Virus record (IMG/VR): IMGVR_UViG_3300050034_000098
Coordinates: 19,924 to 83,923 of that record
Source of the DNA: a virus
DNA: 64,000 bases
Direction: 5' to 3' (one strand)
Part shown: positions 1-64,000 of the stretch, in pieces
How positions within the stretch are numbered: position 1 is the stretch's first letter
Layout: each line of letters starts with the position of its first letter
Program-made: the position numbers and the translations under genes
The notes under the pieces: model-generated
Told to the model about the DNA's origin: nothing
Databases searched by the model: none
The model's input: the letters and a program-made list of their open reading frames with translations, nothing else

Positions 1-306
1 TTTTAATTCTCTTAACATTTTATAATCTCTTTTACCAATATATCCACTTGGGTATTCATGAAATACTTCTATATAATTTTCAATTCTTTGTTCATCTGTA
101 TAAAAATCATCTTGGTAAGCAATCCCTATTACTTTGTGATCCTTTGCATATTCTGATTTTAAACTAGATACAAATGAATATCTCCCATTTTCATAAATTA
201 CTGGGCATTCTTTAAATGCTTTTAAAATATCTAATATGTCTTGTCTTGCCTTATTTGGCAAAGTACTAAATTCTTCTAAAGTAATTGCATATTTTTTGTT
301 TTTCAT
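1..306 (-). CDS. Hypothetical protein, 3' end outside window
   Basis: The frame is open from an ATG at 306 to the window edge (102 codons, no stop). GGAGAATAATATA precedes the ATG. The protein is polar and mixed-charge, starting MKNKKYAITLEEF. It is second in a two-gene unit behind the promoter at 440-468. I do not recognise it. Confidence 0.7.
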   Translation of the reverse strand, partial: MKNKKYAITLEEFSTLPNKARQDILDILKAFKECPVIYENGRYSFVSSLKSEYAKDHKVIGIAYQDDFYTDEQRIENYIEVFHEYPSGYIGKRDYKMLRELK

Positions 307-310
307 TATA

Positions 311-403
311 TTATTCTCCTTTGTTATCTCTATAATCTTGAGTCGTAAAGTATCCACAAAGCAGTAAAGCTGATCCAAAGGCTATGAAAGTAATAGTTAA
401 CAT
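311..403 (-). CDS. Small single-pass membrane peptide (30 aa)
   Basis: ATG at 403 lies behind GAGGAG. The product is a hydrophobic stretch (MLTITFIAFGSALLLCGYF) followed by a short polar tail. Its stop lies just upstream of the ATG of the next leftward gene, whose ribosome site overlaps its 3' end. The function is unknown; it is a likely small membrane effector. Confidence 0.55.
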   Translation of the reverse strand: MLTITFIAFGSALLLCGYFTTQDYRDNKGE

Positions 404-439
404 TTCTAATGCATCTCCTCTTGTTTTTAACTATAGCTT

Positions 440-468
440 ATTCTATCATCTTTTAAATAATATGTCAA
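440..468 (-). promoter_or_regulatory. Sigma-A-type promoter
   Basis: Read leftward: TTGACA (468-463), 17-nt spacer, TAGAAT (445-440). It sits just upstream of the two-gene unit 403/306. Confidence 0.75.
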
Positions 469-490
469 CACCTTTATTAAAAATAAGCAA

Positions 491-522
491 ATAAAAAGCC
501 TTACCATTTATAGATAAGACTT
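491..522 (-). terminator. Intrinsic terminator
   Basis: Read leftward, an 8-bp stem (AAGTCTTA/TAAGGCTT, one G-U pair) is followed by TTTTATTT. It lies directly after the stop of the gene at 530-787. Confidence 0.65.
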
Positions 523-529
523 GATCTAC

Positions 530-787
530 TTATAGAAGACTATAGTTTGTGATATCCTTTGGAATTTCATCAAATATTTCTTGAATTGTCATTCCATTTT
601 TAATATCACTAGCTTCTAAATGCTCAAAAGGCATTCCACACTCTGGTTCTAGTGTTATTACATTATCTTCTAAAATTGCCACTCCATACATCAATTTATC
701 ATCATCTTTATTATACCAGCATATTTTCTTTTCTGAGTTTATGAATTTTGTTACATTTGAGTTGACTTGTATTTTTATCATTATCAT
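530..787 (-). CDS. Hypothetical protein (85 aa)
   Basis: I chose the ATG at 787 because AAGGAG lies 8 nt upstream; an in-frame GTG at 796 is too close to that site. The protein is acidic and soluble (MIMIKIQVNSNVTKF...). It forms a single-gene unit with promoter 820-848 and terminator 491-522, typical of an early phage effector. No family is recognised. Confidence 0.7.
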   Translation of the reverse strand: MIMIKIQVNSNVTKFINSEKKICWYNKDDDKLMYGVAILEDNVITLEPECGMPFEHLEASDIKNGMTIQEIFDEIPKDITNYSLL

Positions 788-819
788 CTCAACCACTCCT
801 TTAATTTATCTTATAACCC

Positions 820-848
820 ATTATACATCTAATAAATAAGTCTGTCAA
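820..848 (-). promoter_or_regulatory. Consensus sigma-A-type promoter
   Basis: Read leftward: TTGACA (848-843), 17-nt spacer, TATAAT (825-820); both hexamers are perfect. It drives the gene at 530-787. Confidence 0.85.
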
Positions 849-869
849 TACTGTTTTAATAAGTAAAAA

Positions 870-1076
870 CTATTTATTCAGATTAAAATTTATTTGTTCA
901 AGAATTTCATCAACTATAACATTGGATGAAAGAGCCTCAAATAATAATTCTTTTGCCTTTGTAGCAGAAACATTATTAACGTTAACAATAGTATCAACAA
1001 TTCGCGAAATAACGTATTTATCATAATCAATTATTATTCCTTTATTTTTACCATCGGTAATTTCTACTTTATACAT
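870..1076 (-). CDS. Hypothetical protein (68 aa)
   Basis: ATG at 1076 follows AAGGGGCG. The soluble protein begins MYKVEITDGKNKGI and has an Asn/Val-rich middle. It sits alone behind its own promoter at 1110-1138. Not recognised. Confidence 0.65.
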   Translation of the reverse strand: MYKVEITDGKNKGIIIDYDKYVISRIVDTIVNVNNVSATKAKELLFEALSSNVIVDEILEQINFNLNK

Positions 1077-1109
1077 TTAAAACGCCCCTTTGTTTTATTT
1101 ACTATAATC

Positions 1110-1138
1110 ATTATAACCCAAAACAAAACATATTGCAA
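1110..1138 (-). promoter_or_regulatory. Sigma-A-type promoter
   Basis: Read leftward: TTGCAA (1138-1133), 17-nt spacer, TATAAT (1115-1110), upstream of the gene at 870-1076. Confidence 0.75.
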
Positions 1139-1237
1139 GCATTATCTTAAATCATTTTTAATACTTTTAAATCATAATCCTACACACTTATATAGCCTCT
1201 CAATATTATCGTCTAAAACAACGCAGTATAGAGACTA

Positions 1238-1268
1238 AAAGCCCCTACTATTAGCTAGTAAAGGCTTT
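1238..1268 (-). terminator. Intrinsic terminator
   Basis: Read leftward, a 13-bp stem (AAAGCCTTTACTA / TAGTAGGGGCTTT, three G-U pairs) with a 5-nt loop is followed by TTTTAG. It closes the leftward unit that starts near 3.0 kb. Confidence 0.75.
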
Positions 1269-1273
1269 GGAAA

Positions 1274-1462
1274 TCATACTATATAATTATCTTTTTTATT
1301 AGTTTTGTCAAATTCTTCTATCATTTCGTCTAAACTATTTTTATATTGTTTTAAAATACCTTTCGTTGTTCCTGGTATAAATCCATCACTATATTTTAGT
1401 TCAATAAAAGCTATAGCTTCGTTAGTTTCTTTTATTTTTTGTTGCATTTCAATATTTGTCAT
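1274..1462 (-). CDS. Hypothetical helical protein (62 aa)
   Basis: ATG at 1462 follows AGGAGAAGA. The short charged protein is probably helical (MTNIEMQQKIKETNEAIAFI). It is last in its unit, right before the terminator. Not recognised. Confidence 0.65.
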   Translation of the reverse strand: MTNIEMQQKIKETNEAIAFIELKYSDGFIPGTTKGILKQYKNSLDEMIEEFDKTNKKDNYIV

Positions 1463-1472
1463 TTCTCTTCTC

Positions 1473-1621
1473 CTATACTATTTTAAAATTAAGATCTTTA
1501 CAAAACTGTATTGCTTCATTGTATTCAAAGAATTGTTCATAATCAAAAATATCAATAAGCATCCTTCCAAATATTGTTTTATCTCATATAATCCACCATT
1601 ACAAACTAATTTTACTTTCAT
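1473..1621 (-). pseudogene. Small gene split between two frames
   Basis: ATG at 1621 overlaps the previous stop (ATGA) and opens MKVKLVCNGGLYEIK, then runs out of character to a stop at 1478. The natural-looking continuation (MLIDIFDYEQFFEYNEA...) is in the -1 frame and stops at 1473. One extra A in the run near 1577 would join them. This is a one-base deletion, a sequencing error or a frameshift signal; I cannot tell which. Confidence 0.45.
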
Positions 1622-2055
1622 TTTAAACTGTCCTGTATTTCTTTATAGTAATTAACCCATTTAATTTTGTCTTTTTCTGCCGATACTGCATTTTTATAAC
1701 AATTACCACATTTATACATTGATAAGCTAAATTCTTCATCTTTATAAAAATTATCATAACTTACCTCATTAGCTATGGTTATATAGTAAAACCTATCACC
1801 AAATTTGGGCTTAAACGGTTCTCTGATAATTTCTTCATTATTTTTTATAAAATCACCTAACATTTCAGAGTCATTTAAAAAATACCAAATTGGATCACCT
1901 TTGCAAATTGAATAAGACAAACTCGTAAATACACTATTTGTTATATTAAATTTATACCTTACAATTCCGGTTGCATCTCCTATTATACTTTCTCTACTAA
2001 ACACCTCGTCAAATTCAACATCTAAACCTTTTCTAATAATTTCTAATATATCCAT
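1618..2055 (-). CDS. Hypothetical phage protein (145 aa), multi-copy family
   Basis: ATG at 2055 follows GAAGGAGATAA. The C-terminal half has the pattern KPKFGDRFYYI...GNCYK, also seen in the proteins at 18299, 31775 and 44341, so the phage carries at least four relatives. It is common in phages of Bacillota as far as I recall; the role is unknown. It overlaps both neighbours slightly, so it is part of one leftward unit. Confidence 0.75.
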   Translation of the reverse strand: MDILEIIRKGLDVEFDEVFSRESIIGDATGIVRYKFNITNSVFTSLSYSICKGDPIWYFLNDSEMLGDFIKNNEEIIREPFKPKFGDRFYYITIANEVSYDNFYKDEEFSLSMYKCGNCYKNAVSAEKDKIKWVNYYKEIQDSLK

Positions 2056-2323
2056 TTTTATTATCTCCTTCGCTAATTTGATAACAATTCCATAGGCCTT
2101 CTAAGAAAATTGAACAATCACAAGTTTTAATTATAGGTGGATTTTTGTACATAAAACAATAGGTGTATTCATATTTTACATAGCCTTTCTTAACATCTAA
2201 TATTTTACGATCCTGATGTTCTTTAATAAAAGGATTTTCTCCGTCTTCCCTGTAAACAATTCCTATAAGATCTTTGCATTTCTGCTCGTCTGTTTTGAAT
2301 AATTCTTTCAAAAATTTAAACAT
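2033..2323 (-). CDS. Hypothetical protein (96 aa)
   Basis: ATG at 2323 follows AAAGGAGAGAATA. It has a basic N-terminus (MFKFLKELFKTDEQKC) and a Tyr/Cys-rich middle. It overlaps the next gene by 23 nt, suggesting coupled translation. Not recognised. Confidence 0.65.
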   Translation of the reverse strand: MFKFLKELFKTDEQKCKDLIGIVYREDGENPFIKEHQDRKILDVKKGYVKYEYTYCFMYKNPPIIKTCDCSIFLEGLWNCYQISEGDNKNGYIRNY

Positions 2324-2334
2324 TATTCTCTCCT

Positions 2335-2529
2335 TTATAATTTACTTTCAGCCTCAGCTAAACAGGCATCGTTTAACATATCGTACATATCCTCATAGTA
2401 TACACCAGTGTAGTGATCTCCTTGTAGATCAAAATCAGTGTATAAAACATTATCAATCATGTACTGACTTTGGATAATTAATGTAACTGCAAAAGCTAGT
2501 GTCATAATATTTTTAACAAACCTATTCAT
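2335..2529 (-). CDS. Small exported or membrane-anchored protein (64 aa)
   Basis: ATG at 2529 follows AGAGGTAATAGAAA. The N-terminus (MNRFVKNIMTLAFAVTLIIQ) looks like a signal peptide or anchor, followed by an acidic Tyr/Asp-rich extracellular part. It could act at the cell envelope, for example in superinfection exclusion, but that is inference. Confidence 0.6.
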   Translation of the reverse strand: MNRFVKNIMTLAFAVTLIIQSQYMIDNVLYTDFDLQGDHYTGVYYEDMYDMLNDACLAEAESKL

Positions 2530-2654
2530 TTTCTATTACCTCTTTTCTTTTTGTTATGATAGTATTTCGACTGTACCCAAACTACATACGATTTTAAATC
2601 TGGTTCAAACCACCTAACTTTATCAAACCAACTACCTTCAAACAATTCATGCAT
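2526..2654 (-). CDS. Small hypothetical protein (42 aa)
   Basis: ATG at 2654, AAGGAG 10 nt upstream; the stop overlaps the next start (AAATGA). Trp-rich (WFDKVRWF) with a basic tail. Not recognised. Confidence 0.55.
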   Translation of the reverse strand: MHELFEGSWFDKVRWFEPDLKSYVVWVQSKYYHNKKKRGNRK

Positions 2655-2656
2655 AA

Positions 2657-2791
2657 TTAAACAGCTCCTTCTTTGATTATTTCAAATGTTTCTTGGTACA
2701 CTATTGTTTTCCGCTTCATAAGATCAAATACTCTGTTGCGGATATCATTGTAATCGTATCCCATCATTACATATACGCCAGATTTTAGCAT
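2657..2791 (-). CDS. Small hypothetical protein (44 aa)
   Basis: ATG at 2791 with a weak ribosome site (TTAAAG). The product begins MLKSGVYVMMGYDYNDIRNR. It lies in the same leftward run; its 3' end contains the ribosome site of the next gene. Not recognised. Confidence 0.5.
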   Translation of the reverse strand: MLKSGVYVMMGYDYNDIRNRVFDLMKRKTIVYQETFEIIKEGAV

Positions 2792-2801
2792 TACTTTAAA
2801 T

Positions 2802-2972
2802 TTAAATATCTAGCACCTTAATATAACCTTTCTTAACCCAATCTTTTGCAGTATATGTTGTGTCCCATTCACCTAGAAAAACCATATCGACTTCACTATT
2901 TTCTTTTCTTTCTTCTAATCCTAATTTGCGAGATCTTTCTTCTGCTTTTTTAGTCCATACATATTTTTTCAT
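2802..2972 (-). CDS. Small basic hypothetical protein (56 aa)
   Basis: ATG at 2972 follows AAGGAGTTG. A Lys/Glu-rich N-terminal helix is followed by a WDTTYTAKDWVKKGYI segment. First gene after the promoter at 3005-3033. Not recognised. Confidence 0.6.
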   Translation of the reverse strand: MKKYVWTKKAEERSRKLGLEERKENSEVDMVFLGEWDTTYTAKDWVKKGYIKVLDI

Positions 2973-3004
2973 TTAAAACAACTCCTTAATTTTTTCTATA
3001 ATTC

Positions 3005-3033
3005 ATTATAACACTAACTGAATTAATTGTAAA
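3005..3033 (-). promoter_or_regulatory. Sigma-A-type promoter
   Basis: Read leftward: TTTACA (3033-3028), 17-nt spacer, TATAAT (3010-3005). It overlaps the end of the gene at 3023-3190 and drives the run of genes down to 1274. Confidence 0.75.
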
Positions 3034-3190
3034 GACTTTTATTAATTCTTTTTAAACTAATTTTAGTTATCATTTCTAAAATATCTTCTTTATATAATTT
3101 ACAAATCATTCCTAATAAATACTCTTTTGTGTCTCCTAAAATTACTGTTTGCGTTTTACCGTTTTTTAATATAATTGTTAGTTCATACAT
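3023..3190 (-). CDS. Small hypothetical protein (55 aa)
   Basis: ATG at 3190 follows AAAGGATCTG. A beta-rich N-terminus (MYELTIILKNGKTQTVIL) is followed by a helical C-terminus. It follows the gene at 3196-3603 by 5 nt. Not recognised. Confidence 0.55.
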   Translation of the reverse strand: MYELTIILKNGKTQTVILGDTKEYLLGMICKLYKEDILEMITKISLKRINKSLYN

Positions 3191-3195
3191 ATTTA

Positions 3196-3603
3196 TCAGA
3201 TCCTTTCATTCTTTAAACATAATATAGCATTTTCATACTCTCTTAAACCTAATTCAGTTTCAATTCTTTTATTTGTCCTATTGAGATAAAATGATGCTTG
3301 AATTTCTCCATAAAATTCGATATTATTATATTTAGAATAAAAGTTAATGTTAAGTTCTTCTAAAATCCTTTCAATTTGCTCAATTGTTTTGTTCGTTTTA
3401 AATCCCATTCCTGGATAATTATATTTTATTTCTGCTTTGGTATTTAAGATGTTGTGAATTAATTGGATTGTTAACGTTTGCATTAAAATAGAACTGCCAA
3501 TTGTTTTAGACGAATCAATAAAAGATCCCTTTATATCGGTTTCTAATAATTTTCTTTTTTCAATTACTTCTTTTAATTTAGCTTCAATTTCTTTGTTTGT
3601 CAT
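3196..3603 (-). CDS. Hypothetical protein (135 aa)
   Basis: ATG at 3603 follows GGAGTGATTGTAA. The first 30 residues are a charged helix and the remainder is mixed. It is the first leftward gene from the divergent region, behind the promoter at 3635-3663. Not recognised. Confidence 0.65.
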   Translation of the reverse strand: MTNKEIEAKLKEVIEKRKLLETDIKGSFIDSSKTIGSSILMQTLTIQLIHNILNTKAEIKYNYPGMGFKTNKTIEQIERILEELNINFYSKYNNIEFYGEIQASFYLNRTNKRIETELGLREYENAILCLKNERI

Positions 3604-3634
3604 TTACAATCACTCCATTTCTTAATCTAAAATC

Positions 3635-3663
3635 ATTATATCATATAGATAATAAAATTGCAA
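3635..3663 (-). promoter_or_regulatory. Sigma-A-type promoter (leftward)
   Basis: Read leftward: TTGCAA (3663-3658), 17-nt spacer, TATAAT (3640-3635), upstream of the gene at 3196-3603. Confidence 0.75.
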
Positions 3664-3717
3664 TAAAATGTTTTCTTCATTATATACACACATTTCATTC
3701 GTTGTTAAAAATAATCC

Positions 3718-3746
3718 TTGCATTCGTATTTTGCATATGTTATAAT
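3718..3746 (+). promoter_or_regulatory. Sigma-A-type promoter (rightward, distal)
   Basis: TTGCAT (3718-3723), 17-nt spacer, TATAAT (3741-3746). Its transcript would carry the small hairpin near 3780 before the second promoter. Confidence 0.65.
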
Positions 3747-3766
3747 AATCTCAAGTCAAGGGAACA

Positions 3767-3847
3767 ATGCGAAGCGGTACAATCCGAGTGTATCGGATTA
3801 GATACTGCAAAAGTAACATTGCATTTAAACAATTGTTAAGAGAGTAA
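3767..3847 (+). CDS. Possible leader peptide (26 aa)
   Basis: ATG at 3767 follows a weak AAGGGA. The predicted peptide is basic (MRSGTIRVYRIRYCKSN...). The same stretch forms the AATCCGA/TCGGATT hairpin, so it may instead be a structured leader or small RNA. Low support. Confidence 0.25.
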   Translation: MRSGTIRVYRIRYCKSNIAFKQLLRE

Positions 3848-3875
3848 AATCAAATAAAATTATTTAAACAACCTA

Positions 3876-3904
3876 TTGACTTATTAAACAAAATGAATTA
3901 TAAT
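3876..3904 (+). promoter_or_regulatory. Near-consensus sigma-A-type promoter (rightward)
   Basis: TTGACT (3876-3881), exactly 17 nt, TATAAT (3899-3904), 34 nt before the first rightward start codon. Likely the main promoter of the 3.9-12.7 kb gene block. Confidence 0.8.
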
Positions 3905-3937
3905 GAACTAAGAAAGTAAAATAAAGGGGCGAACGAA

Positions 3938-4114
3938 ATGAAAAGCGAATATTGGTTTTATCTAGTAAATGATGAAGGTTGCGTAATGGACACCAGGCGT
4001 GACTCTAGTGTGATAAAAGCCAGAAAACATTTTTATAACACATTCGAAGGGAATTATAAAATTCAATGGACAGATAAAAATGGAGTTGGTAAAGAAAAGA
4101 ATGTAAGACTCTAA
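3938..4114 (+). CDS. Small hypothetical protein (58 aa)
   Basis: ATG at 3938 follows AAGGGGCG. First gene of the rightward block. The product is polar with aromatic residues (MKSEYWFYLVNDEG...) and a basic end. Not recognised. Confidence 0.6.
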   Translation: MKSEYWFYLVNDEGCVMDTRRDSSVIKARKHFYNTFEGNYKIQWTDKNGVGKEKNVRL

Positions 4115-4144
4115 GATTTTTAATAATTAAAGGAGTTACAACAA

Positions 4145-4267
4145 ATGATTATTCCATTATTTATAATTTTCCTAGTAATAATTGTTTTAAGAAGTATTTT
4201 AGAAATTTACAGTACCTTGAGTCGCGGATACAAAATGGTATCGGACAGAAAAGAGAAAATAAAATGA
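4145..4267 (+). CDS. Small membrane protein (40 aa)
   Basis: ATG at 4145 follows AAAGGAGTTACAACAA. An N-terminal transmembrane segment (IIPLFIIFLVIIVL) is followed by a basic tail, suggesting N-out/C-in topology. The stop overlaps the next ATG (AAATGA). Function unknown. Confidence 0.55.
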   Translation: MIIPLFIIFLVIIVLRSILEIYSTLSRGYKMVSDRKEKIK

Positions 4268-4728
4268 AAAAAGTAATTAATTTTGGTAAAGTTGACTATA
4301 ATAATATTGGGAAACCTATAAACAGGGTTACTGTTGAAGTTAAATTTAATGATGGAAAACTTAGTATTTGTGCTAATATCTGGAATGGCAGTAATACCGA
4401 TATTGTTTGTGGGGGACAATGCATAGATACATTACAAGAATTTGATAGTATCAAAAATAATGAACTTTTTACATCAATCTATAGACTATGGAAATTATAT
4501 CATTTAAACGATATGCATGCAGGAACAATTGAACAAGAAAATGCAATTAAAGAATGGGAAGAATTAGGCAACAAATACGATTATACAGAAGCTTGTAATT
4601 ATCTTAAAAGCATTAATCTTTATGAAGTTAGCTATAACGGTTCGCCATATACTTATGGACATAGTTGGTTATTTCAAGAAATTCCATTAGATGATGTAAA
4701 GATAATTAACCAAATTATGACTAACTGA
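4264..4728 (+). CDS. Hypothetical phage protein (154 aa)
   Basis: ATG overlaps the previous stop. The segment LWKLYHLNDMHAGT and the ending YGHSWLFQEIPLDDV resemble a widespread uncharacterised phage protein I have seen in Bacillota phages; no function is known to me. Soluble, slightly acidic. Confidence 0.75.
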   Translation: MKKVINFGKVDYNNIGKPINRVTVEVKFNDGKLSICANIWNGSNTDIVCGGQCIDTLQEFDSIKNNELFTSIYRLWKLYHLNDMHAGTIEQENAIKEWEELGNKYDYTEACNYLKSINLYEVSYNGSPYTYGHSWLFQEIPLDDVKIINQIMTN

Positions 4729-4788
4729 AATAGTTATTAATATACCATATAATTAATAATTAAATAGATATAAAAGGGAGTTATTAAA

Positions 4789-5019
4789 ATGAATTTATCA
4801 AAAATTAATAAAGCATGTGTCAAGATCCATAACGAATTAAAAATAAAATATGCAATTGTTCCAACAATTTCACAACTACGCATGGCATGCATTTACAACG
4901 CATCCAAATATAATGGTAGTTGGAATTTAGAAATTACAAGCGAATTTGCATCATATAATACTGGTCGCAACAATTTAATGAATGATATGTGCGATAGAAT
5001 TGCGGAGGTTACAAAATGA
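4789..5019 (+). CDS. Hypothetical protein (76 aa)
   Basis: ATG at 4789 follows AAAGGGAGTTA. A helical N-terminus (MNLSKINKACVKIHNELK) is followed by a mixed polar part. It overlaps the next gene by 4 nt. Not recognised. Confidence 0.6.
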   Translation: MNLSKINKACVKIHNELKIKYAIVPTISQLRMACIYNASKYNGSWNLEITSEFASYNTGRNNLMNDMCDRIAEVTK

Positions 5020-5195
5020 TTGAAATTAAGGTGTATTTTGAAAATAAAGATTCACTTAATACCAGAATAAATGCAACTTTTGAAGAAGCTAAAAAATATT
5101 ATGTTGGCAATGTTTTTAATATTGGTTCAGTAAACGACAAAATGGTTAAATGCAATAAAATTGAATTAATTGAAGGTGACAAAATTGACAGCTAA
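5016..5195 (+). CDS. Small hypothetical protein (59 aa)
   Basis: ATG at 5016 overlaps the preceding stop and has GCGGAGGT upstream. A beta-strand-like start (MIEIKVYFENKDSLNT) is followed by an FEEAKKYY helix. Not recognised. Confidence 0.6.
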   Translation: MIEIKVYFENKDSLNTRINATFEEAKKYYVGNVFNIGSVNDKMVKCNKIELIEGDKIDS

Positions 5196-5328
5196 AGAAT
5201 TAATTATTGAATTGAAAAAATGTCCAGAAAATGCAATTGTTGTTTATTACAATACAGAATATGGCGGTTATATTAAAGTTGATATGGCTGATTATAATGA
5301 AGAACAAGATAGAATTGAATTAGAATAG
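5185..5328 (+). CDS. Small acidic hypothetical protein (47 aa)
   Basis: TTG at 5185 with GAAGGTGAC upstream; frame overlaps the previous gene by 11 nt. The MTAKELIIELKKCPENAIVV start resembles small phage proteins of the type at 43794. Function unknown. Confidence 0.5.
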   Translation: MTAKELIIELKKCPENAIVVYYNTEYGGYIKVDMADYNEEQDRIELE

Positions 5329-5341
5329 GAGACAGAATAAT

Positions 5342-5494
5342 ATGAATTGCGATAAATGCGTTTTAACTGATAGTCAATGTCAAAATAATTCCTGTGAATA
5401 TTGTAAATATGAAAAAGTAAAAAGTAATGAACGTCCATGCCTTGAATGTTATGATTTTGATTGTAAATTTGTTCCTAAGGAGGGCTTAAAATGA
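5342..5494 (+). CDS. Small Cys-rich protein (50 aa)
   Basis: ATG at 5342 follows AGGAGACAGAATAAT. Eight cysteines, mostly in paired spacing (CDKC, CEYC, CLEC), suggest one or two bound zinc ions. It overlaps the next ATG by 4 nt. Function unknown. Confidence 0.55.
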   Translation: MNCDKCVLTDSQCQNNSCEYCKYEKVKSNERPCLECYDFDCKFVPKEGLK

Positions 5495-5679
5495 CTCTTT
5501 ATGTTACACCAAAGGGATGGGGTTTTGATTGCAATTTAATCAAAGACGGAGTACTATTATATCATTATGACTTTCACCAAATGTCATTAATTGAATTAGA
5601 AGACGAATTAGAAAATGTTTTTAGTAGTGTATTCGGGAATTATGAAATTGAAATATTAGAAAATAAGGTAGGTAAATAA
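5491..5679 (+). CDS. Hypothetical protein (62 aa)
   Basis: ATG at 5491 follows AAGGAGGGC. Small soluble protein starting MTLYVTPKGWGFDCN. Not recognised. Confidence 0.6.
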   Translation: MTLYVTPKGWGFDCNLIKDGVLLYHYDFHQMSLIELEDELENVFSSVFGNYEIEILENKVGK

Positions 5680-5680
5680 T

Positions 5681-5893
5681 ATGAAAATTATATGTTTTGG
5701 TAATGAAAAAATTGAAATTAACACAATAGGTCTTAGTTTTATCGCAACGATTACGGATAGGAAGACGAACAATAAGGTTTTAATTGACATTGATATGGAT
5801 GGCTTAGTCAGATCATTTGGAAGCCTTGTGCCTTATCCTAAGGCGTTGTATAGAGTTTTATGCGAATATGATAAAGTTATGAAGGTGGCTTAA
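5681..5893 (+). CDS. Hypothetical protein (70 aa)
   Basis: ATG at 5681 follows GGTAGGTAAATAAT. Mostly beta-strand pattern (MKIICFGNEKIEINTIGLSF). Not recognised. Confidence 0.6.
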   Translation: MKIICFGNEKIEINTIGLSFIATITDRKTNNKVLIDIDMDGLVRSFGSLVPYPKALYRVLCEYDKVMKVA

Positions 5894-5895
5894 TT

Positions 5896-6219
5896 GTGAA
5901 GTTATATAATTATATTTTAAAAGTATATCCAAGCGTGGGCAAGCCTAGGGTTGATAATCCACGCAGTTGGCTTTGGTTCGCTGATAAAGAGGCACTAAAA
6001 AGGGAAATTGTAAGTGATATTAGATATTTTCCAGGAAGTAAATTTTTAGGATATTTAGAAAAAGAAGCTAAATTAGAATATGAAGGAATCTTGACAGATA
6101 ATAAATTAGAATATGAAGACTATTCGCTATTATTAGAAAATGAAAATGAAATAGAAGATCTTTCTACAATTTTAGAACCATTTAAAGGATGTAAAATACA
6201 AATCAAAATCTTGGAGTGA
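5896..6219 (+). CDS. Hypothetical protein (107 aa)
   Basis: GTG at 5896 follows GAAGGTGGCT, 2 nt after the previous stop. Trp-rich near residue 25 (PRSWLWFADKEAL) with an acidic C-terminal half. Not recognised. Confidence 0.65.
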   Translation: MKLYNYILKVYPSVGKPRVDNPRSWLWFADKEALKREIVSDIRYFPGSKFLGYLEKEAKLEYEGILTDNKLEYEDYSLLLENENEIEDLSTILEPFKGCKIQIKILE

Positions 6220-6223
6220 TTCT

Positions 6224-6283
6224 ATGTTTATATTATTTGTGCTAATGATAGCAATTTTAGGATGGAGAGGGTTTAAAATATGA
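6224..6283 (+). CDS. Very small membrane peptide (19 aa)
   Basis: ATG at 6224 follows TTGGAGTGATTC. The frame encodes MFILFVLMIAILGWRGFKI, one transmembrane helix with a basic end, and its stop overlaps the next ATG. Too short to be certain. Confidence 0.35.
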   Translation: MFILFVLMIAILGWRGFKI

Positions 6284-6486
6284 ATGTCTTAAATAGAATA
6301 GATAAAGCGAACACGAATATAGAAATTTTAATAGAAAATTATATAAGTGAAGTTGAATCAAATAATTCAAATTATTGTCCACGAAATGAAACTGTTATTA
6401 AAAACTGTATTCATAATTGTGAAAAATGTAAACAAGATTATTATGAAAATCTATTTATAGAAATGAAGAAAAAATATACAGTGTGA
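6280..6486 (+). CDS. Small Cys-containing protein (68 aa)
   Basis: ATG at 6280 follows GGAGAGGGTTTAAAAT. Cysteines in CPRNE..CIHNCEKCKQD suggest a metal or disulfide knuckle. Helical N-terminus. Not recognised. Confidence 0.6.
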   Translation: MNVLNRIDKANTNIEILIENYISEVESNNSNYCPRNETVIKNCIHNCEKCKQDYYENLFIEMKKKYTV

Positions 6487-6496
6487 GGTGAATTAT

Positions 6497-6691
6497 ATGA
6501 AATGTAAATGCGGTACTGAAATGTTAAGTTGTAGCTATATCCACGTTATTGGTGATTTTGAACTTAGAAAAACAGAAAAACAGTATATTTTAACATGCCC
6601 AAATTGTAAAGAAGGATCACAGATTCACTGGTCACAAAATGAATGTGAATCAGAAATGAAATTTAAAAATAGAAAATGTTATACATTATGA
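6497..6691 (+). CDS. Zinc-ribbon-like small protein (64 aa)
   Basis: I chose the ATG at 6497 over an in-frame GTG at 6488 because GAGGTG lies about 6 nt upstream of it. CKC near residue 4 and CPNC about 30 residues later form a four-cysteine ribbon. Function unknown. Confidence 0.6.
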   Translation: MKCKCGTEMLSCSYIHVIGDFELRKTEKQYILTCPNCKEGSQIHWSQNECESEMKFKNRKCYTL

Positions 6692-6969
6692 AAGAGGGTG
6701 ACGTTGTAGTATTAAAAAGTAACTGGAAAGAAATTATAAAAACTGGACACTATGACTCTGTTGTAATTTTAAAAGAATTTAAACCAATTGAAGAACAATA
6801 TTTTATAATAAAGCAAACAACTGCAAGTTTTAATTTAATACAGATTGAGTGGATGGGCGGTTATTATTGGGGAAATTGTGAATGGTTTGAAATATTAAAA
6901 CATAGTAAATTAACAGATTATTACTATAGTGATTTTTTAATTGACACAAATACGAAAGGCGTGATATAA
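6676..6969 (+). CDS. Hypothetical protein (97 aa)
   Basis: Overlaps the previous gene; the start may be ATG 6676 or ATG 6688. Near residue 10, a KOW/SH3-like opening (EGDVVVLKSNWKE) is followed by aromatic-rich sequence (WMGGYYWGNCEWF). Not recognised. Confidence 0.6.
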   Translation: MLYIMKEGDVVVLKSNWKEIIKTGHYDSVVILKEFKPIEEQYFIIKQTTASFNLIQIEWMGGYYWGNCEWFEILKHSKLTDYYYSDFLIDTNTKGVI

Positions 6970-7145
6970 TGGAAGAGTTTCCAAAACAAATGGTTATTTA
7001 TTCTAAAGAATGGAAATATGAGCAGTTCATAAAATTAATTACAATTGTTTTGATTGAGCGTATGAAAGATGAGGAAGATGCTAAAAATATTATTTCATAT
7101 TGTAAATTACAATGTGGATTAATTGATAAGGAGGATTATCTTTGA
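6969..7145 (+). CDS. Small hypothetical protein (58 aa)
   Basis: ATG overlaps the preceding stop (ATAATGG). Acidic helical protein (MEEFPKQMVIYSKEWKYEQF). Its end contains the ribosome site for the next TTG start. Not recognised. Confidence 0.55.
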   Translation: MEEFPKQMVIYSKEWKYEQFIKLITIVLIERMKDEEDAKNIISYCKLQCGLIDKEDYL

Positions 7146-7351
7146 TAAAGTGCGATAAAATTTATGTTGTAATTAATAACGATTTTATAAGAGTGTCAAA
7201 AGATCTAAATGAATCTTTATATAATCTATTCTTAGCTGATAATAATGAAGAAATACTAGATTTGGCAAGGAATAATGAAACTGATTTAAATATTATTAGA
7301 AGTAAAATTAAAAATGGTAGTAAAATTATTGAAAGTAAATTATACGTGTGA
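7142..7351 (+). CDS. Hypothetical protein (69 aa)
   Basis: TTG at 7142 behind AAGGAGGATTATCT, overlapping the previous stop. Beta-strand start (MIKCDKIYVVINNDF) followed by acidic helices. Not recognised. Confidence 0.6.
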   Translation: MIKCDKIYVVINNDFIRVSKDLNESLYNLFLADNNEEILDLARNNETDLNIIRSKIKNGSKIIESKLYV

Positions 7352-7361
7352 AGGAGAAAAT

Positions 7362-7445
7362 ATGAATGAATTTTTAGTATATCTGAATTGGATTGAAAAT
7401 CTATATATGTACGGTAGCGTTTATGACGTTGAATTATTAAAATAA
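7362..7445 (+). CDS. Very small protein (27 aa)
   Basis: ATG at 7362 behind GAAGGAGAAAAT. Aromatic-rich acidic peptide (MNEFLVYLNWIENLYMYG). Good ribosome site, but its size limits confidence. Confidence 0.4.
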   Translation: MNEFLVYLNWIENLYMYGSVYDVELLK

Positions 7446-7457
7446 GGAGTGATAAAA

Positions 7458-7625
7458 TTGAAACAACTTCCTGAAAGAATAAAAAAAGGTGGTAGTATTT
7501 TAATAAAGGATGGTTGTCCATCTGAATATGGATTAAAAGACTATTGCAATAATGGAAATACTTATTGCGTTACATGTTGGCATGAGTCATTAAAGGAATT
7601 AGAAAAGGAAAAGTTATCTTTGTAA
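7458..7625 (+). CDS. Small zinc-knuckle-like protein (55 aa)
   Basis: TTG at 7458 behind AAGGAGTGATAAAA. Four cysteines (GCPSE, YCNN, CVTCWHE) plus His could bind zinc. It directly precedes the DNA polymerase gene. Not recognised. Confidence 0.5.
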   Translation: MKQLPERIKKGGSILIKDGCPSEYGLKDYCNNGNTYCVTCWHESLKELEKEKLSL

Positions 7626-7637
7626 AGGAGTAACATT

Positions 7638-10562
7638 ATGTATATTAGTTTACACAATCACAGCGAATTTAGTGTATTTGATGGCTATTCTAAGGTTGAA
7701 GAAATTGTAAGTCGTGCCAAAGAATTAGGTCAAGACTCGATTAGTTTAACAGAACATTCAACTCTTAGTAGTATAGTCCCATTTTATAAAGAATGTAAAA
7801 AGCAAGGAATTAAACCAATTTTAGGTAATGAATTTTATTTTACTAATGATTTGAATTTGAAGGACCGATCATATACCTATCATTTAATTCTTTTAGCTAA
7901 AACAGATGAGGGATATTATAATTTAAAGAAACTTGATACGTTATCATATGAGAATGTATACTATAAGCCTAGAATCGATTTTAACATGCTTAGAGAACAT
8001 TCTAAGGGACTTGTTTGTTTATCTGCTTGCCTTGCATCAATTATTAATACTTTAGATGGTGAGCAGTGGGCAGTGAAGTTTAAGGACTTATTTGGTGATG
8101 ATTTTTATTTAGAATATCAAACAAATACAATGCAAGAACAAGATACTTATAATAAAAAGATTATTGCCTTATCAGAAAAATATAATATAGAAACTGTTAT
8201 TACAAGTGATAGTCATTACGCTGTTAAGAGTGATTCAAAGTGGCATAAATACTGGGTTAGTATCCAAAAAGAAAACAATGAGTATTACTCTACCCCAGAT
8301 TATTGGATTTATGGCGAATCTGATATTTATAAAATAATGCAAGGTAGAGTCGAAAAAGAAACGCTAAGAAAATCCATAGAAAATACAAAAAAAATAGCAG
8401 ATCAATGCAATGTTAGTATAAAAGTTGAAGGAAATCATTTTGCTAAATTTCCAACTGATAACGAATTAGAAGACGTAAAGGAAATATGTCGTGATGGCTG
8501 GAGGAATAAGATAAAAGATAAAATACCCAAGGAAGAACAAAAAAAATACTTGGACAGATTTTTACACGAAATGAATGTCCTTGAAAAATGTAAATATTTA
8601 AATTATCTATTAATTATTCACGACATTTCAAAATGGTGTAATGAGAATAATATTCTAGTTGGTCCCGGAAGAGGAAGTTCGGGAAGTTCATTAGTTTGTT
8701 ATTTAATGGATATTACTAAATTAGATCCATTATTGTTTCCTGAAATGATGTTTGAACGATTTTGTAATCCCGATCGAATTACACCTTGTGATATCGATTT
8801 AGATTTCGAAGATACAAAACGCCAAGATGTTATAGATTATGTTAAGGAAAAATATGGTACAGTTTATAATATTAGAGTATTTTCATTTATGGGAATAAAA
8901 GGTTCACTAAAAAGAGCAGGTAAGTCTTTAAATATTCCTAGTGAAGATGTACTAAATTTAACAAAAGGAATTTCTTTTTTTGAAGATATTAAAGGTAACA
9001 CTGAATTAGTAGAATTGGCAAAACATTATGAAGGTAGACTACAAGGGTACTCTGTGCATGCCTCTGCTGTTTGCGTATTCACCGAAGATCCTTTACTGTT
9101 CAATCCTATTGAAAGACAAAAAAGAACTGGAGAGGATGAACTCGTATCAGTTTGTAGTTATGATTATCACGACTTAGAAGAAATGGGAATATTAAAATTA
9201 GATATTTTAGGATTAAGAAATTTAAGCATAGTTCATAATACACTGGATTTAATTGGAAAACCAATTAATATTTATAACCTACCAATTAATGATTCTGAGG
9301 TTTATGCAAGGTACGCATCAGGTAAAACCCTGGGCATGTTTCAGGTAGAATCTAGTTTGATGACACATTATAGTAAATTAATAAAAACAAATTGTTTTGA
9401 TGATATTTCAGCATTAATTAGTTTATGTCGCCCTGGTCCACTAGATAGTGGTATGGCTGATTTTTTTGTAGAGGGTAAAAACGGGAATATCAAAGAGGCT
9501 ATTTGCCCAGAGGTAGAACCAATTTTAAGATCAACATATCAAGTTTTAGTATATCAAGAACAATTAATGAAAATTGTAATAAAATTAGGAAATTATACAT
9601 TCGGAGAAGCGGATGGACTTAGAAAAATTGTAGGAAGAAAAGAATTAGATAAAATTAATGAAGCAACAGAAATATTTATATCTAAGGCAGTGGGTAATGG
9701 AATTAGTTTAGAAGCCGCAATAGAATTAGGAAGACAAATAAAAGCTTGTGGTAGGTATATTTTTAATGCAAGTCATGGCTTATTATATGCCTATATGTCT
9801 TATATGACTGCATGGTTTTTAACTCATTATAATAAAGAGTATATGTGTTCTGTTTTAAATTCATTTATTAATAAACAAGATAAGTCACTTCCCTATATTA
9901 CAGAATATAAAGATGTAATTTTATCACCTGATATTTTAAAAGGAAATGAAAAGTGGTGTCTAGAAGATGACAAAATAAGAGTAGGACTAACATATATTAA
10001 AGGTGTTGGTGCTAATTTAGATTTATCAGATATTTCAAATCTAGAAAAAATCTATTTAAATAATAATAAGAAAGTTTTAGAAGCCTTGGTAAAAAGTGGA
10101 GCATTAGATTCATTTGGTGAACGCCCATATTTATTAGCATTAGTTCCTGCGGCTTTAGATTATCAAAAGAAATATAAAAACATAATTACAAAGCTTGAAG
10201 AGTGGAAATATAAAAATAATCAGAAAAAGATTGACGAATGGCAGAATAAGTTATATAATTTAAAAATAGATGAAGTCGAACCAATTAAAATCTATAATTA
10301 TGCAAGCACAGAATTAGAAACATTGGGATACACTTCATATGCCTTGCCTAAAATTATAAAAGGTAAGTTAATAATTTATAAAGAATTAGTATCAAAAAAA
10401 GGTAATAAATATGGAAAGTTGACATTTGGTACAGACTATGGTAAAATAGAGTTAACAATATTTGATAGAGATATAAAAAAGTATAAACCACGAGTGAATA
10501 CGAGTTATATGTTTATGTCAAATAATGATTTGTTAAGCGATATGAAGGAGGTGAAAGAATGA
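7638..10562 (+). CDS. dnaE: Family C DNA polymerase, DnaE-type alpha subunit
   Basis: This is the replicative DNA-dependent DNA polymerase of the phage. The N-terminal PHP domain is visible (HNHSEFSVFDG, residues about 6-16, and a TEHS loop). The palm shows GRGSSGSS and the metal-binding CDIDLDFED, with aspartates near residues 384 and 386, and a third candidate in KLDILGLR near 522. Conserved YSVHASAVCV, LGMFQVES and SLCRPGPLDSG follow. At 974 aa it is shorter than chromosomal DnaE (about 1,100-1,200), mainly at the C-terminus. ATG behind AAAGGAG. The downstream gene overlaps by 4 nt. It likely works with the primase and helicase at 25.9-28.0 kb. Confidence 0.96.
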   Translation: MYISLHNHSEFSVFDGYSKVEEIVSRAKELGQDSISLTEHSTLSSIVPFYKECKKQGIKPILGNEFYFTNDLNLKDRSYTYHLILLAKTDEGYYNLKKLDTLSYENVYYKPRIDFNMLREHSKGLVCLSACLASIINTLDGEQWAVKFKDLFGDDFYLEYQTNTMQEQDTYNKKIIALSEKYNIETVITSDSHYAVKSDSKWHKYWVSIQKENNEYYSTPDYWIYGESDIYKIMQGRVEKETLRKSIENTKKIADQCNVSIKVEGNHFAKFPTDNELEDVKEICRDGWRNKIKDKIPKEEQKKYLDRFLHEMNVLEKCKYLNYLLIIHDISKWCNENNILVGPGRGSSGSSLVCYLMDITKLDPLLFPEMMFERFCNPDRITPCDIDLDFEDTKRQDVIDYVKEKYGTVYNIRVFSFMGIKGSLKRAGKSLNIPSEDVLNLTKGISFFEDIKGNTELVELAKHYEGRLQGYSVHASAVCVFTEDPLLFNPIERQKRTGEDELVSVCSYDYHDLEEMGILKLDILGLRNLSIVHNTLDLIGKPINIYNLPINDSEVYARYASGKTLGMFQVESSLMTHYSKLIKTNCFDDISALISLCRPGPLDSGMADFFVEGKNGNIKEAICPEVEPILRSTYQVLVYQEQLMKIVIKLGNYTFGEADGLRKIVGRKELDKINEATEIFISKAVGNGISLEAAIELGRQIKACGRYIFNASHGLLYAYMSYMTAWFLTHYNKEYMCSVLNSFINKQDKSLPYITEYKDVILSPDILKGNEKWCLEDDKIRVGLTYIKGVGANLDLSDISNLEKIYLNNNKKVLEALVKSGALDSFGERPYLLALVPAALDYQKKYKNIITKLEEWKYKNNQKKIDEWQNKLYNLKIDEVEPIKIYNYASTELETLGYTSYALPKIIKGKLIIYKELVSKKGNKYGKLTFGTDYGKIELTIFDRDIKKYKPRVNTSYMFMSNNDLLSDMKEVKE

Positions 10563-10747
10563 CTTATTACGAAGTCTATAAAAAATATAATAGTATTGAT
10601 AAACTTGAATCATGTGTAAATAAAGATATTTCAACAGCCCTAATTATAAATAAAGACAGAATCAAATATATTTTAGAAGCCGCAAACCAAGTTATAAAAG
10701 AAAATGATTGGACTAATAATTTATCAAGGAAAGAGGCGAAAGAATGA
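10559..10747 (+). CDS. Small hypothetical protein (62 aa)
   Basis: ATG overlaps the polymerase stop (GAATGA) with AAGGAGGTGAAAG upstream, so translation is coupled. Helical and charged. It might be a polymerase accessory, but only position suggests it. Confidence 0.6.
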   Translation: MTYYEVYKKYNSIDKLESCVNKDISTALIINKDRIKYILEAANQVIKENDWTNNLSRKEAKE

Positions 10748-10920
10748 GTTTGTCTAAAAGTGCTATTGAGAGAAAATATAATGTTTATTTAGATAGAGAC
10801 AAAGGATATGATGGTGGCACATACTATTGGCTTTGTTTTGATAGTATAGAAAATATGGAATGGATTTGTAACGGTTATACACTTTCTGAGATAGAAGAAA
10901 AGTTAAAGGAAATAAAATGA
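10744..10920 (+). CDS. HicB-like small protein (58 aa)
   Basis: ATG overlaps the previous stop. The pattern YNVYLDRDKGYDGGTYYWLCFD...GYTLSEIEEKL resembles the partial RNase H fold of HicB-type or type II antitoxin-like proteins. No HicA-like toxin is seen beside it, so the assignment is weak. Confidence 0.4.
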   Translation: MSLSKSAIERKYNVYLDRDKGYDGGTYYWLCFDSIENMEWICNGYTLSEIEEKLKEIK

Positions 10921-11084
10921 AAAGTATTAATAAATGTAATACATGCAAAATCTATCTTATTAATAATGAAACTCCAGATATTATGATATGTAATGCTTGT
11001 CAAATTAAATTTTATTTAAAACAAATATTTTATGAAATACCAGTCATAAGAAAAATTAATGATATAATTGACGAAAGGAGGTGA
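10917..11084 (+). CDS. Small zinc-finger-like protein (55 aa)
   Basis: ATG overlaps the previous stop. CNTC near residue 7 and CNAC about 20 residues later form a four-cysteine site. Its last codons (AGG AGG TGA) are the ribosome site of the next gene. Function unknown. Confidence 0.6.
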   Translation: MKSINKCNTCKIYLINNETPDIMICNACQIKFYLKQIFYEIPVIRKINDIIDERR

Positions 11085-11091
11085 AATAAAA

Positions 11092-11268
11092 TTGATCTGT
11101 AAAAGTTGCTCAAGTTGTCTATATCATAAAAAGGATACTAAATGCAAGTGGTATATGCCATCAGGTAATATTGACTATTGTGTAAATTATGAAGATGCCT
11201 GTGAGGACTTAAGAGAATTACAATTCTTAGATGATCTAGAAAATGAATGTACTAATCCAAACCAATAA
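11092..11268 (+). CDS. Small Cys-rich protein (58 aa)
   Basis: The best start is TTG 11092, about 7 nt after AAGGAGGTG; an upstream in-frame TTG at 11068 lacks a ribosome site. CKSCSSC near the start and further cysteines (CKW, CVNY, ACEDL) suggest zinc binding. Function unknown. Confidence 0.6.
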   Translation: MICKSCSSCLYHKKDTKCKWYMPSGNIDYCVNYEDACEDLRELQFLDDLENECTNPNQ

Positions 11269-11296
11269 TAAAAAATAAAAGAGGCGTAAGCCGACT

Positions 11297-11959
11297 ATGA
11301 GGAGTGTATACGACAATATGAATATTTATGAAAAAATGAATCAATTAAAAGAAAAATTTGCACAAACCGAATTAAAGAAATCAGGTAAAAATAAATTTGC
11401 AGGATTTGAATACTTTGAATTAAAAGATATTATCCCAACGATTTTAAAGCTAGAAAAGGAAATTGGATTATATTCACTAGTGACATTTGATAAAGATAAT
11501 GCAACATTAAAATTTTATGACACAGAAAAGCCAACTGCGAGTGAATTCATTGTGACACAAGTCCCTATGATTACAGATTTTGAAATGGCAAAAGCGAATA
11601 AAGTACAAAGTATGGGGGCTGTAGTAACATATTTTAGAAGATATTTATATGTAACTGCTCTTGACATCGTAGAAAATGACGTATTTGATGCAATTAGTGG
11701 TAAGGAAGAAACTAAAGCCCCATATAAAACTAAAGAATTTAAATCTAGTCCACCCAAAAATGATTTTGTTAAGCCTAAGGTAGAAAATGTAGTAGATCCT
11801 CATGAATTTGTATTAACGTTTGGTATAGAAAATGGTAAAACACTTGGACAGGTTTATAAAAAAAATAAGGGATATATCAAATGGTTAAGTGAAAACGGGA
11901 AAGATGATGCAAAAAATGCCGCACTTGCCTTATTAGCTAGTGAAGAATTACCTTTTTAA
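11297..11959 (+). CDS. erf: ERF-family single-strand annealing protein
   Basis: Single-strand annealing recombinase (about 220 aa), expected to bind ssDNA and promote phage DNA recombination or replication. The N-terminal half matches the ERF family (NIYEKMNQLKEKFAQ; GFEYFELKDIIPTI; VQSMGAVVTYFRRYLYVTAL near residues 103-122). A low-complexity linker leads to a C-terminal tail that ends EELPF; this may contact SSB, an inference. ATG 11297 is used; ATG 11318 is a possible alternative. Confidence 0.85.
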   Translation: MRSVYDNMNIYEKMNQLKEKFAQTELKKSGKNKFAGFEYFELKDIIPTILKLEKEIGLYSLVTFDKDNATLKFYDTEKPTASEFIVTQVPMITDFEMAKANKVQSMGAVVTYFRRYLYVTALDIVENDVFDAISGKEETKAPYKTKEFKSSPPKNDFVKPKVENVVDPHEFVLTFGIENGKTLGQVYKKNKGYIKWLSENGKDDAKNAALALLASEELPF

Positions 11960-11971
11960 GGAGCTGATTAA

Positions 11972-12079
11972 ATGAACTTTTGGAATTTTGCAGACAAACA
12001 TCCTGTTGCATTAGTTTTTATTGTTTATTTTATATGTTATTTTTTATATAGTATTGCATATCTTTTATATAGTTGTTAA
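11972..12079 (+). CDS. Small membrane protein (35 aa)
   Basis: ATG at 11972 behind AAGGAGCTGATTA. One hydrophobic aromatic helix (VALVFIVYFICYFLY). Function unknown. Confidence 0.5.
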   Translation: MNFWNFADKHPVALVFIVYFICYFLYSIAYLLYSC

Positions 12080-12096
12080 AAAGGGGGAATAATTAA

Positions 12097-12351
12097 ATGA
12101 ACTTAGAAAAAAATGAAAAAGAAACAATTATTAATTTTGATGAAAGCAATAATATTGCAAACATTTACACTTGCAGTAAATCAGTAGCTAATAAATGCAG
12201 TAAAGCAGGATATGAACTAAAAGAAAAGACTGATAATTCGTGGACATATGAAACAAATAAAAAGTTTATATCATTTAGAAATTCACTAGCTAAACAACGA
12301 ACTGTTTCAAAAGATCAAATTAATAAAATGAATGAAGGTAAAAATAAATGA
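12097..12351 (+). CDS. Hypothetical phage protein (84 aa)
   Basis: ATG behind AAAGGGGGAATAA. The pattern ETIINFDESNNIANIYTC...RTVSKDQ resembles a small protein found beside recombination genes in many Gram-positive phages. Basic C-terminus, possibly nucleic-acid binding (inference). Confidence 0.65.
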   Translation: MNLEKNEKETIINFDESNNIANIYTCSKSVANKCSKAGYELKEKTDNSWTYETNKKFISFRNSLAKQRTVSKDQINKMNEGKNK

Positions 12352-12509
12352 AGAAGCCTCGTTGTTTTGTTGCTTGTAACTGTTATGAATTTGGAGAACA
12401 TTGTGAAATAACTAGAGGACAGGCACTTGATAAATGCAATGGTTGCGAATTATATTTTGAGAATGTATTAGATCATGAGGAGGAAGTTAATAATGAAAAA
12501 AGCAACTGA
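12348..12509 (+). CDS. Small Cys-rich protein (53 aa), paralogue of 45343
   Basis: ATG overlaps the preceding stop. Cysteines in CFVACNC, CEIT and CNGCELYFENV match the gene at 45343-45516, so these two are paralogues. A zinc-binding fold is likely; function unknown. Confidence 0.6.
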   Translation: MKKPRCFVACNCYEFGEHCEITRGQALDKCNGCELYFENVLDHEEEVNNEKSN

Positions 12510-12651
12510 ATTAGAATTCTTAGAATGGTTTTATTTCAATTGTGATTTTGGACCAGCAGACAGTGATGTAAAATATATGATGAAAGAAAATTTTATAGAA
12601 GAAACAGGGAAAGAGTTACCTGACAGTTATCCACTAAGTGAGGATGAATAA
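12493..12651 (+). CDS. Conserved small phage protein (52 aa)
   Basis: ATG behind GAGGAGGAAGTTAATA, nested in the end of the previous gene. The motifs ATELEFLEWFYFN and DFGPADSDV are typical of a small conserved phage protein of unknown function. Last gene before the terminator at 12718. Confidence 0.7.
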   Translation: MKKATELEFLEWFYFNCDFGPADSDVKYMMKENFIEETGKELPDSYPLSEDE

Positions 12652-12717
12652 ATTATATATCATTTGATTCTATCTGAAATTCTTCTACAAATACCTATAA
12701 ATTAACATATAATATTA

Positions 12718-12751
12718 AAGGCTTATACAAGTGTATAGGTCTTATTTTTTT
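12718..12751 (+). terminator. Intrinsic terminator
   Basis: An 11-bp stem (AAGGCTTATAC/GTATAGGTCTT) with a 4-nt loop, then A and seven T. It ends the first rightward block, and a new promoter follows immediately. Confidence 0.8.
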
Positions 12752-12762
12752 ATATTATTTTA

Positions 12763-12791
12763 TTGACTTTTTAGCATGGTGATGTTATACT
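12763..12791 (+). promoter_or_regulatory. Sigma-A-type promoter
   Basis: TTGACT (12763-12768), 17-nt spacer, TATACT (12786-12791). It starts the block from the gene at 12824. Confidence 0.75.
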
Positions 12792-12823
12792 AATATTATA
12801 AAAATAAAAGGAGATGTAAATAA

Positions 12824-13570
12824 TTGAGTGATACAGAAATTACAAATTCACTAAGAGTCGCACTTCGCGAAAGATATATGATGCCTGAATGGATTCTAAT
12901 GGAGGAAGTAGGGAATGCGACTGGTGGGCGTTGTAGCCGTTATGCCGATGCGTTGGCTTATAACCTATATCCATCTAAAAATTATCAAAAGATTGGTTTT
13001 GAAATTAAAGCATCAAAAGGTGACTTAAGAAGAGAACTAAAAGACGGTTCTAAATCTAATGCAATTGCACAATATTGTGATGAGTGGTATTTATTAGTTC
13101 CAAAAGGACTATGTGATAATGAAGAAATTCCATTAACTTGGGGAATTATGGAGTTAAACAATGACAAAATAAGAATCAAAAAGAAAGCTGAAAAAATAGT
13201 TAATAAAATTCCATTTGATAATGATATCATTTCAGGAGTTTTACAATCAGTAATGAGATTAGCAAGAAATAAATATGAATGGAACTCAAATATTTTAAGA
13301 GGTAAAATTGAAAAGGAAAATTCAGCTAGAATTGATGAAAGAGTATCTCTTAGAATAAGAGAATTAGAAGAAGACGTAAGAGTCTTTCGGGAAATTAAAC
13401 AAAAATTAGGACTGAGATTATATGGAATACTTAACTCGGATGAATTTATAAAACAATTTAAATTAGCACAACAAATTTCAGACCAATACATTGAAGGAAG
13501 AGCATCTCAACTTGAGGTTATAGCGAAAAGACTACTTAGCGAATCAGAAAATCTACGTAGAATTAAATAA
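12824..13570 (+). CDS. PD-(D/E)XK-like (MmcB-like) protein
   Basis: TTG at 12824 behind AAAGGAGATG. The N-terminal half carries RYADALAYNLYP, then IGFEIKASKGDLRREL (E-x-K) and a strand ending EWYLLVPKG. This fits the PD-(D/E)XK fold of MmcB-like DNA repair or uncharacterised phage nucleases (248 aa). The C-terminal half is a long charged helical region. It may cut or process DNA; activity is inferred from the motif only. Confidence 0.6.
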   Translation: MSDTEITNSLRVALRERYMMPEWILMEEVGNATGGRCSRYADALAYNLYPSKNYQKIGFEIKASKGDLRRELKDGSKSNAIAQYCDEWYLLVPKGLCDNEEIPLTWGIMELNNDKIRIKKKAEKIVNKIPFDNDIISGVLQSVMRLARNKYEWNSNILRGKIEKENSARIDERVSLRIRELEEDVRVFREIKQKLGLRLYGILNSDEFIKQFKLAQQISDQYIEGRASQLEVIAKRLLSESENLRRIK

Positions 13571-13584
13571 AAGGTGGTTGAAAA

Positions 13585-14013
13585 ATGAATTATTCAGAAG
13601 AATTAGTTGAAACTCTTGGCAAGCTAAAAACAATTATAGATGATATTGAATTGCAGAGAAAACGATTAAATGAAAAATTATCATCACTTGACAAGTCACA
13701 AATTGATGTTGAACACTTATTACAATTAGGAAATTTAGATGGAAAGGGACTTGTTAAATGTGGGGGTGTTCTTAGAGATTTAAGAATCGAAAGAGATGCG
13801 GTTAAGACAGAGTTATTTGTTTTGGAACATTTATATAAAATAGTTAATTCAGATAACGGTGGATTTAAAAGTAAAATCATAAGCTTGGCGAATAATACAA
13901 AAGAAACATATGAATCATCACAACAAAGAAAATATCGCATTAGAAATGTTGATAAAGATTTTGTCTTATCAGTTATAAAAGATGAAGATGTTTTAAAGAA
14001 TTTGGTATTTTAA
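13585..14013 (+). CDS. Coiled-coil hypothetical protein (142 aa)
   Basis: ATG behind AAAGGTGGTTG. Residues 1-60 form a probable coiled coil; the C-terminus is basic (QQRKYRIRNVDKDF). Not recognised. Confidence 0.65.
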   Translation: MNYSEELVETLGKLKTIIDDIELQRKRLNEKLSSLDKSQIDVEHLLQLGNLDGKGLVKCGGVLRDLRIERDAVKTELFVLEHLYKIVNSDNGGFKSKIISLANNTKETYESSQQRKYRIRNVDKDFVLSVIKDEDVLKNLVF

Positions 14014-14014
14014 T

Positions 14015-14293
14015 ATGAAAAGGACAATATTAGAATTAATAAATCAGAGACAAAGACAAGTTTTAGTTCATAGTATTTTATATTATAATTACAATGAAAG
14101 TCTTGTGAGCGATTCAGATTGGAGCCGTTGGTCAAAAGAGTTGGTAGAATTAATGAAGCTATCAGAGGCGAAACAGAGCGTTCTGTATAAAGAGTTTTTA
14201 GGGTTTGAGGGTGATAGTGGATGTGACTTAGATTTATGTAATGAAGAGGCTGTCAAAAAGGCTGAACAACTATTAAAATGGAGGGATTTATAA
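14015..14293 (+). CDS. Hypothetical protein (92 aa)
   Basis: ATG starts 1 nt after the previous stop, so probably coupled. Helical, with a basic N-terminus (MKRTILELINQRQRQVLV) and an acidic C-terminus. Not recognised. Confidence 0.6.
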   Translation: MKRTILELINQRQRQVLVHSILYYNYNESLVSDSDWSRWSKELVELMKLSEAKQSVLYKEFLGFEGDSGCDLDLCNEEAVKKAEQLLKWRDL

Positions 14294-14547
14294 TGAAAAA
14301 ATATCAAAAGAAAAATATAAGAAGATTAATTAATTTAATTTATAATATAAATGAAGATTTAGATATTATTGATTTTGAGATAGAATGTGAAATGTTAAAG
14401 GTATTTTGTAAATGTAGAGATCTAAAAGTGACTGCACTATATCATTTAAATTTTAGTCATTTAAGATTTAATTATACTGTTGAATTTTTTGCACCAAGTG
14501 ATTTAGAAAAACTATTATTAATTAGTAAGGGAGAATATAAAAAATGA
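14293..14547 (+). CDS. Hypothetical protein (84 aa)
   Basis: I chose ATG 14293 rather than 14278 because GGAGGGATTTATA precedes it and it overlaps the previous stop. Basic start (MKKYQKKNIRRLINLIYNI). Not recognised. Confidence 0.6.
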   Translation: MKKYQKKNIRRLINLIYNINEDLDIIDFEIECEMLKVFCKCRDLKVTALYHLNFSHLRFNYTVEFFAPSDLEKLLLISKGEYKK

Positions 14548-14834
14548 GTTTTAGAATAGGTAATAATGTAAAATTTATAAATATGGACGATTCAGATTAT
14601 CCTCAAATCAAGGATGTTGTTTTTACTATAGTCAATATTAAAAAGAAAGGAAAAGAAAATCAACATGAAGTGGTAGATAATATAGTCCCTGGCAAAGCTA
14701 GATTTTCATTTTATGCAAAAGAAGAAGAACTTAGATATAATAATGTTGAAGATGCTGAAAAATATGACTTAAAAGAAATAATTAGAAATCAAAATCTTAT
14801 GTTAGATTTATTAGATTTAATTGCGAGGAAGTGA
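14544..14834 (+). CDS. Hypothetical protein (96 aa)
   Basis: ATG overlaps the previous stop, with AAGGGAGAATA upstream. The N-terminus reads like a small SH3/KOW barrel (FRIGNNVKFINMDDSDYP) and the C-terminus is an Asn/Leu-rich helix. Not recognised. Confidence 0.6.
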   Translation: MSFRIGNNVKFINMDDSDYPQIKDVVFTIVNIKKKGKENQHEVVDNIVPGKARFSFYAKEEELRYNNVEDAEKYDLKEIIRNQNLMLDLLDLIARK

Positions 14835-14838
14835 TAAA

Positions 14839-15084
14839 ATGATTAGATATAGAGATCATCGTGGAAGTTTAGATGAATCAATAAAAACTCAGCAATTATT
14901 TAAGGATGTTGGTCAAATGTTATCTAGTATTGCAATTTGGCACTATGTGGCAACAGGAGAAAGAGTTTTATCTAGAGAAATTGGTGAACGAGAATTTATA
15001 GATGATAGAATTAGTTGGAATAAATGTCACCATGTTTTAGTAAATGGCTATTGTGTTGGATTTTGTAACATTGAGGAGGACTAA
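14839..15084 (+). CDS. Hypothetical protein (81 aa)
   Basis: ATG 14839 behind GCGAGGAAGTGAT is preferred over an in-frame TTG at 14821. Contains Cys/His (NKCHHVLVNGYCVGFC), possibly metal binding. Not recognised. Confidence 0.6.
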   Translation: MIRYRDHRGSLDESIKTQQLFKDVGQMLSSIAIWHYVATGERVLSREIGEREFIDDRISWNKCHHVLVNGYCVGFCNIEED

Positions 15085-15088
15085 ATAA

Positions 15089-15313
15089 ATGAATGATAGA
15101 GAATATATAATGGACGAAATTGAAAATACGATAAATCACATAAAAGAATTAGATATAAAATTAAGTGAAACTGTTATGAGCAAGTTCATTACGAAAGAAG
15201 ATTGTTTAGATAAAAGGACGTATTGGGAGTCAAGAATAATTAATAATACTAGACATTTAATAAGATATGCAAATAATTTTGAAAAAGAAATACTAAAGGA
15301 GCATAAAAAATGA
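15089..15313 (+). CDS. Hypothetical helical protein (74 aa)
   Basis: ATG behind GAGGAGGACTAAATA. Highly charged helical protein (MNDREYIMDEIENTINHIKEL). It overlaps the Rep-like gene by 4 nt. Not recognised. Confidence 0.6.
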   Translation: MNDREYIMDEIENTINHIKELDIKLSETVMSKFITKEDCLDKRTYWESRIINNTRHLIRYANNFEKEILKEHKK

Positions 15314-15753
15314 ATTTACCTAATTTAGAACATGAAATCTTTGCTAGAGTGGCGTTACACTCTTCGACAATTTCTGTTAGTAAACCACTTATAAATGAAA
15401 TAGGATTAAAAGAGTCAATCATATTAACAGAATTAATGTCTAAATATTTTTATTGGAAAGATGTTAATAGACTAACAAGAGATGGATATTTCTTTTGTAC
15501 TGTAGATGACTTATTGTGTAGTACCTGTATTCCAAAACAATCTCAAATAAATTGCATAAAGAAATTATCATCCATGAAATTAATAGAAACAGAAAAGCGA
15601 GGAATGCCATCAAAGAGATATTTTACTTTTACAAATGAAAACATAGATAATTTTAAGAAATATATGGAACTTGGTCAAGTAAAAATGAGTGGATTCTACA
15701 ATAAGAGAAATGAGTCTGAAACAGCGACAAATGATCCAGTTATCCCATATTAG
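15310..15753 (+). CDS. Rep-like winged-helix replication protein, probably truncated
   Basis: Residues about 30-115 look like the winged-helix DNA-binding domain of phage and plasmid replication initiators (GLKESIILTELMSKYFYW; LCSTCIPKQSQINCIKKL; a wing near EKRGMPSKRYF). It would bind origin DNA and help load the primase and helicase. The frame ends early at TAG 15753; the -1 frame continues with the repeated pattern SYPILDYSYPILDK to TAA at 15803, as in tails of such proteins I recall. A frame change near 15720-15740 is therefore likely. The 14-bp iterons lie directly downstream. Confidence 0.65.
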   Translation: MNLPNLEHEIFARVALHSSTISVSKPLINEIGLKESIILTELMSKYFYWKDVNRLTRDGYFFCTVDDLLCSTCIPKQSQINCIKKLSSMKLIETEKRGMPSKRYFTFTNENIDNFKKYMELGQVKMSGFYNKRNESETATNDPVIPY

Positions 15754-16156
15754 ATTACAGTTATCCAATTCTGGACAAAGCAAGTACGATATTGATACAC
15801 TAATAATACTAAGTTAATAATACTTAAATAATAATACTAAAAAACATAGAAAAATCAATTGTGGATACAATTAACAAACGGTAGTGCGTTAGATAAACCA
15901 GTAAAACCATACAAGAGAATAAAAAAACAATAAGTAATAATTAGCTAAAGCTAAGATTCTGTAAGTCATTCACTGACCAATCAAATAGATATGGTAAGTT
16001 CATTCCAACAGAATAATTTATTTTAAACATTTCTTATCATATTAAATAGATAGAAATAGATACTAATATTGTTTACCTATATACTTATATGACTAGTATA
16101 AATTATATGTTAAATATGGTAAGAATAGAGAAGAAATTAAGAAAGGATTTGATTAC
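15754..16156. other. Non-coding candidate replication origin
   Basis: About 400 bp without a convincing gene. It contains three direct repeats (15801-15838), a GTATCCACA on the minus strand near 15860 (one mismatch to the DnaA-box consensus TTATCCACA) within an AATTGT/ACAATT hairpin, the palindrome TTAGCT-AA-AGCTAA near 15942, and AT-rich sequence near 16070-16120. With a Rep-like gene just upstream this fits an origin; it is an inference. Confidence 0.45.
15801..15838. repeat. Three iteron-like direct repeats
   Basis: TAATAATACT occurs at 15801, 15815 and 15829, an exact 14-bp period, with variable 4-nt spacers. The equal spacing and position next to the Rep-like gene suggest protein-binding iterons. 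Confidence 0.65.
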
Positions 16157-16333
16157 ATGTACGCAATTTATGATGTAAAAGGTAACTATTATTTGTCTGG
16201 AAAAGATAGTGCAGTAAAAATATTTAAAACCAAAGAACATGCAATAAAACGATTAGAAAGATATGTTCCAGATAATTTGTTTGTTGTAAAAGTTTCACTT
16301 AATATTGATGGATATATTGATACAAAGCACTAA
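16157..16333 (+). CDS. Small hypothetical protein (58 aa)
   Basis: ATG at 16157 behind AAGAAAGGATTTGATTAC. Mixed beta/helix (MYAIYDVKGNYYLSGKDSAV). First gene after the candidate origin. Not recognised. Confidence 0.6.
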   Translation: MYAIYDVKGNYYLSGKDSAVKIFKTKEHAIKRLERYVPDNLFVVKVSLNIDGYIDTKH

Positions 16334-16349
16334 GAAAGGAATTATTAAT

Positions 16350-16505
16350 ATGGTAAAGGGAAATATTCATAAGAAAATAACAAATGAAGATAAATTTGTT
16401 AGAAAATATTATTGTGAACACGCAAGACTAAATTCAATTAGATTTGATAAGAAATTTAATAAACGAAAACTAAGAAGATATTTAAAAGATTTAGATAATG
16501 TATAA
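16350..16505 (+). CDS. Small very basic protein (51 aa)
   Basis: ATG 16350 follows GAAAGGAATTATTA. Lys/Arg-rich (KFNKRKLRRYLKDL), so it may bind nucleic acid. Not recognised. Confidence 0.55.
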   Translation: MVKGNIHKKITNEDKFVRKYYCEHARLNSIRFDKKFNKRKLRRYLKDLDNV

Positions 16506-16522
16506 AAGAAGGGAAATAATAT

Positions 16523-16951
16523 ATGCATATTTTAACTAAGATTTATAATGATTGTTATAATGTTTTAAAACTAAGTGAACCAATGCCAAAACCAGAAATT
16601 ACTGGAGCGAGAGCTTATTTTGGTAAATGTTTTCGTAGTAAAGATGATGGTAAAAATAATTACCTTAAAATAAAATTATCTAAGAATTTACTAGATTTAT
16701 TAGACTTAGAAACAATTTATATTAAAGCAATTGATACAATTTGTCATGAGTTTGCACATATGTACATTTGGGAACACAATAAAAATCATGAGTTGTTAAC
16801 TAAATTCTATAGAGAAAAGTGTTTGTCTATTTTAAATAAAGAAAAATATTTAAATGATATACAAAATATTAAACCTAAAAAGCCTTATTATTTTACAATA
16901 AGTGATGTCGCATTAAATGTAGAAAGTATGCGACAAAATAAATTAATTTAG
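16523..16951 (+). CDS. SprT-like zinc metalloprotein (142 aa)
   Basis: Carries the HExxH-type motif CHEFAHMYIW (near residue 75) followed by a second His region (NKNHELLTKF), as in the SprT/Spartan family, which cleaves proteins crosslinked to DNA. The length fits a minimal catalytic domain; no C-terminal zinc ribbon is seen. It may clear DNA-protein crosslinks during phage replication (inference). ATG behind AAGAAGGGAAATAA. Confidence 0.75.
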   Translation: MHILTKIYNDCYNVLKLSEPMPKPEITGARAYFGKCFRSKDDGKNNYLKIKLSKNLLDLLDLETIYIKAIDTICHEFAHMYIWEHNKNHELLTKFYREKCLSILNKEKYLNDIQNIKPKKPYYFTISDVALNVESMRQNKLI

Positions 16952-16952
16952 C

Positions 16953-16981
16953 TTTACAAAATATTAAATTAGGGCTATAAT
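16953..16981 (+). promoter_or_regulatory. Sigma-A-type promoter
   Basis: TTTACA (16953-16958), 17-nt spacer, TATAAT (16976-16981), 24 nt upstream of the gene at 17005. Confidence 0.75.
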
Positions 16982-17004
16982 AGAAAGAAAAGGAGATGTA
17001 AGTA

Positions 17005-17274
17005 ATGAATCAGAAAATAGTTAATTTTGGAATTGAACTGCCTTTAGAGTGTTTTTCTTACGATGAATATAGAAGTCGTGGTTGTATAAATTATTATAAA
17101 ATTAAAAAATATGGAGATTGGTTATATGGTCAATTTACACATTTAAAAGTAGAACATAAAAATGATATGTTTAACTACGAACTTGGCAGTTTTGATAAAG
17201 AAAATAAATTCATAGCAATTTTATATTGGCATGCGAATGATTATTATCATAGCATTTTAGATGTGGAGGGATAA
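17005..17274 (+). CDS. Hypothetical protein (89 aa)
   Basis: ATG behind AAAGGAGATGTAAGTA. Aromatic-rich soluble protein (YGDWLYGQFTHLKVEH; LYWHANDYYHSIL). Not recognised. Confidence 0.65.
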   Translation: MNQKIVNFGIELPLECFSYDEYRSRGCINYYKIKKYGDWLYGQFTHLKVEHKNDMFNYELGSFDKENKFIAILYWHANDYYHSILDVEG

Positions 17275-17279
17275 ATAAT

Positions 17280-17762
17280 ATGGCGGCTTTAGATTATGGG
17301 AGTATTGTTAAAGTAAATGGTAAAATGGTACAAACAAAAATGTTTATGGATATGAAAAAATCAGTTGGATATACAGTTAGTAAATCAGTATATGGTGGAA
17401 ATGAAATAGAAATTAAAGGAAATTTTTTCTCTTATCTAGGAGATAAAGAATTTACAGTATGTGTATATAAAACATGTTTAGTGTTTTTGTTAAAGGGAAA
17501 AGTAGTAAAGGTAATTCATGGAACTGACAATAATTATGATTTACCATATGAAAAATTTACTCATAAAGATAATATTAATGGTATAAAAATTATGATAAAA
17601 GGCAACAAAACTGGAGAATACCGTTATAAATTAAGGTTTTGGTATAAAAACAATTTGTATGAATGTATTTATGGATATGGAGTTGACTTAAACTTAAAGT
17701 ATTGGTATAATTTACACAACAATGAAAAAAATTACTTATCAAAATACTGGTTTAATAATTAA
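17280..17762 (+). CDS. Hypothetical phage protein (160 aa)
   Basis: ATG behind GGAGGGATAAATA. Starts MAALDYGSIVKVNGK, a pattern of an uncharacterised phage protein family; mainly beta-strand with many Lys/Tyr. Function unknown. Confidence 0.7.
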   Translation: MAALDYGSIVKVNGKMVQTKMFMDMKKSVGYTVSKSVYGGNEIEIKGNFFSYLGDKEFTVCVYKTCLVFLLKGKVVKVIHGTDNNYDLPYEKFTHKDNINGIKIMIKGNKTGEYRYKLRFWYKNNLYECIYGYGVDLNLKYWYNLHNNEKNYLSKYWFNN

Positions 17763-17775
17763 GGAGGTGTGATTA

Positions 17776-17916
17776 ATGGCAACTTTATGTATGTTTTTGA
17801 TATATTGGTGTGGGTTTATGGTTGGTGGGTTAATTGGATTAGATGTCATGAGTATTTTTTATGGTGTTATATTGGGAATAATTGGAACAACTATTGTAGA
17901 ATGGAATAATAAATAA
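17776..17916 (+). CDS. Small two-segment membrane protein (46 aa), DUF3789-like
   Basis: ATG 17776 behind AAGGAGGTGTGATTA. Two hydrophobic stretches (FLIYWCGFMVGGLIGLDV; FYGVILGIIGTTIV). The GGLIGLDVMS part resembles the short DUF3789 family. Function unknown. Confidence 0.55.
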   Translation: MATLCMFLIYWCGFMVGGLIGLDVMSIFYGVILGIIGTTIVEWNNK

Positions 17917-17930
17917 AAAGGAGAAATGAT

Positions 17931-18302
17931 ATGAAAGATATTGAAAAAATGGTAATGGAAAATAAATATGGTAATTCGGCAAAAATAAACTTAGAAGAAG
18001 CAATTAAAAAATTTGAAATGTTATACGTAGCAGAAACCGAAGATTATATTGAAACAGATGATACCAAAATGATAAAAGAAATACCAAAAGAATATCATGT
18101 ATTTGGTACAGAAATGGAGCAAATGAAAATTAGTGCATATGATATTGTAGAAAACGCTTGTGAAGAATTATTTGAAGATGCTATGGACTCTGTATATAAT
18201 ATTAATGATTTACAAAAATTTATTGATTATTGGATTGAACAAAATGCAAGAGGAGCAGACACTTATTATCCAGATTATAAATATGGGGTGATTTTAAAAT
18301 GA
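17931..18302 (+). CDS. Acidic hypothetical protein (123 aa)
   Basis: ATG behind AAAGGAGAAATGAT. Strongly acidic, helical, with an aromatic C-terminus (ARGADTYYPDYKYG). It overlaps the next gene by 4 nt. Not recognised. Confidence 0.65.
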   Translation: MKDIEKMVMENKYGNSAKINLEEAIKKFEMLYVAETEDYIETDDTKMIKEIPKEYHVFGTEMEQMKISAYDIVENACEELFEDAMDSVYNINDLQKFIDYWIEQNARGADTYYPDYKYGVILK

Positions 18303-18691
18303 TTGAATTTAAAATGGTTACAAAAAGGAAAATAGATTTAGAGTATGAAGAAGAATTTGAATTTGGATTACATACATATAAAATTACGAGAGATAACGTT
18401 TTATGCGTAAAGAAAGAAAATAGTTGGGAGTCATCTTGCCAAACATTATCTTGGGTTTGGCTTAATCAAGATGGACTTATTAAACAGCCACAAAAACCAT
18501 TCTGGGCAGAACAAGATGAAAAATATTACTACATTACACAAGATGGTAAAATTGACTTTGACACATTTGTAAATGGATGTCTGTCTGACGTTTTTAAAAG
18601 GAAATTAGGAAATTGTTTTAAAACAGACAATATTACTCAAGAACAAATTAATGAATATCTTAATAAATTAAATAATAGGGAGATTTTATGA
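18299..18691 (+). CDS. Hypothetical phage protein (130 aa), multi-copy family
   Basis: ATG overlaps the previous stop. The middle and C-terminus (KPFWAEQDEKYYYIT...GNCFKT...EQINEYLNKL) match the domain seen at 1618-2055, 31775-32203 and 44341-44760. Widespread in Gram-positive phages; role unknown. Confidence 0.75.
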   Translation: MIEFKMVTKRKIDLEYEEEFEFGLHTYKITRDNVLCVKKENSWESSCQTLSWVWLNQDGLIKQPQKPFWAEQDEKYYYITQDGKIDFDTFVNGCLSDVFKRKLGNCFKTDNITQEQINEYLNKLNNREIL

Positions 18692-18692
18692 A

Positions 18693-18869
18693 ATGAAATA
18701 TAACTGGTTTGTATAATTTGTAATTGAAACACCATCCCCAACCACTTTCGGAAACTTATTAGTAACTTGTAAAGAATTAGAGATAGAACAGCATTTAAAT
18801 AGTGTACTAAGTAATATGAGTACTTTGGGATATGCTACAGTATTATTTTACAAAAAATTGGAGGACTAA
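18693..18869 (+). pseudogene. Small gene with in-frame TAA at codon 8
   Basis: ATG 18693 starts MKYNWFV, then TAA at 18714-18716; the same frame continues as a normal-looking protein (FVIETPSPTTFGNLL...) to TAA 18869, 59 codons in all. A TAT-to-TAA change would explain it. TAA terminates many genes here, so general recoding is unlikely. Confidence 0.5.
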
Positions 18870-18872
18870 AAA

Positions 18873-18980
18873 ATGAAAGAGAATTTAAAACCAGCGAAAG
18901 GAATTTTAACAGCAATGGCTTATGGTTTAATTTTATGGGTTTTAATAGGGTTTTTCGTATACAAAATAATCAACCTATAG
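18873..18980 (+). CDS. Small membrane protein (35 aa)
   Basis: ATG 18873 behind TTGGAGGACTAAA. One C-terminal transmembrane helix (GLILWVLIGFFVYKII) after a short polar head. Function unknown. Confidence 0.5.
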   Translation: MKENLKPAKGILTAMAYGLILWVLIGFFVYKIINL

Positions 18981-19067
18981 AAGTATAAGGACATAGTAAA
19001 TTATATCTAAATAATAGCATATTTGTAGAAGAATTTAGGATTAAAACGGAAAGGAGTACTAATTTTT

Positions 19068-19199
19068 ATGGTCATAAATTTTATAAAATACAAGAATCTT
19101 AAAGAATTATTCAAATTAAAGAAATATGAATTAGCAAAATTATTCTGTAAAAAATATAAAATAAATTATTATAAAACAAAAAGAAAGTGGAGTGAGTAA
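19068..19199 (+). CDS. Small very basic protein (43 aa)
   Basis: ATG 19068 behind GAAAGGAGTACTAATTTTT. Lys/Tyr-rich helix-forming sequence (KYKNLKELFKLKKYELAKLF). It directly precedes the GTG start at 19200. Not recognised. Confidence 0.5.
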   Translation: MVINFIKYKNLKELFKLKKYELAKLFCKKYKINYYKTKRKWSE

Positions 19200-19544
19200 G
19201 TGAATGCAATAAATGGTTTAACCGAAATGTTTAAAAGAAATCAAGATAAACAAACGGAACTTGGTTATACAGCTTATCACACAATAAAAGAAATTAATGA
19301 TTTTATTAGCAAAATGGATCAAATGAATGATGATCTTCTTTATATCAAAAAGGGAATTATAGCACTTGAAAATGAAGAAAAATACGAGAAGGCATTAAAA
19401 TTTATAGTTGAAAATTTGCTAATAAAACGAGATGAGGTATTTTGTGAAAACCATTGTCCCCTTACTATGAATTGTAAAACACAAAATTGCTACGAACAAA
19501 TTATAAAATATGTTAAGAGAAGAGTTGGGATAAATGAAAATTAA
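19200..19544 (+). CDS. Hypothetical protein with C-terminal Cys cluster (114 aa)
   Basis: GTG 19200 with GTGGAGTGAGTAA upstream. Helical N-terminus; C-terminal CENHCPLTMNCKTQNC could bind metal. A similar Cys cluster (DCCILN..CKVTEC) occurs at 19943. Overlaps the next gene by 11 nt. Confidence 0.6.
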   Translation: MNAINGLTEMFKRNQDKQTELGYTAYHTIKEINDFISKMDQMNDDLLYIKKGIIALENEEKYEKALKFIVENLLIKRDEVFCENHCPLTMNCKTQNCYEQIIKYVKRRVGINEN

Positions 19545-19740
19545 TGAAGCAATACAAATTGTAGAACAAATTGAACAGACATTTGATCAAAATAGAGATT
19601 TTATGGTTGATACGGGGCAATATAAAGAAAAGATTGAAGATATGACGAATAAAATTATAGCTTTAGATTTGGTTCTTAAAGAACTTAGAAGTTATATAAG
19701 AATATCAAACGAAGATCAAAATTATCATACACATAGTTAA
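19534..19740 (+). CDS. Small acidic helical protein (68 aa)
   Basis: ATG in the 3' end of the previous gene. Predicted helical hairpin (MKINEAIQIVEQIEQTFDQN). Not recognised. Confidence 0.55.
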   Translation: MKINEAIQIVEQIEQTFDQNRDFMVDTGQYKEKIEDMTNKIIALDLVLKELRSYIRISNEDQNYHTHS

Positions 19741-19757
19741 TATAAAGGAGAGATAAA

Positions 19758-19952
19758 ATGAAATTCATTAGTACGGAAGATATGATAAAAATATTTCAAT
19801 CATATAAAGGTAAAAAAGATTGGGAACTTAAAGAAATGGAACAGATATTTGATAATTTTGGAGAAACGTGGTATATTGTGGATGGAACTTTTCAGAAAAG
19901 CAAAGATCCAATTCATAACATTAATGATATATTAGAAGAAGGATGGGAATAA
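19758..19952 (+). CDS. Small hypothetical protein (64 aa)
   Basis: ATG behind AAAGGAGAGATAAA. Acidic (KDWELKEMEQIFDNFGETWY). Overlaps the next gene by 10 nt. Not recognised. Confidence 0.55.
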   Translation: MKFISTEDMIKIFQSYKGKKDWELKEMEQIFDNFGETWYIVDGTFQKSKDPIHNINDILEEGWE

Positions 19953-20164
19953 ATAGGGAAAATGTAGTCAGAGAATTAGTATTTGAGAACAATAAATTAA
20001 ATCACGCATTAATTTTAATGGCAAAGACAATTCAAGAAGAATTTTTAGAAGATCTCTGTGATTGTTGTATTTTAAATGGGACTAATGAATGCAAGGTAAC
20101 AGAGTGTGTTCAAGGAACAGTTAAATATTATAAAAGTAAATCAGGAATGAAAGGTGAGGACTAA
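19943..20164 (+). CDS. Small protein with C-terminal Cys cluster (73 aa)
   Basis: ATG overlaps the previous gene. Helix followed by LCDCCILNGTNECKVTEC, a likely metal site like that at the end of 19200-19544. Not recognised. Confidence 0.55.
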   Translation: MGINRENVVRELVFENNKLNHALILMAKTIQEEFLEDLCDCCILNGTNECKVTECVQGTVKYYKSKSGMKGED

Positions 20165-20372
20165 ATGCAAATAAACAACTATATTATTACTTGCACCGAA
20201 TGTGGAGATAAGAGATATCTCATATATGGCAATACTGATAAGGTAATTAAATTTTATGAAGACAAAGAATGGTCGATCCTATATATATAAAGATTATGGA
20301 TTGTTGCCTATAGAATTAAAAGGGATTTGTCCTGATTGTAAAAAGAATATTAAGATATTAGGAAGTGACTAA
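20165..20372 (+). pseudogene. Zinc-ribbon protein split by a frame change
   Basis: The first frame (ATG 20165) holds CTEC and stops at 20290. The natural continuation, holding CPDC and ending GSD at TAA 20372, is in the +1 frame from about 20273. Joined, CTEC and CPDC make one four-cysteine ribbon. One extra base near GAATGG explains the split; an error or a real mutation are both possible. Confidence 0.5.
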
Positions 20373-20705
20373 ATGAAGTTTTTACAACGAGAAGAATATT
20401 TAAAATTACCTTGGATTAAACAAATAAATATGCTAACTTTTTTATATATGAGTAAATCAGAAATACCTTTTTATGTAAATAAGAAAATGAATAATTCTTT
20501 TTTTAAATTAAGGAAATTCTTTCAGACCAAACAAGAATATAAAAGCATTTATGTATTTTTATTGTCAACTGATAATGAATTTAAAAACTTGACAGAAATG
20601 TTTAAAGAGTGTAATATGTTCTATGAGAGGAAAAAATATAGTAGTAGCAAGGTTTCATCCGAATCATATAAGCCAATTAGTTTAGAAGATGTATTGAATT
20701 TATAA
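20373..20705 (+). CDS. Basic hypothetical protein (110 aa)
   Basis: ATG follows the previous stop directly (TAAATG). Lys/Phe/Tyr-rich (NNSFFKLRKFFQTKQEYK) with a Ser-rich stretch near the end. Not recognised. Confidence 0.6.
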   Translation: MKFLQREEYLKLPWIKQINMLTFLYMSKSEIPFYVNKKMNNSFFKLRKFFQTKQEYKSIYVFLLSTDNEFKNLTEMFKECNMFYERKKYSSSKVSSESYKPISLEDVLNL

Positions 20706-20716
20706 GGAGTAAAATT

Positions 20717-20851
20717 ATGAGTTATAGAAAGAAGAGAGAATCAGGATTTGTTGAATATTTTGGAGCATTATTACTTATATTAGTCTTAATTATTTGGGGA
20801 TTATTGTATTTAGGAATTTATTTATTTACGCTGTTATTTAAATTATTTTAA
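20717..20851 (+). CDS. Small membrane protein (44 aa)
   Basis: ATG 20717 behind AAGGAGTAAAATT. Basic head (MSYRKKRESG) then one long transmembrane helix (ALLLILVLIIWGLLYLG). Function unknown. Confidence 0.55.
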   Translation: MSYRKKRESGFVEYFGALLLILVLIIWGLLYLGIYLFTLLFKLF

Positions 20852-20864
20852 AAGGAGAATAAAA

Positions 20865-21022
20865 ATGGAATTTAATAAATATATGCACGTAGAAAAATTT
20901 GGTAATGAAGAAGTAGAAGGGATTGAAATTGGTAAAAGAATAAGACTTCAAAGATTGATTTTAAATTATTAAATAATTTTGTAATTAAGAAAATTAAAGA
21001 AACCAGAAAAGATTTATTTTAA
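20865..21022 (+). pseudogene. Possible remnant of an RNA ligase gene
   Basis: ATG behind AAAGGAGAATAAAA starts MEFNKYMHVEKFGNEEVEG, which resembles the N-terminus of phage RNA ligases (before the KxDG nucleotidyl motif), then goes out of frame at about codon 24 and stops at 20972. A different frame (KIDFKLLNNFVIKKI...) runs to TAA 21022. The catalytic middle is absent, so this looks like an internally deleted, inactive gene. Family call from memory of the N-terminus only. Confidence 0.4.
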
Positions 21023-21051
21023 ATATACAAAAATAGAAAAGAGGTGATTCT

Positions 21052-21471
21052 ATTCGAATTATTTTAATTATTTTATTAATGAATTTAGGTTTATCAAGTT
21101 TAAATCATGATGAAATAAGTTATCCGCAAATTAGTAAATGTATGGAAATTAGAATGCCAATTGAGGAAATTGAAGAGATAGAAGAACCAATTACACCGTC
21201 AGATATACTTATTTACGTCAAGACGACTGCTTATAATGAATTTGATAGCAATACACCAGGAAATATTATGGCAAGCGGTAAACGAGTCTATGAAGGCTCT
21301 GTGGCTTATAATCAATTACCACTTGAAACTAAAATAGAAATAGATGGAATAACTTATGTAGTTGAAGACAGATGTGCATATGACAACGTAATAGATATTT
21401 ATATGAATACTATTGACAAGTGTAATGAATATGGTGTACAATATAAGAAAGTGAAAGTGAAGGAGAATTAA
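21052..21471 (+). CDS. Secreted 3D-domain protein, apparent AUU start
   Basis: The C-terminal 3D domain is clear: YVKTTAYNEFDSNTPG... with the later aspartates of VVEDRCAYDNVIDIYM. 3D domains resemble the catalytic barrel of MltA-type lytic transglycosylases and Rpf/YocH-like wall enzymes. Starting at ATG 21079 would leave a ribosome site over 30 nt away. AGAGGTGATTCT lies right before ATT 21052, which gives a signal-peptide-like N-terminus (RIILIILLMNLGL). An exported wall-active enzyme in the early or replication block is unusual. Confidence 0.7.
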   Translation: MRIILIILLMNLGLSSLNHDEISYPQISKCMEIRMPIEEIEEIEEPITPSDILIYVKTTAYNEFDSNTPGNIMASGKRVYEGSVAYNQLPLETKIEIDGITYVVEDRCAYDNVIDIYMNTIDKCNEYGVQYKKVKVKEN

Positions 21472-21472
21472 T

Positions 21473-21715
21473 ATGAATATAAGAAAAATATCAAAGAAAA
21501 ATAGGGAAGTGGTAGTTGTATTATCTAGTACTGAATTAGTAAAGATTTGTAATGTATTTTATAATGCACAAGATGAAGATAAAAATGAATTATATTTCAA
21601 ATTGTATGGGGAAATGATGGTAGCAAATAATATATGTCAGTATGGGCTTATAGATGATTTTTGTTTTAGTCGTGTTGTTGATTGTAGAAGCATTGAAAAA
21701 TCAAAGAAAAAATAA
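21473..21715 (+). CDS. Hypothetical protein (80 aa)
   Basis: ATG behind AAGGAGAATTAAT, 1 nt after the previous stop. Basic ends around a neutral middle (VVVLSSTELVKICNVFYN). Not recognised. Confidence 0.55.
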   Translation: MNIRKISKKNREVVVVLSSTELVKICNVFYNAQDEDKNELYFKLYGEMMVANNICQYGLIDDFCFSRVVDCRSIEKSKKK

Positions 21716-21743
21716 AATTAAACAGCTAAAAAGGAGAGATAAT

Positions 21744-22055
21744 ATGAAATTTAAAGAATTAGACGGATATATTAAAAATATTGATAATGGTGTTGAATTA
21801 ACAGATAAAGAACTTGAAGATTTTCAAGAATTCTCAATAACAGATTATGAAGGAGAACAACATAGATGGACACAAGACGTTGAATCGATTATTCCATATA
21901 ATAAAAGATTATTTAGATTAACTTGGTCACGAGGGCTAACGGAAATGTGCGAATCGTATTATTGCGACCAGCCAATTGAAGTTGAAAAGGTTATAACAAC
22001 AAAAACTATTGAAGTTATTGAATACGTTCCAATTAAAAAGGAGGATAGCAAATGA
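21744..22055 (+). CDS. Hypothetical protein (103 aa)
   Basis: ATG 21744 behind AAAAGGAGAGATAAT. N-terminus KFKELDGYIKNIDNGVELTDKEL, Trp in the middle, and a beta-rich end (EKVITTKTIEVIEYVP). Overlaps the radical SAM gene by 4 nt, so likely co-translated with it. Not recognised. Confidence 0.65.
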   Translation: MKFKELDGYIKNIDNGVELTDKELEDFQEFSITDYEGEQHRWTQDVESIIPYNKRLFRLTWSRGLTEMCESYYCDQPIEVEKVITTKTIEVIEYVPIKKEDSK

Positions 22056-22903
22056 TGGATATAGAAAAGAATAGAAATAGAGGTAATTATACATTTGCTA
22101 ACATAAATCTTTTAGGAAAATGTAATGCAAATTGTTATTTTTGTCTAGGAAAAGATATACCAGAACTGTTAAATAAACATAATCAAGAAAAGGTACATTG
22201 GTCTAAGTGGAATAATTTTGATAAGTTTTTAGATAGATGTAAGGTAGAGGGAATTAAAAAGCTTTATCTTACAGGACAAAATACAGATGCGTTATGCTAT
22301 AAATATTTTGATGAATTTGTCGACTATATTCAGTCTAGTGGTTTCGTACTTGGTATTCGTACAAATGGATATTTATTAAAAGATCATGTTAATGCTGTGA
22401 GAAAACTACAAGATGAAGTTGGATTGTCAGCACATTCTCTAAATCCTGAAACTAATTATAAAATAATGAAACGCAGAGATATTCTTGATTGGAAATCCAT
22501 AATTCCATCAGTTAAGTCTAAAACAAATACAATTAGAGTTGCAACAGTTGTGAATCGCTATAACGCTGATGAATTTGAATCGGTTATGAAATATTTGTCA
22601 GAAATAGACGAAATTAAATATATTCAAGCAAGACGCATTTCTACAGATATTAGGAAAGATGAATTAATGCCAGATATCGAAATTTATGAAAATGTTTATC
22701 AAAAAATGATTAGTAAGCATAAGATTTATGGAGATTTTTATGGAGCACAGTTGGTAAATATGTTTGGTAAGGAAGTTTGTTTTTGGAGAACTGTTGAAAC
22801 AAGTGCAAATAGTTTAAATTATTTTACCGATGGTACTTGTTCTGATAACTACTTCGTTGTTGAAGGGTATTTAAAGAACTACAAAAAGGAGGATAATAAA
22901 TAA
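22052..22903 (+). CDS. Radical SAM enzyme
   Basis: Contains the canonical CxxxCxxC cluster motif (CNANCYFC, near residue 24-31), which binds a [4Fe-4S] cluster and S-adenosylmethionine. The second strand LYLTGQNTD takes the place of the usual GGE motif, and GIRTNGYLL and GLSAHSLNPETNY match later strands of the partial TIM barrel. A C-terminal part with CFW and TDGTC could be a short auxiliary region. 283 aa. Substrate unknown; it is not a QueE (different Cys spacing). The genes on each side overlap it, so they may be partners. ATG behind AAAAGGAGGATAGC. Confidence 0.85.
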   Translation: MMDIEKNRNRGNYTFANINLLGKCNANCYFCLGKDIPELLNKHNQEKVHWSKWNNFDKFLDRCKVEGIKKLYLTGQNTDALCYKYFDEFVDYIQSSGFVLGIRTNGYLLKDHVNAVRKLQDEVGLSAHSLNPETNYKIMKRRDILDWKSIIPSVKSKTNTIRVATVVNRYNADEFESVMKYLSEIDEIKYIQARRISTDIRKDELMPDIEIYENVYQKMISKHKIYGDFYGAQLVNMFGKEVCFWRTVETSANSLNYFTDGTCSDNYFVVEGYLKNYKKEDNK

Positions 22904-23193
22904 TGGATGATAAAATAACAGAAGAATATATCGAATGGTTGCAGAATTTATTTAACTCAAGAGCAAATCAAATTGAATTAACTCCAAAAAATAAAAGACC
23001 AGCCGCATCACCTCCAATGAATCCAACATATGTCTGTAGCTTTAAAGAAAAATGTGATAAAAAATTAAATGAATTAGGTCTTAGATTCACTTATGAATCA
23101 GATGAAAGAATTTTTATGAATTACCGTGATAAAGAAATTGCAGACACAATTGTAGTTTTAATGCGTGAAATTGAATTTTTAAAATATAAATGA
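22903..23193 (+). CDS. Hypothetical protein after the radical SAM gene (96 aa)
   Basis: ATG overlaps the radical SAM stop (TAATG), with AAAGGAGGATAATA upstream. Central Pro-rich PAASPPMNPTY, then two cysteines. It may be a substrate or partner of the radical SAM enzyme; only position supports that. Confidence 0.6.
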   Translation: MDDKITEEYIEWLQNLFNSRANQIELTPKNKRPAASPPMNPTYVCSFKEKCDKKLNELGLRFTYESDERIFMNYRDKEIADTIVVLMREIEFLKYK

Positions 23194-23205
23194 GGTGGTT
23201 AAATA

Positions 23206-23898
23206 ATGGAAATTGGAGATAAAGTAAAAGTTGTTGACGGATTTGAAGCATATACTAATTATAGTACTTTTGTAAAAGATAATATCCCAATGCTAATTGA
23301 TTTTTATGAAAATGGCAATGTGCCAAAAGCAGACAATATTGTATATGAGATAATTGCAAGATGGGCATTAAAAGGTGGAAATAAATTTATATATGGTATT
23401 TACAATAATGAAATTAAAGTGCTTTATATTATTAGCGAGAATGGATTGAAACTTACAGACAAAGGAGATAATAAAATGAAAATTGGAGATAAGGTAAAAG
23501 TAAAAAGTTGGGATGAATTATTGAAATCGGGTAAAGAAACGGAGGAAGGAAACATTTATTTTATTAGTGGTACTTTTTTAAATAATATGAGATATTATTG
23601 CGGATGTGAATGTACAGTTTCGGAAATGTGGGGTAATGGATTTTATTTAGACAAAGATAAAAGATATTGTTTTACAGAAGATATGATTGAAAATAATTCT
23701 AGTAAGATGATCGAAAAATATGTTATTTTAGATACGAGATCTGGAGAACTAGTAATAGAAGATAATAATCCTTATTTTTATTCATTAGAAGATGCTCAAG
23801 ATTATGTTTTAGAATGCGAAGAAAGTCCACAATTATTAAATATTTTAGAGGTTTCAAAAGTGTTCGAATGTGAATTAAATTTTAAGGAGGTAAAATAA
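23206..23898 (+). CDS. Tandem IGDKVKV-domain fusion protein (230 aa)
   Basis: Two related halves each open with IGDKVKV, at residues 2-8 and about 92-98, a small SH3/KOW-like barrel start. Between them AAAGGAGATAATAAA and ATG 23476 form an intact ribosome site and start inside the frame. The gene looks like two adjacent paralogues fused by loss of a stop, and the second half may still be made alone. A third domain follows (IEKYVILDTRSGELV). Function unknown. Confidence 0.65.
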   Translation: MEIGDKVKVVDGFEAYTNYSTFVKDNIPMLIDFYENGNVPKADNIVYEIIARWALKGGNKFIYGIYNNEIKVLYIISENGLKLTDKGDNKMKIGDKVKVKSWDELLKSGKETEEGNIYFISGTFLNNMRYYCGCECTVSEMWGNGFYLDKDKRYCFTEDMIENNSSKMIEKYVILDTRSGELVIEDNNPYFYSLEDAQDYVLECEESPQLLNILEVSKVFECELNFKEVK

Positions 23899-24351
23899 AT
23901 GAGTAAAATATGGATTGTAGAATCATTTGACGGAGAAAGTAATTCTATTCTTGAGGTTTTTGATAATGAAAAAGAAGCAGAAAAGTATAAGATTTATAGT
24001 GAAATATTAGATGATGGTGGATATGATTCTTTTTATGTGACAAAATATGAAGTAGAAAGTAACTTTGAATATAATTTAAGTGATATTGTTTTTTATTATT
24101 CTGTTGACTTTTACGATAATGAAGATTCACGGATTGGTAAAAAATATGGTGAAATTATTTGGGTTAGTGCAGTTAAATCAAGAGGTGAAGATAAAGAATA
24201 TATAGAATATGACAAGGAATATGATGAATTTTATGCCGTCGTTGCCGTTCCATATAAAGAAAATGAAACAGATGATGGACGTGAAGAAATTGCTAAAGAA
24301 AAAGGATTAAAATTATTAAAAGAATGGAGTAAAAACAATGAGAACATTTGA
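23899..24351 (+). CDS. Acidic hypothetical protein (150 aa)
   Basis: ATG behind AAGGAGGTAAAATAA. Very acidic and Tyr-rich; the start IWIVESFDGESNSILEVFDNEKEA is typical of small phage proteins of unknown role. Overlaps the next gene by 14 nt. Confidence 0.65.
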   Translation: MSKIWIVESFDGESNSILEVFDNEKEAEKYKIYSEILDDGGYDSFYVTKYEVESNFEYNLSDIVFYYSVDFYDNEDSRIGKKYGEIIWVSAVKSRGEDKEYIEYDKEYDEFYAVVAVPYKENETDDGREEIAKEKGLKLLKEWSKNNENI

Positions 24352-24541
24352 TTTTGACCAATCGGTTGAATATAATGATTTAGTTAAAGAATATGATAAA
24401 CTTGAAAGCCTAGTTATTTATATTACAAAAATGCAAGTCAACGGAGAAATTGATAGATTAGATACGCTATCGAGGGCAACATATCTTTTAGAAGAAAAAA
24501 TGATGAATATTGGTAAACAAATTAATAAGATAAGGAAGTGA
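24338..24541 (+). CDS. Helical hypothetical protein (67 aa)
   Basis: ATG within the end of the previous gene. Mostly helix with a coiled-coil tendency. Not recognised. Confidence 0.55.
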   Translation: MRTFDFDQSVEYNDLVKEYDKLESLVIYITKMQVNGEIDRLDTLSRATYLLEEKMMNIGKQINKIRK

Positions 24542-24747
24542 AACGACTGATGAAGCGGTTTAAATATTTAAGAAAATTATCTTTAGAAGATTTTGCAGAT
24601 GTAATGCTATACGGATATGATTGTAAAAATTGTCCTGAATTTAGAGAATGTGGATGTAGTGATTATAAAGATGAAAGTATAGAAGGCTGTAAAAAACATG
24701 TTATTGATTGGTTAAATCAGGAGGTTAATAATGCTGATTGTAAATAA
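24538..24747 (+). CDS. Small Cys-rich protein (69 aa)
   Basis: The start is unsure: GTG 24538 or ATG 24550. Cysteines in DCKNCPEFRECGCSD and GCKK suggest a metal site. Overlaps both neighbours. Not recognised. Confidence 0.55.
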   Translation: MKRLMKRFKYLRKLSLEDFADVMLYGYDCKNCPEFRECGCSDYKDESIEGCKKHVIDWLNQEVNNADCK

Positions 24748-24991
24748 TTTAGAAAAATTAAGTAAATATGGATTTACAAAAGGTCATTTTAATATTTATA
24801 AAAGAATACTATACGAGGATGAAGATTATGATGAAATTAGTTTATTAGTAAACAACCTAAATGATAGCAAGAGTAATCAACTAATGCTATACTGTAATAT
24901 TTATAGAGTAGAAAGTGGAGAGTTTGATATTCCAATTGCAATTGATATTATTTATGATATGATTAAGGACGGAGTTGTTAGTAAAATATGA
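24731..24991 (+). CDS. Hypothetical protein (86 aa)
   Basis: ATG behind CAGGAGGTTAATA. Soluble, acidic (LYEDEDYDEISLLVNNLN). Not recognised. Confidence 0.6.
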   Translation: MLIVNNLEKLSKYGFTKGHFNIYKRILYEDEDYDEISLLVNNLNDSKSNQLMLYCNIYRVESGEFDIPIAIDIIYDMIKDGVVSKI

Positions 24992-25188
24992 GAATGTTTA
25001 GATGCCCAGAATGTAATTTTAAAGGATGTGCAGAAGAATGGAATAATGAACAGTCTTTTGCAGTAAGACCGCATCCAATACAAAGTGAAAATATGGTAGA
25101 ATATCGCTATAGATGTCCAGCTTGTAGTGAAATAATTTCAGGCGAGGAAATTTGGGAGGTTACGGACGATGAAGGTAAAAGTAATTAA
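24988..25188 (+). CDS. Zinc-ribbon small protein (66 aa)
   Basis: ATG overlaps the previous stop. CPEC near residue 5, a second CPAC near residue 46: a two-knuckle ribbon. Function unknown. Confidence 0.6.
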   Translation: MRMFRCPECNFKGCAEEWNNEQSFAVRPHPIQSENMVEYRYRCPACSEIISGEEIWEVTDDEGKSN

Positions 25189-25618
25189 ATGTAAAAATAG
25201 TTATTATTGGTATAATAATATGGTTGGTAGAATTTTTGATGTAGAATTATCGACAGATAAATCAGGCTACAGTGTCATTGATTGGAAAAAATATACTATT
25301 TCAGCTGATGAATGGAACGGGACTTGCGGACTTTATATCTCGGTAGAAGATACAATTAAATTAGACGAAAATAAAACAGAAAATATGGAAACACAAAATT
25401 TATTATTAGAAATGTGCAATTTTAGTTTATTTGAAAGAACGGCAAACGAATATGTAAATAGATTACAAGAATATCCAAGTTTATTAAGAGAATTAAAACA
25501 ATTAAAACAAAAGAATATGCTCCTGCTGGAGCGATTACATCAATGCAAGAAATCACATAGAGAAAATAAAGATAAATTAATGGGTAAAATCTATAAAATA
25601 TTAAGGAGAAATAAATAA
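25169..25618 (+). CDS. Two-part protein: small barrel plus coiled coil (149 aa)
   Basis: ATG behind GGGAGGTTACGGACG. The start KVKVIKCKNSYYWYNNMVGR matches the N-terminus of the DUF3310 protein at 30988, so this small domain occurs twice. A leucine-rich coiled coil (residues about 95-149, basic end) follows. Function unknown. Confidence 0.65.
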   Translation: MKVKVIKCKNSYYWYNNMVGRIFDVELSTDKSGYSVIDWKKYTISADEWNGTCGLYISVEDTIKLDENKTENMETQNLLLEMCNFSLFERTANEYVNRLQEYPSLLRELKQLKQKNMLLLERLHQCKKSHRENKDKLMGKIYKILRRNK

Positions 25619-25863
25619 TGTTTATTTGGAATAGTGATAAAACAGAATTAATTAATAGTGATAAAGTATCAAATTTTTATATTGGATTTACTCCAGCTAA
25701 TAGAAATAAGATATTTGCAAGACAAGCTCCAATTAAGCCTGACACAACTAATAATTGTGATTATTATGAAGATGATTTAGTTAAAAAGTGTAAAGATTAT
25801 AATGAAGCTAAGAAATACCTAGAACGAATTGGTATTTTATTACAAGCCGCAGATATTAGTTGA
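25618..25863 (+). CDS. Hypothetical protein (81 aa)
   Basis: ATG overlaps the previous stop. Begins MFIWNSDKTELINSDKVSNF, reminiscent of small phage proteins that start with an IWNSDKT-like phrase; unknown function. Precedes the primase gene. Confidence 0.6.
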   Translation: MFIWNSDKTELINSDKVSNFYIGFTPANRNKIFARQAPIKPDTTNNCDYYEDDLVKKCKDYNEAKKYLERIGILLQAADIS

Positions 25864-25900
25864 ATTGAGTCACTTTTTGTACTATAAAAGGAGATAAAAT

Positions 25901-26794
25901 ATGAGTATAGTCGATACTTTAAATAATAAAAGTTTAGTAGAATATATTGAGTCTGTAGAACATTTACAAATTGAACCATTTGGGGATGGAACATATAGAT
26001 GTGTTTGTCCACTTCATGAAGGTGCAGAAAATCCAACAAGTTTTACGGTTTTTGATGACAGTAATTATATTTGTTTTAGTTGTGGCTCAAATGGAAGATT
26101 AATTGATTATGTTATGGATAAAAACGATTTGTCATTTAAAGAAGCAATTGAAAAATTAGCAGAAGAATATGGATATGACTTAAAAAGAGATGTAAAATAT
26201 AAGACACAAATGGATCTGTCAGATGAAATTAATAGAGGCATGATTGAATTTGAAAAACATATTGATAAATGTTATAAGTACGTAAGTAATAGTCGAGGAA
26301 TTTCTGATGAAATGATTAAAAAATATCATATTGGGTATTGGGAAAAGGGAAATGCCGTTGTAATTCCCCAATTTAATATGTATGGATTGCCCGTTGGCTT
26401 TTTATATAGGTTTTTGGATAGTGATGTTAAGTCAAAGTATAAGAACAGTAAAAATACAGAACTTTATGTAAAAGGAGAACATTTGTTTAATCTAAATAAT
26501 ATTAGAAAAACTCTTAAAGATAAGAAATGTTTATATTTATGTGAGGGAGCATTTGATGCTATTAGTTGTCAACAAATGGGTTATCCAAGTCTTGCCTATT
26601 TTGGAATTAGCTTAACAAAAAATCATGTAAATCTTATTAAAGAAGTAACGCAAAGAATTGATTGCTTAGATATTATTTTAGTTCCTGATAATGATAATAA
26701 GGCTTCTAAGTTTATTCCAAAAGCAAGAGATTTATTTAACAAAATTTATCCAAACGCAAATTTATTAGTAGCAGATATTGGTGATTTATTATGA
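25901..26794 (+). CDS. dnaG: DnaG-like primase
   Basis: Makes RNA primers for replication. Residues 33-70 hold a CHC2-type zinc finger (CVCPLHEG ... ICFSCGSNGRLIDYV). The Toprim domain shows LYLCEGAFDA (acidic residue) and ILVPDNDNKA (D-x-D). The protein is 297 aa, lacking the C-terminal helicase-binding domain of full DnaG. It overlaps the helicase gene by 4 nt, supporting a primase-helicase pair. ATG behind AAAAGGAGATAAAAT. Confidence 0.88.
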   Translation: MSIVDTLNNKSLVEYIESVEHLQIEPFGDGTYRCVCPLHEGAENPTSFTVFDDSNYICFSCGSNGRLIDYVMDKNDLSFKEAIEKLAEEYGYDLKRDVKYKTQMDLSDEINRGMIEFEKHIDKCYKYVSNSRGISDEMIKKYHIGYWEKGNAVVIPQFNMYGLPVGFLYRFLDSDVKSKYKNSKNTELYVKGEHLFNLNNIRKTLKDKKCLYLCEGAFDAISCQQMGYPSLAYFGISLTKNHVNLIKEVTQRIDCLDIILVPDNDNKASKFIPKARDLFNKIYPNANLLVADIGDLL

Positions 26795-27963
26795 AAGATA
26801 TTAATGATTTATTACTTGCAGGTAGGAATATTTCAGAAGTTCCATTACAATCAATTGATTTATATGTTGCAAAAGAAATATTAAAAGAGCATAAAACAAA
26901 ATCAGCACAAGAAAAGGCAATTGAAAAATTTAGTAGAACAGTAACGAATCCATTAGTAAGATCTGATTTGGCAAGAATGTTGGCTGACGAATGGAAACAT
27001 GATATTGAAGATGTAAAAGAATTTCTTAAAATTAAAGACTCAAACAGCGTTGACGAATTACTAAAAGACGTGTATACTATAGATAGTGGTTTAGATGGCT
27101 GGATTGATAATATGAATAATGGAGATAGAGGAAGTATCGGTTGGCAAGCAATTGATGATACTCTTGATGGAATTATTGATAAAGAAATTATTGTCCTAGC
27201 CGCTCCATCATCAAATGGTAAATCTGAATTAGCTATTGAAATTGCACTAAACTGGATTGTAAAAGAACAAAGAACCGTTGTATATTTTAGTTTAGAAATG
27301 TCTAAAGAAGCGTTAGCTGAAATCTTCGCAAGAAAAGTATTATCAATTGACCAATTTAGACTAAGACAAATGGTTAAAACAAAAGAGGGTAAAACTTTAG
27401 TCGAAACTGTTAAAGAAAAACTAAGTAAATATTTATTAATCATTGATAAATCAACTACTGATATGTTTAAGGTTGAGGAATATCTGAATGCAATTAATGT
27501 AAGTGGCAAGTATGGAAGAGTTAGCAGAGTCGTGTTCGATCATTTTCACTTAATACCCAATGTCCAAGATGTTGCAATTGCAACGGAAAATGCAAATAAA
27601 TGTAATGACATTGCAAAAAGATTTAATTGTGCTTTTTTATTATTAGCTCAATTTAGTAAAGTTTCAAGTGACTTTATGAAACAAAAGAAATTTAGAGAAT
27701 TTATGTTAAGTGACTTAAAAGGGGCAACAGCACTTGAACAAATTCTTCATACAGGAATAATTGTTTGGAGGGATTATAAAGTAAGATATGATTTAGATCC
27801 AATTGAAAGGGAATCAAGGAAGTATTTTACAAGAATTAAAATTGACAAACACAGACGAGGAATTAAAAAGGGAATTTACTTTACACTAAAATATGATAAA
27901 GAAACAACAAGAATGATTGATATAACAGGGCATGAAGAAGAAAATTTAAATTATGAGGAGTAA
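26791..27963 (+). CDS. dnaB: DnaB-like replicative helicase
   Basis: RecA-fold hexameric helicase. Walker A is APSSNGKSE (near residue 138), followed by VVYFSLEMS (DnaB motif), Walker B RVVFDHFHLI and LLAQFSK. 390 aa with a short N-terminal domain that would contact the primase. ATG overlaps the primase stop. Confidence 0.9.
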   Translation: MKDINDLLLAGRNISEVPLQSIDLYVAKEILKEHKTKSAQEKAIEKFSRTVTNPLVRSDLARMLADEWKHDIEDVKEFLKIKDSNSVDELLKDVYTIDSGLDGWIDNMNNGDRGSIGWQAIDDTLDGIIDKEIIVLAAPSSNGKSELAIEIALNWIVKEQRTVVYFSLEMSKEALAEIFARKVLSIDQFRLRQMVKTKEGKTLVETVKEKLSKYLLIIDKSTTDMFKVEEYLNAINVSGKYGRVSRVVFDHFHLIPNVQDVAIATENANKCNDIAKRFNCAFLLLAQFSKVSSDFMKQKKFREFMLSDLKGATALEQILHTGIIVWRDYKVRYDLDPIERESRKYFTRIKIDKHRRGIKKGIYFTLKYDKETTRMIDITGHEEENLNYEE

Positions 27964-27967
27964 ATAA

Positions 27968-28258
27968 ATGAATAAACGCGAATCTAAAATATTAAAAAAT
28001 ACTCTATTAGAGGAAGTTGCTAAATTTAAATTAAATGTTTGTCTTGTATCTAATTTTGCAGGAGATAAGGACAACCCAAAATTAATCTATTATAGAAGTA
28101 AAATGGAAGAAGCAAGAGGCAAATACCATGTTTTACAACAACTAATGTTAGACTTCGGGTTTAAAGAATCTGAAATAAGAATTCTTGTAGATAAAGGACT
28201 TACAAAAGGTATTGAATGGTTTAATGTGGCAACAAATATACAATTGAGGAGTGAATAG
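27968..28258 (+). CDS. Hypothetical protein after helicase (96 aa)
   Basis: ATG behind GAGGAGTAAATAA, 4 nt after the helicase. Helical and basic. Possibly a helicase accessory; only position suggests this. Confidence 0.6.
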   Translation: MNKRESKILKNTLLEEVAKFKLNVCLVSNFAGDKDNPKLIYYRSKMEEARGKYHVLQQLMLDFGFKESEIRILVDKGLTKGIEWFNVATNIQLRSE

Positions 28259-28261
28259 TAA

Positions 28262-28894
28262 TTGAGAGATGTATTAGATAATGAAATTAATCCAGGAGAT
28301 TTTGTTATTGGAATGATTGTGTCAAGAGATAGTGATGGTATTAGATTTGGTATTGCTAATGAGAAAACTATTACTTGGGGAAGTTTTGGTATCAACGATA
28401 CCATATTTTTAACAACGTCAACTGTAAGAAATATTTATAAGCTATCGAATCTAAGTCTAAAGGAATTGTCTATAAAGAATAAATTAGCAAACAAGATAGA
28501 AGAAGTTAGACAAAATGAAGAAAGATTAAAAGCCGAAAAGAAAGCATTGAAAAGAATACCATCAAAAGATTTAATTATTGGAAAGTCTTATCAGGGCGAA
28601 GGAAAGTGGAGTAGTGAATATATTTACCTAGGATATGGAAGCGTAACAGAAATTGATTCTAGAGGAGACGATGAGGATTTTGCAGAAGGTTTTATTTATT
28701 TGAATAAATTTACTCCTGATGAAAATGGAAAGGTAAATTGGCTACCATCTTATAATGTATTACAATCTAGAAAGAAATTGACAAAACAAATTGATGATTT
28801 AGTTCCTAATTTTATATTTTATAAAGATTTTGTTATTTCACAAAATAATAAATACCCCCATAAATTAGTCTTTAAATTAGAATGGAGAGTATAA
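28262..28894 (+). CDS. Hypothetical protein (210 aa)
   Basis: TTG 28262 behind GAGGAGTGAATAGTAA. N-terminal beta-rich domain (NEINPGDFVIGMIVSRDSDG), a central charged helix, then another beta-rich part. Resembles phage proteins that sit near replication genes, no known function. Confidence 0.65.
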   Translation: MRDVLDNEINPGDFVIGMIVSRDSDGIRFGIANEKTITWGSFGINDTIFLTTSTVRNIYKLSNLSLKELSIKNKLANKIEEVRQNEERLKAEKKALKRIPSKDLIIGKSYQGEGKWSSEYIYLGYGSVTEIDSRGDDEDFAEGFIYLNKFTPDENGKVNWLPSYNVLQSRKKLTKQIDDLVPNFIFYKDFVISQNNKYPHKLVFKLEWRV

Positions 28895-28895
28895 T

Positions 28896-29675
28896 ATGCC
28901 AATACCAAAGAAAAAACGTATTAAAAAGAAAGAAGATGAAAGAAATTCATTTACTAAAAATAGAATAATTGTCCACGAAGACTATTTAGAAGTAATAACC
29001 TATACGCATCAAAGCAAAGAAAATGGAACATTTTTGGTAGACTTAGACATGCTCGAGTTTATAAAAACCCACAAATGCAGAAAAGCATCCGCTGGTTATA
29101 TACTATTCGGCAATAGTAATGCCTTATTGCATAGGTTCATAACAAAAGCAAAGAAAGGAGAAAAGGTAGATCATATAAATAGAAATAGATCAGACAATAG
29201 AAAATCTAATTTAAGAATATGTACTGATTTAGAAAATTCTAGAAATAGAGATAAGGATAAAAAAGACAGAAGTTCTAGTTATAAAGGAACATTTTATGTA
29301 AAGAAAAATGAAGGATGGGGTTGTGGAGTCTGGGTTCTTGGTAAATGGATAGGATTTGGAGCATATTCAACGGAACTAGAGGCGGCATATATCTATAATA
29401 TTAATGTAGGTAAATATTTTGGAGAATTTTCAGTATACAATAAGATTCCACAAGAAGATATCAATAGATTAAAGAAAATGAAAATAGAAACATTACAAGA
29501 AAAAAGAAGATCATATTCAAAATATCCTAATGTTACATATAATGTTTGTAAAAAATGTTGGGTATGGAGAAAAATGATAAAAGGTAAACTTTATAATAAA
29601 CAATATTTTAAAACAGCAGAAAGTGCTTATAAGGCTTTTCTTAAATTTGAGGAGGAACTAAAAATATGCCAATGA
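28896..29675 (+). CDS. HNH homing endonuclease with AP2 domains
   Basis: Residues about 80-112 carry an HNH_3-type motif (VDHINRNRSDNRKSNLRIC). Two AP2-like DNA-binding modules follow (SSSYKGTFYVKKNEGWGCGV; KYPNVTYNVCKKCWVWRKM). This is a typical free-standing phage homing endonuclease: it nicks or cuts a target site so that its own gene spreads. It lies between the replication genes, 10 nt into the nuclease gene that follows. Confidence 0.85.
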   Translation: MPIPKKKRIKKKEDERNSFTKNRIIVHEDYLEVITYTHQSKENGTFLVDLDMLEFIKTHKCRKASAGYILFGNSNALLHRFITKAKKGEKVDHINRNRSDNRKSNLRICTDLENSRNRDKDKKDRSSSYKGTFYVKKNEGWGCGVWVLGKWIGFGAYSTELEAAYIYNINVGKYFGEFSVYNKIPQEDINRLKKMKIETLQEKRRSYSKYPNVTYNVCKKCWVWRKMIKGKLYNKQYFKTAESAYKAFLKFEEELKICQ

Positions 29676-30541
29676 CCAAGTTTATTTGTAGCGATGGTAA
29701 GGAATGTTTAATTAGTGACTGCTTGAATGGATGTAGACTGGAAGAGAGATGTATGTACCTCCCAGGATTGATTGCGGCAGGCAGACAACATTTTAGTAAT
29801 GGAAAATTTAGTGTAACCACATTAATTAAACCAACTAGACAAGTTTATTTAGAAACAAAATATGATTTTGCTATTAATCCCTTGAACACGGTTGCAAGTA
29901 TGATTGGTACAAACTCCCATCTTATGATAGAAAAGAATTGTCCAGTAGGATATTTGGCAGAAGCAAGATTTGATAGTGAGATTGCTAGTGGTAGCCCTGA
30001 TTCGGTAGATTTAAAAAATGGAATATTATGGGATAGTAAATTCTACGGCGCCTATAAAATTTCCCAAGTATTAGGCTATCGTCCCAAATGGAAAAAAACT
30101 GGAGTTTACCAACGAGGAATAAATAAAGGGAAAGATAAATGGGTTCAGGAGTTTACACCAGGTGGAGTCCGTGATATTATGGACATTGCAAAACAGTTGT
30201 CTTATTATAAAGTTCTATTAGAAGAACATAATATTAAAATTAATAAAATTAACGCATCGGTGTTTATCAGAAGTGGCTTAGACAAAACAGCTAAAAGCTA
30301 TGGGCTTACTAAAGTAAACTACACGATCCCTGTATTCCCAATCCACACATCATTAATTAAAAAGTATTTTCAAATGAAATATGATAGACTAACGAAAGCA
30401 TTAGAAACTGACACAATGCCAAAAGTTTGTAGTAAAAAAGATCGTTGGGATAATTCTAAAAGTTACCCAGATCGAAAATGCAGAGATTATTGCAATATTA
30501 ACAGGTTTTGCCCGTATTGGCTTGACAAATATAGTAAATAA
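29666..30541 (+). CDS. Cas4/RecB-like PD-(D/E)XK nuclease
   Basis: The nuclease core shows GSPDSVDLKNGILWDSKFY (D ... D-x-K) and the RecB-type QLSYYK helix (Q-x3-Y). Cysteines near the N-terminus (CSDGKEC, CLNGC) and a C-terminal group (CRDYCNINRFC) suggest an iron-sulfur cluster as in Cas4/AddB. 291 aa. Probably a 5'-3' or end-processing exonuclease in phage recombination with the ERF protein (inference). Confidence 0.75.
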   Translation: MPMTKFICSDGKECLISDCLNGCRLEERCMYLPGLIAAGRQHFSNGKFSVTTLIKPTRQVYLETKYDFAINPLNTVASMIGTNSHLMIEKNCPVGYLAEARFDSEIASGSPDSVDLKNGILWDSKFYGAYKISQVLGYRPKWKKTGVYQRGINKGKDKWVQEFTPGGVRDIMDIAKQLSYYKVLLEEHNIKINKINASVFIRSGLDKTAKSYGLTKVNYTIPVFPIHTSLIKKYFQMKYDRLTKALETDTMPKVCSKKDRWDNSKSYPDRKCRDYCNINRFCPYWLDKYSK

Positions 30542-30550
30542 TGTTATTAT
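30522..30550 (+). promoter_or_regulatory. Sigma-A-type promoter
   Basis: TTGACA (30522-30527), 17-nt spacer, TATTAT (30545-30550), overlapping the end of the nuclease gene, upstream of the gene at 30570. Confidence 0.7.
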
Positions 30551-30569
30551 ATAAAAGGAGTGAAGAGTA

Positions 30570-30752
30570 ATGCAAGAAACTAAAGGTACAATAATTTTTG
30601 ATGAATATGCTTTTGAACCAGAGAAAGTAATTAGTACACCATTCTTTTCTGATGAAGATTGTAGAGGACTAACAGTTACAGAAAAACATAATTTATATAG
30701 AGAACACGTATTAAGGGTAACTGGAGGAAGACATAAACATAAAAAGAGGTGA
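30570..30752 (+). CDS. Small hypothetical protein (60 aa)
   Basis: ATG behind AAAGGAGTGAAGAGTA. Acidic N-terminus, Lys/His/Arg-rich C-terminus (GGRHKHKKR). First gene after the promoter. Not recognised. Confidence 0.6.
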   Translation: MQETKGTIIFDEYAFEPEKVISTPFFSDEDCRGLTVTEKHNLYREHVLRVTGGRHKHKKR

Positions 30753-30759
30753 AAAATAA

Positions 30760-30966
30760 GTGAATCGTAATTTTTTAAAAAGAATATGTAATAAAAATAA
30801 AGAACAGTTCCAAATGAAATATAGTCCAGTTCGTTCTACAATTATTAATGGATTATTAGAGATTGATTTACAGAACGGTAGCATTACTGTAAGTGGAAAA
30901 GATATTTTAGAAATACTACAAGAATATGAAAATGATTGCGTTAAATTAACTATTGAAAAAATATAA
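30760..30966 (+). CDS. Small hypothetical protein (68 aa)
   Basis: GTG 30760 behind AAGAGGTGAAAAATAA. Basic N-terminal half (VNRNFLKRICNKNKEQF), acidic helical end. Not recognised. Confidence 0.55.
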   Translation: MNRNFLKRICNKNKEQFQMKYSPVRSTIINGLLEIDLQNGSITVSGKDILEILQEYENDCVKLTIEKI

Positions 30967-30987
30967 TATAAGGAGCGAAACGACAAA

Positions 30988-31419
30988 ATGAGAATTAAAA
31001 TTGTAAAATGTAGTGGAGACTATTGGTATAAAGACGAAATTGGAAAGGAATATGATGTTATTAGGCAAGTAGAATTTGAAGATTTTGAAAAATATAAATA
31101 TAAATTAACAGAAGATGTTGATCAAATTGGCGATTATGTAGTTGAGCAAGATCCAGAAGAAGGAACAATGTTAACTGTTGACCAATATGATGTTGAAGAG
31201 GCTATCTCAATAAAACCAACAAATAATATTATAGATCATCCAAACTATTATAATAAAGGTAAAATTGAAGTAATTGATTTTATTGAAGATCAAGAATTAG
31301 GATTTAATTTAGGAAATGCAGTAAAATATATTAGCAGAGCAGGTAAAAAGAATGTAGAAACCTATATTCAAGATTTAAAGAAAGCGATTTGGTATTTAGA
31401 AAGAGAGGCTAATAAATGA
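30988..31419 (+). CDS. DUF3310 protein with N-terminal barrel (143 aa)
   Basis: The C-terminal half matches DUF3310: DHPNYYNKGKIEVIDFIED, GNAVKYISRAGKKN and LKKAIWYLERE. The family is widespread in phages and its exact function is not established. The N-terminus (IKIVKCSGDYWYKDEIGK) matches the gene at 25169. ATG behind AAGGAGCGAAAC. Confidence 0.85.
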   Translation: MRIKIVKCSGDYWYKDEIGKEYDVIRQVEFEDFEKYKYKLTEDVDQIGDYVVEQDPEEGTMLTVDQYDVEEAISIKPTNNIIDHPNYYNKGKIEVIDFIEDQELGFNLGNAVKYISRAGKKNVETYIQDLKKAIWYLEREANK

Positions 31420-31778
31420 GTGACAGTTGGGGAGCTGTAAAATTTAATGATGGTTTAATTAAATATTATTTATATCATGGTAGTTCCGATACGTGTTATA
31501 CTAGTTTATATGATAAAGTATCTGACGTTGCAGTTGATTATACAGAATGTAATTGTGGTAAATCTGAGCCTGTTGAAATTTATTCAGATTACGGTGGTGG
31601 ATTTTATTGGAAAGGTAAGGCTTGTAGGGATTGTGATTCTATTACAAAAGGCTCAGATTTTGACGATGGTGATTATTGGGGTAATAATCCAATTGAAGTT
31701 CCTGAAATTACTGATGGTAAACCAAAATGGATTGATAGAGAAAAAATTAATAATGAATGGTGGGGTATTTTTAAATGA
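31416..31778 (+). CDS. Hypothetical zinc-binding protein (120 aa)
   Basis: ATG overlaps the previous stop. CNCGKSEP and CRDCDSI form a possible four-cysteine site in an aromatic- and Asp-rich protein. Not recognised. Confidence 0.65.
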   Translation: MSDSWGAVKFNDGLIKYYLYHGSSDTCYTSLYDKVSDVAVDYTECNCGKSEPVEIYSDYGGGFYWKGKACRDCDSITKGSDFDDGDYWGNNPIEVPEITDGKPKWIDREKINNEWWGIFK

Positions 31779-32203
31779 AGAAAAAGATTAATATGATGAG
31801 TGAAATTGCAGAAAAATATGGGTTAGAATTAGACAAGACCTTCAATCTTTTTAATAGTGAAATTACTGAATTAAACGATTATAAAAATAAAGAATATAAG
31901 TTTACAGAAAAAGGGTTAAGAGATCAATATGGAGGAGGTGGCTATGGAGAAACTTTGACTTGTATTTTAAGAGGAGAGTATTTTGTAGAAAAAGTTCCTG
32001 AATTTGCCGAACCAGTTGAATGTGGATTTAATGAACACTATTTATATATTTTAGTTAGTGGGAAAGTTGCTAAAGGGTATTATACTGGAGATACTGGAGA
32101 TCGTGCTATGTGGATGATTGGAAATATGTTTGATATTGATGCGATAATTCCCGAACAGCAGATTAAAAAAATGGTTGAAAAGTTAAAAGGAGGTATTTTA
32201 TAA
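31775..32203 (+). CDS. Hypothetical phage protein (142 aa), multi-copy family
   Basis: ATG overlaps the previous stop. The C-terminus (PVECGFNEHYLYILVSGKV ... GNMF) belongs to the same family as 1618, 18299 and 44341. Its last codons hold the AGGAGG used by the next gene. Role unknown. Confidence 0.7.
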   Translation: MKKKINMMSEIAEKYGLELDKTFNLFNSEITELNDYKNKEYKFTEKGLRDQYGGGGYGETLTCILRGEYFVEKVPEFAEPVECGFNEHYLYILVSGKVAKGYYTGDTGDRAMWMIGNMFDIDAIIPEQQIKKMVEKLKGGIL

Positions 32204-32667
32204 TCCGACAAATTAGAAAGTATGAAAAGGAAAATATTAAATGGGATTCTGTAATGGAATATGACTTATATAAATATTTATGTAGTCTACCAAATGTTGT
32301 TTCTGTAGAAAAACAAGTGAAAGTACAATTAATTCCATCATTTAGTAAATATGGATTAAAATATCAAGGTATTACTCATATTCCAGATTTTCTTGTACAT
32401 TTTAAAATAGGTAAAATTTATGTAGATGCGAAAGGATTTTTAACACCAACGTGTTTATTAAAAAGAAAATTATTTAATTATTTATTCCATGAAGATATTT
32501 TAGTTTGGATTATTGGTTTAAAAAGAGTCAATGGACATTATACCGAATGGTGTGATTACTTTGAGAATGAAAAGAATAAAAAGTTAAGAAAGAAGGAAAA
32601 ACTTATTGAGTCTACTAAAACAAAAGAGAGTACGATTACAAGGAGCAAAGCTAAAAGAATTAAATGA
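32200..32667 (+). CDS. DUF1064 (VSR/RusA-like nuclease fold) protein, apparent AUA start
   Basis: The motif pattern THIPDFLVHFK...YVDAKG (D...D-x-K) and a strand DILVWIIGL match DUF1064, a small restriction-endonuclease-like fold in phages. The first ATG (32254) has no ribosome site. In the same frame an AUA at 32200, 6 nt after AGGAGG, adds IRQIRKYEKENIKWDSV, which looks coding. I therefore infer an AUA (or AUC 32203) start. A basic Lys-rich tail ends the protein. Possible role in DNA junction or end processing (inference). Confidence 0.65.
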   Translation: MIRQIRKYEKENIKWDSVMEYDLYKYLCSLPNVVSVEKQVKVQLIPSFSKYGLKYQGITHIPDFLVHFKIGKIYVDAKGFLTPTCLLKRKLFNYLFHEDILVWIIGLKRVNGHYTEWCDYFENEKNKKLRKKEKLIESTKTKESTITRSKAKRIK

Positions 32668-32896
32668 AATCATTCATAGTCGGGATAATTACACCTGCGT
32701 TGTAAAGGGCTGTGGTAATTATGTGCCTATTACAGAAAAATGGCATCATGAGCCCTGTGGACCATATAAAGAAGATGTTATTGAAAAGGGTTGCCTATTA
32801 TGCTATTATCATCACCAACAAAGAGAAGGAAACGATAGTGCTAATATAAAGGAACAATGTATTGAATATCTAAATACTATATATAATAAGGAGTGA
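32606..32896 (+). CDS. HNH-like protein (96 aa)
   Basis: TTG 32606 inside the end of the DUF1064 gene, with GAAGGAAAAAC upstream. Zinc/HNH-type pattern: CVVKGC, WHHEP and a second CLLCYYHHQQR. Similar short HNH-like phage proteins process DNA; activity not established. The two genes are probably co-translated. Confidence 0.65.
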   Translation: MSLLKQKRVRLQGAKLKELNEIIHSRDNYTCVVKGCGNYVPITEKWHHEPCGPYKEDVIEKGCLLCYYHHQQREGNDSANIKEQCIEYLNTIYNKE

Positions 32897-32902
32897 ATTA
32901 TA

Positions 32903-33100
32903 ATGAAAGTAGAATTAGAAAGTGAATATGAAATTGGAGATAAGGTTTATATCTTTGACCAAGACAAAACGTTTTATTCTATAGTTAAGGTTAAGTTTGA
33001 TTTAGGAATTAATAATTTCTTTTATTTATTAGAAGATACAAAAGACGAAAGATATTGGTATGTACAACAACAAGTTCATAAAGTTCTTGACAAAGAATAG
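32903..33100 (+). CDS. Small hypothetical protein (65 aa)
   Basis: ATG behind AAGGAGTGAATTATA. Barrel-like start (SEYEIGDKVYIFDQDK) with aromatic residues. Its 3' end overlaps the promoter at 33087. Not recognised. Confidence 0.6.
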   Translation: MKVELESEYEIGDKVYIFDQDKTFYSIVKVKFDLGINNFFYLLEDTKDERYWYVQQQVHKVLDKE

Positions 33101-33115
33101 GATTGATGATATAAT
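33087..33115 (+). promoter_or_regulatory. Consensus sigma-A-type promoter
   Basis: TTGACA (33087-33092), 17-nt spacer, TATAAT (33110-33115); both hexamers are perfect. It would drive the block from 33137, including the SSB-like and RNR genes. Confidence 0.85.
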
Positions 33116-33136
33116 TATTTTAAAGGAGATGAGGAA

Positions 33137-33340
33137 TTGAGTAAATTAAGAGCAAAGTTCACTATTGAAGTAGATGATACGCAAGAGATTGAAGAAGAAT
33201 ATAAACAACAATTTATTGAAACCTACAATAATCGAATGAATCAATTAAATGATGATATTATTGAGTTAATGGTAAATGAAGCTGGAGTAACCAAAGAAGC
33301 TATTAAAGTAAATATTCAAAAATATGAAATCGTAGATTAA
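33137..33340 (+). CDS. Small acidic helical protein (67 aa)
   Basis: TTG 33137 behind AAAGGAGATGAGGAA. Starts SKLRAKFTIEVDDTQEIEEE. Not recognised. Confidence 0.6.
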   Translation: MSKLRAKFTIEVDDTQEIEEEYKQQFIETYNNRMNQLNDDIIELMVNEAGVTKEAIKVNIQKYEIVD

Positions 33341-33353
33341 GGAAGTGAACTAA

Positions 33354-33629
33354 ATGAAATTTTATCAGTTTAATAATTCTAAAGAAAATGCAATCGTATT
33401 TGCAGAAAATGAAGGTGATGCTAAAAGAATTTATTATAAACACTTCGATAAACTAGATGAAGATAAGCTAAAGAACCCAGAAGTAATTGATATCGATAAA
33501 ATGTATAGATTAATTATGCCAGACTATAGAGATTTTGATGATTTTTTACTGGTTCTTGTGTTATTTTATTCAGGGGAATACGAAATAGTAAATAAAAAAG
33601 GAGATGAATCTAGTTGGCTGATTTACTAG
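33354..33629 (+). CDS. Hypothetical protein (91 aa)
   Basis: ATG behind AAGGAAGTGAACTAA. Starts MKFYQFNNSKENAIVFAE, acidic. Overlaps the next gene by 16 nt. Not recognised. Confidence 0.6.
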   Translation: MKFYQFNNSKENAIVFAENEGDAKRIYYKHFDKLDEDKLKNPEVIDIDKMYRLIMPDYRDFDDFLLVLVLFYSGEYEIVNKKGDESSWLIY

Positions 33630-33988
33630 ATAAAGATTTTAGTTATGATTTTGTTGTAAAAAATACAAAGAAAAGTATTGAAAGAATTGACCAAGAGCAA
33701 CAAGAAAATAATAGAAAATATCAAGAATTAATTAAATCTCTTTATAGCAAATATAAAGATGCAATTAATCGCTATTCAAAAGCAGTAAAAGAAGCAAGTG
33801 ATAGAGGGCAAACTCAATATCATTATGAACAAAATTCAGGCAGAGATAAAACTAGAGAATATTATGATGTGTTGACTAGTTATTTCTCTGGTATGGGATT
33901 CAATATTGAAGCTTATGGACATTTAGATGAATGTTCCCATACTATGCAGATAGAAGACGTCTTAATTAGTTGGTGTTTAGATGAATGA
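33614..33988 (+). CDS. Hypothetical helical protein (124 aa)
   Basis: TTG 33614 behind AAAAGGAGATGAATCTAG. Helical first half rich in Lys/Gln/Tyr; C-terminal Cys/His (HLDECSHTMQIEDV). Not recognised. Confidence 0.6.
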   Translation: MADLLDKDFSYDFVVKNTKKSIERIDQEQQENNRKYQELIKSLYSKYKDAINRYSKAVKEASDRGQTQYHYEQNSGRDKTREYYDVLTSYFSGMGFNIEAYGHLDECSHTMQIEDVLISWCLDE

Positions 33989-34394
33989 TTTAGTAGATCA
34001 ATATAAAAGCCTTTTAGAAGAATATAGGATTGTGAAAGAAGGTGATATTGGTCTTTGTTATAATATTAGACAAAAAGCAACCACTCTGCGGAGTAATTAT
34101 GGAGAATTAATGTGTTCCTACGAAAAAGAAATGATTGATGCAAAAAATACAGCAAGTGGAATTAAGGCACAAAAAAGTATTAATCACTCTCCAACAAAAG
34201 TAACAGAAGGAAATAGACATGCAGAAGCGAATATCGAATATCAAGATGCATTAAAATTATATAGCCTAAAATTAAAACAATTCAAATACACAGAAGTTCA
34301 ATATAATATTTTAAAAGATATTGCCTATCATATGAATAGCCAATGGGAAATTATGAATAAACAGACAACATTTTATAAAAGGGAGAATAAATAA
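33981..34394 (+). CDS. Helical hypothetical protein (137 aa)
   Basis: ATG overlaps the previous gene. Predominantly helical with coiled-coil character. Not recognised. Confidence 0.6.
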   Translation: MNDLVDQYKSLLEEYRIVKEGDIGLCYNIRQKATTLRSNYGELMCSYEKEMIDAKNTASGIKAQKSINHSPTKVTEGNRHAEANIEYQDALKLYSLKLKQFKYTEVQYNILKDIAYHMNSQWEIMNKQTTFYKRENK

Positions 34395-34400
34395 ATAAAT

Positions 34401-34670
34401 ATGGATGATAAATTGAGAATGCAAATTATTAAATTAGCCTCTTATGGCTATGGATTATTCTCTAGTTTAGATGGTGTTGAGGGTAATAAGAATATTGACA
34501 AAGAAGAATTTAATCGATATTTTGCAGAGATTACTGATATTGTTGAAAATTTTACTGTTGAGAATTTAAAAGATAGCAATAATAGTGAAGAAATGGTTAA
34601 GAATTTAGGTGGATTATATTTAGCGTTTGTGATTACTAGAAATATTATTAAAAAAGGAGAAATGAATTAA
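34401..34670 (+). CDS. Hypothetical protein (89 aa)
   Basis: ATG behind GGGAGAATAAATAAAT. Acidic, helical (MDDKLRMQIIKLASYGYGLF). Stop overlaps the start of the SSB-like gene. Not recognised. Confidence 0.6.
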   Translation: MDDKLRMQIIKLASYGYGLFSSLDGVEGNKNIDKEEFNRYFAEITDIVENFTVENLKDSNNSEEMVKNLGGLYLAFVITRNIIKKGEMN

Positions 34671-34936
34671 TGAATGAAGTAAAATTACAAGGTGAGTTAA
34701 CTTTTATCAAAGAAGTAAAAGAGGGCGTAGTTAGATTTACAGTTAAGGCTGATAAGACAAAAGGATTTGCATTTGTACCGTTGGTTGCATTTAGCGATGT
34801 AGCAACTACTGTAAATGGATTTAGTAAAGGTGATAATGTAAAAGTCTTGGCAGAAATTAGTACAGGATCTTATGAAAAAGAAGGTAAGAAGATTTACACT
34901 ACAGATATTATTGCATTAAAAGTAGCAAAAGCGTAA
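34670..34936 (+). CDS. SSB-like OB-fold protein (88 aa)
   Basis: The pattern NEVKLQGELTFIKEV ... FAFVPLVAFSDVATTV ... KGDNVKVLAEISTGSYE ... YTTDIIAL follows the strands of single-strand DNA binding proteins (OB fold). At 88 aa it is a bare OB domain without the acidic C-terminal tail of bacterial SSB. It probably protects ssDNA at the fork. Overlaps the previous stop by 1 nt. Confidence 0.7.
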   Translation: MNEVKLQGELTFIKEVKEGVVRFTVKADKTKGFAFVPLVAFSDVATTVNGFSKGDNVKVLAEISTGSYEKEGKKIYTTDIIALKVAKA

Positions 34937-34966
34937 TTATATAAGCATAGCGAAGGAGATTAAAAT

Positions 34967-37900
34967 TTGAATAATAAAAAATGGTATGATAACGAAATTA
35001 GCCAAGGAATTATGAAAAAGAAATACTTTCATGATGGAGAAACGTGTTTTAATGATATTGCAACTAGAATTAGTAATATTTATTCCGATGATATTAAAAA
35101 AGAAGTGTATAATGCACTTAATAAATGCGACATTTTACCAGCAGGAAGAACAATTGCAGGAGCAGGATTAAAAGGAAAGAAAAATGTGTCACTTTCCAAC
35201 TGCTATATCTGTGAAAGCCCTCAAGATAATTTAGAGTCTATTAGTAAAGTAGACTTAGATATGTCCATCATCGGAAGTAGAGGGGGTGGAATTGGTTGTT
35301 CTTTAGATAATATTAGACCAAAAGGAACTATTATTAATAATTCGGCTAAGTATTCTGATGGCGTAGAATTTGTATTAAGTAAATACAATAGTACTGGAGA
35401 ATCAATCGGTCAGAATAACCGACATATGGCAATGATGATGGCATTAAGTTGCACTCATCCAGATATTTATGAAATTCTTAATATTTTTATTAAAAACGAA
35501 AAGCTATCAGCAATGAATATTTCTATTAAATTTACTGACAATTTTATGCAATCAGTTATCGATAACAAAGAAGTTGAGTTATATTTTAAGGTAGAATCAA
35601 CGGGTGAAGAAATTAGAAAAACTATTAATGCAAAAGAGTTCTTTAATAAGTTTTGTGAGGTAAATAAAGACTTTGGTCAACCTGGGTTAATTTTTATTGA
35701 TAGGGTTCAACGAAATAATCTTTTAAGTGGTTACTCCGAATACCAAATTGAAGTATCAAATCCGTGTGCAGAATTTTTTGGTAATTCGGGTAATAGTTGT
35801 TTAACTGGAGATACCATTATTAGAACAATTGATGGTGTTCGTCAGCTAAAAGAACTTGTAGGAACATCAGGAATGGTATACTCAACAAATGATAAATATG
35901 AAAAATATGATAATGTTATCAGTAAGGGAACAAAAGAAGTCTATGCAGTAAAACTCCATAATGGGTTAACAGTAAAAGCAACAAAAGATCATAAGTTTTT
36001 AACAACATTAGGGTGGAAAGAGTGTAAAAATTTAGTTGTTGGAAAAGATAGTATAGTTGTAAATAAAGTATATAATGTTTTTGCAGTTAATGATTATGAC
36101 GAAAGATATGAGATGTTTGGGTGGATGCATGGAGACGGTTGGTATGGAACTACTACTGTTGGTATTTCTTTTAATTATGGGGATGGAGATAAGGATGTTA
36201 AAGAACGATTGTTACCATTGTTCAAAGAAGAATTTAAATGTAGTACTAATTCACCTCTAAAGGATGATGATGCATCATACCAGTTACAGTGTGCAACCCA
36301 ATATGCCATGCAACACTGTAAAGATATTGGATTTGTTCAACAACGTGCATGTAACAAAGAATTACCAACATCATTTTATGGTTGGACATTAAAACAGCAA
36401 ATATCCTTTATTCGTGGACTAATGACAGCCGATGGATTTATTACAGGGACAACAAATGCACAGGTAGCATTTTGTTCGACAAGTAGTAAACTGATTCACC
36501 AAATTCAGAATTTCTTTTATGCAATTGGACTACAGTCAAGATTAATGGCAACTGTTTTTAGAGAAGAATTAAATCGTAAACCACAGTATAAATTAATATT
36601 GGCAGGCAAGAGTGCTAAAAATTATCACAGAATTTTTGGGTTTTCTGGTAGTAAAAAAGAAGATAAGTTTAAACCCGGTATTGTAGATACTAGAAAAGAT
36701 AGTTTTATTATAGATAGTATAGAAGTTTGTGGAAATGAAGAAGTATTTGATATTTTAAATGTCAATGATACTAATGCATTTTATGCTAATGGTATGGCAG
36801 TTCATAATTGTAATTTACAAAGTATTAATTTATATAATTTAGTTAAAAATAAGTTCACAAAAGATGCAAAAATTGATTACGATTTATTAGTAAAAAATGT
36901 TAAGTTATCAATTGATATGTTAAATCAAACATTAGATTATGGATATGATATGCAACCACTTGATATGAATAGAAAATGTATTGATGACTGGAGAAGTATT
37001 GGACTTGGAGTATTTGGTCTAGCAGATATGTTTGTAGCCCTTGGAGTTGGATATGGCTCAAAAGAATCAGTAGATCTTGTTGCAGACCTATTTGAAAGAA
37101 TTAATTATACAGCACTAGAAGAATCATGTAACCTTGCAAGAATTAATAAACCATTTGGAAAATATGATTGGAATAAAACAAAAGAATCAGGCATGATTAA
37201 AGAATTAGAGTTTACAAATGAAACATTATATAATAAGATTATGAAAGATGGTCTTAGAAACGGAACACTAATTTCTGTAGCCCCGACGGGAACCCTTAGT
37301 TTATTTGCAGGTGGTCTTGCAGGAGGCGTAGAACCTCTCTTTAAGGTCAGTTATGAAAGAACGACACACTCAACAGAAGATAAAGGAATTAAATTTAGAG
37401 TATTTGCCAAGTCAGTAAAGGAATTACTAGAATATAATAACCTACCATTGACAACTTCCGATGAAGAAATTAAAAAATTATTTCCATTTATTATAGAAAG
37501 CCAAGAATTAAACCCGACCGATAGAATTAGAGTTCAATCAATTATGCAACAATATGTAGATAATGCAATTAGTTCTACTATCAATTTACCAAAAGGAACA
37601 ACAACCGAAGAAATTTCTGATATTTATTTAGATTCATGGAAACAGGGATTAAAAGGAATTACAGTTTTTGTGGATGAATGTAAACGTGCTAATATTTTGG
37701 GTGTAACTGATAAAAAAGATAATGAAATTGTATTTGATTCTATTGTACCTGAAAAACGAAGAAAAATTAAAAAAGTAAATGGTAATACCTATAAGAAAGA
37801 AACCTCATGCGTACCATCAATGTATGTAACAGTTAATAGAAATGATGCAGGAGATATTTTTGAAGTGTTTACGGCAACGTCATCTGGATGTAAAAGTAAC

Positions 37901-38212
37901 ATTGGAACTATTACAAGATTAGTATCTTATGCCCTTAGGAGTGGATCTAGTGTAAAAGGAATTATTAATGAATTAAAAGAAAATAAGTGTGAAGCTTGCC
38001 AATTATTAAGAAGAAAAGGAAATAAAGAAATTTCAAGTTCTTGTGGAAATGCTATTGCAGAAGCCCTTGAAGAAGAGTATAATAATGGTAAAGAAGTAAA
38101 AGAAGTAAGTACCGATGGATTAATGAAGTGTCCTGAATGTGGAAAATACTCACTAAAACTTGATGGGCACTGCCAGACGTGCCAGGAATGCAGTTGGTCC
38201 ATCTGTAATTAA
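34967..38212 (+). CDS. nrdJ: Class II (B12-dependent) ribonucleotide reductase with intein
   Basis: Reduces ribonucleotides to deoxyribonucleotides for phage DNA synthesis. The precursor is 1,081 aa; without the intein (residues 278-614) the enzyme is 744 aa. Catalytic NPCAE (N265, C267, E269) is followed 11 residues later by the redox cysteine of CNLQSINL, now residue 615; this spacing matches the class II active site. SVAPTGTLS (PTGT nucleotide loop) and the C-terminal CPECG...CQTCQEC cysteines also fit the adenosylcobalamin type. No NrdB-like gene is nearby. TTG start behind GAAGGAGATTAAAAT. Precedes thyX and dut. Confidence 0.9.
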   Translation: MNNKKWYDNEISQGIMKKKYFHDGETCFNDIATRISNIYSDDIKKEVYNALNKCDILPAGRTIAGAGLKGKKNVSLSNCYICESPQDNLESISKVDLDMSIIGSRGGGIGCSLDNIRPKGTIINNSAKYSDGVEFVLSKYNSTGESIGQNNRHMAMMMALSCTHPDIYEILNIFIKNEKLSAMNISIKFTDNFMQSVIDNKEVELYFKVESTGEEIRKTINAKEFFNKFCEVNKDFGQPGLIFIDRVQRNNLLSGYSEYQIEVSNPCAEFFGNSGNSCLTGDTIIRTIDGVRQLKELVGTSGMVYSTNDKYEKYDNVISKGTKEVYAVKLHNGLTVKATKDHKFLTTLGWKECKNLVVGKDSIVVNKVYNVFAVNDYDERYEMFGWMHGDGWYGTTTVGISFNYGDGDKDVKERLLPLFKEEFKCSTNSPLKDDDASYQLQCATQYAMQHCKDIGFVQQRACNKELPTSFYGWTLKQQISFIRGLMTADGFITGTTNAQVAFCSTSSKLIHQIQNFFYAIGLQSRLMATVFREELNRKPQYKLILAGKSAKNYHRIFGFSGSKKEDKFKPGIVDTRKDSFIIDSIEVCGNEEVFDILNVNDTNAFYANGMAVHNCNLQSINLYNLVKNKFTKDAKIDYDLLVKNVKLSIDMLNQTLDYGYDMQPLDMNRKCIDDWRSIGLGVFGLADMFVALGVGYGSKESVDLVADLFERINYTALEESCNLARINKPFGKYDWNKTKESGMIKELEFTNETLYNKIMKDGLRNGTLISVAPTGTLSLFAGGLAGGVEPLFKVSYERTTHSTEDKGIKFRVFAKSVKELLEYNNLPLTTSDEEIKKLFPFIIESQELNPTDRIRVQSIMQQYVDNAISSTINLPKGTTTEEISDIYLDSWKQGLKGITVFVDECKRANILGVTDKKDNEIVFDSIVPEKRRKIKKVNGNTYKKETSCVPSMYVTVNRNDAGDIFEVFTATSSGCKSNIGTITRLVSYALRSGSSVKGIINELKENKCEACQLLRRKGNKEISSSCGNAIAEALEEEYNNGKEVKEVSTDGLMKCPECGKYSLKLDGHCQTCQECSWSICN
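35798..36808 (+). mobile_element. Intein with LAGLIDADG endonuclease inside RNR
   Basis: In-frame 337-codon insert. It starts with Cys (SCLTGDTIIRT, block A) and ends GMAVHN followed by Cys (block G). Removing it restores GNSC-NLQSIN. A block B-like stretch (LTVKATKDHKFLT) is visible. The central part carries two dodecapeptide motifs (FGWMHGDGW and IRGLMTADGF) of a LAGLIDADG homing endonuclease. The +1 extein residue is the redox cysteine of the enzyme, so the enzyme needs splicing to work. Confidence 0.93.
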
Positions 38213-38244
38213 GGGACACTCTATAAAAAGGAGGGAATAAAATA

Positions 38245-38598
38245 TTGTTTAATATTTTTAACAGTAATAAAGATAAATTAAGAATTGAAAACATAAACAA
38301 TCTGGAAGAAGAAATAAAAGATTTAAAATTAAAAATTGCTTTAATCAATACCAAAATAGAAGACAATAAACATAAAAAATCCATTGTTGATTCTTTTGAG
38401 TCAAAAGAAATAGTAAATTCTAATAATCCTTGGTATGGATTTCCACCTCGATTTACTTTTGATTTTTTTAATAATGGAACAATTGAATTGGATGAAAGAA
38501 TAGATGATAAGACAAATAGAATTACTGTAATTAAAAAAGAAGATGTAAAATTATTATTAACATTATTAGATTATAATAGAGAAATTTTAGGAGAGTGA
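38245..38598 (+). CDS. Coiled-coil hypothetical protein (117 aa)
   Basis: TTG 38245 behind AAAGGAGGGAATAAAATA. Residues 15-55 are a likely coiled coil (LEEEIKDLKLKIALINTKI); C-terminal half mixed. Not recognised. Confidence 0.6.
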   Translation: MFNIFNSNKDKLRIENINNLEEEIKDLKLKIALINTKIEDNKHKKSIVDSFESKEIVNSNNPWYGFPPRFTFDFFNNGTIELDERIDDKTNRITVIKKEDVKLLLTLLDYNREILGE

Positions 38599-38602
38599 TT
38601 CG

Positions 38603-39259
38603 TTGAAAATAGTAAAAAGAAGTGTAGAATTGATTAATCCACCAACCTATAAAGATTTATTAGAAAAATGTGAAACAGCAGGTAGAACATGTTATAAAAG
38701 TGACAATATGATTAGTGAGGGATCGGCTGAAAGGCTAATCTCTTCATTAATTAAAAGTGGACATCATAGTATTTTAGAATTTGGTAATATTATGTTTAAA
38801 GTAGTTTGTGATCGCAAAGATCTTGCACAACTGTCAAGACATAGGCTTTTTTCTTTCGCAGTCCAGTCACAACGCTATGTAAATTATAGTAGTAATAAAT
38901 TTAATAATTCAGTAACATTTATTCAACCAAATGGATTAACATCTCCACAATTGTATATATGGAAAGAAAGTTGTTATAGAACTGAAAAAGAATATATGAA
39001 TTTATTACAGTTAAAAGCAAAACCCGAATTGGCAAGAAGCGTTTTAAATAATTCGGTTATGACAGAAATGTGTATGAGTGCAAATGTTAGAGAAATTAGA
39101 CATATGATTGATTTAAGAAGTGATATTCATGCACAAGATGATATTAGATTAATTTCAAACTTATTATTAGATAAACTATATAATTTATATCCAGTATTTT
39201 TTAAAGATTTGGCAGAAAAATATGGTAGAAGCGAAGGAGATTTAATTAATGAAAATTAA
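38603..39259 (+). CDS. thyX: Flavin-dependent thymidylate synthase
   Basis: Converts dUMP to dTMP using FAD and methylenetetrahydrofolate. The ThyX signature RHR-x7-S is present as RHRLFSFAVQS, followed by QRYVNYS. 218 aa, a normal length. TTG start behind GGAGAGTGATTCG. Overlaps dut by 11 nt; together they supply dTTP from the RNR product. Confidence 0.93.
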   Translation: MKIVKRSVELINPPTYKDLLEKCETAGRTCYKSDNMISEGSAERLISSLIKSGHHSILEFGNIMFKVVCDRKDLAQLSRHRLFSFAVQSQRYVNYSSNKFNNSVTFIQPNGLTSPQLYIWKESCYRTEKEYMNLLQLKAKPELARSVLNNSVMTEMCMSANVREIRHMIDLRSDIHAQDDIRLISNLLLDKLYNLYPVFFKDLAEKYGRSEGDLINEN

Positions 39260-39677
39260 GATTAAATATTTTGATGAAACAATTGAAAAGTTAAATAAAA
39301 CAGGTAAGGGTGACTGGATTGACTTACGGAGTAGAGTAGCAATCGAATATAAAAAAGGAGATACAATTAAGATTCCACTAAATGTTGCAATGGAATTGCC
39401 CAAAGGATATGAAGCAGTCGTAGCACCAAGAAGTAGTACTTATAAAAATTTTGGACTAATTTTAACAAATAGTTTAGGCGTTATAGACAATGCTTACAAT
39501 GGCAATAATGATGAATGGAGTTCAGTTTGGTATGCTATTTCTGATGGGAAAGTAGAAAAGAATGATAGAATTTGTCAGTTTAGAATCCAAAAAAATATGC
39601 CAGTATTTGAATTTGATACTGTATTATTTTTAGATAATCAAAATCGCGAAGGTTTTGGAAGTTCAGGCGTAAAATGA
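39249..39677 (+). CDS. dut: dUTPase
   Basis: Trimeric dUTP diphosphatase (142 aa). Conserved motifs are visible: APRSSTYKNFGL (motif 2), the GVIDNAY...DEWSSVW region (motif 3) and the C-terminal EGFGSSG loop (motif 5). It keeps uracil out of DNA and makes dUMP for ThyX. ATG behind GAAGGAGATTTAATTA. Confidence 0.92.
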   Translation: MKIKIKYFDETIEKLNKTGKGDWIDLRSRVAIEYKKGDTIKIPLNVAMELPKGYEAVVAPRSSTYKNFGLILTNSLGVIDNAYNGNNDEWSSVWYAISDGKVEKNDRICQFRIQKNMPVFEFDTVLFLDNQNREGFGSSGVK

Positions 39678-39952
39678 AAATAAGAATTGAATGTAGCGAT
39701 TTAGATATTTATAATGATATTATAGAAGAATTTAAAGACGATACCGTAGCGGTATATGATAATACATTAAATACTATTCAATTTATGGGAAGAAAGATAA
39801 TAATGAGAGAAATGTTTTATGCTGGACAAAAATATCCAATTTGGACTATTCCAGAATATGGACCAGTTATACCAGTTAATATGATTGATACTAGAATAGT
39901 TTCTAGTGTTTTAAATGTAATTAAAGAATTGGAGGTGCTTTGCCTTTGTTAA
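39674..39952 (+). CDS. Hypothetical protein (92 aa)
   Basis: ATG overlaps the dUTPase stop. Starts MKIRIECSDLDIYNDIIEEF and ends in Cys (LCLC). Its 3' end holds the ribosome site of the next gene. Not recognised. Confidence 0.6.
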   Translation: MKIRIECSDLDIYNDIIEEFKDDTVAVYDNTLNTIQFMGRKIIMREMFYAGQKYPIWTIPEYGPVIPVNMIDTRIVSSVLNVIKELEVLCLC

Positions 39953-40293
39953 TTTATATTAGCTTGCCATTTACAGGTTGTGAAGAACAAAGTAAAAATA
40001 GATCAGCAGAAATTGCATTGCAGATTTTAAGAGAAATTCCAAATGCAACAGTAATTAATCCAGTCTTAAATTTTAGTTTTTGTGACAATTCGGTTTCATA
40101 TAATAAATGTATTCAAATGTGTCTTGACTTATTATCAAGATGTGATATAATTATATATGAAGGGAAAAGTAAAGGGGTTATTCTCGAACTCGAGAATGCT
40201 AAAAAAGAATGGGTTAAAATTATTAAGTACGAAAAAGATTTAAGTGAACTAAAAGAATATACAAATAAATACGAATTAAAGGAGAATAAATAA
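39946..40293 (+). CDS. DUF4406/deoxyribosyltransferase-like protein (115 aa)
   Basis: TTG 39946 is preferred (GGAGGTG 8 nt upstream) over TTG 39940; it gives MLIYISLPFTG, like the start of DUF4406 and nucleoside 2-deoxyribosyltransferase folds (YISGPITG). SRCDIIIYEGKSKGVILELENAK matches their later helix with a Glu. It may act on deoxynucleosides, fitting its place among nucleotide genes; activity unproven. Confidence 0.65.
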   Translation: MLIYISLPFTGCEEQSKNRSAEIALQILREIPNATVINPVLNFSFCDNSVSYNKCIQMCLDLLSRCDIIIYEGKSKGVILELENAKKEWVKIIKYEKDLSELKEYTNKYELKENK

Positions 40294-40847
40294 TGACCTG
40301 TGTTATTGGAATGGTTGGTAAACATAAATTGTATATGGGTTGTGACTCACAGTTAAGTACAGACTCATCTAAATTATTTCTATCAAAAGAAAATTCAAAA
40401 GTATTTAAAAATGGAGAATTTATATTTGGCTGTTGTGGATATCCTAGAATGATTTCACTATTAAGATATTCGCTTGCTGTGCCAAAGCAGTTAACAACAC
40501 AAACTGACATAGTATATATGAACACAGAGTTTATTGAATCTATAAGAACATTATTTACTGACAAGGGGTTTATGGGAAAGTTTTCAGATGGGGCTCAAAA
40601 AGGTGCTACGTTTTTAGTTGGGTATCATGGAAAATTATATAGAGTAGATAATGATTTTCAGGTATTGTTATTAAAAGACAATATTGCTGGAGTTGGTAGC
40701 GGTGCAGAATATGCACTTCCAGCCTTATCAGCACTTGAGAATACAAAAATTAAAACTTTAGAAAAGATTAATATTGCAATTAATTGTGCCAAGAAATATG
40801 ATGTATATTCTGGTGGAGATATTTATATTGAAGAAATGGAGATTTAA
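40293..40847 (+). CDS. Proteasome-like Ntn hydrolase (184 aa)
   Basis: After Met removal the protein would start with Thr2 (M-TCVIGMVG), followed by the KLYMGCDSQLS strand-turn (GxDSQ) and later GVGSGAEYALPAL, the layout of HslV/proteasome-beta N-terminal nucleophile hydrolases. Phages occasionally carry such proteins; the substrate is unknown. It overlaps the upstream gene by 1 nt. A role in processing phage or host proteins is inference. Confidence 0.75.
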   Translation: MTCVIGMVGKHKLYMGCDSQLSTDSSKLFLSKENSKVFKNGEFIFGCCGYPRMISLLRYSLAVPKQLTTQTDIVYMNTEFIESIRTLFTDKGFMGKFSDGAQKGATFLVGYHGKLYRVDNDFQVLLLKDNIAGVGSGAEYALPALSALENTKIKTLEKINIAINCAKKYDVYSGGDIYIEEMEI

Positions 40848-40849
40848 TT

Positions 40850-41242
40850 ATGTTACAAATTGACGAATATCATTACTTTTTATTATACATTCGTGATAAG
40901 ATTTATAGAGCAGGAATTTTAGGAAATAAAGACGATGCAATGGAATATTTTAAAACATATAAAGATGAAATGAATGTAAGTGCTCAAGTCACATATTGCG
41001 GAGTTTTCAAGTTGCCGTTTACATCAGATTTAGACGATGTAGATAAAAGGATGGGTAATAACCACTTGCCTACCTTCACTATTAAGACATTTAAACTAAT
41101 TACATTAATTATGACAAAAAGTAAAGCAGAAGATACATTTGAAAAACTTATGAGAAATCATGATTTAGTACGAGTAAATCAACAAAGAATTATTGATAGA
41201 GAAAAAGAAAAGGAGATGAAGAAAAATGAAAGGAATAATTGA
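40850..41242 (+). CDS. Hypothetical protein after the Ntn hydrolase (130 aa)
   Basis: ATG 2 nt after the previous stop, behind GGAGATTTAATT. Mixed fold with a strongly charged C-terminal helix (REKEKEMKKNERNN). Could be a partner of the Ntn hydrolase by position only. Confidence 0.6.
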   Translation: MLQIDEYHYFLLYIRDKIYRAGILGNKDDAMEYFKTYKDEMNVSAQVTYCGVFKLPFTSDLDDVDKRMGNNHLPTFTIKTFKLITLIMTKSKAEDTFEKLMRNHDLVRVNQQRIIDREKEKEMKKNERNN

Positions 41243-41378
41243 AATTATTATTGGAGTTGCAATTAATATTTTTTGGGTTGACGTTTTTAGAGAACCAAGT
41301 TTGTTAGTTGCATTTATGGGAGCATTAATTATTATTTGTGGATTTAGAGATTTGATTGGACTTGACAAACATGAGTGA
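41226..41378 (+). CDS. Small two-helix membrane protein (50 aa)
   Basis: ATG 41226 behind AAGGAGATGAAGAAAA, overlapping the previous gene. Two hydrophobic segments (IIEIIIGVAINIFWV; LLVAFMGALIIICGF). Function unknown. Confidence 0.55.
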   Translation: MKGIIEIIIGVAINIFWVDVFREPSLLVAFMGALIIICGFRDLIGLDKHE

Positions 41379-41985
41379 TATTATTGACGAAATTATAATT
41401 GAATTAAAAAAAGAACTATGTTCGACTGATTGGGAAATTAGATCAGCGGATGGATATTTAGGTGTAAGTCCCGATAACATAGTAAGTAAAAAAGATGAAT
41501 ACGATTATTTATGTGATGATTTTAGAGTTTGTTTAGAATTATTAAATGAAAAAGAATTAAAAGTATTTCAACTTCATATGATTAGAGGTTTAACCTCTGT
41601 GTCTTGTGGAAAAGAAATGAATTTAAATGATAGGACAATTCGCAATCATGTAAAACATATCCGTGATAAAATTCGTGAAGAGTTTCCATATTTATACGAA
41701 GAATGGAAAAGTATTCGATGTGATACGTCTGAAACAAATGGTTGCTATTCTTCTATTGGCTGTCTATCAGATTATTATAGAAATGCAAATTTAGGTGCTG
41801 AGTGGTGCAGAGATAATACAAAAGATAGAAAAGAGACATATAGGAAGGTTTATAAAAGTAAAAGTGGTTGCTTAATTCCTGAATATATGAATGAACGATT
41901 TGGTGATAGTAAAACAAAATGCGTTTATTGTGGTATTAAATGCTTTAGAAAGAAAATGAACAAATTGGAGGAATTAAATGTTTAA
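41371..41985 (+). CDS. Sigma-region-4-like transcription regulator
   Basis: ATG 41371 is preferred over an in-frame TTG at 41356. Residues about 55-110 form a helix-turn-helix of the sigma-70 region 4/LuxR kind (LNEKELKVFQLHMIRGLTS; NDRTIRNHVKHIRDKIREEF). A C-terminal CVYCGIKC adds a possible zinc knuckle. 204 aa. Similar proteins (ArpU/RinA-like) switch on late genes in Gram-positive phages, so this is a candidate late regulator. Confidence 0.65.
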   Translation: MSDIIDEIIIELKKELCSTDWEIRSADGYLGVSPDNIVSKKDEYDYLCDDFRVCLELLNEKELKVFQLHMIRGLTSVSCGKEMNLNDRTIRNHVKHIRDKIREEFPYLYEEWKSIRCDTSETNGCYSSIGCLSDYYRNANLGAEWCRDNTKDRKETYRKVYKSKSGCLIPEYMNERFGDSKTKCVYCGIKCFRKKMNKLEELNV

Positions 41986-42778
41986 TAAAAGTAAAGATTT
42001 AAGCGATAATATTAATCAACACGTGTTTAGTACTAGAATAGAAGCTGAGAAAATACTATTGGTAGTTTTAAGCGATATCCATTCAGGTGCAAATGACAGA
42101 GAGTACTTTAAAGAAACTATTGATTTTATTATGAGTATTCCAAACTGTTATGTTATTATAGGGGGCGATATTGCTGACCTCATTTTGCCAGGAAGTAAAG
42201 GCATAGTCCTTGACGAGCAAGTGGTTGGAGAAGATCAAATTTACTCATTGGTCGAAGACTTAAAACCGCTAGTTAATGATAATAGAATTTTAGCCATAGG
42301 GGAAATGGGAAATCATTCATCTCGTGTTATGGAAAGTGCTTATATCAGCCCAAATAGAATGTTAGCTGTATTACTTGGTATTCCAAAACTTTATACAGGG
42401 GATATGTGCCTAGGATTTATTAATGTAAAAGACATTTGTTATACAATTAGTGTTATTCATAAACATAAAAGAACTAAAAACTATTATGAATTTGCACGAG
42501 TCGATCTAATTTATAAAGAACATATTCACGAGCTTTCATATGAACAAAAATTAGTTTATGAATGGAACAAATACACTAAATCAGTTACGGTTGTGCCAAC
42601 TTATGAAATTAATAATGGTAGTTTTTTAAACCTAGCTGGTTACGCAAAACGTGCAAATTACCGTCCTCAGTGGATTGGTACGTACTTTACCGTATTAGAT
42701 GGTAAGAAAAGACATATTCAACCATTCATTGATACAGATTTAAAATATGCAATTGATAGTGGTATGTCAATAATTTAA
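41978..42778 (+). CDS. Metallophosphoesterase
   Basis: Calcineurin-like fold: LSDIHSG (D-x-H), GGDIADL (GD), GEMGNHSS (GN-H) and a late VIHKHKR (H). 266 aa. Such phage enzymes may act on nucleotides, DNA ends or signalling molecules; substrate unknown. ATG overlaps the regulator gene, behind TTGGAGGAATTAA. Confidence 0.85.
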   Translation: MFNKSKDLSDNINQHVFSTRIEAEKILLVVLSDIHSGANDREYFKETIDFIMSIPNCYVIIGGDIADLILPGSKGIVLDEQVVGEDQIYSLVEDLKPLVNDNRILAIGEMGNHSSRVMESAYISPNRMLAVLLGIPKLYTGDMCLGFINVKDICYTISVIHKHKRTKNYYEFARVDLIYKEHIHELSYEQKLVYEWNKYTKSVTVVPTYEINNGSFLNLAGYAKRANYRPQWIGTYFTVLDGKKRHIQPFIDTDLKYAIDSGMSII

Positions 42779-42780
42779 GC

Positions 42781-42809
42781 TAGACACATATAAAACAAGG
42801 TGATATAAT
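42781..42809 (+). promoter_or_regulatory. Sigma-A-type promoter
   Basis: TAGACA (42781-42786), 17-nt spacer, TATAAT (42804-42809), just upstream of the gene at 42826. Confidence 0.75.
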
Positions 42810-42825
42810 AAAAGGAGAGTAAATA

Positions 42826-43197
42826 ATGAAAACAAGTATTGATGCGTTTGGAACTACAGTAAATATTAATGACGAAGTAATTTATTATAGTGGATACTCA
42901 GCATACTCCCCAATTAAGGGAGTAAATTATAAGGCATTAAATAAGGGAATTGTAACAAAGATTACCCCAAAAGGGGTTACAATAGACAAAGTAATTAATA
43001 GACCATCAAATAAAATTTATAAGTCCAATGATTTGCGAGTTTCTTTCTTAACAAAAATTGTATGTGAAATGCAGGATAGTTTAGTAGAATTGGCATATTT
43101 AGGAGGATTGCCCAATCAATATGGAAATAGCACAGGAAATCAAATTGCAATTAATGCACTAGAAAGATTTTATAGACAGATGGGAGTATCGGTATAG
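42826..43197 (+). CDS. Hypothetical protein (123 aa)
   Basis: ATG behind AAAGGAGAGTAAATA. N-terminal barrel-like region (FGTTVNINDEVIYYSGY), helical C-terminus. Not recognised. Confidence 0.65.
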   Translation: MKTSIDAFGTTVNINDEVIYYSGYSAYSPIKGVNYKALNKGIVTKITPKGVTIDKVINRPSNKIYKSNDLRVSFLTKIVCEMQDSLVELAYLGGLPNQYGNSTGNQIAINALERFYRQMGVSV

Positions 43198-43248
43198 TAA
43201 AATTTTGTCAGATAAAATATACATTATTTATGACGAAAGGATGACATA

Positions 43249-43581
43249 ATGAATCATGTAATAATTAGAGGTAGTTTAGAAAAAGAAAGATTAATTAAGT
43301 TAGCAAAAGAAATTGTAGATAAAAATGATAAAGAAATAAAAAGACTTGATAAAATTATATATGATTGGGAAAATAGAGAAGGATCAATATTAAATAGATA
43401 TTTTGGATATAAAAATGATAAGCGTAAAGAACAGGAATATTTAGGAGCATACACAACTCGCACATTTTATGGAAATGTTGGTGTATACAAATATTTAATT
43501 GAAGACTTAGAAAACTCTAATGATCACTTAGTTTCAATTCCGTGTTATTTATATAATTCTTTGAACAAGAAAGGAAACTAA
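43249..43581 (+). CDS. Hypothetical protein (110 aa)
   Basis: ATG behind GAAAGGATGACATA. Basic, helical first half (LEKERLIKLAKEIVDKNDKE). Not recognised. Confidence 0.6.
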   Translation: MNHVIIRGSLEKERLIKLAKEIVDKNDKEIKRLDKIIYDWENREGSILNRYFGYKNDKRKEQEYLGAYTTRTFYGNVGVYKYLIEDLENSNDHLVSIPCYLYNSLNKKGN

Positions 43582-43584
43582 TAA

Positions 43585-43794
43585 ATGAATAGAAATTTAG
43601 ATGGAATTTATTTTAGAATTAAACGAGATAATAAATATGAGAATATTTGTTTTAGCGATTTAACAGTTGAAGAAATGCAAGTAGTTATGAATGATAAGGG
43701 CATCCCTTGGTTAAGATCTATTTGTACTGAATTAGCAAATACTATAAAAGATATTGGGGAACAATTTAATATTGTAAATGGAGATGAAGATTAA
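43585..43794 (+). CDS. Hypothetical protein (69 aa)
   Basis: ATG 3 nt after the previous stop, behind AAGGAAACTAATAA. YFRIKRDNKYENICFSDLT, then a helical acidic end. Resembles uncharacterised phage small proteins. Overlaps the next gene by 1 nt. Confidence 0.6.
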   Translation: MNRNLDGIYFRIKRDNKYENICFSDLTVEEMQVVMNDKGIPWLRSICTELANTIKDIGEQFNIVNGDED

Positions 43795-43985
43795 TGACAG
43801 TTGGAGAATTAAGAGAAAAGCTAAATGAATACGATGATAATTTAGAATTATTTTTTAAAGATGAAGAATGGCACAATTGGAATCAACACGCAAAGCTAAG
43901 GGGGATAGAGATTGATAATCATGATAATTTGTGGTTCGTTGAAGGGGATGTAGTCGAATTTAATGAGGCAGATTTCAATGACTGA
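43794..43985 (+). CDS. Small acidic phage protein (63 aa)
   Basis: Begins MTVGELREKLNEYDDNLELFF, a common start of short phage proteins of unknown function. Very acidic with Trp/His. Overlaps the next gene. Confidence 0.65.
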   Translation: MTVGELREKLNEYDDNLELFFKDEEWHNWNQHAKLRGIEIDNHDNLWFVEGDVVEFNEADFND

Positions 43986-44319
43986 TATAAACAAAATTCC
44001 AACAATAATAGATAATTCATTACTAAAAATAAACCAATTAATAGTACACGGTAAATTACCGCCATGTGCAGATTTTAGTTTTTGGTGGAGTTATCTTGAC
44101 AAGATAGGTTATAATATGATAAAAAGTATAAAATCTTTTGATCTTTCTAAAATAACAGCAAAACAATATGGCGAGTTGGATTATGAATTATTTATAATAA
44201 ACGAATATCAAGAGCAAGGTGAATTAACTGATAACCAATATCTAGACTGGTTTATTGATGGATTGGCTGATTTTATTGAAGAGGTATATAATATATTAAA
44301 AGAGGTAAATAATGACTGA
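43978..44319 (+). CDS. Hypothetical protein (113 aa)
   Basis: ATG 43978 is favoured (GAGG about 9 nt upstream) over ATG 43963. Acidic helical protein (GELDYELFIINEYQEQGELT). Not recognised. Confidence 0.6.
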   Translation: MTDINKIPTIIDNSLLKINQLIVHGKLPPCADFSFWWSYLDKIGYNMIKSIKSFDLSKITAKQYGELDYELFIINEYQEQGELTDNQYLDWFIDGLADFIEEVYNILKEVNND

Positions 44320-44340
44320 TAAAAAAGGAGATGTTAAAAA

Positions 44341-44760
44341 ATGAATAAAAAATTAGAAATGACTAATTATGCACAAGAAATATTGGATATATTTAATGTG
44401 GTAATTAATGAGGATTTTAACATAGGGAATATATATGGTATATCTTTTGGGTTGAATCCATATCATTTTGATGAGTCTATGAATATATGTGATAATCATT
44501 GTAGAGAAAGCAATTATATTCTTCAAGAACTTATTACAGGTAAATTAAAATTAATTAAAATTGAAAAATTTGTAGAACCTATTTATTGCGAAGAGGGTGA
44601 AGTATATAGCCATATTATGTCTAATGGATATCAAAGAGAATTACAATTTGTAGGTGGAGCTCAAGATTATTATAACAGAAAAATGAAGAATATGTTTCCT
44701 CGGGATACTAAATTACCACAAGCACAAATTAATGAAATTATTAAAGAAATGAAATCATGA
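44341..44760 (+). CDS. Hypothetical phage protein (139 aa), multi-copy family
   Basis: ATG behind AAAGGAGATGTTAAAA. The C-terminal part (KFVEPIYCEEGEVYSHI ... KNMF ... AQINEIIKEM) is related to 1618, 18299 and 31775. Overlaps the next gene by 4 nt. Role unknown. Confidence 0.7.
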   Translation: MNKKLEMTNYAQEILDIFNVVINEDFNIGNIYGISFGLNPYHFDESMNICDNHCRESNYILQELITGKLKLIKIEKFVEPIYCEEGEVYSHIMSNGYQRELQFVGGAQDYYNRKMKNMFPRDTKLPQAQINEIIKEMKS

Positions 44761-44939
44761 TAGATAAAAATGAATTAGAATTAAAACATGATATTAACGA
44801 AAATGTAAGTGCTACTGTGAATTTAAGTGAAGATAAACAATCAATTAGTGCAGATTATAAAATATCTGATGCTACTATTTTATCAATGTCAAAAGATGAC
44901 AAAGGATCTACGTCTGCTAAATTAAGTATTAAATTTTAA
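44757..44939 (+). CDS. Small beta-rich protein (60 aa)
   Basis: ATG overlaps the previous stop. Alternating Ser/Thr/Lys beta pattern (NVSATVNLSEDKQSISADYK). Not recognised. Confidence 0.55.
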   Translation: MIDKNELELKHDINENVSATVNLSEDKQSISADYKISDATILSMSKDDKGSTSAKLSIKF

Positions 44940-44953
44940 AGGAGAATTAATAG

Positions 44954-45052
44954 TTGAATTATATTATATATGGAGTAATGACATTTATATTATTCTTATT
45001 TATAGTTGGGTTATTATGTTTTATTTATATCGCATTGGAGGGCAATTATTAA
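44954..45052 (+). CDS. Small membrane protein (32 aa)
   Basis: TTG 44954 behind AAAGGAGAATTAATAG. One long hydrophobic helix (FILFLFIVGLLCFIYIA). Function unknown. Confidence 0.5.
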   Translation: MNYIIYGVMTFILFLFIVGLLCFIYIALEGNY

Positions 45053-45328
45053 ATGACAGCAAAAGAAATTAGCGAAGAATTAGATAAGTTAAATAAAGAT
45101 ATTAATACTATTTCTAGTATTGTTATGAACCTAGAATCAGGCTTAGCAAGAGATGAATGGGGTAAAGTATTAGCAGTTTTAGGAAACGAAGTAAAGAAAA
45201 AGAATGATACCGAATATGAAGAAATAGGTAAATTAGAGTTGATTTGTCCTAAAGATTGGGATGGAGGTCTAATTAAATATGGAGATCAGAAATACAGAGT
45301 TAAATCTTGCGGATGTGATAATCTATAA
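45053..45328 (+). CDS. Hypothetical protein (91 aa)
   Basis: ATG directly after the previous stop, behind GGAGGGCAATTATTAA. Helical acidic N-terminus (TAKEISEELDKLNKDINTIS) then a small beta part ending CGCDNL. Not recognised. Confidence 0.6.
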   Translation: MTAKEISEELDKLNKDINTISSIVMNLESGLARDEWGKVLAVLGNEVKKKNDTEYEEIGKLELICPKDWDGGLIKYGDQKYRVKSCGCDNL

Positions 45329-45342
45329 AAGGAGATAATTAA

Positions 45343-45516
45343 ATGATAAAAGGTAAGCCATTATGTTTTGAAATTTGTAATTGTGGATACTATAACGAAC
45401 ATTGTTCTATTGAAACTGAAATTAATGATGAGTGTTCTGAATGTAAACTATATTTTGAGAATGCAATGAAATATAACCTTTTAGAAAGGGAATTAAATAG
45501 AAATGAAAGTAATTAA
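45343..45516 (+). CDS. Small Cys-rich protein (57 aa), paralogue of 12348
   Basis: ATG 45343 behind AAAGGAGATAATTAA. CFEICNC ... HCSIE ... CSECKLYFENA aligns with the gene at 12348-12509. Likely zinc-binding; function unknown. Overlaps the next gene. Confidence 0.6.
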   Translation: MIKGKPLCFEICNCGYYNEHCSIETEINDECSECKLYFENAMKYNLLERELNRNESN

Positions 45517-45757
45517 ATTATTAAGTGAAATTTTTAAAGATATTATAGAATCTACCGAAGTAGCTAGTTTTATTTTTTTGATTGTTGGTGGTTTAATTTT
45601 TATGGGGATTGGTGAATTATTAAAATATATTTTAGGTGATTTATATTTTGCATATTTTATGGCAAGCTTATTTATGATCCTTATTAGCGGAATGTTTTGT
45701 CGTTCTATGTATTGTTTTTGTAGATATATTAAAAGAAAATGGAAAAGTTTAGATTGA
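45503..45757 (+). CDS. Membrane protein (84 aa)
   Basis: ATG behind AAGGGAATTAAATAGA. Two to three hydrophobic segments (FIFLIVGGLIFMGIGELL; YFMASLFMILISGMF) and a basic end. Last rightward gene before the terminator. Function unknown. Confidence 0.6.
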   Translation: MKVIKLLSEIFKDIIESTEVASFIFLIVGGLIFMGIGELLKYILGDLYFAYFMASLFMILISGMFCRSMYCFCRYIKRKWKSLD

Positions 45758-45780
45758 ACCCTTAACGGGGTTCTTTTTAT
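45756..45780 (+). terminator. Intrinsic terminator of the rightward genes
   Basis: Perfect 6-bp stem GAACCC/GGGTTC with loop TTAACG followed by TTTTTATT, starting within the last stop codon region of the gene at 45503. Confidence 0.85.
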
Positions 45781-45880
45781 TATACAATCCAACCTATCCC
45801 TATTTTCTTCTACAAACTAGTCATTTTTTTAACATAATATTAGTACCCCCTATACTTATATAGGTATTTAAAAACAGACA

Positions 45881-45904
45881 ATAAAAAAGCCCCAATTAAG
45901 GGGC
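45881..45904 (-). terminator. Intrinsic terminator of the leftward late genes
   Basis: Read leftward: GCCCC-TTAATT-GGGGC followed by TTTTTTATTG. It sits just after the last late gene; the two convergent terminators isolate the opposing gene blocks. Confidence 0.85.
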
Positions 45905-45909
45905 AAAGA

Positions 45910-46719
45910 TTATTTTGTAAGGGAACTTAATTTATCAGTGATCTTCGTTTTAATAGCACTAATTTCTTTAGCAACAAAGTATTCAAATAATTCAATACCT
46001 GATAATTTAGCATCAATTAAAACGCATTCCCAAAAGTTTTTAGTATGTCTTGAGATCATTAATTGCGATTTGTAAGCATCTATTTTAGTAATAGAAGAAT
46101 TAATAACCGTTGTCAACTGAGAATATAATGATTCTACAACTCCATCTTTTGTTAAGTCAGAAGTTGTTAGTGAAGTAGATAATCCATTAATTGCAGATTC
46201 GGCTGTAGCTTTAATTGTTTTCCAATCTTCACTTACTGTCGTTGTACTAGTCTCAGCTGTTTTAACTGCATCTGATACTTTGCTAACAACTGATTCAACC
46301 GCACTGGTGACACCAGCTACCGTTTCTGCTACCAATTTAATTATGCCACTAACAATACCATCATCACTTGCAACTATAGTCACTGTATTTGTAGCATACC
46401 CTGTAGCTACTGCTGTAAAGGTATAAGATTCTCCACTTGTGAACCCACTTTTTTCAATTGTTCCTGTTGCATCTGTCGTATACGTAACCACCGTACCATT
46501 GATTGTCGTTGACAAAGTTGCTCCCGTAATTAGTTCAGGGGTTGTCGCATCTGATTCTACTGTAATTTTTAATGTTGCCATTTTATTTACCACTCCATTT
46601 TCTCTTTTATTTATTAAATCATCTAAAAATATTGGTACATATTTGTCTGCTTTTTTAATTAAGTACGGCAAAATCCATGTGATAATTTTACCACCTATTG
46701 TTACAAACAGTTCATACAT
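45910..46719 (-). CDS. Ig-like-domain protein of the late region (269 aa)
   Basis: N-terminal amphipathic/hydrophobic part (MYELFVTIGGKIITWILPYL, residues 1-45) precedes a beta-sandwich repeat-like domain (ATLKITVESDATTPELI ... GESYTFTAVATGYATNTVTI) and a helical C-terminus. An internal ATG at 46581 has GGAGTGG about 8 nt upstream, so a shorter product starting MATLKITV is possible. Could be a decoration, attachment or lysis-associated protein; undecided. Confidence 0.65.
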   Translation of the reverse strand: MYELFVTIGGKIITWILPYLIKKADKYVPIFLDDLINKRENGVVNKMATLKITVESDATTPELITGATLSTTINGTVVTYTTDATGTIEKSGFTSGESYTFTAVATGYATNTVTIVASDDGIVSGIIKLVAETVAGVTSAVESVVSKVSDAVKTAETSTTTVSEDWKTIKATAESAINGLSTSLTTSDLTKDGVVESLYSQLTTVINSSITKIDAYKSQLMISRHTKNFWECVLIDAKLSGIELFEYFVAKEISAIKTKITDKLSSLTK

Positions 46720-47206
46720 TTTCAACCAACTTTCCTATTTTTTCAACTTCTTTATATAGGATATAGGGCGTTATATCGTCTGCCGGAACTTCACTTAAAA
46801 TATCATAGCCATATGCTCTTAATATTCTTGTGTCATCTTCACTACAGTCTCCAGTAAATTCTCCATCGCCTTCTGTTTCAATTCCAGTAAGTGTGTAAAT
46901 TGCACCGTTTAGTAAGGCTAACCAACCATATGGTCTACCCCAAACTTTATTAAATTCAGTATCACCAGCTTGTACAAATTCGTCAGGCACATCTAATTCA
47001 AATATTCTTACTTTATTTTTATCATATAAATCAATATTAGTTTCCACAAATCCACTAGACAGGGCTTCTCTGAAATGTCCACTAACATCCATTCCACAAT
47101 GGGAAGGGACAAACCCTTTAGATTCGTCACCAATTGATTCTACAAATTTAATAACTTCACTATACCAAGCATCACTACTTATAAAAATTACATACCTTTT
47201 ATTCAT
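46712..47206 (-). CDS. Permuted papain-like (YaeF/YiiX-type) protein (164 aa)
   Basis: Order of candidate active residues is His first (VPSHCGMD, residue about 37) and Cys late (FTGDCSEDD, residue about 120), as in circularly permuted NlpC/P60 proteins. These hydrolyse amide bonds in peptides or lipids. It follows the amidase gene, so it may help degrade the wall or modify the envelope at lysis. ATG behind GGGGTGATTCAAT. Confidence 0.6.
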   Translation of the reverse strand: MNKRYVIFISSDAWYSEVIKFVESIGDESKGFVPSHCGMDVSGHFREALSSGFVETNIDLYDKNKVRIFELDVPDEFVQAGDTEFNKVWGRPYGWLALLNGAIYTLTGIETEGDGEFTGDCSEDDTRILRAYGYDILSEVPADDITPYILYKEVEKIGKLVENV

Positions 47207-47212
47207 ATTGAA

Positions 47213-47803
47213 TCACCCCAATTTTTGCAGATAATATTCAGTTTTGCCACGGATTATATCTCCACCCCTGTCACCACTTTGAGACGAAGGATTATAACTA
47301 GGAGATTCTTTAGTTCCTAAAAATTCCAAATCCCATCTCTCTACGGTTGAGTTGGGACCATAAGGATCACTAGCAACTAAACCATCTTCATTATCTGCCG
47401 CTTCTCCGTGAGTCATTAAATGTTCTTTATCAGCAGGTATCGCTACTCCTTTTAAAATTACTGCATTTACTTGATATAACATTTCTAGTTGTTGTGCCGT
47501 TGGAGGTTCATTTCCTAGATTATCTGTATTCGCACCAACACAGCAAGCAAGGGCAACACCAACCGCCCCACTATTTCTATGATAGGTATGAGATAGCACT
47601 TCTGACAAATCTTCAACAGATAAATGAATGCTTCCATCCCTATCTATATTAATCTGGTAATCATCAAAGAACTGACCATAATGTCCTGCACTCCAATGAT
47701 TATATATTTTTATACAACGACCTTGATTATATGCAGAATCATTTAATCCTTGAAAAGAATTGGCAACAACTTCCTTTAATTCTTCTAATGTTATTTCTCT
47801 CAT
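47213..47803 (-). CDS. N-acetylmuramoyl-L-alanine amidase (endolysin)
   Basis: Amidase_2/PGRP-type zinc amidase: first His in IYNHWSAGHYGQFF, central SHTYHRNSGAVGVAL, and third zinc ligand in LMTHGEAA. It cuts the bond between muramic acid and the stem peptide. No separate wall-binding domain is visible in 196 aa, so either the end is very short or binding needs the catalytic domain. ATG behind AAGGAGAATAAT; upstream are holin-like genes. Confidence 0.85.
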   Translation of the reverse strand: MREITLEELKEVVANSFQGLNDSAYNQGRCIKIYNHWSAGHYGQFFDDYQINIDRDGSIHLSVEDLSEVLSHTYHRNSGAVGVALACCVGANTDNLGNEPPTAQQLEMLYQVNAVILKGVAIPADKEHLMTHGEAADNEDGLVASDPYGPNSTVERWDLEFLGTKESPSYNPSSQSGDRGGDIIRGKTEYYLQKLG

Positions 47804-47804
47804 A

Positions 47805-48023
47805 TTATTCTCCTTTTAAATATTGTATAATTATGGTTTGTTTACTTTTTTCTATATTTGCAACGTCCATAGCCTTTACTACGCTATGATTATTTACTCT
47901 TAAATAAATAGGTCTTTTTGTATAGGTTTCTCCATTTTGAAATCCCATTGTATACCCAACAATTCCAGAAAGCGTTATAAGAACTAAAGCAAGTGATATT
48001 AGAGTAAGTTTTAATTTATCCAT
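47805..48023 (-). CDS. Small one-helix membrane protein of the lysis cassette (72 aa)
   Basis: ATG 48023 overlaps the stop of the XhlA-like gene (TAATG). One transmembrane segment (LTLISLALVLITLSGIVGY) then a polar domain. Position between holin and amidase suggests a holin or lysis regulator. Confidence 0.6.
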   Translation of the reverse strand: MDKLKLTLISLALVLITLSGIVGYTMGFQNGETYTKRPIYLRVNNHSVVKAMDVANIEKSKQTIIIQYLKGE

Positions 48024-48340
48024 TATTTCCACGTCTTTACTAGTGTTGAGCCAGCAATCACTAGATTTACTACAGTTATAATACCGTAAACTAATGCGCC
48101 AGCCCCACTTATTTTATTAGAATTTGCTTTAAGTGTCTCAATTTCTTTGCCTTGTTGGGTTTGAATATCTCTTAGTGATAATAATGCTTTTTCTTGCGAT
48201 ATTGCAGAATCTACCTCACGTTTTTCACGTTCAATTATTTGTGTTGATATGATCGCAACACTTGTTTCTGTTTTATGAACCGCATCAGAAATCTCATTCA
48301 TTTTTCTTAGAAGTTCAACCGTAACCTCCTCAACACCCAT
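48023..48340 (-). CDS. xhlA: XhlA-like holin component (105 aa)
   Basis: N-terminal coiled coil (residues about 5-70) and a C-terminal transmembrane helix (GALVYGIITVVNLVIAG), the layout of XhlA/hemolysin-like holin partners in Gram-positive phages. It would sit in the inner membrane to release the amidase. ATG behind GGGGGGATAAATCAG. Confidence 0.7.
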   Translation of the reverse strand: MGVEEVTVELLRKMNEISDAVHKTETSVAIISTQIIEREKREVDSAISQEKALLSLRDIQTQQGKEIETLKANSNKISGAGALVYGIITVVNLVIAGSTLVKTWK

Positions 48341-48364
48341 CTGATTTATCCCCCCGACTGTGAT

Positions 48365-50164
48365 TTATACTACAATATTATCAACATAACCAAACCTAAG
48401 ACTATTTAATTTAATAATAGCTGGGGAGGCAATAGACTCACTATAAATACCACAGAATCCAGCGTTGAAAGATATATCAGTAACCGTGATTAATAAGGCT
48501 CCATCAATGTAAACATTAATTAACCCAACCTTTGAGTGAAATATTTGAATAAGGTGTATTTTTGTGAAATCTAAAGTTACAGTAGCTGTGGCTATTGAAG
48601 CCCCATTGGCATTTAAAATTATTGATGATGTTTCTAATGAAAGACTATAACCAGGAGACATCTTCAATGTATTATTTGATTTATTACCAAACCAAGATAT
48701 TCCACTACCTGCATAAAATAACCCCTCAAACTCAATAGATAGGGTTTTAAGATTAACTAGGTCTAAACTTAAATCCCGATAGTTATATAACATTAAGTTT
48801 GAAGGTGAAGGAGTTACACTAGCTATAGGAGAATATTTAATTTTTGAATCAATTAGGTTATATAGGGTATTTAAGTTTCCCACAGTTCCTGATGAAAATG
48901 AGGCATCGTTATTATAAAATATTGATGGTTGAAATTTAAATGCTGACATATATATACTGTAAGGTGTTACAGTAGTTTGACCAGGCTTGGCATTAGAAAT
49001 GTTGATTGACATATAGTAATAACCTAATCCAATGTCACTTAATATGAGATTCTTAACATCAAATAAGGTATCAGTTTTACTATATAAATCTATCTCTATG
49101 GCTTTTGAAATAGCAGGACCAAATATATTAATAACCATTATTCCCCCATCTGGTTTCTTTGGACACATAATAAACAAATCCATATGTGGGGCTGAAACCA
49201 CAAAGTCAAATGAGAAAAATCCACCTAAGGTACTATCTGATAGGGCTTTTAGGTTAAATGAATAAAATTGATTAACATCTGCTTCTGACCCAACAATATT
49301 GGTAAACACAAAGGGTGAAAAACATGCTGGAATGGTTATATCTTTTCTTTGGTCTAACTCCAATACTCTACTATCAGGGTCAAACAATCCCCAGAATACC
49401 AAATCACCCATTAGTAAATAACCAAGAGCATTAAAATGAACAAAGTTATCTGGTTGAAGATAATTATATGAATATATTTGATCAAGATACAATTCCATTA
49501 TTTTTTTATTAAAATCCATAAAACCTATGTCATATAATTTTGCTATACCTTCAACAATTCCACTGTATAAGTATATAAGTTTGTTGGTATCTGATGTTGG
49601 TTCACTCCATTGGGGATAAAAAGTGGGTGGAGGGTTTAATAACATTGGAACAATACCAGCAGTAATACACTTCTCCACCATTAATTTAAGATTAGAGGCA
49701 TAATCAGAAAGAGAAGTTCCAACTGCAACGTCATTAATACCATAAAGTATAATTACTAAATCTGGGTTTAAAGCAATTACATCAGTATCCATATTGGCTA
49801 AGCCTTGTGTACTGGTTTGACCATTTGTCCCCTTATTTACCACAGTAATTACTTGATTGTTAAAATGGTTTCTTAAATTACTTTGTAGCCTAGCAGGATA
49901 GGGGGTATCTACTTGAACTGATCCAGTATAACCATATGTGATACTGTCCCCATAACAAATTATATTTACTGCTTCTTTATTATAAAACTTTTGAATTACA
50001 CTTTGGGATAATGATGGAAAACTCATTTTTCCATCATTTAACACTCTTAAATCTTCAATTATTCTTGCCATAGCATCTTTTGGGATACTTTTAGCACCCC
50101 ACGAACCAGTATGAGTTATTGCTCCAGATATTGGGTCTGTTTCTTCTCCATATTCAAAAGCCAT
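48365..50164 (-). CDS. Tail protein with SGNH/GDSL hydrolase domain (599 aa)
   Basis: SGNH motifs in order: NIICYGDSITYG (Ser block I, residue about 70), LYGINDVAVG (block III) and HFNALGYLLMGDL (block V His). Such domains remove acyl groups from surface polysaccharide. The C-terminal 200 residues look like a concanavalin/LamG-type beta sandwich (NLKTLSIEFEGLFYAGSG). Likely a receptor-binding or surface-modifying appendage. ATG behind GGGGGTAACATA. Confidence 0.8.
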   Translation of the reverse strand: MAFEYGEETDPISGAITHTGSWGAKSIPKDAMARIIEDLRVLNDGKMSFPSLSQSVIQKFYNKEAVNIICYGDSITYGYTGSVQVDTPYPARLQSNLRNHFNNQVITVVNKGTNGQTSTQGLANMDTDVIALNPDLVIILYGINDVAVGTSLSDYASNLKLMVEKCITAGIVPMLLNPPPTFYPQWSEPTSDTNKLIYLYSGIVEGIAKLYDIGFMDFNKKIMELYLDQIYSYNYLQPDNFVHFNALGYLLMGDLVFWGLFDPDSRVLELDQRKDITIPACFSPFVFTNIVGSEADVNQFYSFNLKALSDSTLGGFFSFDFVVSAPHMDLFIMCPKKPDGGIMVINIFGPAISKAIEIDLYSKTDTLFDVKNLILSDIGLGYYYMSINISNAKPGQTTVTPYSIYMSAFKFQPSIFYNNDASFSSGTVGNLNTLYNLIDSKIKYSPIASVTPSPSNLMLYNYRDLSLDLVNLKTLSIEFEGLFYAGSGISWFGNKSNNTLKMSPGYSLSLETSSIILNANGASIATATVTLDFTKIHLIQIFHSKVGLINVYIDGALLITVTDISFNAGFCGIYSESIASPAIIKLNSLRFGYVDNIVV

Positions 50165-50178
50165 TATGTTACCCCCTT

Positions 50179-50955
50179 CTATAATCCTGTCACATCTAAA
50201 ACTAAATATTGGTAGTTAACTGCGTAGTTAGTCCAATAATAACTGGATGGAACCTGACTAACCCAAACACTATCATCCATTAAGACTTGATAGGTACTTA
50301 TAATTTGATTACTTTGAAAATTGAAAGCCTGAAGTCTTACTCCAGTGTATCCAGCATTTGGGGGAAATCCCACATCTGGTATATTAACTTCCCATGTTAA
50401 ACAACCAGCTGATATAGCTGAAGTTATGTTGGAATCATGAGATACAGTACCTAAAACTGTACCTATAGTTGTGGGTCTAGTTCTAACTCCCTGGACAGAG
50501 GATATTACTTTCATAAATTTACCTTGATCTGAGAATACTACATTACTGTTACTATCTCTTACCTCAAAATGTTGTCCAGGGGGAATATTATTATAGTCAA
50601 AGAAATAAATAGTAACTTCAGCCCCTTGCTCACCTGATATGGTTAATATTGGATTTCCAATATCTGGAGCATACCTACCTAGAAGTAGCATGCATTGAAC
50701 AAATTTACCATTATTGCATCTATAAGCATATATCATTTTCCCTTGTTCTGGAGTTAGCACTACCCTTTCACTATATAAAGGAGTCCCTGTACCCCATAAA
50801 TTAGAACCAAGAAATACTGACTGGCCGCTGGGTTGATAAGAGGTAATTAAATCCGTTAAGGTAACAGTAACTTTATTTATAAATTGAAAGTTTCTATACT
50901 CTTCAGTAATCTGAAGGATATTATTATTATTATATATTTGAATTCCTGCTGTCAT
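50179..50955 (-). CDS. Tail-tip accessory protein (258 aa)
   Basis: ATG 50955 behind GGGGTGTACTAAT; the start TAGIQIYNNNNILQIT echoes that of the next gene (QGLQCFDGEGNLIL), so the two N-termini are related. Beta-rich with many Gly/Ser. Probably a fibre or baseplate-associated protein downstream of gpJ. Confidence 0.6.
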   Translation of the reverse strand: MTAGIQIYNNNNILQITEEYRNFQFINKVTVTLTDLITSYQPSGQSVFLGSNLWGTGTPLYSERVVLTPEQGKMIYAYRCNNGKFVQCMLLLGRYAPDIGNPILTISGEQGAEVTIYFFDYNNIPPGQHFEVRDSNSNVVFSDQGKFMKVISSVQGVRTRPTTIGTVLGTVSHDSNITSAISAGCLTWEVNIPDVGFPPNAGYTGVRLQAFNFQSNQIISTYQVLMDDSVWVSQVPSSYYWTNYAVNYQYLVLDVTGL

Positions 50956-50956
50956 A

Positions 50957-51238
50957 TTAGTACACCCCATACATAACATGGAGACTTACAGGATTATCCC
51001 TGGCAAATGTCCATATTAACTCATTGTCACCAGTCCAGATAACTAAAGGTACTAAGTAAATCAACTCACCAGAATTAGGATAAAAAATGTTATACCAGGG
51101 AGTTCCCGTTCTTAATCCATCATCTATTAGTGAACCATTAACAACACCAGTATCAAATTCTCCCAATACCCTAGTTAACCTATCAGTAACATCTAGTATC
51201 AAATTTCCTTCACCATCAAAACATTGTAACCCTTGCAT
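50957..51238 (-). CDS. Small tail-tip protein (93 aa)
   Basis: Starts LQCFDGEGNLILDVTDRLTRVLG, a pattern I associate with small proteins encoded after host-specificity J in siphoviruses. Beta-rich. Its ATG overlaps the end of the J-like gene, so it is co-translated. Confidence 0.65.
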   Translation of the reverse strand: MQGLQCFDGEGNLILDVTDRLTRVLGEFDTGVVNGSLIDDGLRTGTPWYNIFYPNSGELIYLVPLVIWTGDNELIWTFARDNPVSLHVMYGVY

Positions 51239-54200
51239 TAGTCAAACACCCCAATCCTTACTCTAAGAACATTATTGGTATCAAATACTTGTATCAGATT
51301 ATCTGATATTTCAGTTCTAGCCCCTGTAGTAGCTGTTCTTAAGGTTCCAATAGTTGCTGACACAGCAGATAATGAAGTTACTGACATTTTATCAGCAGTA
51401 ACACTTTGAGCTTGTAGCATTCTATTTACAATTACACTATCATCAAACAAAGTGGTTCCCGTAATATGAATATATTTACTATCTATAGTTATGGCTTCTG
51501 GACAGACATTGATTAATGATATTAAATTAGCACTTGTAGCCCTCAACTGAATAGCTGATGCCGCTTGAGCAATAGCAGTATATCCACAGTTTTCAAGATT
51601 TGTGTTAAGTTCAGTTACTACCGAAGTTATATTGCTGGCATTTTGGGTTATTTGACTTGAAAATCCAGTGTTTTGACCATTTTGATAATCTTTAAAATCT
51701 TGAACTGTGGTTGTTATTCCATCAGCAGTTTGTTTTAATTGAGAAATAGCTGTATATTGTGGGGTAGCTCCAGGGTCTGAATTTAATATAGCCACAGTTG
51801 TGGTTATTTGGTAAGAAGCTTGTTGAATTGCCGAAGCATTAGTTTCATCAACCTGAACTAATGTATTGACTTCGCTGTTAAAGTCAGTATAAGAGACTCT
51901 CCCAGATATTGCAGTATTAAAAGTTGTTGTGTCTACTGAAGCTTGAGCCGCCGCAACTGCCGCTTGTATTGTGGTATCCATCTTGGCAAGAGATAATGAT
52001 TCTGCCGCAATTAATGCAGGGTCTATAGTGGCTGATATAGTGAAACTCTGAACAGCAGATAATGTTCCTTCTCCAAAGATATCAGTAAAAGCAACGGATA
52101 TATCATAAATACCTGCCGTTGATTTAAAGGTATAACTATTATTAGCACTAGAATATATAACTGTTCCCGTTCCGTCATTTGTGTGAACGGAAATTCCCGT
52201 AGCATTCGTAGGAAGGACGTCTGTAGTTATTATTAATCCTTGAAATATTGAAGTTATTGTAACCACAGGTGCAATTGGTGCAGTCTTACTCCAAGTAAGC
52301 GTTGCGGCACTAGAATATTCTTCTGCTGTATTATGTGAATATAAATAAGCAGTCCCACTACGAGAACTTGGAGTAACAGTTGCCTTTGTTGACGATGTTT
52401 TTACAAGTAAATTAGTTGAACTACCAGTATTTGTATCAGTGCGCAATTCATAATAATCCACGTCAGAATCTGACGTACTCCAATTCCAAGTACATACTGT
52501 TGTAATATCAACAGTAAAATCATTTGGTGTTGTTGGCTGGTATGTCTTTGAATGAACTGTAACATCAATTGTTGGAGAATTGTCAAGATCAGATCTTCTA
52601 CTAGAAGTATTTACAGTAACTACTTTAAAGGTATAAGTAAGTCCTTTCGTAACATTTGTTACAAAAAAAGAATTAGTACCTGTCCCAGCATATATCCATG
52701 TATTAGATGATGCCGTAATACTATTCCATGAACCATCAAGTTCATTTATCGATACATCTATTTCGTCCATAGCAGGGTTATCAGATAACATATAGATATC
52801 AGCATTTTTGTAGTTCATATAAGTAGATAGCCATGCTAATTTTATATCAGTAACAATTGTTCCGTCTCCAAGTTCTCTATAATTTTGAGTTGCTGATAAG
52901 TCCGTAACATAAGGAACAGTTTCTACTAATGCACTTGGTGTAGTTACGTAATTCCCAATAGTTATTTGAGCACCTAATGCATCATCATAAATACTTGCGT
53001 TATATTGTTGTGCTTGTATTTTCCACTTACCGTTTTCTTCGGCTGTATTCATTATTCTAAAAGGTGCATTTGAAAGAGATCTATATGAAATAGTGCAAAT
53101 ATCTCCTGGTTGTAAATGCATTGCAAACGTCCCTGTAGAAAATGTTATAACCGCTCCGTTTAGTCTATTTATAGCCTTATATATTCTACCAAGTCTTAAT
53201 GCTTGTCCTTGAGAGGTACAACCTTGTAATGTTACTTCTTTTGGTATTATTGCTCCTCTTGCATCTTGGTCTGCATAATCATTTACTTGTACTGAAATTA
53301 ATGCCCAATTTTGTGCTGGATCATAATACTTAATATTATACTGGTTTGGGCAAGAAGTTAGTCCGTCATAATCAAATTTAACCTCAAGCATATTATTTTC
53401 TGTAAAAGAATAAGATGAAGATTCTTGTTTTTCCATCCTTAAATAAATCTTATTTCCTGATATACTTAAAAATCCACCAAATACTGCAAGAATGTCTTGA
53501 ATATTATCTAAGTGTTTACGCTTTTGTGCAAGAATTAAATTTAATGCATATCTTGGTTCTGTAACTGTAACACCATAAGCATCAACATATGTAACCGAAC
53601 CATCACAATAATCTGCAACCTCTTCAAAAGAGTCAGCATCCAGCATTTCTTCACTTAACCATCTTCCCATTCCGTATCGTTTATTTAATAAATAATCTCT
53701 TAGACACATTGCAGGATTTTCTGAATATGCAGTTAGTGATGTTCTTGTATCATATACTAATTTACCTTTGATTATACATGCGATATTTGGATTACTATAC
53801 GAGAGAGTAGAGGTTGCAACTAAATTAGCCCGAATCCATGCTGTATTTTTATAACTTCCTGTGACAGAATAATTTGTCGGGGGAGTTTGTGAAGCACTAC
53901 CGGTATATAAACTATAGGTACTTTTTGTTTCTTGTTGACCTGTTACTGCAATTGGAGTTTTATAACATGCTTGTACATCAAAAGGTTTTACTGTTTCAGG
54001 TGTAGCAGAGCAACCGTTGAAGTCTAAAACTCTCCACCCTTTACCTAGCTTTTCAATATGCTGAACGAATAACCCCATATTACACTGAAAATCATTAGAT
54101 GAATCATCTTTTAAATCTCCGTCACCTTGCATTATTAATTGATCAGAAGTCCCATTTGCGTAAAGTGTCATTAACCTATCATTACCTGTTGGGTTATCTG

Positions 54201-54642
54201 TTTCTTGAATACGGATTGTTGCATCAGCATATGCTATATTTTCAACTTCAAATATTGTTTGATAGCCACCAATACTTATGCAGTTGGCTGTAATACCTTG
54301 TATTCCTTCAATTTCACCTTCACATAATACTACATCCTTGTTCATAGAACTAGCTGTAGATGTAGAAGATTTCCATGTTTCAAGAGCGCCTGAATATTTC
54401 CTAGTTCCATAAACTATTGGTATCATTTGATCATTAGCTATTTGATTCGTCGCTGTGTCAAACGAATAACTTGTAGATCCTCCTTGGTGAGTTGCTGTCC
54501 ATATTGAAGACATAAGAGAAGCCCCATATAAACCTGCACCAAGAGAATTTCCAACCATTCCAAGTAATTTTTGTCCCCAGCCACCAGCTCCAATAAAGAA
54601 TCCGGCAATAGAGAAAATTGCTTTTCCCGTGCTTTTCCCCAT
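51238..54642 (-). CDS. gpJ-like tail-tip/host specificity protein (1,134 aa)
   Basis: N-terminus with a short hydrophobic stretch (GKAIFSIAGFFIGAGGWGQK) and QMIPIVYGTRKYSG, then the phage-tail-3/gpJ core (ALNLILAQKRKHLDNIQDILAVFGG...). Central fibronectin-III-like repeats (TFKVVTVNTSSRRSD; YLYSHNTAEEYSS) are followed by a helical Thr/Ala-rich C-terminus. It would form the tip that recognises the host. Placed after gpL as in lambda-like tails. Confidence 0.85.
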   Translation of the reverse strand: MGKSTGKAIFSIAGFFIGAGGWGQKLLGMVGNSLGAGLYGASLMSSIWTATHQGGSTSYSFDTATNQIANDQMIPIVYGTRKYSGALETWKSSTSTASSMNKDVVLCEGEIEGIQGITANCISIGGYQTIFEVENIAYADATIRIQETDNPTGNDRLMTLYANGTSDQLIMQGDGDLKDDSSNDFQCNMGLFVQHIEKLGKGWRVLDFNGCSATPETVKPFDVQACYKTPIAVTGQQETKSTYSLYTGSASQTPPTNYSVTGSYKNTAWIRANLVATSTLSYSNPNIACIIKGKLVYDTRTSLTAYSENPAMCLRDYLLNKRYGMGRWLSEEMLDADSFEEVADYCDGSVTYVDAYGVTVTEPRYALNLILAQKRKHLDNIQDILAVFGGFLSISGNKIYLRMEKQESSSYSFTENNMLEVKFDYDGLTSCPNQYNIKYYDPAQNWALISVQVNDYADQDARGAIIPKEVTLQGCTSQGQALRLGRIYKAINRLNGAVITFSTGTFAMHLQPGDICTISYRSLSNAPFRIMNTAEENGKWKIQAQQYNASIYDDALGAQITIGNYVTTPSALVETVPYVTDLSATQNYRELGDGTIVTDIKLAWLSTYMNYKNADIYMLSDNPAMDEIDVSINELDGSWNSITASSNTWIYAGTGTNSFFVTNVTKGLTYTFKVVTVNTSSRRSDLDNSPTIDVTVHSKTYQPTTPNDFTVDITTVCTWNWSTSDSDVDYYELRTDTNTGSSTNLLVKTSSTKATVTPSSRSGTAYLYSHNTAEEYSSAATLTWSKTAPIAPVVTITSIFQGLIITTDVLPTNATGISVHTNDGTGTVIYSSANNSYTFKSTAGIYDISVAFTDIFGEGTLSAVQSFTISATIDPALIAAESLSLAKMDTTIQAAVAAAQASVDTTTFNTAISGRVSYTDFNSEVNTLVQVDETNASAIQQASYQITTTVAILNSDPGATPQYTAISQLKQTADGITTTVQDFKDYQNGQNTGFSSQITQNASNITSVVTELNTNLENCGYTAIAQAASAIQLRATSANLISLINVCPEAITIDSKYIHITGTTLFDDSVIVNRMLQAQSVTADKMSVTSLSAVSATIGTLRTATTGARTEISDNLIQVFDTNNVLRVRIGVFD

Positions 54643-54656
54643 ATATTACCATCTCC

Positions 54657-55487
54657 TCATGTTTTAATCATATAATCGAGTGCTACTGCTGGAAACCCAC
54701 CATAATTAATAGTATTAGAGTGTCTTGTACAATCAGTAGGAGTATGGTCACAACCTGTTTTCATTGTATACGAAGTATTAATAACAGGAACGGTATAAAA
54801 TGGGTATTCTACTGTTACACTTCCAACTGTTGAACTTATTATTTTTTTTGTTTCATAAGCTATCGTGATTGTCCCATTTTTCCAGTAATCAATTGCTTCT
54901 GTTATTGCGGAATCATATATAGTATATTGAGTTGTTCCAGATTTAGTTGTAGAAGTTTTTGTATATTGCGTTGCCCCACATTCGTCATTATCTCCAAACC
55001 AAGCATTGCAATTAATTCCAACAATTCTTCCTGATTCTGTGTTAACCATTCTCTGTGTTAATGTTGTACTGAATACTGCTTTATCCATATCTAACGATGG
55101 TGCATCAATATACCCACTATAAACATATTTATATTCGGTTGGTTGTGCGAGGCTTCCAGGATATGCTATTTGAATTATATCTACTTGCGAACCCCTAAAA
55201 TCGAATGTTTGTAATAGTGCATTCATAAAAGCATTTGTTGAGTCTGAAATAGTGATCGTTACATTGTCTATTTTATTATCAAGGGTTTGTTTAAGAGAAC
55301 TTCTTTGAATTGGTATCGGTTCATAAGTTACTTGAGTGCTAGTTCCAAGTTCATACCAAGGGACAACAACGTCTAAATTTGTATAATGTAATACTCCAGT
55401 TTTTAATGTTATAATATATAAATCTACGAAAAATGTTTCATATGAATCTTTCATTTCTGAAAGAATTACAGGTAATACGATGCTCAT
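54657..55487 (-). CDS. gpL-like minor tail protein (276 aa)
   Basis: C-terminal cysteine pattern CNAWFGDNDECG ... GCDHTPTDCTRHSN with NYGGFPA matches lambda gpL/phage BR0599-type proteins, where cysteines hold an iron-sulfur cluster. It links the tail tube end to the tip. ATG overlaps the gpM-like stop. Confidence 0.85.
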   Translation of the reverse strand: MSIVLPVILSEMKDSYETFFVDLYIITLKTGVLHYTNLDVVVPWYELGTSTQVTYEPIPIQRSSLKQTLDNKIDNVTITISDSTNAFMNALLQTFDFRGSQVDIIQIAYPGSLAQPTEYKYVYSGYIDAPSLDMDKAVFSTTLTQRMVNTESGRIVGINCNAWFGDNDECGATQYTKTSTTKSGTTQYTIYDSAITEAIDYWKNGTITIAYETKKIISSTVGSVTVEYPFYTVPVINTSYTMKTGCDHTPTDCTRHSNTINYGGFPAVALDYMIKT

Positions 55488-55864
55488 GTATCATAACACA
55501 CCCTTAACTTAACTTTAAGAGTAAACCCTACAATTCCAAATTCTCCAGTAGTATCATTTAGGGCATAAAATGTAGTCGGTTTACAACCATCTTCGGCAAA
55601 TCGAACAGTATACTGGGTTGTATTTGGATATGGAGGAGTATAATAAAACTTAATTCCTCCAAGTACATGAGATTCCCAAAAGGACATAACGCTAGCATAA
55701 ATATCTTCGGTGCCACCAACTGTAAATTCCCATATTTTTTTAAGATTAACTGATTTCTGTTGGACCTGTTCGTAACCGCTATCAAATTCTATTCTAATAT
55801 TATTTGCTGTATAATCAGGATTAAATCCTTGAGAAGCAATTGGCTTCCACGTAAATGTGTCAAT
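55484..55864 (-). CDS. gpM-like minor tail protein, apparent AUU start (126 aa)
   Basis: DTFTWKPIA...IRIEFDSGYEQVQ...IWEFTV...SFWESHVLGGIKFYYTPPY follows lambda gpM (M-TFRWK, FGDGY-Q, TPPY). No ATG, GTG or TTG exists in this frame before codon 60. The frame opens after TGA 55870-55868, and ATT 55864 lies 10 nt after AAGGAG. Alternatively the ATG 55874 (reading M-M-T-Y-stop, UGA C) is followed by a +1 frameshift, or one T is a sequencing error. Confidence 0.75.
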   Translation of the reverse strand: MDTFTWKPIASQGFNPDYTANNIRIEFDSGYEQVQQKSVNLKKIWEFTVGGTEDIYASVMSFWESHVLGGIKFYYTPPYPNTTQYTVRFAEDGCKPTTFYALNDTTGEFGIVGFTLKVKLRVCYDT

Positions 55865-55870
55865 AAGTCA

Positions 55871-56296
55871 TCATCTCCTTCTAAACCCAATTTTAAATCC
55901 CTTTTCCCAAAAGTCTCTATGCGATATAAATGAACTTTCAGGCATTTCTGATGTGTTCCATTGTTTACTATGTGGAAAAGTTGTTAATAATTTACCATAT
56001 TCTAAATATATACCACAATGAGATTCACCATTTATCATGAAAAGTACTATATCTCCAAATTGTAATTCTTTTGATTTTTTTATTTTATTCATGTTTTTTA
56101 TAAAGAATCGTATCATACGAAATGGTGTTTTTATATACCAATCTTCTTCGAATTCTCCATCATATATTTCTGGCTCCCAATTATGCTCTTTATAAAAGAG
56201 CCTTACAAGACCAATACAGTCTGCTGAGTCGTGTGAAAACCCAGCAAACTCATATGGTATTCCTATATATTTATTTAGAACTGAAATCGTATCCAT
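55871..56296 (-). CDS. NlpC/P60 tail peptidase, gpK-like (141 aa)
   Basis: Catalytic Cys in SADCIGLVRLF (residue about 27), His in ESHCGIYLEYG and a later polar residue, fitting NlpC/P60. It may cut peptidoglycan peptides at entry or process tail parts. ATG overlaps the tape-measure stop by 26 nt; order tape measure, K-like, M-like, L-like, J-like. Confidence 0.85.
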   Translation of the reverse strand: MDTISVLNKYIGIPYEFAGFSHDSADCIGLVRLFYKEHNWEPEIYDGEFEEDWYIKTPFRMIRFFIKNMNKIKKSKELQFGDIVLFMINGESHCGIYLEYGKLLTTFPHSKQWNTSEMPESSFISHRDFWEKGFKIGFRRR

Positions 56297-59200
56297 GCGC
56301 TGTCATCCTTTGTATCTGAGAATATAATGAATCGTCTGTTTGTTGCTGTTGCAAAACTGCCATTTGTGGTGATTGTTGAGAATTATTATTCCCTAGTTTA
56401 CCAAGCATCGTAACTAGTATTTTATTTTGATTTACTAATATTCCATTAGTTTCTTTCATGGACGTTGTGCTCTGGCTTATTAATTGTGTAGCATTTTTCT
56501 GTGTTCCTGAATTTATATCAGGTGTTAACTGTTTACCAAATGAAGAAACACCCAACTTATTTGCCGCATGATTAAGAAGTGCCACTGAATTTTTAGTATT
56601 CTTTTCTACAGGAACTACTACCTCTTTACCATCTTCACCAGCAATCGAAGGTCCATTCGTTTCTCCACCATCAGCAAACCAATTAAACATTTTTCCTGCA
56701 CTTTGTAATAATCCCAAATAATTTGAGCTATTTCCGCTTGATGATGATTTTTTATTATTTGCACTATTTAGTAAATCAGCATTACCAAATGAATAATCTG
56801 TTGATTGTTTATTATTAAAATCAGTATTTGGTAATAAACTCGTTGCAAGTGATGCTATATTTTCCCCAGAATTACTTGAGTTTTTATTATTACTTCCTAG
56901 TTTATTTATTAACTGGCTGAATAATCCACCCGTGCCAGATTGTATTCCCATAAGTGATTTTAAAGCCTCTTCGGCTAGTTGTTCCCATAATTTTTTAAAT
57001 ACTTTATGAAAATCTTCACCTTTTAAAAGAATTGAATCAAAAACACCTTCGGCAGATTCTTTCATCTTTTTGGTTGGTTCATCAATAGCATCTTGTAGGT
57101 CTTTTTGAGTTTGTGCCAACTGTAGTTTAAAGTCTCTATATTTCTCCGTGTCTTCGGCAAATATACTATTCTTTTTAGCTTCAATCATAAGGCTATTTAG
57201 TGCGGCAATTTTTTGTGTATAATAATCTATTTCTGTAGTTTGATTAGAATTTTCATCAGACAGTGATTTTGTTGGATGTTTTAATTTATCCATAGCCTTT
57301 TGATAATCTAGTCCTGACATAGTTTGCTTATATTCTGTTTCTGGAGTTGTAAAAGCTGATTGCTGTTCAAGTTGATTTTTAAGTTCTAGGTTTTTGACAC
57401 GTTCTTCATTTGCTGTTGGATTGGTAAATATATCAATACCTTTTTTCTTGTATTGATTCATTTCAGCATCAGATATTGCAACTTGTCTTTCTAAACCACC
57501 TTGAGTTGAAACTGCTTTTGTTCCTTCGTTTCCAGATATACCCTGCATAGCGTTTTGCATTCTAGTAATTAAATCAGATTGTTTGTTTTGGTAATCAGCT
57601 ACTTCTTTTATTCCTTTGATTGTTTCTTCATATTCTTTTTGCTTTGCTTCTGTTATTTGCTTTTGTATTTCTGATGATTTCTTTTCTTCTTCACTAATTT
57701 GGTTTAAATATGCTGTAATAACTTTAGCATTTGCAATCTGATCTTTATTTTGATCTATAAATTCTTTTTTAGAATCTGTGGACATTCCAGACCATTGGGT
57801 TTTTGTCATACCTTTTGCGGCAAGAACCTCTTCGGGAATAGTAACTGAAACTTCTATTTGTTGACCACCTAAACTACCTGATTCATATTGCCCCATTACA
57901 TCCCTTGCATTTTTCTGTCTATCAGGATTTGCTGGTTCTGCTGGTCTTTCATAATATTTAGCAAAGGCGTAAGCGTACTGTTCAGGTGTTGTTGAATCAC
58001 TATTTAAGAATTTAGAAGTTGAACTTGCTTCGGTTGTTTTCATTTCTTGTATTAAAAATGCTAACTGAGTTTCTAAAGCCGTTACATCTGAATTGTTATT
58101 TTGTGCAAATTCATTTAATGCATCTCTACGACCACCAGTCCATTGTCCAATACCATATGAACCACTACCATCATGAGCATAAATATTAGGTTGTATTCCA
58201 CTTTCAGTCATTAAATTACCAACAATTGCAGATGCCTGTTCAGGTGTGTATCCTTGTTGCATAATTGTATTCATTGCAATGGATTCGTTTGAGCCACCAC
58301 CACTTGTAGTAGTTATTGCAATATTTCCACCACTAGCAAGTTCATTCAGTTTTGCAACGTCTTTATCTATTTGTTCTTTTAGTTTACTTGAAGTATCAGT
58401 AAGTGATGCAATTTTACCTTGATATGAGCCTAATTTACTATCTAACAAATCATAAGAACTACCAAGTCTGTTTGCCATATCAGAAATTCTTGATAATGAT
58501 TCAGAAAATTTATTATTAGAAATTGTATTGGCATCGACAATTGCATTATATCCAGCCTTGCTTAATTTCTGTTCTATCTGTTCTGTTTGGTCAGTTGGCA
58601 TACTTTTACCAGCCTTACCCTTTTTACCTGTATCATCAACCTCTGATCCACCCGAAGATATTCCTTTAAAGTCTGGAAGTCCTGCTAATTTAGTTTCTGC
58701 TATTTTTTTATCTATTTCTGCTTGTTGTAATTTTAGTTTATTTAATGGACCTTCTTCTGTATTAATAATCTTTTGATTATAATAGTCAAGATTATATGAA
58801 GCACCTTCTAATTCTTGCTGTGCCATTTCTTGTCTACGTTTAATTATATCATTTCCTGGATTATCTTCGACATCTTTTGTTGTATCTGCTAAAGCCTTTT
58901 CAGAAGCACTCTTTTGTTTAGAAGCAATATCGGCTTGCTCTCTATAATATTCGTCTTGAATTGTTTTCCAAATTCCTAATGCATTTATTTTAGAAGCAAT
59001 ACTGTCATTAAAGTTTTTAGCATCTTGCCAATATTCATCTATTTGTGTTTCTATTACTGCTTTTTGATTCTCTAGTGAAACAATCATTTCTTTACGAAAT
59101 TCACCAGCGGCTTGCTTTTTAGCTTCTATTGCATCTGTAAAACTTTGAGCTTCTTTCTCATACGCTTCTTTAGTCCATCCTGCATCACGAATGGTATCAA

Positions 59201-60530
59201 CTGCGGCATCTCCCATAACTTTCCTTAGTTCAGTTTCAGTTGTGCCTCTATTTTTTAATGCATTATTATATTTATCAGAACCTTCTGTTGACGTTTTTAC
59301 GATTCCATCTAATTTTACATAAGCACCATACATTGATTCACTAAATTCTTTTTGTTTTTGAATCGTTTCAATTTGTTGTCCTGCTAGTGCTATCTGGTCT
59401 TGTTTTGTTGCAATACTTTCTTTTTCTTTTTGATCTTCTTCGCCAAGTGCATTTGTATAAGATTCTAAGGCATATAATCCTGCTGTTAATGCAAGTGTTA
59501 TTGCAATCATTGGACCGCTTCTGCCAAGTGCTTTCATTGCAAGTGCTAACCCTTCGGTAGCAGAGGTGGTTTCTCTTATTTTAGTAGCTAAATTTGCTAC
59601 GGTTGCAATTGTTTCTGCTGTTACGAATTTTTTAAGCAATGAATTTACGGCGGCTAGTGTTATTGCTAGTTTAGCTAATGAGCCAACTGCGCTTAATGTT
59701 TCAGGACTGATTTTCTGCAATCCCATAACGAAAGCATCTATAGAAGATACTTGTTCTTTAAAGAATTGAGTTAGTCCCCCTTGCCCTGAATTTGAAATGA
59801 TTGAAGCCATATCAACCTTTAATGATTGGAGTCGTCTGGAAAGAGTATCCATTTGCATAATTACTTGTTTATCTGTAAACCCAACACTATTAACTGCTTC
59901 TCCCCAAGTTCTTATAAATTCATTATAATCACCAAGGGTTGCGGCTACTTTGGAATACTGCCATTTACCACCAGCCATATTCTTGTAAACGTTCTCTAAG
60001 GATTTATCAGTTTCTTGTGCGGCTACAGCTACATCAAGCATTACATCTTGTGCTTTTCTAAACTCTTTCTGTCCGTCATTACCAATTTTATAAATTGATA
60101 CACCTAATTTATCAAGTTCGGCTACGGCTTTATCAGAGTGAAAAGATGTATACAGAGACTTGAGCATTGTGCCAATTTCATTTCCACTTTTACCAGTAGC
60201 ACGAACGCCCGTTGCAATCTGTGCAGATAAAAATTCAAAGTCTGCCCCTGCGATATGTGCGGCTGATCCTGCTTGTTCAACCCCTTTTGCAATATCTTGA
60301 GCACTTGCTCCTGCATTATGTGCTAACTTAGTCCACACATCAATGACGTTACCTGAATAAGCCATTGCTTCACTAGTATTCTTTGCAGTTAAGCCATATT
60401 GGAACATTGCGGCTTCTACGTATTTATTTGCTTCTGCCATGCTAAAGTTATCGGCTACTGCTAGTTTAGTTGATTGAGATACTAGGGCATTAACAGTGTC
60501 TATATCTTTATATGTTCTTGCCCATAACTT
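56271..60530 (-). CDS. Tape measure protein, exon 2
   Basis: 1,419 codons after the predicted splice (exon 2 begins K-L-W-A-R-T-Y-K at 60530). It opens in the TP901-type tape-measure core (EANKYVEAAMFQYGLTAKNT; GVRATGKSGNEIGTMLK). Hydrophobic stretches follow near ETLSAVGSLAKLAITLAAVN and GPMIAITLALTAGLYALES, long coiled coils, then a phage tail lysozyme domain (ASAIVGNLMTESGIQPN; GSGSYGIGQWTGGRRDAL). The end has a Ser/Asn-rich linker and FADGGETNGPSIAGEDGKE. With exon 1 the protein is 1,699 aa and sets tail length. Confidence 0.9.
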   Translation of the reverse strand, partial: KLWARTYKDIDTVNALVSQSTKLAVADNFSMAEANKYVEAAMFQYGLTAKNTSEAMAYSGNVIDVWTKLAHNAGASAQDIAKGVEQAGSAAHIAGADFEFLSAQIATGVRATGKSGNEIGTMLKSLYTSFHSDKAVAELDKLGVSIYKIGNDGQKEFRKAQDVMLDVAVAAQETDKSLENVYKNMAGGKWQYSKVAATLGDYNEFIRTWGEAVNSVGFTDKQVIMQMDTLSRRLQSLKVDMASIISNSGQGGLTQFFKEQVSSIDAFVMGLQKISPETLSAVGSLAKLAITLAAVNSLLKKFVTAETIATVANLATKIRETTSATEGLALAMKALGRSGPMIAITLALTAGLYALESYTNALGEEDQKEKESIATKQDQIALAGQQIETIQKQKEFSESMYGAYVKLDGIVKTSTEGSDKYNNALKNRGTTETELRKVMGDAAVDTIRDAGWTKEAYEKEAQSFTDAIEAKKQAAGEFRKEMIVSLENQKAVIETQIDEYWQDAKNFNDSIASKINALGIWKTIQDEYYREQADIASKQKSASEKALADTTKDVEDNPGNDIIKRRQEMAQQELEGASYNLDYYNQKIINTEEGPLNKLKLQQAEIDKKIAETKLAGLPDFKGISSGGSEVDDTGKKGKAGKSMPTDQTEQIEQKLSKAGYNAIVDANTISNNKFSESLSRISDMANRLGSSYDLLDSKLGSYQGKIASLTDTSSKLKEQIDKDVAKLNELASGGNIAITTTSGGGSNESIAMNTIMQQGYTPEQASAIVGNLMTESGIQPNIYAHDGSGSYGIGQWTGGRRDALNEFAQNNNSDVTALETQLAFLIQEMKTTEASSTSKFLNSDSTTPEQYAYAFAKYYERPAEPANPDRQKNARDVMGQYESGSLGGQQIEVSVTIPEEVLAAKGMTKTQWSGMSTDSKKEFIDQNKDQIANAKVITAYLNQISEEEKKSSEIQKQITEAKQKEYEETIKGIKEVADYQNKQSDLITRMQNAMQGISGNEGTKAVSTQGGLERQVAISDAEMNQYKKKGIDIFTNPTANEERVKNLELKNQLEQQSAFTTPETEYKQTMSGLDYQKAMDKLKHPTKSLSDENSNQTTEIDYYTQKIAALNSLMIEAKKNSIFAEDTEKYRDFKLQLAQTQKDLQDAIDEPTKKMKESAEGVFDSILLKGEDFHKVFKKLWEQLAEEALKSLMGIQSGTGGLFSQLINKLGSNNKNSSNSGENIASLATSLLPNTDFNNKQSTDYSFGNADLLNSANNKKSSSSGNSSNYLGLLQSAGKMFNWFADGGETNGPSIAGEDGKEVVVPVEKNTKNSVALLNHAANKLGVSSFGKQLTPDINSGTQKNATQLISQSTTSMKETNGILVNQNKILVTMLGKLGNNNSQQSPQMAVLQQQQTDDSLYSQIQRMTAHGYDFSSK

Positions 60531-61538
60531 CTTTATTTGTTACTCTCTTTTTTTCAAAGAGGGATAGGTCATTTCTGCCTATCTCTATACCTTCATTTTG
60601 TTATACGTATAGAACGGACTATGCCATAATCCTAAATTTCTTTAGGACTGGAGTATGGTAGTCTCTGCGGGTCTATTATTATACTTAGGGAATATAATAT
60701 CTTTGGTTAGATATGTCCAGTTTTTATGAGCTTTTATAGCATCTATACAAGACTTTTTAACATTATATATAATAGCGATATCTTTTATTTTTATTTCTTT
60801 TAATATCATAATTATAATATTTTTTACGTCTTGTTCACTTAACTTTGCTTTTGGATGATTCTGACCAGTAAAATTAGCATGATTTATTGACATTATTTTT
60901 CTTGTGTCTTTAGAATGTTTTTTATCTTTAAAAGGAGAAACTTTACCAAACATTGGATTTTTGATACCCATCTGTTTGCCTTTTCCTTTTATGCTAATTT
61001 TTAATTTAGTTTCATCTGAATGATGCTTCCCATAAAAACCATTACCTTTACCAATTGTAGAAATTTTTCTTATTTTACTTAAAAGTGCTTTGGTCTTTTC
61101 TGTGTGGTGACGACCTAGCATCACTGATTTATCTGGAATCGCAATATTAAACCCAAATTCTTTATTTAATAGATTCAATTTATTAACCCAGTATAATTCT
61201 CTGATTGTTAAATTTTCTTTTTCACACTCTTCAATAACTTCAAATAAGAAATTTTCTTTACCATATTTATTCCACGAGTTTTGCAATAAAGAATTGGGAT
61301 GAATATTTTTTGCAAGGTCTCTTTTATGTTCCATAACTCTTTTGTGGATATCAACACTTTGACCTATATATTTTTTATTATTTATAATATTTGTTATGCA
61401 ATAAATACCTACCAATTATCTTCCCCTTTTCTTTAAAACAAACAATAGTTTCCCTCACGATTGTCCACTTCTGGATTTTCCGTGATATAAACTCCTTTTC
61501 ATTAATGCATTACTGCACTACGCGGCAAGTTTTCGTTT
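60531..61538 (-). mobile_element. Group I intron in the tape measure gene (1,008 nt)
   Basis: It interrupts the TP901 core; removing it joins ...VIDSG to KLWARTYKD in frame. P1 forms between exon end CGGU (61542-61539) and GCCG in the intron, with the expected U-G pair at the splice site. P10 forms between AACUU just before that GCCG and exon-2 AAGUU (60530-60526). The intron ends in G. P7 is GACUA (60663-60659) with UAGUC (60621-60617), and P8 is the CCUAAA/UUUAGG hairpin between them. P9-like hairpins follow. A homing endonuclease gene is inside. Confidence 0.9.
60642..61415 (-). CDS. GIY-YIG homing endonuclease of the intron (257 aa)
   Basis: N-terminal GIY-YIG domain (VGIYCITNIINNKKYIGQS, with conserved Arg/Glu later: KRVMEHK, NLTIRELYWVNK). 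Several NUMOD3-like DNA-binding repeats follow (GRHHTEKTKALLSKI; GKHHSDETKLKIS; GKVSPFKDKKHS) and a C-terminal helix-turn-helix. TTG start 61415 behind AAAGGGGAAGATAA. Its stop (CC TAA) lies within the P7-P8 core of the intron, so gene and ribozyme overlap. It spreads the intron to intronless tape-measure alleles. Confidence 0.92.
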   Translation of the reverse strand: MVGIYCITNIINNKKYIGQSVDIHKRVMEHKRDLAKNIHPNSLLQNSWNKYGKENFLFEVIEECEKENLTIRELYWVNKLNLLNKEFGFNIAIPDKSVMLGRHHTEKTKALLSKIRKISTIGKGNGFYGKHHSDETKLKISIKGKGKQMGIKNPMFGKVSPFKDKKHSKDTRKIMSINHANFTGQNHPKAKLSEQDVKNIIIMILKEIKIKDIAIIYNVKKSCIDAIKAHKNWTYLTKDIIFPKYNNRPAETTILQS

Positions 61539-62378
61539 ACCGGAGTCAATTACTTTATCAATAGTTTCTCCATACGTACTTGCAATACTAATAAATTTAT
61601 CTTGCTCAGTATTTAGTGCCGCTTGTGCAACAGTTTGTTCACTTATACCAGTTTTTGCGGCTACCGTTGCAATTGCCGTATGGTCTATTACCTGATTCAT
61701 TCCCGCCATGCCAGTATCTAGCTTTTCTAGTGTAGTAAATACTTCATATGGGATTGCTGTTACTGCACCAAGTAATGTTCCTGCTGTTATCCAATATAAA
61801 TGACTCTTCAATTTATTGCTAAAACTAATTCCTCGCTCAGTTGAATTATCAAAAGCTACACCCATTTTATTTATTTCTTTAGTTAACTCTTGAGCACCTA
61901 CTTTAATTTTAGAAACATTTTGTGCATATTCTCTTGCTCCAATATTTCCTTTTGAATAGTCGTAATAATTATTCATCCATTCAGATTGTAAACCACTTTT
62001 GGCTTGACTAAAATAATTAGTTCCTCTACTTTGTTGGGCTTTAGCTTGTTGCTCTGCATCTCTTTGTGCTATCTTTAGTTTTTCTTCTGAAGCTTTTCTA
62101 AATATCTCAATTTCACGATTGGCTATCTTATTAACATTGTCAAGCCTTGAAGCATTTAATTTGTCTAATTTAGATATAAATTCACCTTGAAGTTTTTGTG
62201 CTTCTTCAAGACTTCTTTTTACGCCATCAATATTAATACTTAGTCCAGTTTTATTCGCTTGTTCAATTGCTTTTTGTAAATTACTTATGTCTTGTTTTAT
62301 AGTAGTAATATTATTATCACTAGCCTTAGTATCTACTACTATATCAAACCCTATTCGATTACTTGTTTCATCTGCCAT
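61539..62378 (-). CDS. Tape measure protein, exon 1
   Basis: 280 codons from ATG 62378 (behind AGGAGGTGAAAAG) to GGT 61539. The helical N-terminus (ASDNNITTIKQDISNLQKAI) and the start of the TP901 core (SFSNKLKSHLYWITAGTLLG; ISEQTVAQAALNTEQDKF) belong here. Without splicing, the frame would add six wrong residues (KRKLAA) and stop at 61518. Confidence 0.9.
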
Positions 62379-62389
62379 CTTTTCACCTC

Positions 62390-63000
62390 CTATCTAAATC
62401 CACCTTTTTTAATAAATTCCATAGCATTGGCATCTTCTAACGCCTCACTATCTCCCGTACCATTATTTGTTGCTATCGCTTCTACCATTTCCTCTAGTTC
62501 CATTATATTATATTTGCCAATTGATTCTTTTGTTTCAGACGTATTACAAATCATGGCGGCTTTTAATTCTAGGATTGAACCGCCATCTTTTCCGTTATCA
62601 TCTGTTCCATCTTTTTTTTTAGTTTAGATATGCCAACATATTTATCAATTATGTCAATTGAATTTTCTACATCAACCCACTTTTTCAGATCATCATAATC
62701 TTCATCCAATGCTTTTTCTAATAGTTTTTTCATTGCATCAAATCTGGTATAATCAAGTTTAGGTTCTTTAGTTTTTCTATCAATTTGTAGTACTAAATTT
62801 CCCTGCTTATCTAAAATAGCTTTGCCATCTTTATCATATTTTAACATTGGTTGTGGCAGATTGTTAAACATAATGTCTGTATCAATTTTATTATATAACC
62901 GAATAACTTCTTCAACTTCATCAATTATACAAGGTCTTATTGTATGCTCTTTTTCATCTTTATCAACATAAATATAATACTTAGTTTTAATTTCTTCCAT
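62390..63000 (-). CDS. Tail assembly chaperones gpG/gpGT-like, programmed -1 frameshift
   Basis: The zero frame (63000-62569, 143 aa) ends SKLKKKMEQMITEKMAVQS. At the slippery run before 62611 a -1 shift gives LKKKDGTDDNGKDGGSILELKAAM... to TAG 62390, a total of 203 aa. Lambda G/GT and most siphoviruses make such a pair just upstream of the tape measure, which the chaperones hold during tail assembly. ATG behind AAGGAGGTAAATA. The frame overlap and gene order both fit. Confidence 0.9.
62611..62617 (-). other. Slippery heptamer A-AAA-AAG
   Basis: Read leftward, nine A then G inside CTAAAAAAAAAG, zero frame CTA AAA AAA AAG. This holds the strongest bacterial -1 frameshift heptamer. No downstream hairpin was confirmed by eye. 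Confidence 0.85.
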
Positions 63001-63022
63001 TATTTACCTCCTTAAAAATAGA

Positions 63023-63049
63023 CATAAAAAAAGACGCTTACTGCGCCTT
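63023..63049 (-). terminator. Terminator after the free-standing endonuclease
   Basis: Read leftward: AAGGCGC-AGTAA-GCGTCTT (7 bp, one G-U) followed by TTTTTAT, overlapping the endonuclease stop at 63038. It lies between the endonuclease and the chaperone genes. Confidence 0.7.
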
Positions 63050-63682
63050 ATATTCATCAGGAAAATTAAGTCTATTTAATTCATGAAAATTATCATAACA
63101 AACTTTATCAAAAGCCCTAGCGGCTTCTTCTTTACTTTCATATCTGCCAATAGAAATGCTTTTATAATTAATTCTTATTTTAGATACCCATTTATTCCTT
63201 TGATTATCTCTAGTTACTCCTCTAAAACCACTTGTATTTCTACTAGTAATCTGCCCGCTATTTTTATAACTTTTTTCTTTTTTAAAGTCATCTGGCATAG
63301 GATTAAGGACTATGTGATTTAATTTTTTATTAATTCTACCTCTTCTGTTTGCCTCGCCAATTCTTTTCTTTTGTTCTTCTCCTAGTTTATATCCTGCAAG
63401 ACCGCCAGTTTCGGTATTATATCCATATTCGTTATCTGTAGTTTTAAACCTTTTAATTAAAGAAATTTCCAGATAACCTGCATTCTCATCAACATATTCA
63501 CCAATTAAAACCATTTCAAAAGAATCTTTGCCATATTTGTCATATTCTTCTTGCATTAATTTAGATTTACTAGTGCCTCTTCTTAGCATACTTTTGTGAT
63601 CATTAAATCTTCTTTTATAGTTTACTGTAATTCCAAAATATTTCTTACCGTTTATTTTATTATTTATCATATACAAATACAA
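63038..63682 (-). CDS. Free-standing GIY-YIG homing endonuclease with AP2 domain (214 aa)
   Basis: GIY-YIG-like start (YLYMINNKINGKKYFGITVNYKRR), a conserved Glu region (AGYLEISLIKRF), a NUMOD3-like GEEQKKRIGEANRR, and a C-terminal AP2 DNA-binding module (SGFRGVTRDNQRNKWVSKI). TTG start 63682 with AAGGAG 7 nt upstream. Own promoter and terminator. It separates the major tail protein gene from the chaperone genes, which are normally adjacent. Confidence 0.88.
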   Translation of the reverse strand: MYLYMINNKINGKKYFGITVNYKRRFNDHKSMLRRGTSKSKLMQEEYDKYGKDSFEMVLIGEYVDENAGYLEISLIKRFKTTDNEYGYNTETGGLAGYKLGEEQKKRIGEANRRGRINKKLNHIVLNPMPDDFKKEKSYKNSGQITSRNTSGFRGVTRDNQRNKWVSKIRINYKSISIGRYESKEEAARAFDKVCYDNFHELNRLNFPDEYKAQ

Positions 63683-63706
63683 TATATCACTCCTTTTTAA
63701 ATTTTA

Positions 63707-63723
63707 GGGGAGATTTACTCCCC
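63707..63723. other. GGGGAG/CTCCCC hairpin in the endonuclease leader
   Basis: Perfect 6-bp stem with a 5-nt loop, starting about 10 nt after the -10 box, so near the 5' end of the leftward transcript. On the plus strand it is followed by TTTTATTTAATT and could also end rightward transcription. Confidence 0.55.
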
Positions 63724-63732
63724 TTTTATTTA

Positions 63733-63761
63733 ATTATATAGTAATATACTATATTTGTCAA
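63733..63761 (-). promoter_or_regulatory. Consensus sigma-A-type promoter with internal palindrome
   Basis: Read leftward: TTGACA (63761-63756), 17-nt spacer, TATAAT (63738-63733). The spacer holds ATATAGTA-TAT-TACTATAT, a perfect inverted repeat that runs into the -10 box and could be an operator. It is placed 10 nt after the tail protein stop. Confidence 0.85.
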
Positions 63762-63770
63762 CAACTATTT

Positions 63771-64000
63771 TTAAGAAGCCAGTTGTGTGTATGTGATAGA
63801 CATATAGTTGTCTGTAGAAGAGCCGGGGTCCAAAAGGGTCAACGTCATTTTATTAGTAGCCGCTGTCGATCGAGCTAAGTCAATCGTTACATCACCATTT
63901 GCCCTGCATCTAGGAATATAGAAATCAACTTGATAACTGTTACCATCAAGATCTTCTGCACCAATTGTATAGCGGAAAGAAGCAACACGAGGAATCTGAT
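63771..64000 (-). CDS. Major tail protein, C-terminal part (5' end outside window)
   Basis: Open frame from the window edge to TAA 63771 (IPRVASFRYTIGAEDLDGN ... LARSTAATNKMTLTLLDPGS). A beta-rich protein with higher GC and codon bias than its neighbours, as expected of a highly expressed tube protein, and positioned upstream of the chaperones. No diagnostic motif, so identity rests on place and composition. Confidence 0.6.
   Translation of the reverse strand, partial: QIPRVASFRYTIGAEDLDGNSYQVDFYIPRCRANGDVTIDLARSTAATNKMTLTLLDPGSSTDNYMSITYTQLAS

Follow-up and report, generated by a model that had tools for sequence, protein, structure and literature searches.

The tape-measure protein (TMP) gene of this phage is almost certainly interrupted by a self-splicing group I intron which encodes a GIY-YIG/NUMOD3 homing endonuclease and whose ORF-less kin have spread within the same gene. 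The window, i.e. the whole stretch of 64,000 nucleotides that was analysed, belongs to an IMG/VR virus record of 83,923 bp.

Splice sites and restored reading frame

Three ORFs occupy the minus strand of the region: two outer ones (62378-61518 and 60440-56271) and, between them, one that initiates with TTG (61415-60642). We assigned the following features:

61539-62378, minus strand: TMP exon 1, 280 codons, ATG at 62378; its frame joins exon 2 without a stop after intron removal
60531-61538, minus strand: group I intron, 1008 nt, 3'-terminal G; P1/P10 and frame, family covariance models, 71/73 homologues continuous, same site occupied in locus L272
60642-61415, minus strand: 257-aa ORF of the GIY-YIG/NUMOD3 homing endonuclease, initiated by a TTG that follows AAAAGGGGAAG, stop in P8; Pfam, TIGR01453, I-TevI
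60642-60680, minus strand: overlap of ORF and ribozyme core, 39 nt, in which the last 12 codons and the stop cover P6a', P6', P7 and P3' and enter P8; also in L272A
56271-60530, minus strand: TMP exon 2 through the stop codon, with PF10145 and a Phage_lysozyme2 domain; profile matches, joined frame

The intron has a length of 336 x 3 nucleotides and reads AAACG...AATAAAG. The 5' exon terminates in ...GACTCCGGT (61539) and the 3' exon begins with AAGTTATGGGCA (60530). Unspliced, the frame of exon 1 terminates 21 nt inside the intron. When the intron was excised in silico, a single open TMP frame of 1699 amino acids was obtained with the joint VIDSG-KLWARTYKD. Exon CGGU pairs with intron GCCG, located 12 nt inside the intron, to form P1 with a U.G at the cut. 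P10 comprises 5 bp between AACUU, beside the guide, and AAGUU, bases 1-5 of the 3' exon. The splice coordinates proposed by an earlier sequence-only reading of this DNA thus were correct to the base with respect to P1, P10 and frame, and the restored joint, P7, P8 and the terminal G which it had named were all present.

The identity of the host gene is based on PF10145 (phage minor tail/TP901-type tape measure), which is matched by the second part of the fused protein, on matches to TMP PHROGs, and on the downstream genes, a J-like central tail fibre and other tail genes. The PF10145 match sets in about 6 residues past the joint. All nine aligned TMP homologues share an R and a Y shortly past the joint. 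The insertion, which the sequence-only reading had placed in the TP901 core as a conserved site, is next to these residues and borders the PF10145 match on its N-terminal side instead of being in its middle. Most of the closest TMP relatives come from metagenomes, with one Sporomusaceae MAG and one Alicyclobacillus phage as named sources, so that a Bacillota host is weakly indicated.

Empty and occupied sites in related tape-measure genes

The sequence-only reading had proposed an alignment with intronless TMP genes. Of 73 TMP loci, 71 were uninterrupted at the site, among them the Sporomusaceae MAG and the Alicyclobacillus phage. The two exceptions, L272 and L223, carry introns of the same family. 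In L272 (IMGVR_UViG_3300021400_000494) an intron of 1085 nt is inserted at the identical nucleotide, GCCGGT/AAACTAAAAC...AATAAAG/ACCTTATGG (slashes mark insertion points here and below). Like the window intron it follows GGU, has the guide ACUUGCCGC and encodes a homologous GIY-YIG/NUMOD3 ORF with its stop in P8. Unlike the window, L272 has a second, ORF-less intron at another TMP site, and its P10 is weak and not conserved (3' exon ACCUU). Between L272 and the window, protein identity is 51% for the endonuclease but 29% and 43% for the two TMP exons; the intron ends are 68-70% identical at the DNA level. Hence, the intron is better conserved than its host gene, as would be expected of a horizontally mobile, though old, element.

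L223 is on the same contig as L005 (IMGVR_UViG_2100351000_000027) and contains two ORF-less introns, one inserted 12 nt farther downstream than that of the window and the other at EIG/NML. L005 shares intron family and gene with the window, and the exon 3' of the site is 75% identical. In contrast to the window it has two TMP introns and no endonuclease. Its 12-nt-downstream copy follows exon GGGGU and has the guide GCCCC, i.e. P1 was compensated once. A more distant TMP, L019, has an intron of the same family with a different ORF; relative to the window site, its insertion point is shifted 6 nt downstream. This ORF (L019:661-1572, minus strand) had no Pfam match; by eye, its C-terminal half looks like a Vsr/EDxHD-type nuclease. 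A length difference in the TMP of L004 was considered as an intron and rejected; it is at the protein level and the gene is continuous at the site.

The ribozyme core and its covariation

In the window intron P2, P3, P4, P5, P6, P6a, P7, P8, P9, P9.1 and P9.2 all form:

61539-61542, minus strand: P1 5' strand, exon CGGU, U.G at the cut; paired in 9/9 relatives, compensation in L005a
61527-61531, minus strand: P10 strand on the intron side, AACUU; partner AAGUU at 60526-60530 in the 3' exon
61523-61526, minus strand: P1 3' strand, internal guide sequence GCCG; pairing with exon CGGU
61503-61520, minus strand: P2 hairpin UAGUGCA/UGCAUUA; both-sided changes at 7/7 pairs in relatives
61491-61495, minus strand: P3 5' strand GGAGU; pairs with 60650-60654, different perfect P3s in L272A, L005a and L229B
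61455-61485, minus strand: P4 (UCACG/CGUGA) and P5 (UCC/GGA); nine-core comparison, also the weak RF00028 alignment
61441-61454, minus strand: 5' strands of P6 (GGG) and P6a (CUAUUGUU); partners at 60669-60671 and 60673-60680
60659-60665, minus strand: P7 5' strand, G-A(bulge)-GACUA; pairs with 60616-60621
60650-60654, minus strand: P3 3' strand ACUCC; partner of GGAGU
60630-60647, minus strand: P8 hairpin UCCUAAA/UUUAGGA; pairing
60616-60621, minus strand: P7 3' strand UAGUCC; pairing across 66 sequences
60545-60613, minus strand: P9 UCUAUAC/GUAUAGA, P9.1 GAUAGG/CCUAUC and P9.2 CUCUUU/AAAGAG; 90.3%, 99.7% and 87.6% of cells paired (66 relatives)

P6 is GGG/CCC and P6a is CUAUUGUU/AAUAAUAG. 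The sequence of P3 varies, yet it pairs in the window, L272A, L005a, L005b and L229B.

The 66 aligned sequences were drawn from 88 of 113 selected by exact P7 complementarity. Because of this selection the five P7 pairs were excluded as independent evidence; the pair spanning the bulge, P8, P9, P9.1 and P9.2 were unselected. The bulge-spanning pair was formed in 66/66 sequences (GC 35, AU 26, CG 5). When P7-P9.2 of the window was imposed on the 66 relatives, aligned by sequence only, 87.5% of the cells were paired compared with 62.1% in shuffled and 31-45% in slid controls, and 540 both-sided changes were counted versus 169 in shuffled ones. Misalignment of P9.2 and of some columns of P8 lowered their counts. 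In nine complete cores of TMP introns, P3 pseudoknot included, 88.0% of the cells were paired (67.9% shuffled, 33-45% slid), with both-sided changes at 42 of 63 pairs.

When the window was left out of model building, the covariance model still had the intron as its sole match in the 64 kb (82.6 bits, E=3e-17); inclusion of the window raised the score to 88.1 bits. With the family model no additional introns of this family were found in the window or in its 84-kb record. The 3'-end family motif GCAGAAATGAC-N(15-35)-GAGTAACAA occurred once in the window compared with 0 in 100 shuffles, and in more than 120 stretches of IMG/VR, a lower bound. A DNA-level search of phage records returned a 59-bp match of the endonuclease only, and none for the L005b intron.

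A covariance search had been suggested by the sequence-only reading. It was positive with our own family model but not with Rfam: at the gathering threshold Rfam had no match in the window, and RF00028 reached 13.7 bits at the intron (gathering score 50). The T4 td intron, used as a control, also remained below 50 (40.3 bits). Therefore, the Rfam result probably reflects a shortcoming of the RF00028 model and not the absence of an intron. At the relatives' loci, ORF-less introns included, Rfam similarly had no group I match. As a side aspect, RF00028 misses a large phage intron family with its compact ORF-less members, and phage annotation based on it under-counts introns. Taken together, fold, covariation, frame and empty and occupied alleles agree with the earlier claim of a group I intron inside the TMP gene; the missed RF00028 score and the P10 that is not conserved in L272 speak against it.

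The intron-encoded endonuclease

The endonuclease ORF resides in the loop of P6a, which is closed by a few bases in ORF-less relatives (L005). It matched PF01541 (4.9e-10) and PF07460 (1.3e-12) and scored 116.5 bits with TIGR01453, group I intron endonuclease (cutoff 56). The catalytic domain aligned with that of I-TevI (E=8e-16) with GIY, YIG, KR..H and RE.W in register. The fold of the region of its ribosome-binding site showed no strong structure (z -1.7).

As the sequence-only reading had noticed, the stop codon (60642-60644) sits in the P7-P8 core, i.e. within P8. From this a mutual constraint of ribozyme and protein had been deduced. The overlap is real; the constraint is weak because only the last 12 codons, past the endonuclease domains, are affected. 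Similarity to other phage endonucleases ends at about residue 236, therefore the protein can probably do without the overlapping C-terminal tail. The L272 endonuclease has VETTISLP as its tail (window AETTILQS) and its stop is likewise in P8, as expected if the RNA dictates the overlap. A frame of at least 100 codons that ends between P7 and P7' was present in 14 other family members. Endonuclease ORFs which reach into the ribozyme core have been described before (PMC3984707 Fig. 2b). Most of the 58 loci of endonuclease relatives were not beside the same intron type (2 weak matches), thus the histories of intron and endonuclease are partly separate.

Two further endonuclease ORFs were noted in the window. 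Some 0.7 kb upstream of the TMP gene, a free-standing GIY-YIG endonuclease with an AP2 domain (63038-63682, minus strand) is flanked by two ORFs. An HNH endonuclease ORF of 259 aa (28896-29675, plus strand) adjoins an exonuclease ORF.

Can these data be explained without a functional intron? A degenerate intron with a dead ribozyme or endonuclease would leave the TMP as two separate polypeptides. Both halves are translatable separately, given the in-frame ATG of exon 2 that opens a 1389-aa ORF and the end of the exon 1 frame 21 nt into the intron. However, every core helix is intact and covaries, the ORF is open and its GIY-YIG domain can be aligned to I-TevI, the two frames join exactly and that of exon 1 stops just inside the intron, and a similar intron with its ORF was retained in L272, a TMP that is 29-43% identical. 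We regard degeneration as very unlikely. The TMP gene might also have been split by a free-standing endonuclease gene without a catalytic intron. This phage has free-standing homing endonuclease genes such as the one at 63038-63682, and the relatives of the intron endonuclease in other phages are mostly not beside the same intron type. Yet a full group I core surrounds the ORF and the frames are joined exactly, which makes such a split exceedingly improbable. We consequently retained the reading of an intact group I intron with its own homing endonuclease.

One guide sequence at three positions of the tape-measure gene

Introns with the guide (A)ACUUGCCGC were found at three TMP positions, each after CGGU. 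SG/KLW is occupied in the window and in L272, EIG/NML in L005b and L229, and GGR/KFQW in the second copy of L272, in L217 and in L222, and, with AUUUGCCGC, in L215. L272 has introns at two of these sites, GGR/KFQW and SG/KLW. Among the relatives within the TMP gene, L005, L272C, L217 and L215 have no ORF and a short P6a loop. The introns at the third position are:

L272:3550-3796, L217:3808-4069, L215:3814-4085 and L222:3745-4243: GGR/KFQW short introns, same or nearly same guide

Same-guide copies were not found in 36 other TMP loci. The same guide at three positions, each after CGGU, indicates that the gene has been invaded repeatedly by introns sharing one guide.

How did the introns reach these positions? 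The two candidate routes are relaxed cutting by an endonuclease and reverse splicing directed by the guide. Chances are about even that the spread was driven wholly by endonucleases and not by the guide sequence. Homing of group I introns via endonucleases is well established (PMC3984707), and two copies with the ACUUGCCGC guide, those of the window and L272A, contain the GIY-YIG ORF. On the other hand, the three target sites are alike in little except the CGGU that matches one guide, and several copies are, with 243-272 nt, too short for an endonuclease. Guide-directed reverse splicing of one lineage within the TMP gene may tentatively be considered, as a rather doubtful proposition.

Comparison with known systems

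The sequence-only reading had considered a TMP host gene uncommon. This was overstated. The TMP of ICP1 has three introns which were verified by RNA-seq and RT-PCR, and TMP genes were called 'frequently interrupted' (PMC10448857, PMC9040626). Group I introns in mycobacteriophage tail genes have been verified as well (PMC3706429). Among 85 downstream exons in the present intron family major head proteins were commonest and at least 7 were TMPs (phrog_4211 alone 7; PF10145 5). TMP introns as such are already known; the most interesting addition is the repeated invasion by one guide. ICP1 resembles the window in host gene type, in the presence of homing endonuclease genes and in having several introns per TMP. 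It differs in that its endonuclease is HNH-3 and not GIY-YIG, and that splicing has been verified there. The ICP1 TMP was not recovered as a homologue of the window TMP. The family model had its sole matches with E<1 in the ICP1 genome (0.45 and 0.7) at the two ends of the TMP intron region. This is suggestive only, and a claim of homology between the introns of ICP1 and the window was dropped as the match was too weak.

The T4 td intron with I-TevI belongs to group I as well, and its GIY-YIG ORF, too, is looped out ahead of P7. Its host gene is thymidylate synthase instead of TMP, and the stop codon of I-TevI abuts P7 whereas the window ORF extends into P8, about 25 nt beyond this point. In the window core P7 is followed straight by P3', whereas in T4 additional sequence, P7.1/P7.2, separates P7 from P8. 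The family model scored 17.4 bits with T4 td. Enterococcus phage EF1 shares 59 bp of the endonuclease ORF at 88% identity, and the region of its split ribonucleotide-reductase gene had family model matches of 21-23 bits. The host gene is another one and, by score, so is the intron family.

The large subunit of the ribonucleotide reductase of the window (34967-38212, plus strand; 1081 aa) contains an intein with an N-terminal region (278-346), Intein_splicing (311-614) and LAGLIDADG_3 (477-557). In ICP1, too, an intein in the ribonucleotide reductase occurs together with TMP introns (PMC9040626).

Proposed mechanism and implications

We propose that the RNA of the TMP transcript folds into the P3-P9 core, the structure of which is shown by covariation. 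An external G would dock in P7 and attack after the U of CGGU that is paired with the guide GCCG. The freed 5' exon would then join the 3' exon held by P10, and the 1699-aa TMP would be formed; self-splicing with exogenous G is what we infer from this architecture. The I-TevI-related endonuclease from the P6a-loop ORF is predicted to cut intronless TMP alleles near the site, and double-strand-break repair would copy the intron in, i.e. homing. ORF-less introns of the lineage with the same guide have settled at two or more additional positions in this gene.

For a prediction of tail length the length of the TMP is 1699 aa here, not 1389 aa, and split tape-measure genes in metagenomic phages are to be read as intron-interrupted and not as two genes. 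The window intron is a well-resolved example of a large phage family missed by the Rfam group I model. With one guide, three sites and one gene, the system is tractable for separating endonuclease homing from reverse splicing. If spread by reverse splicing were true, the TMP gene would provide an example from nature of phage introns whose transposition is driven by RNA.
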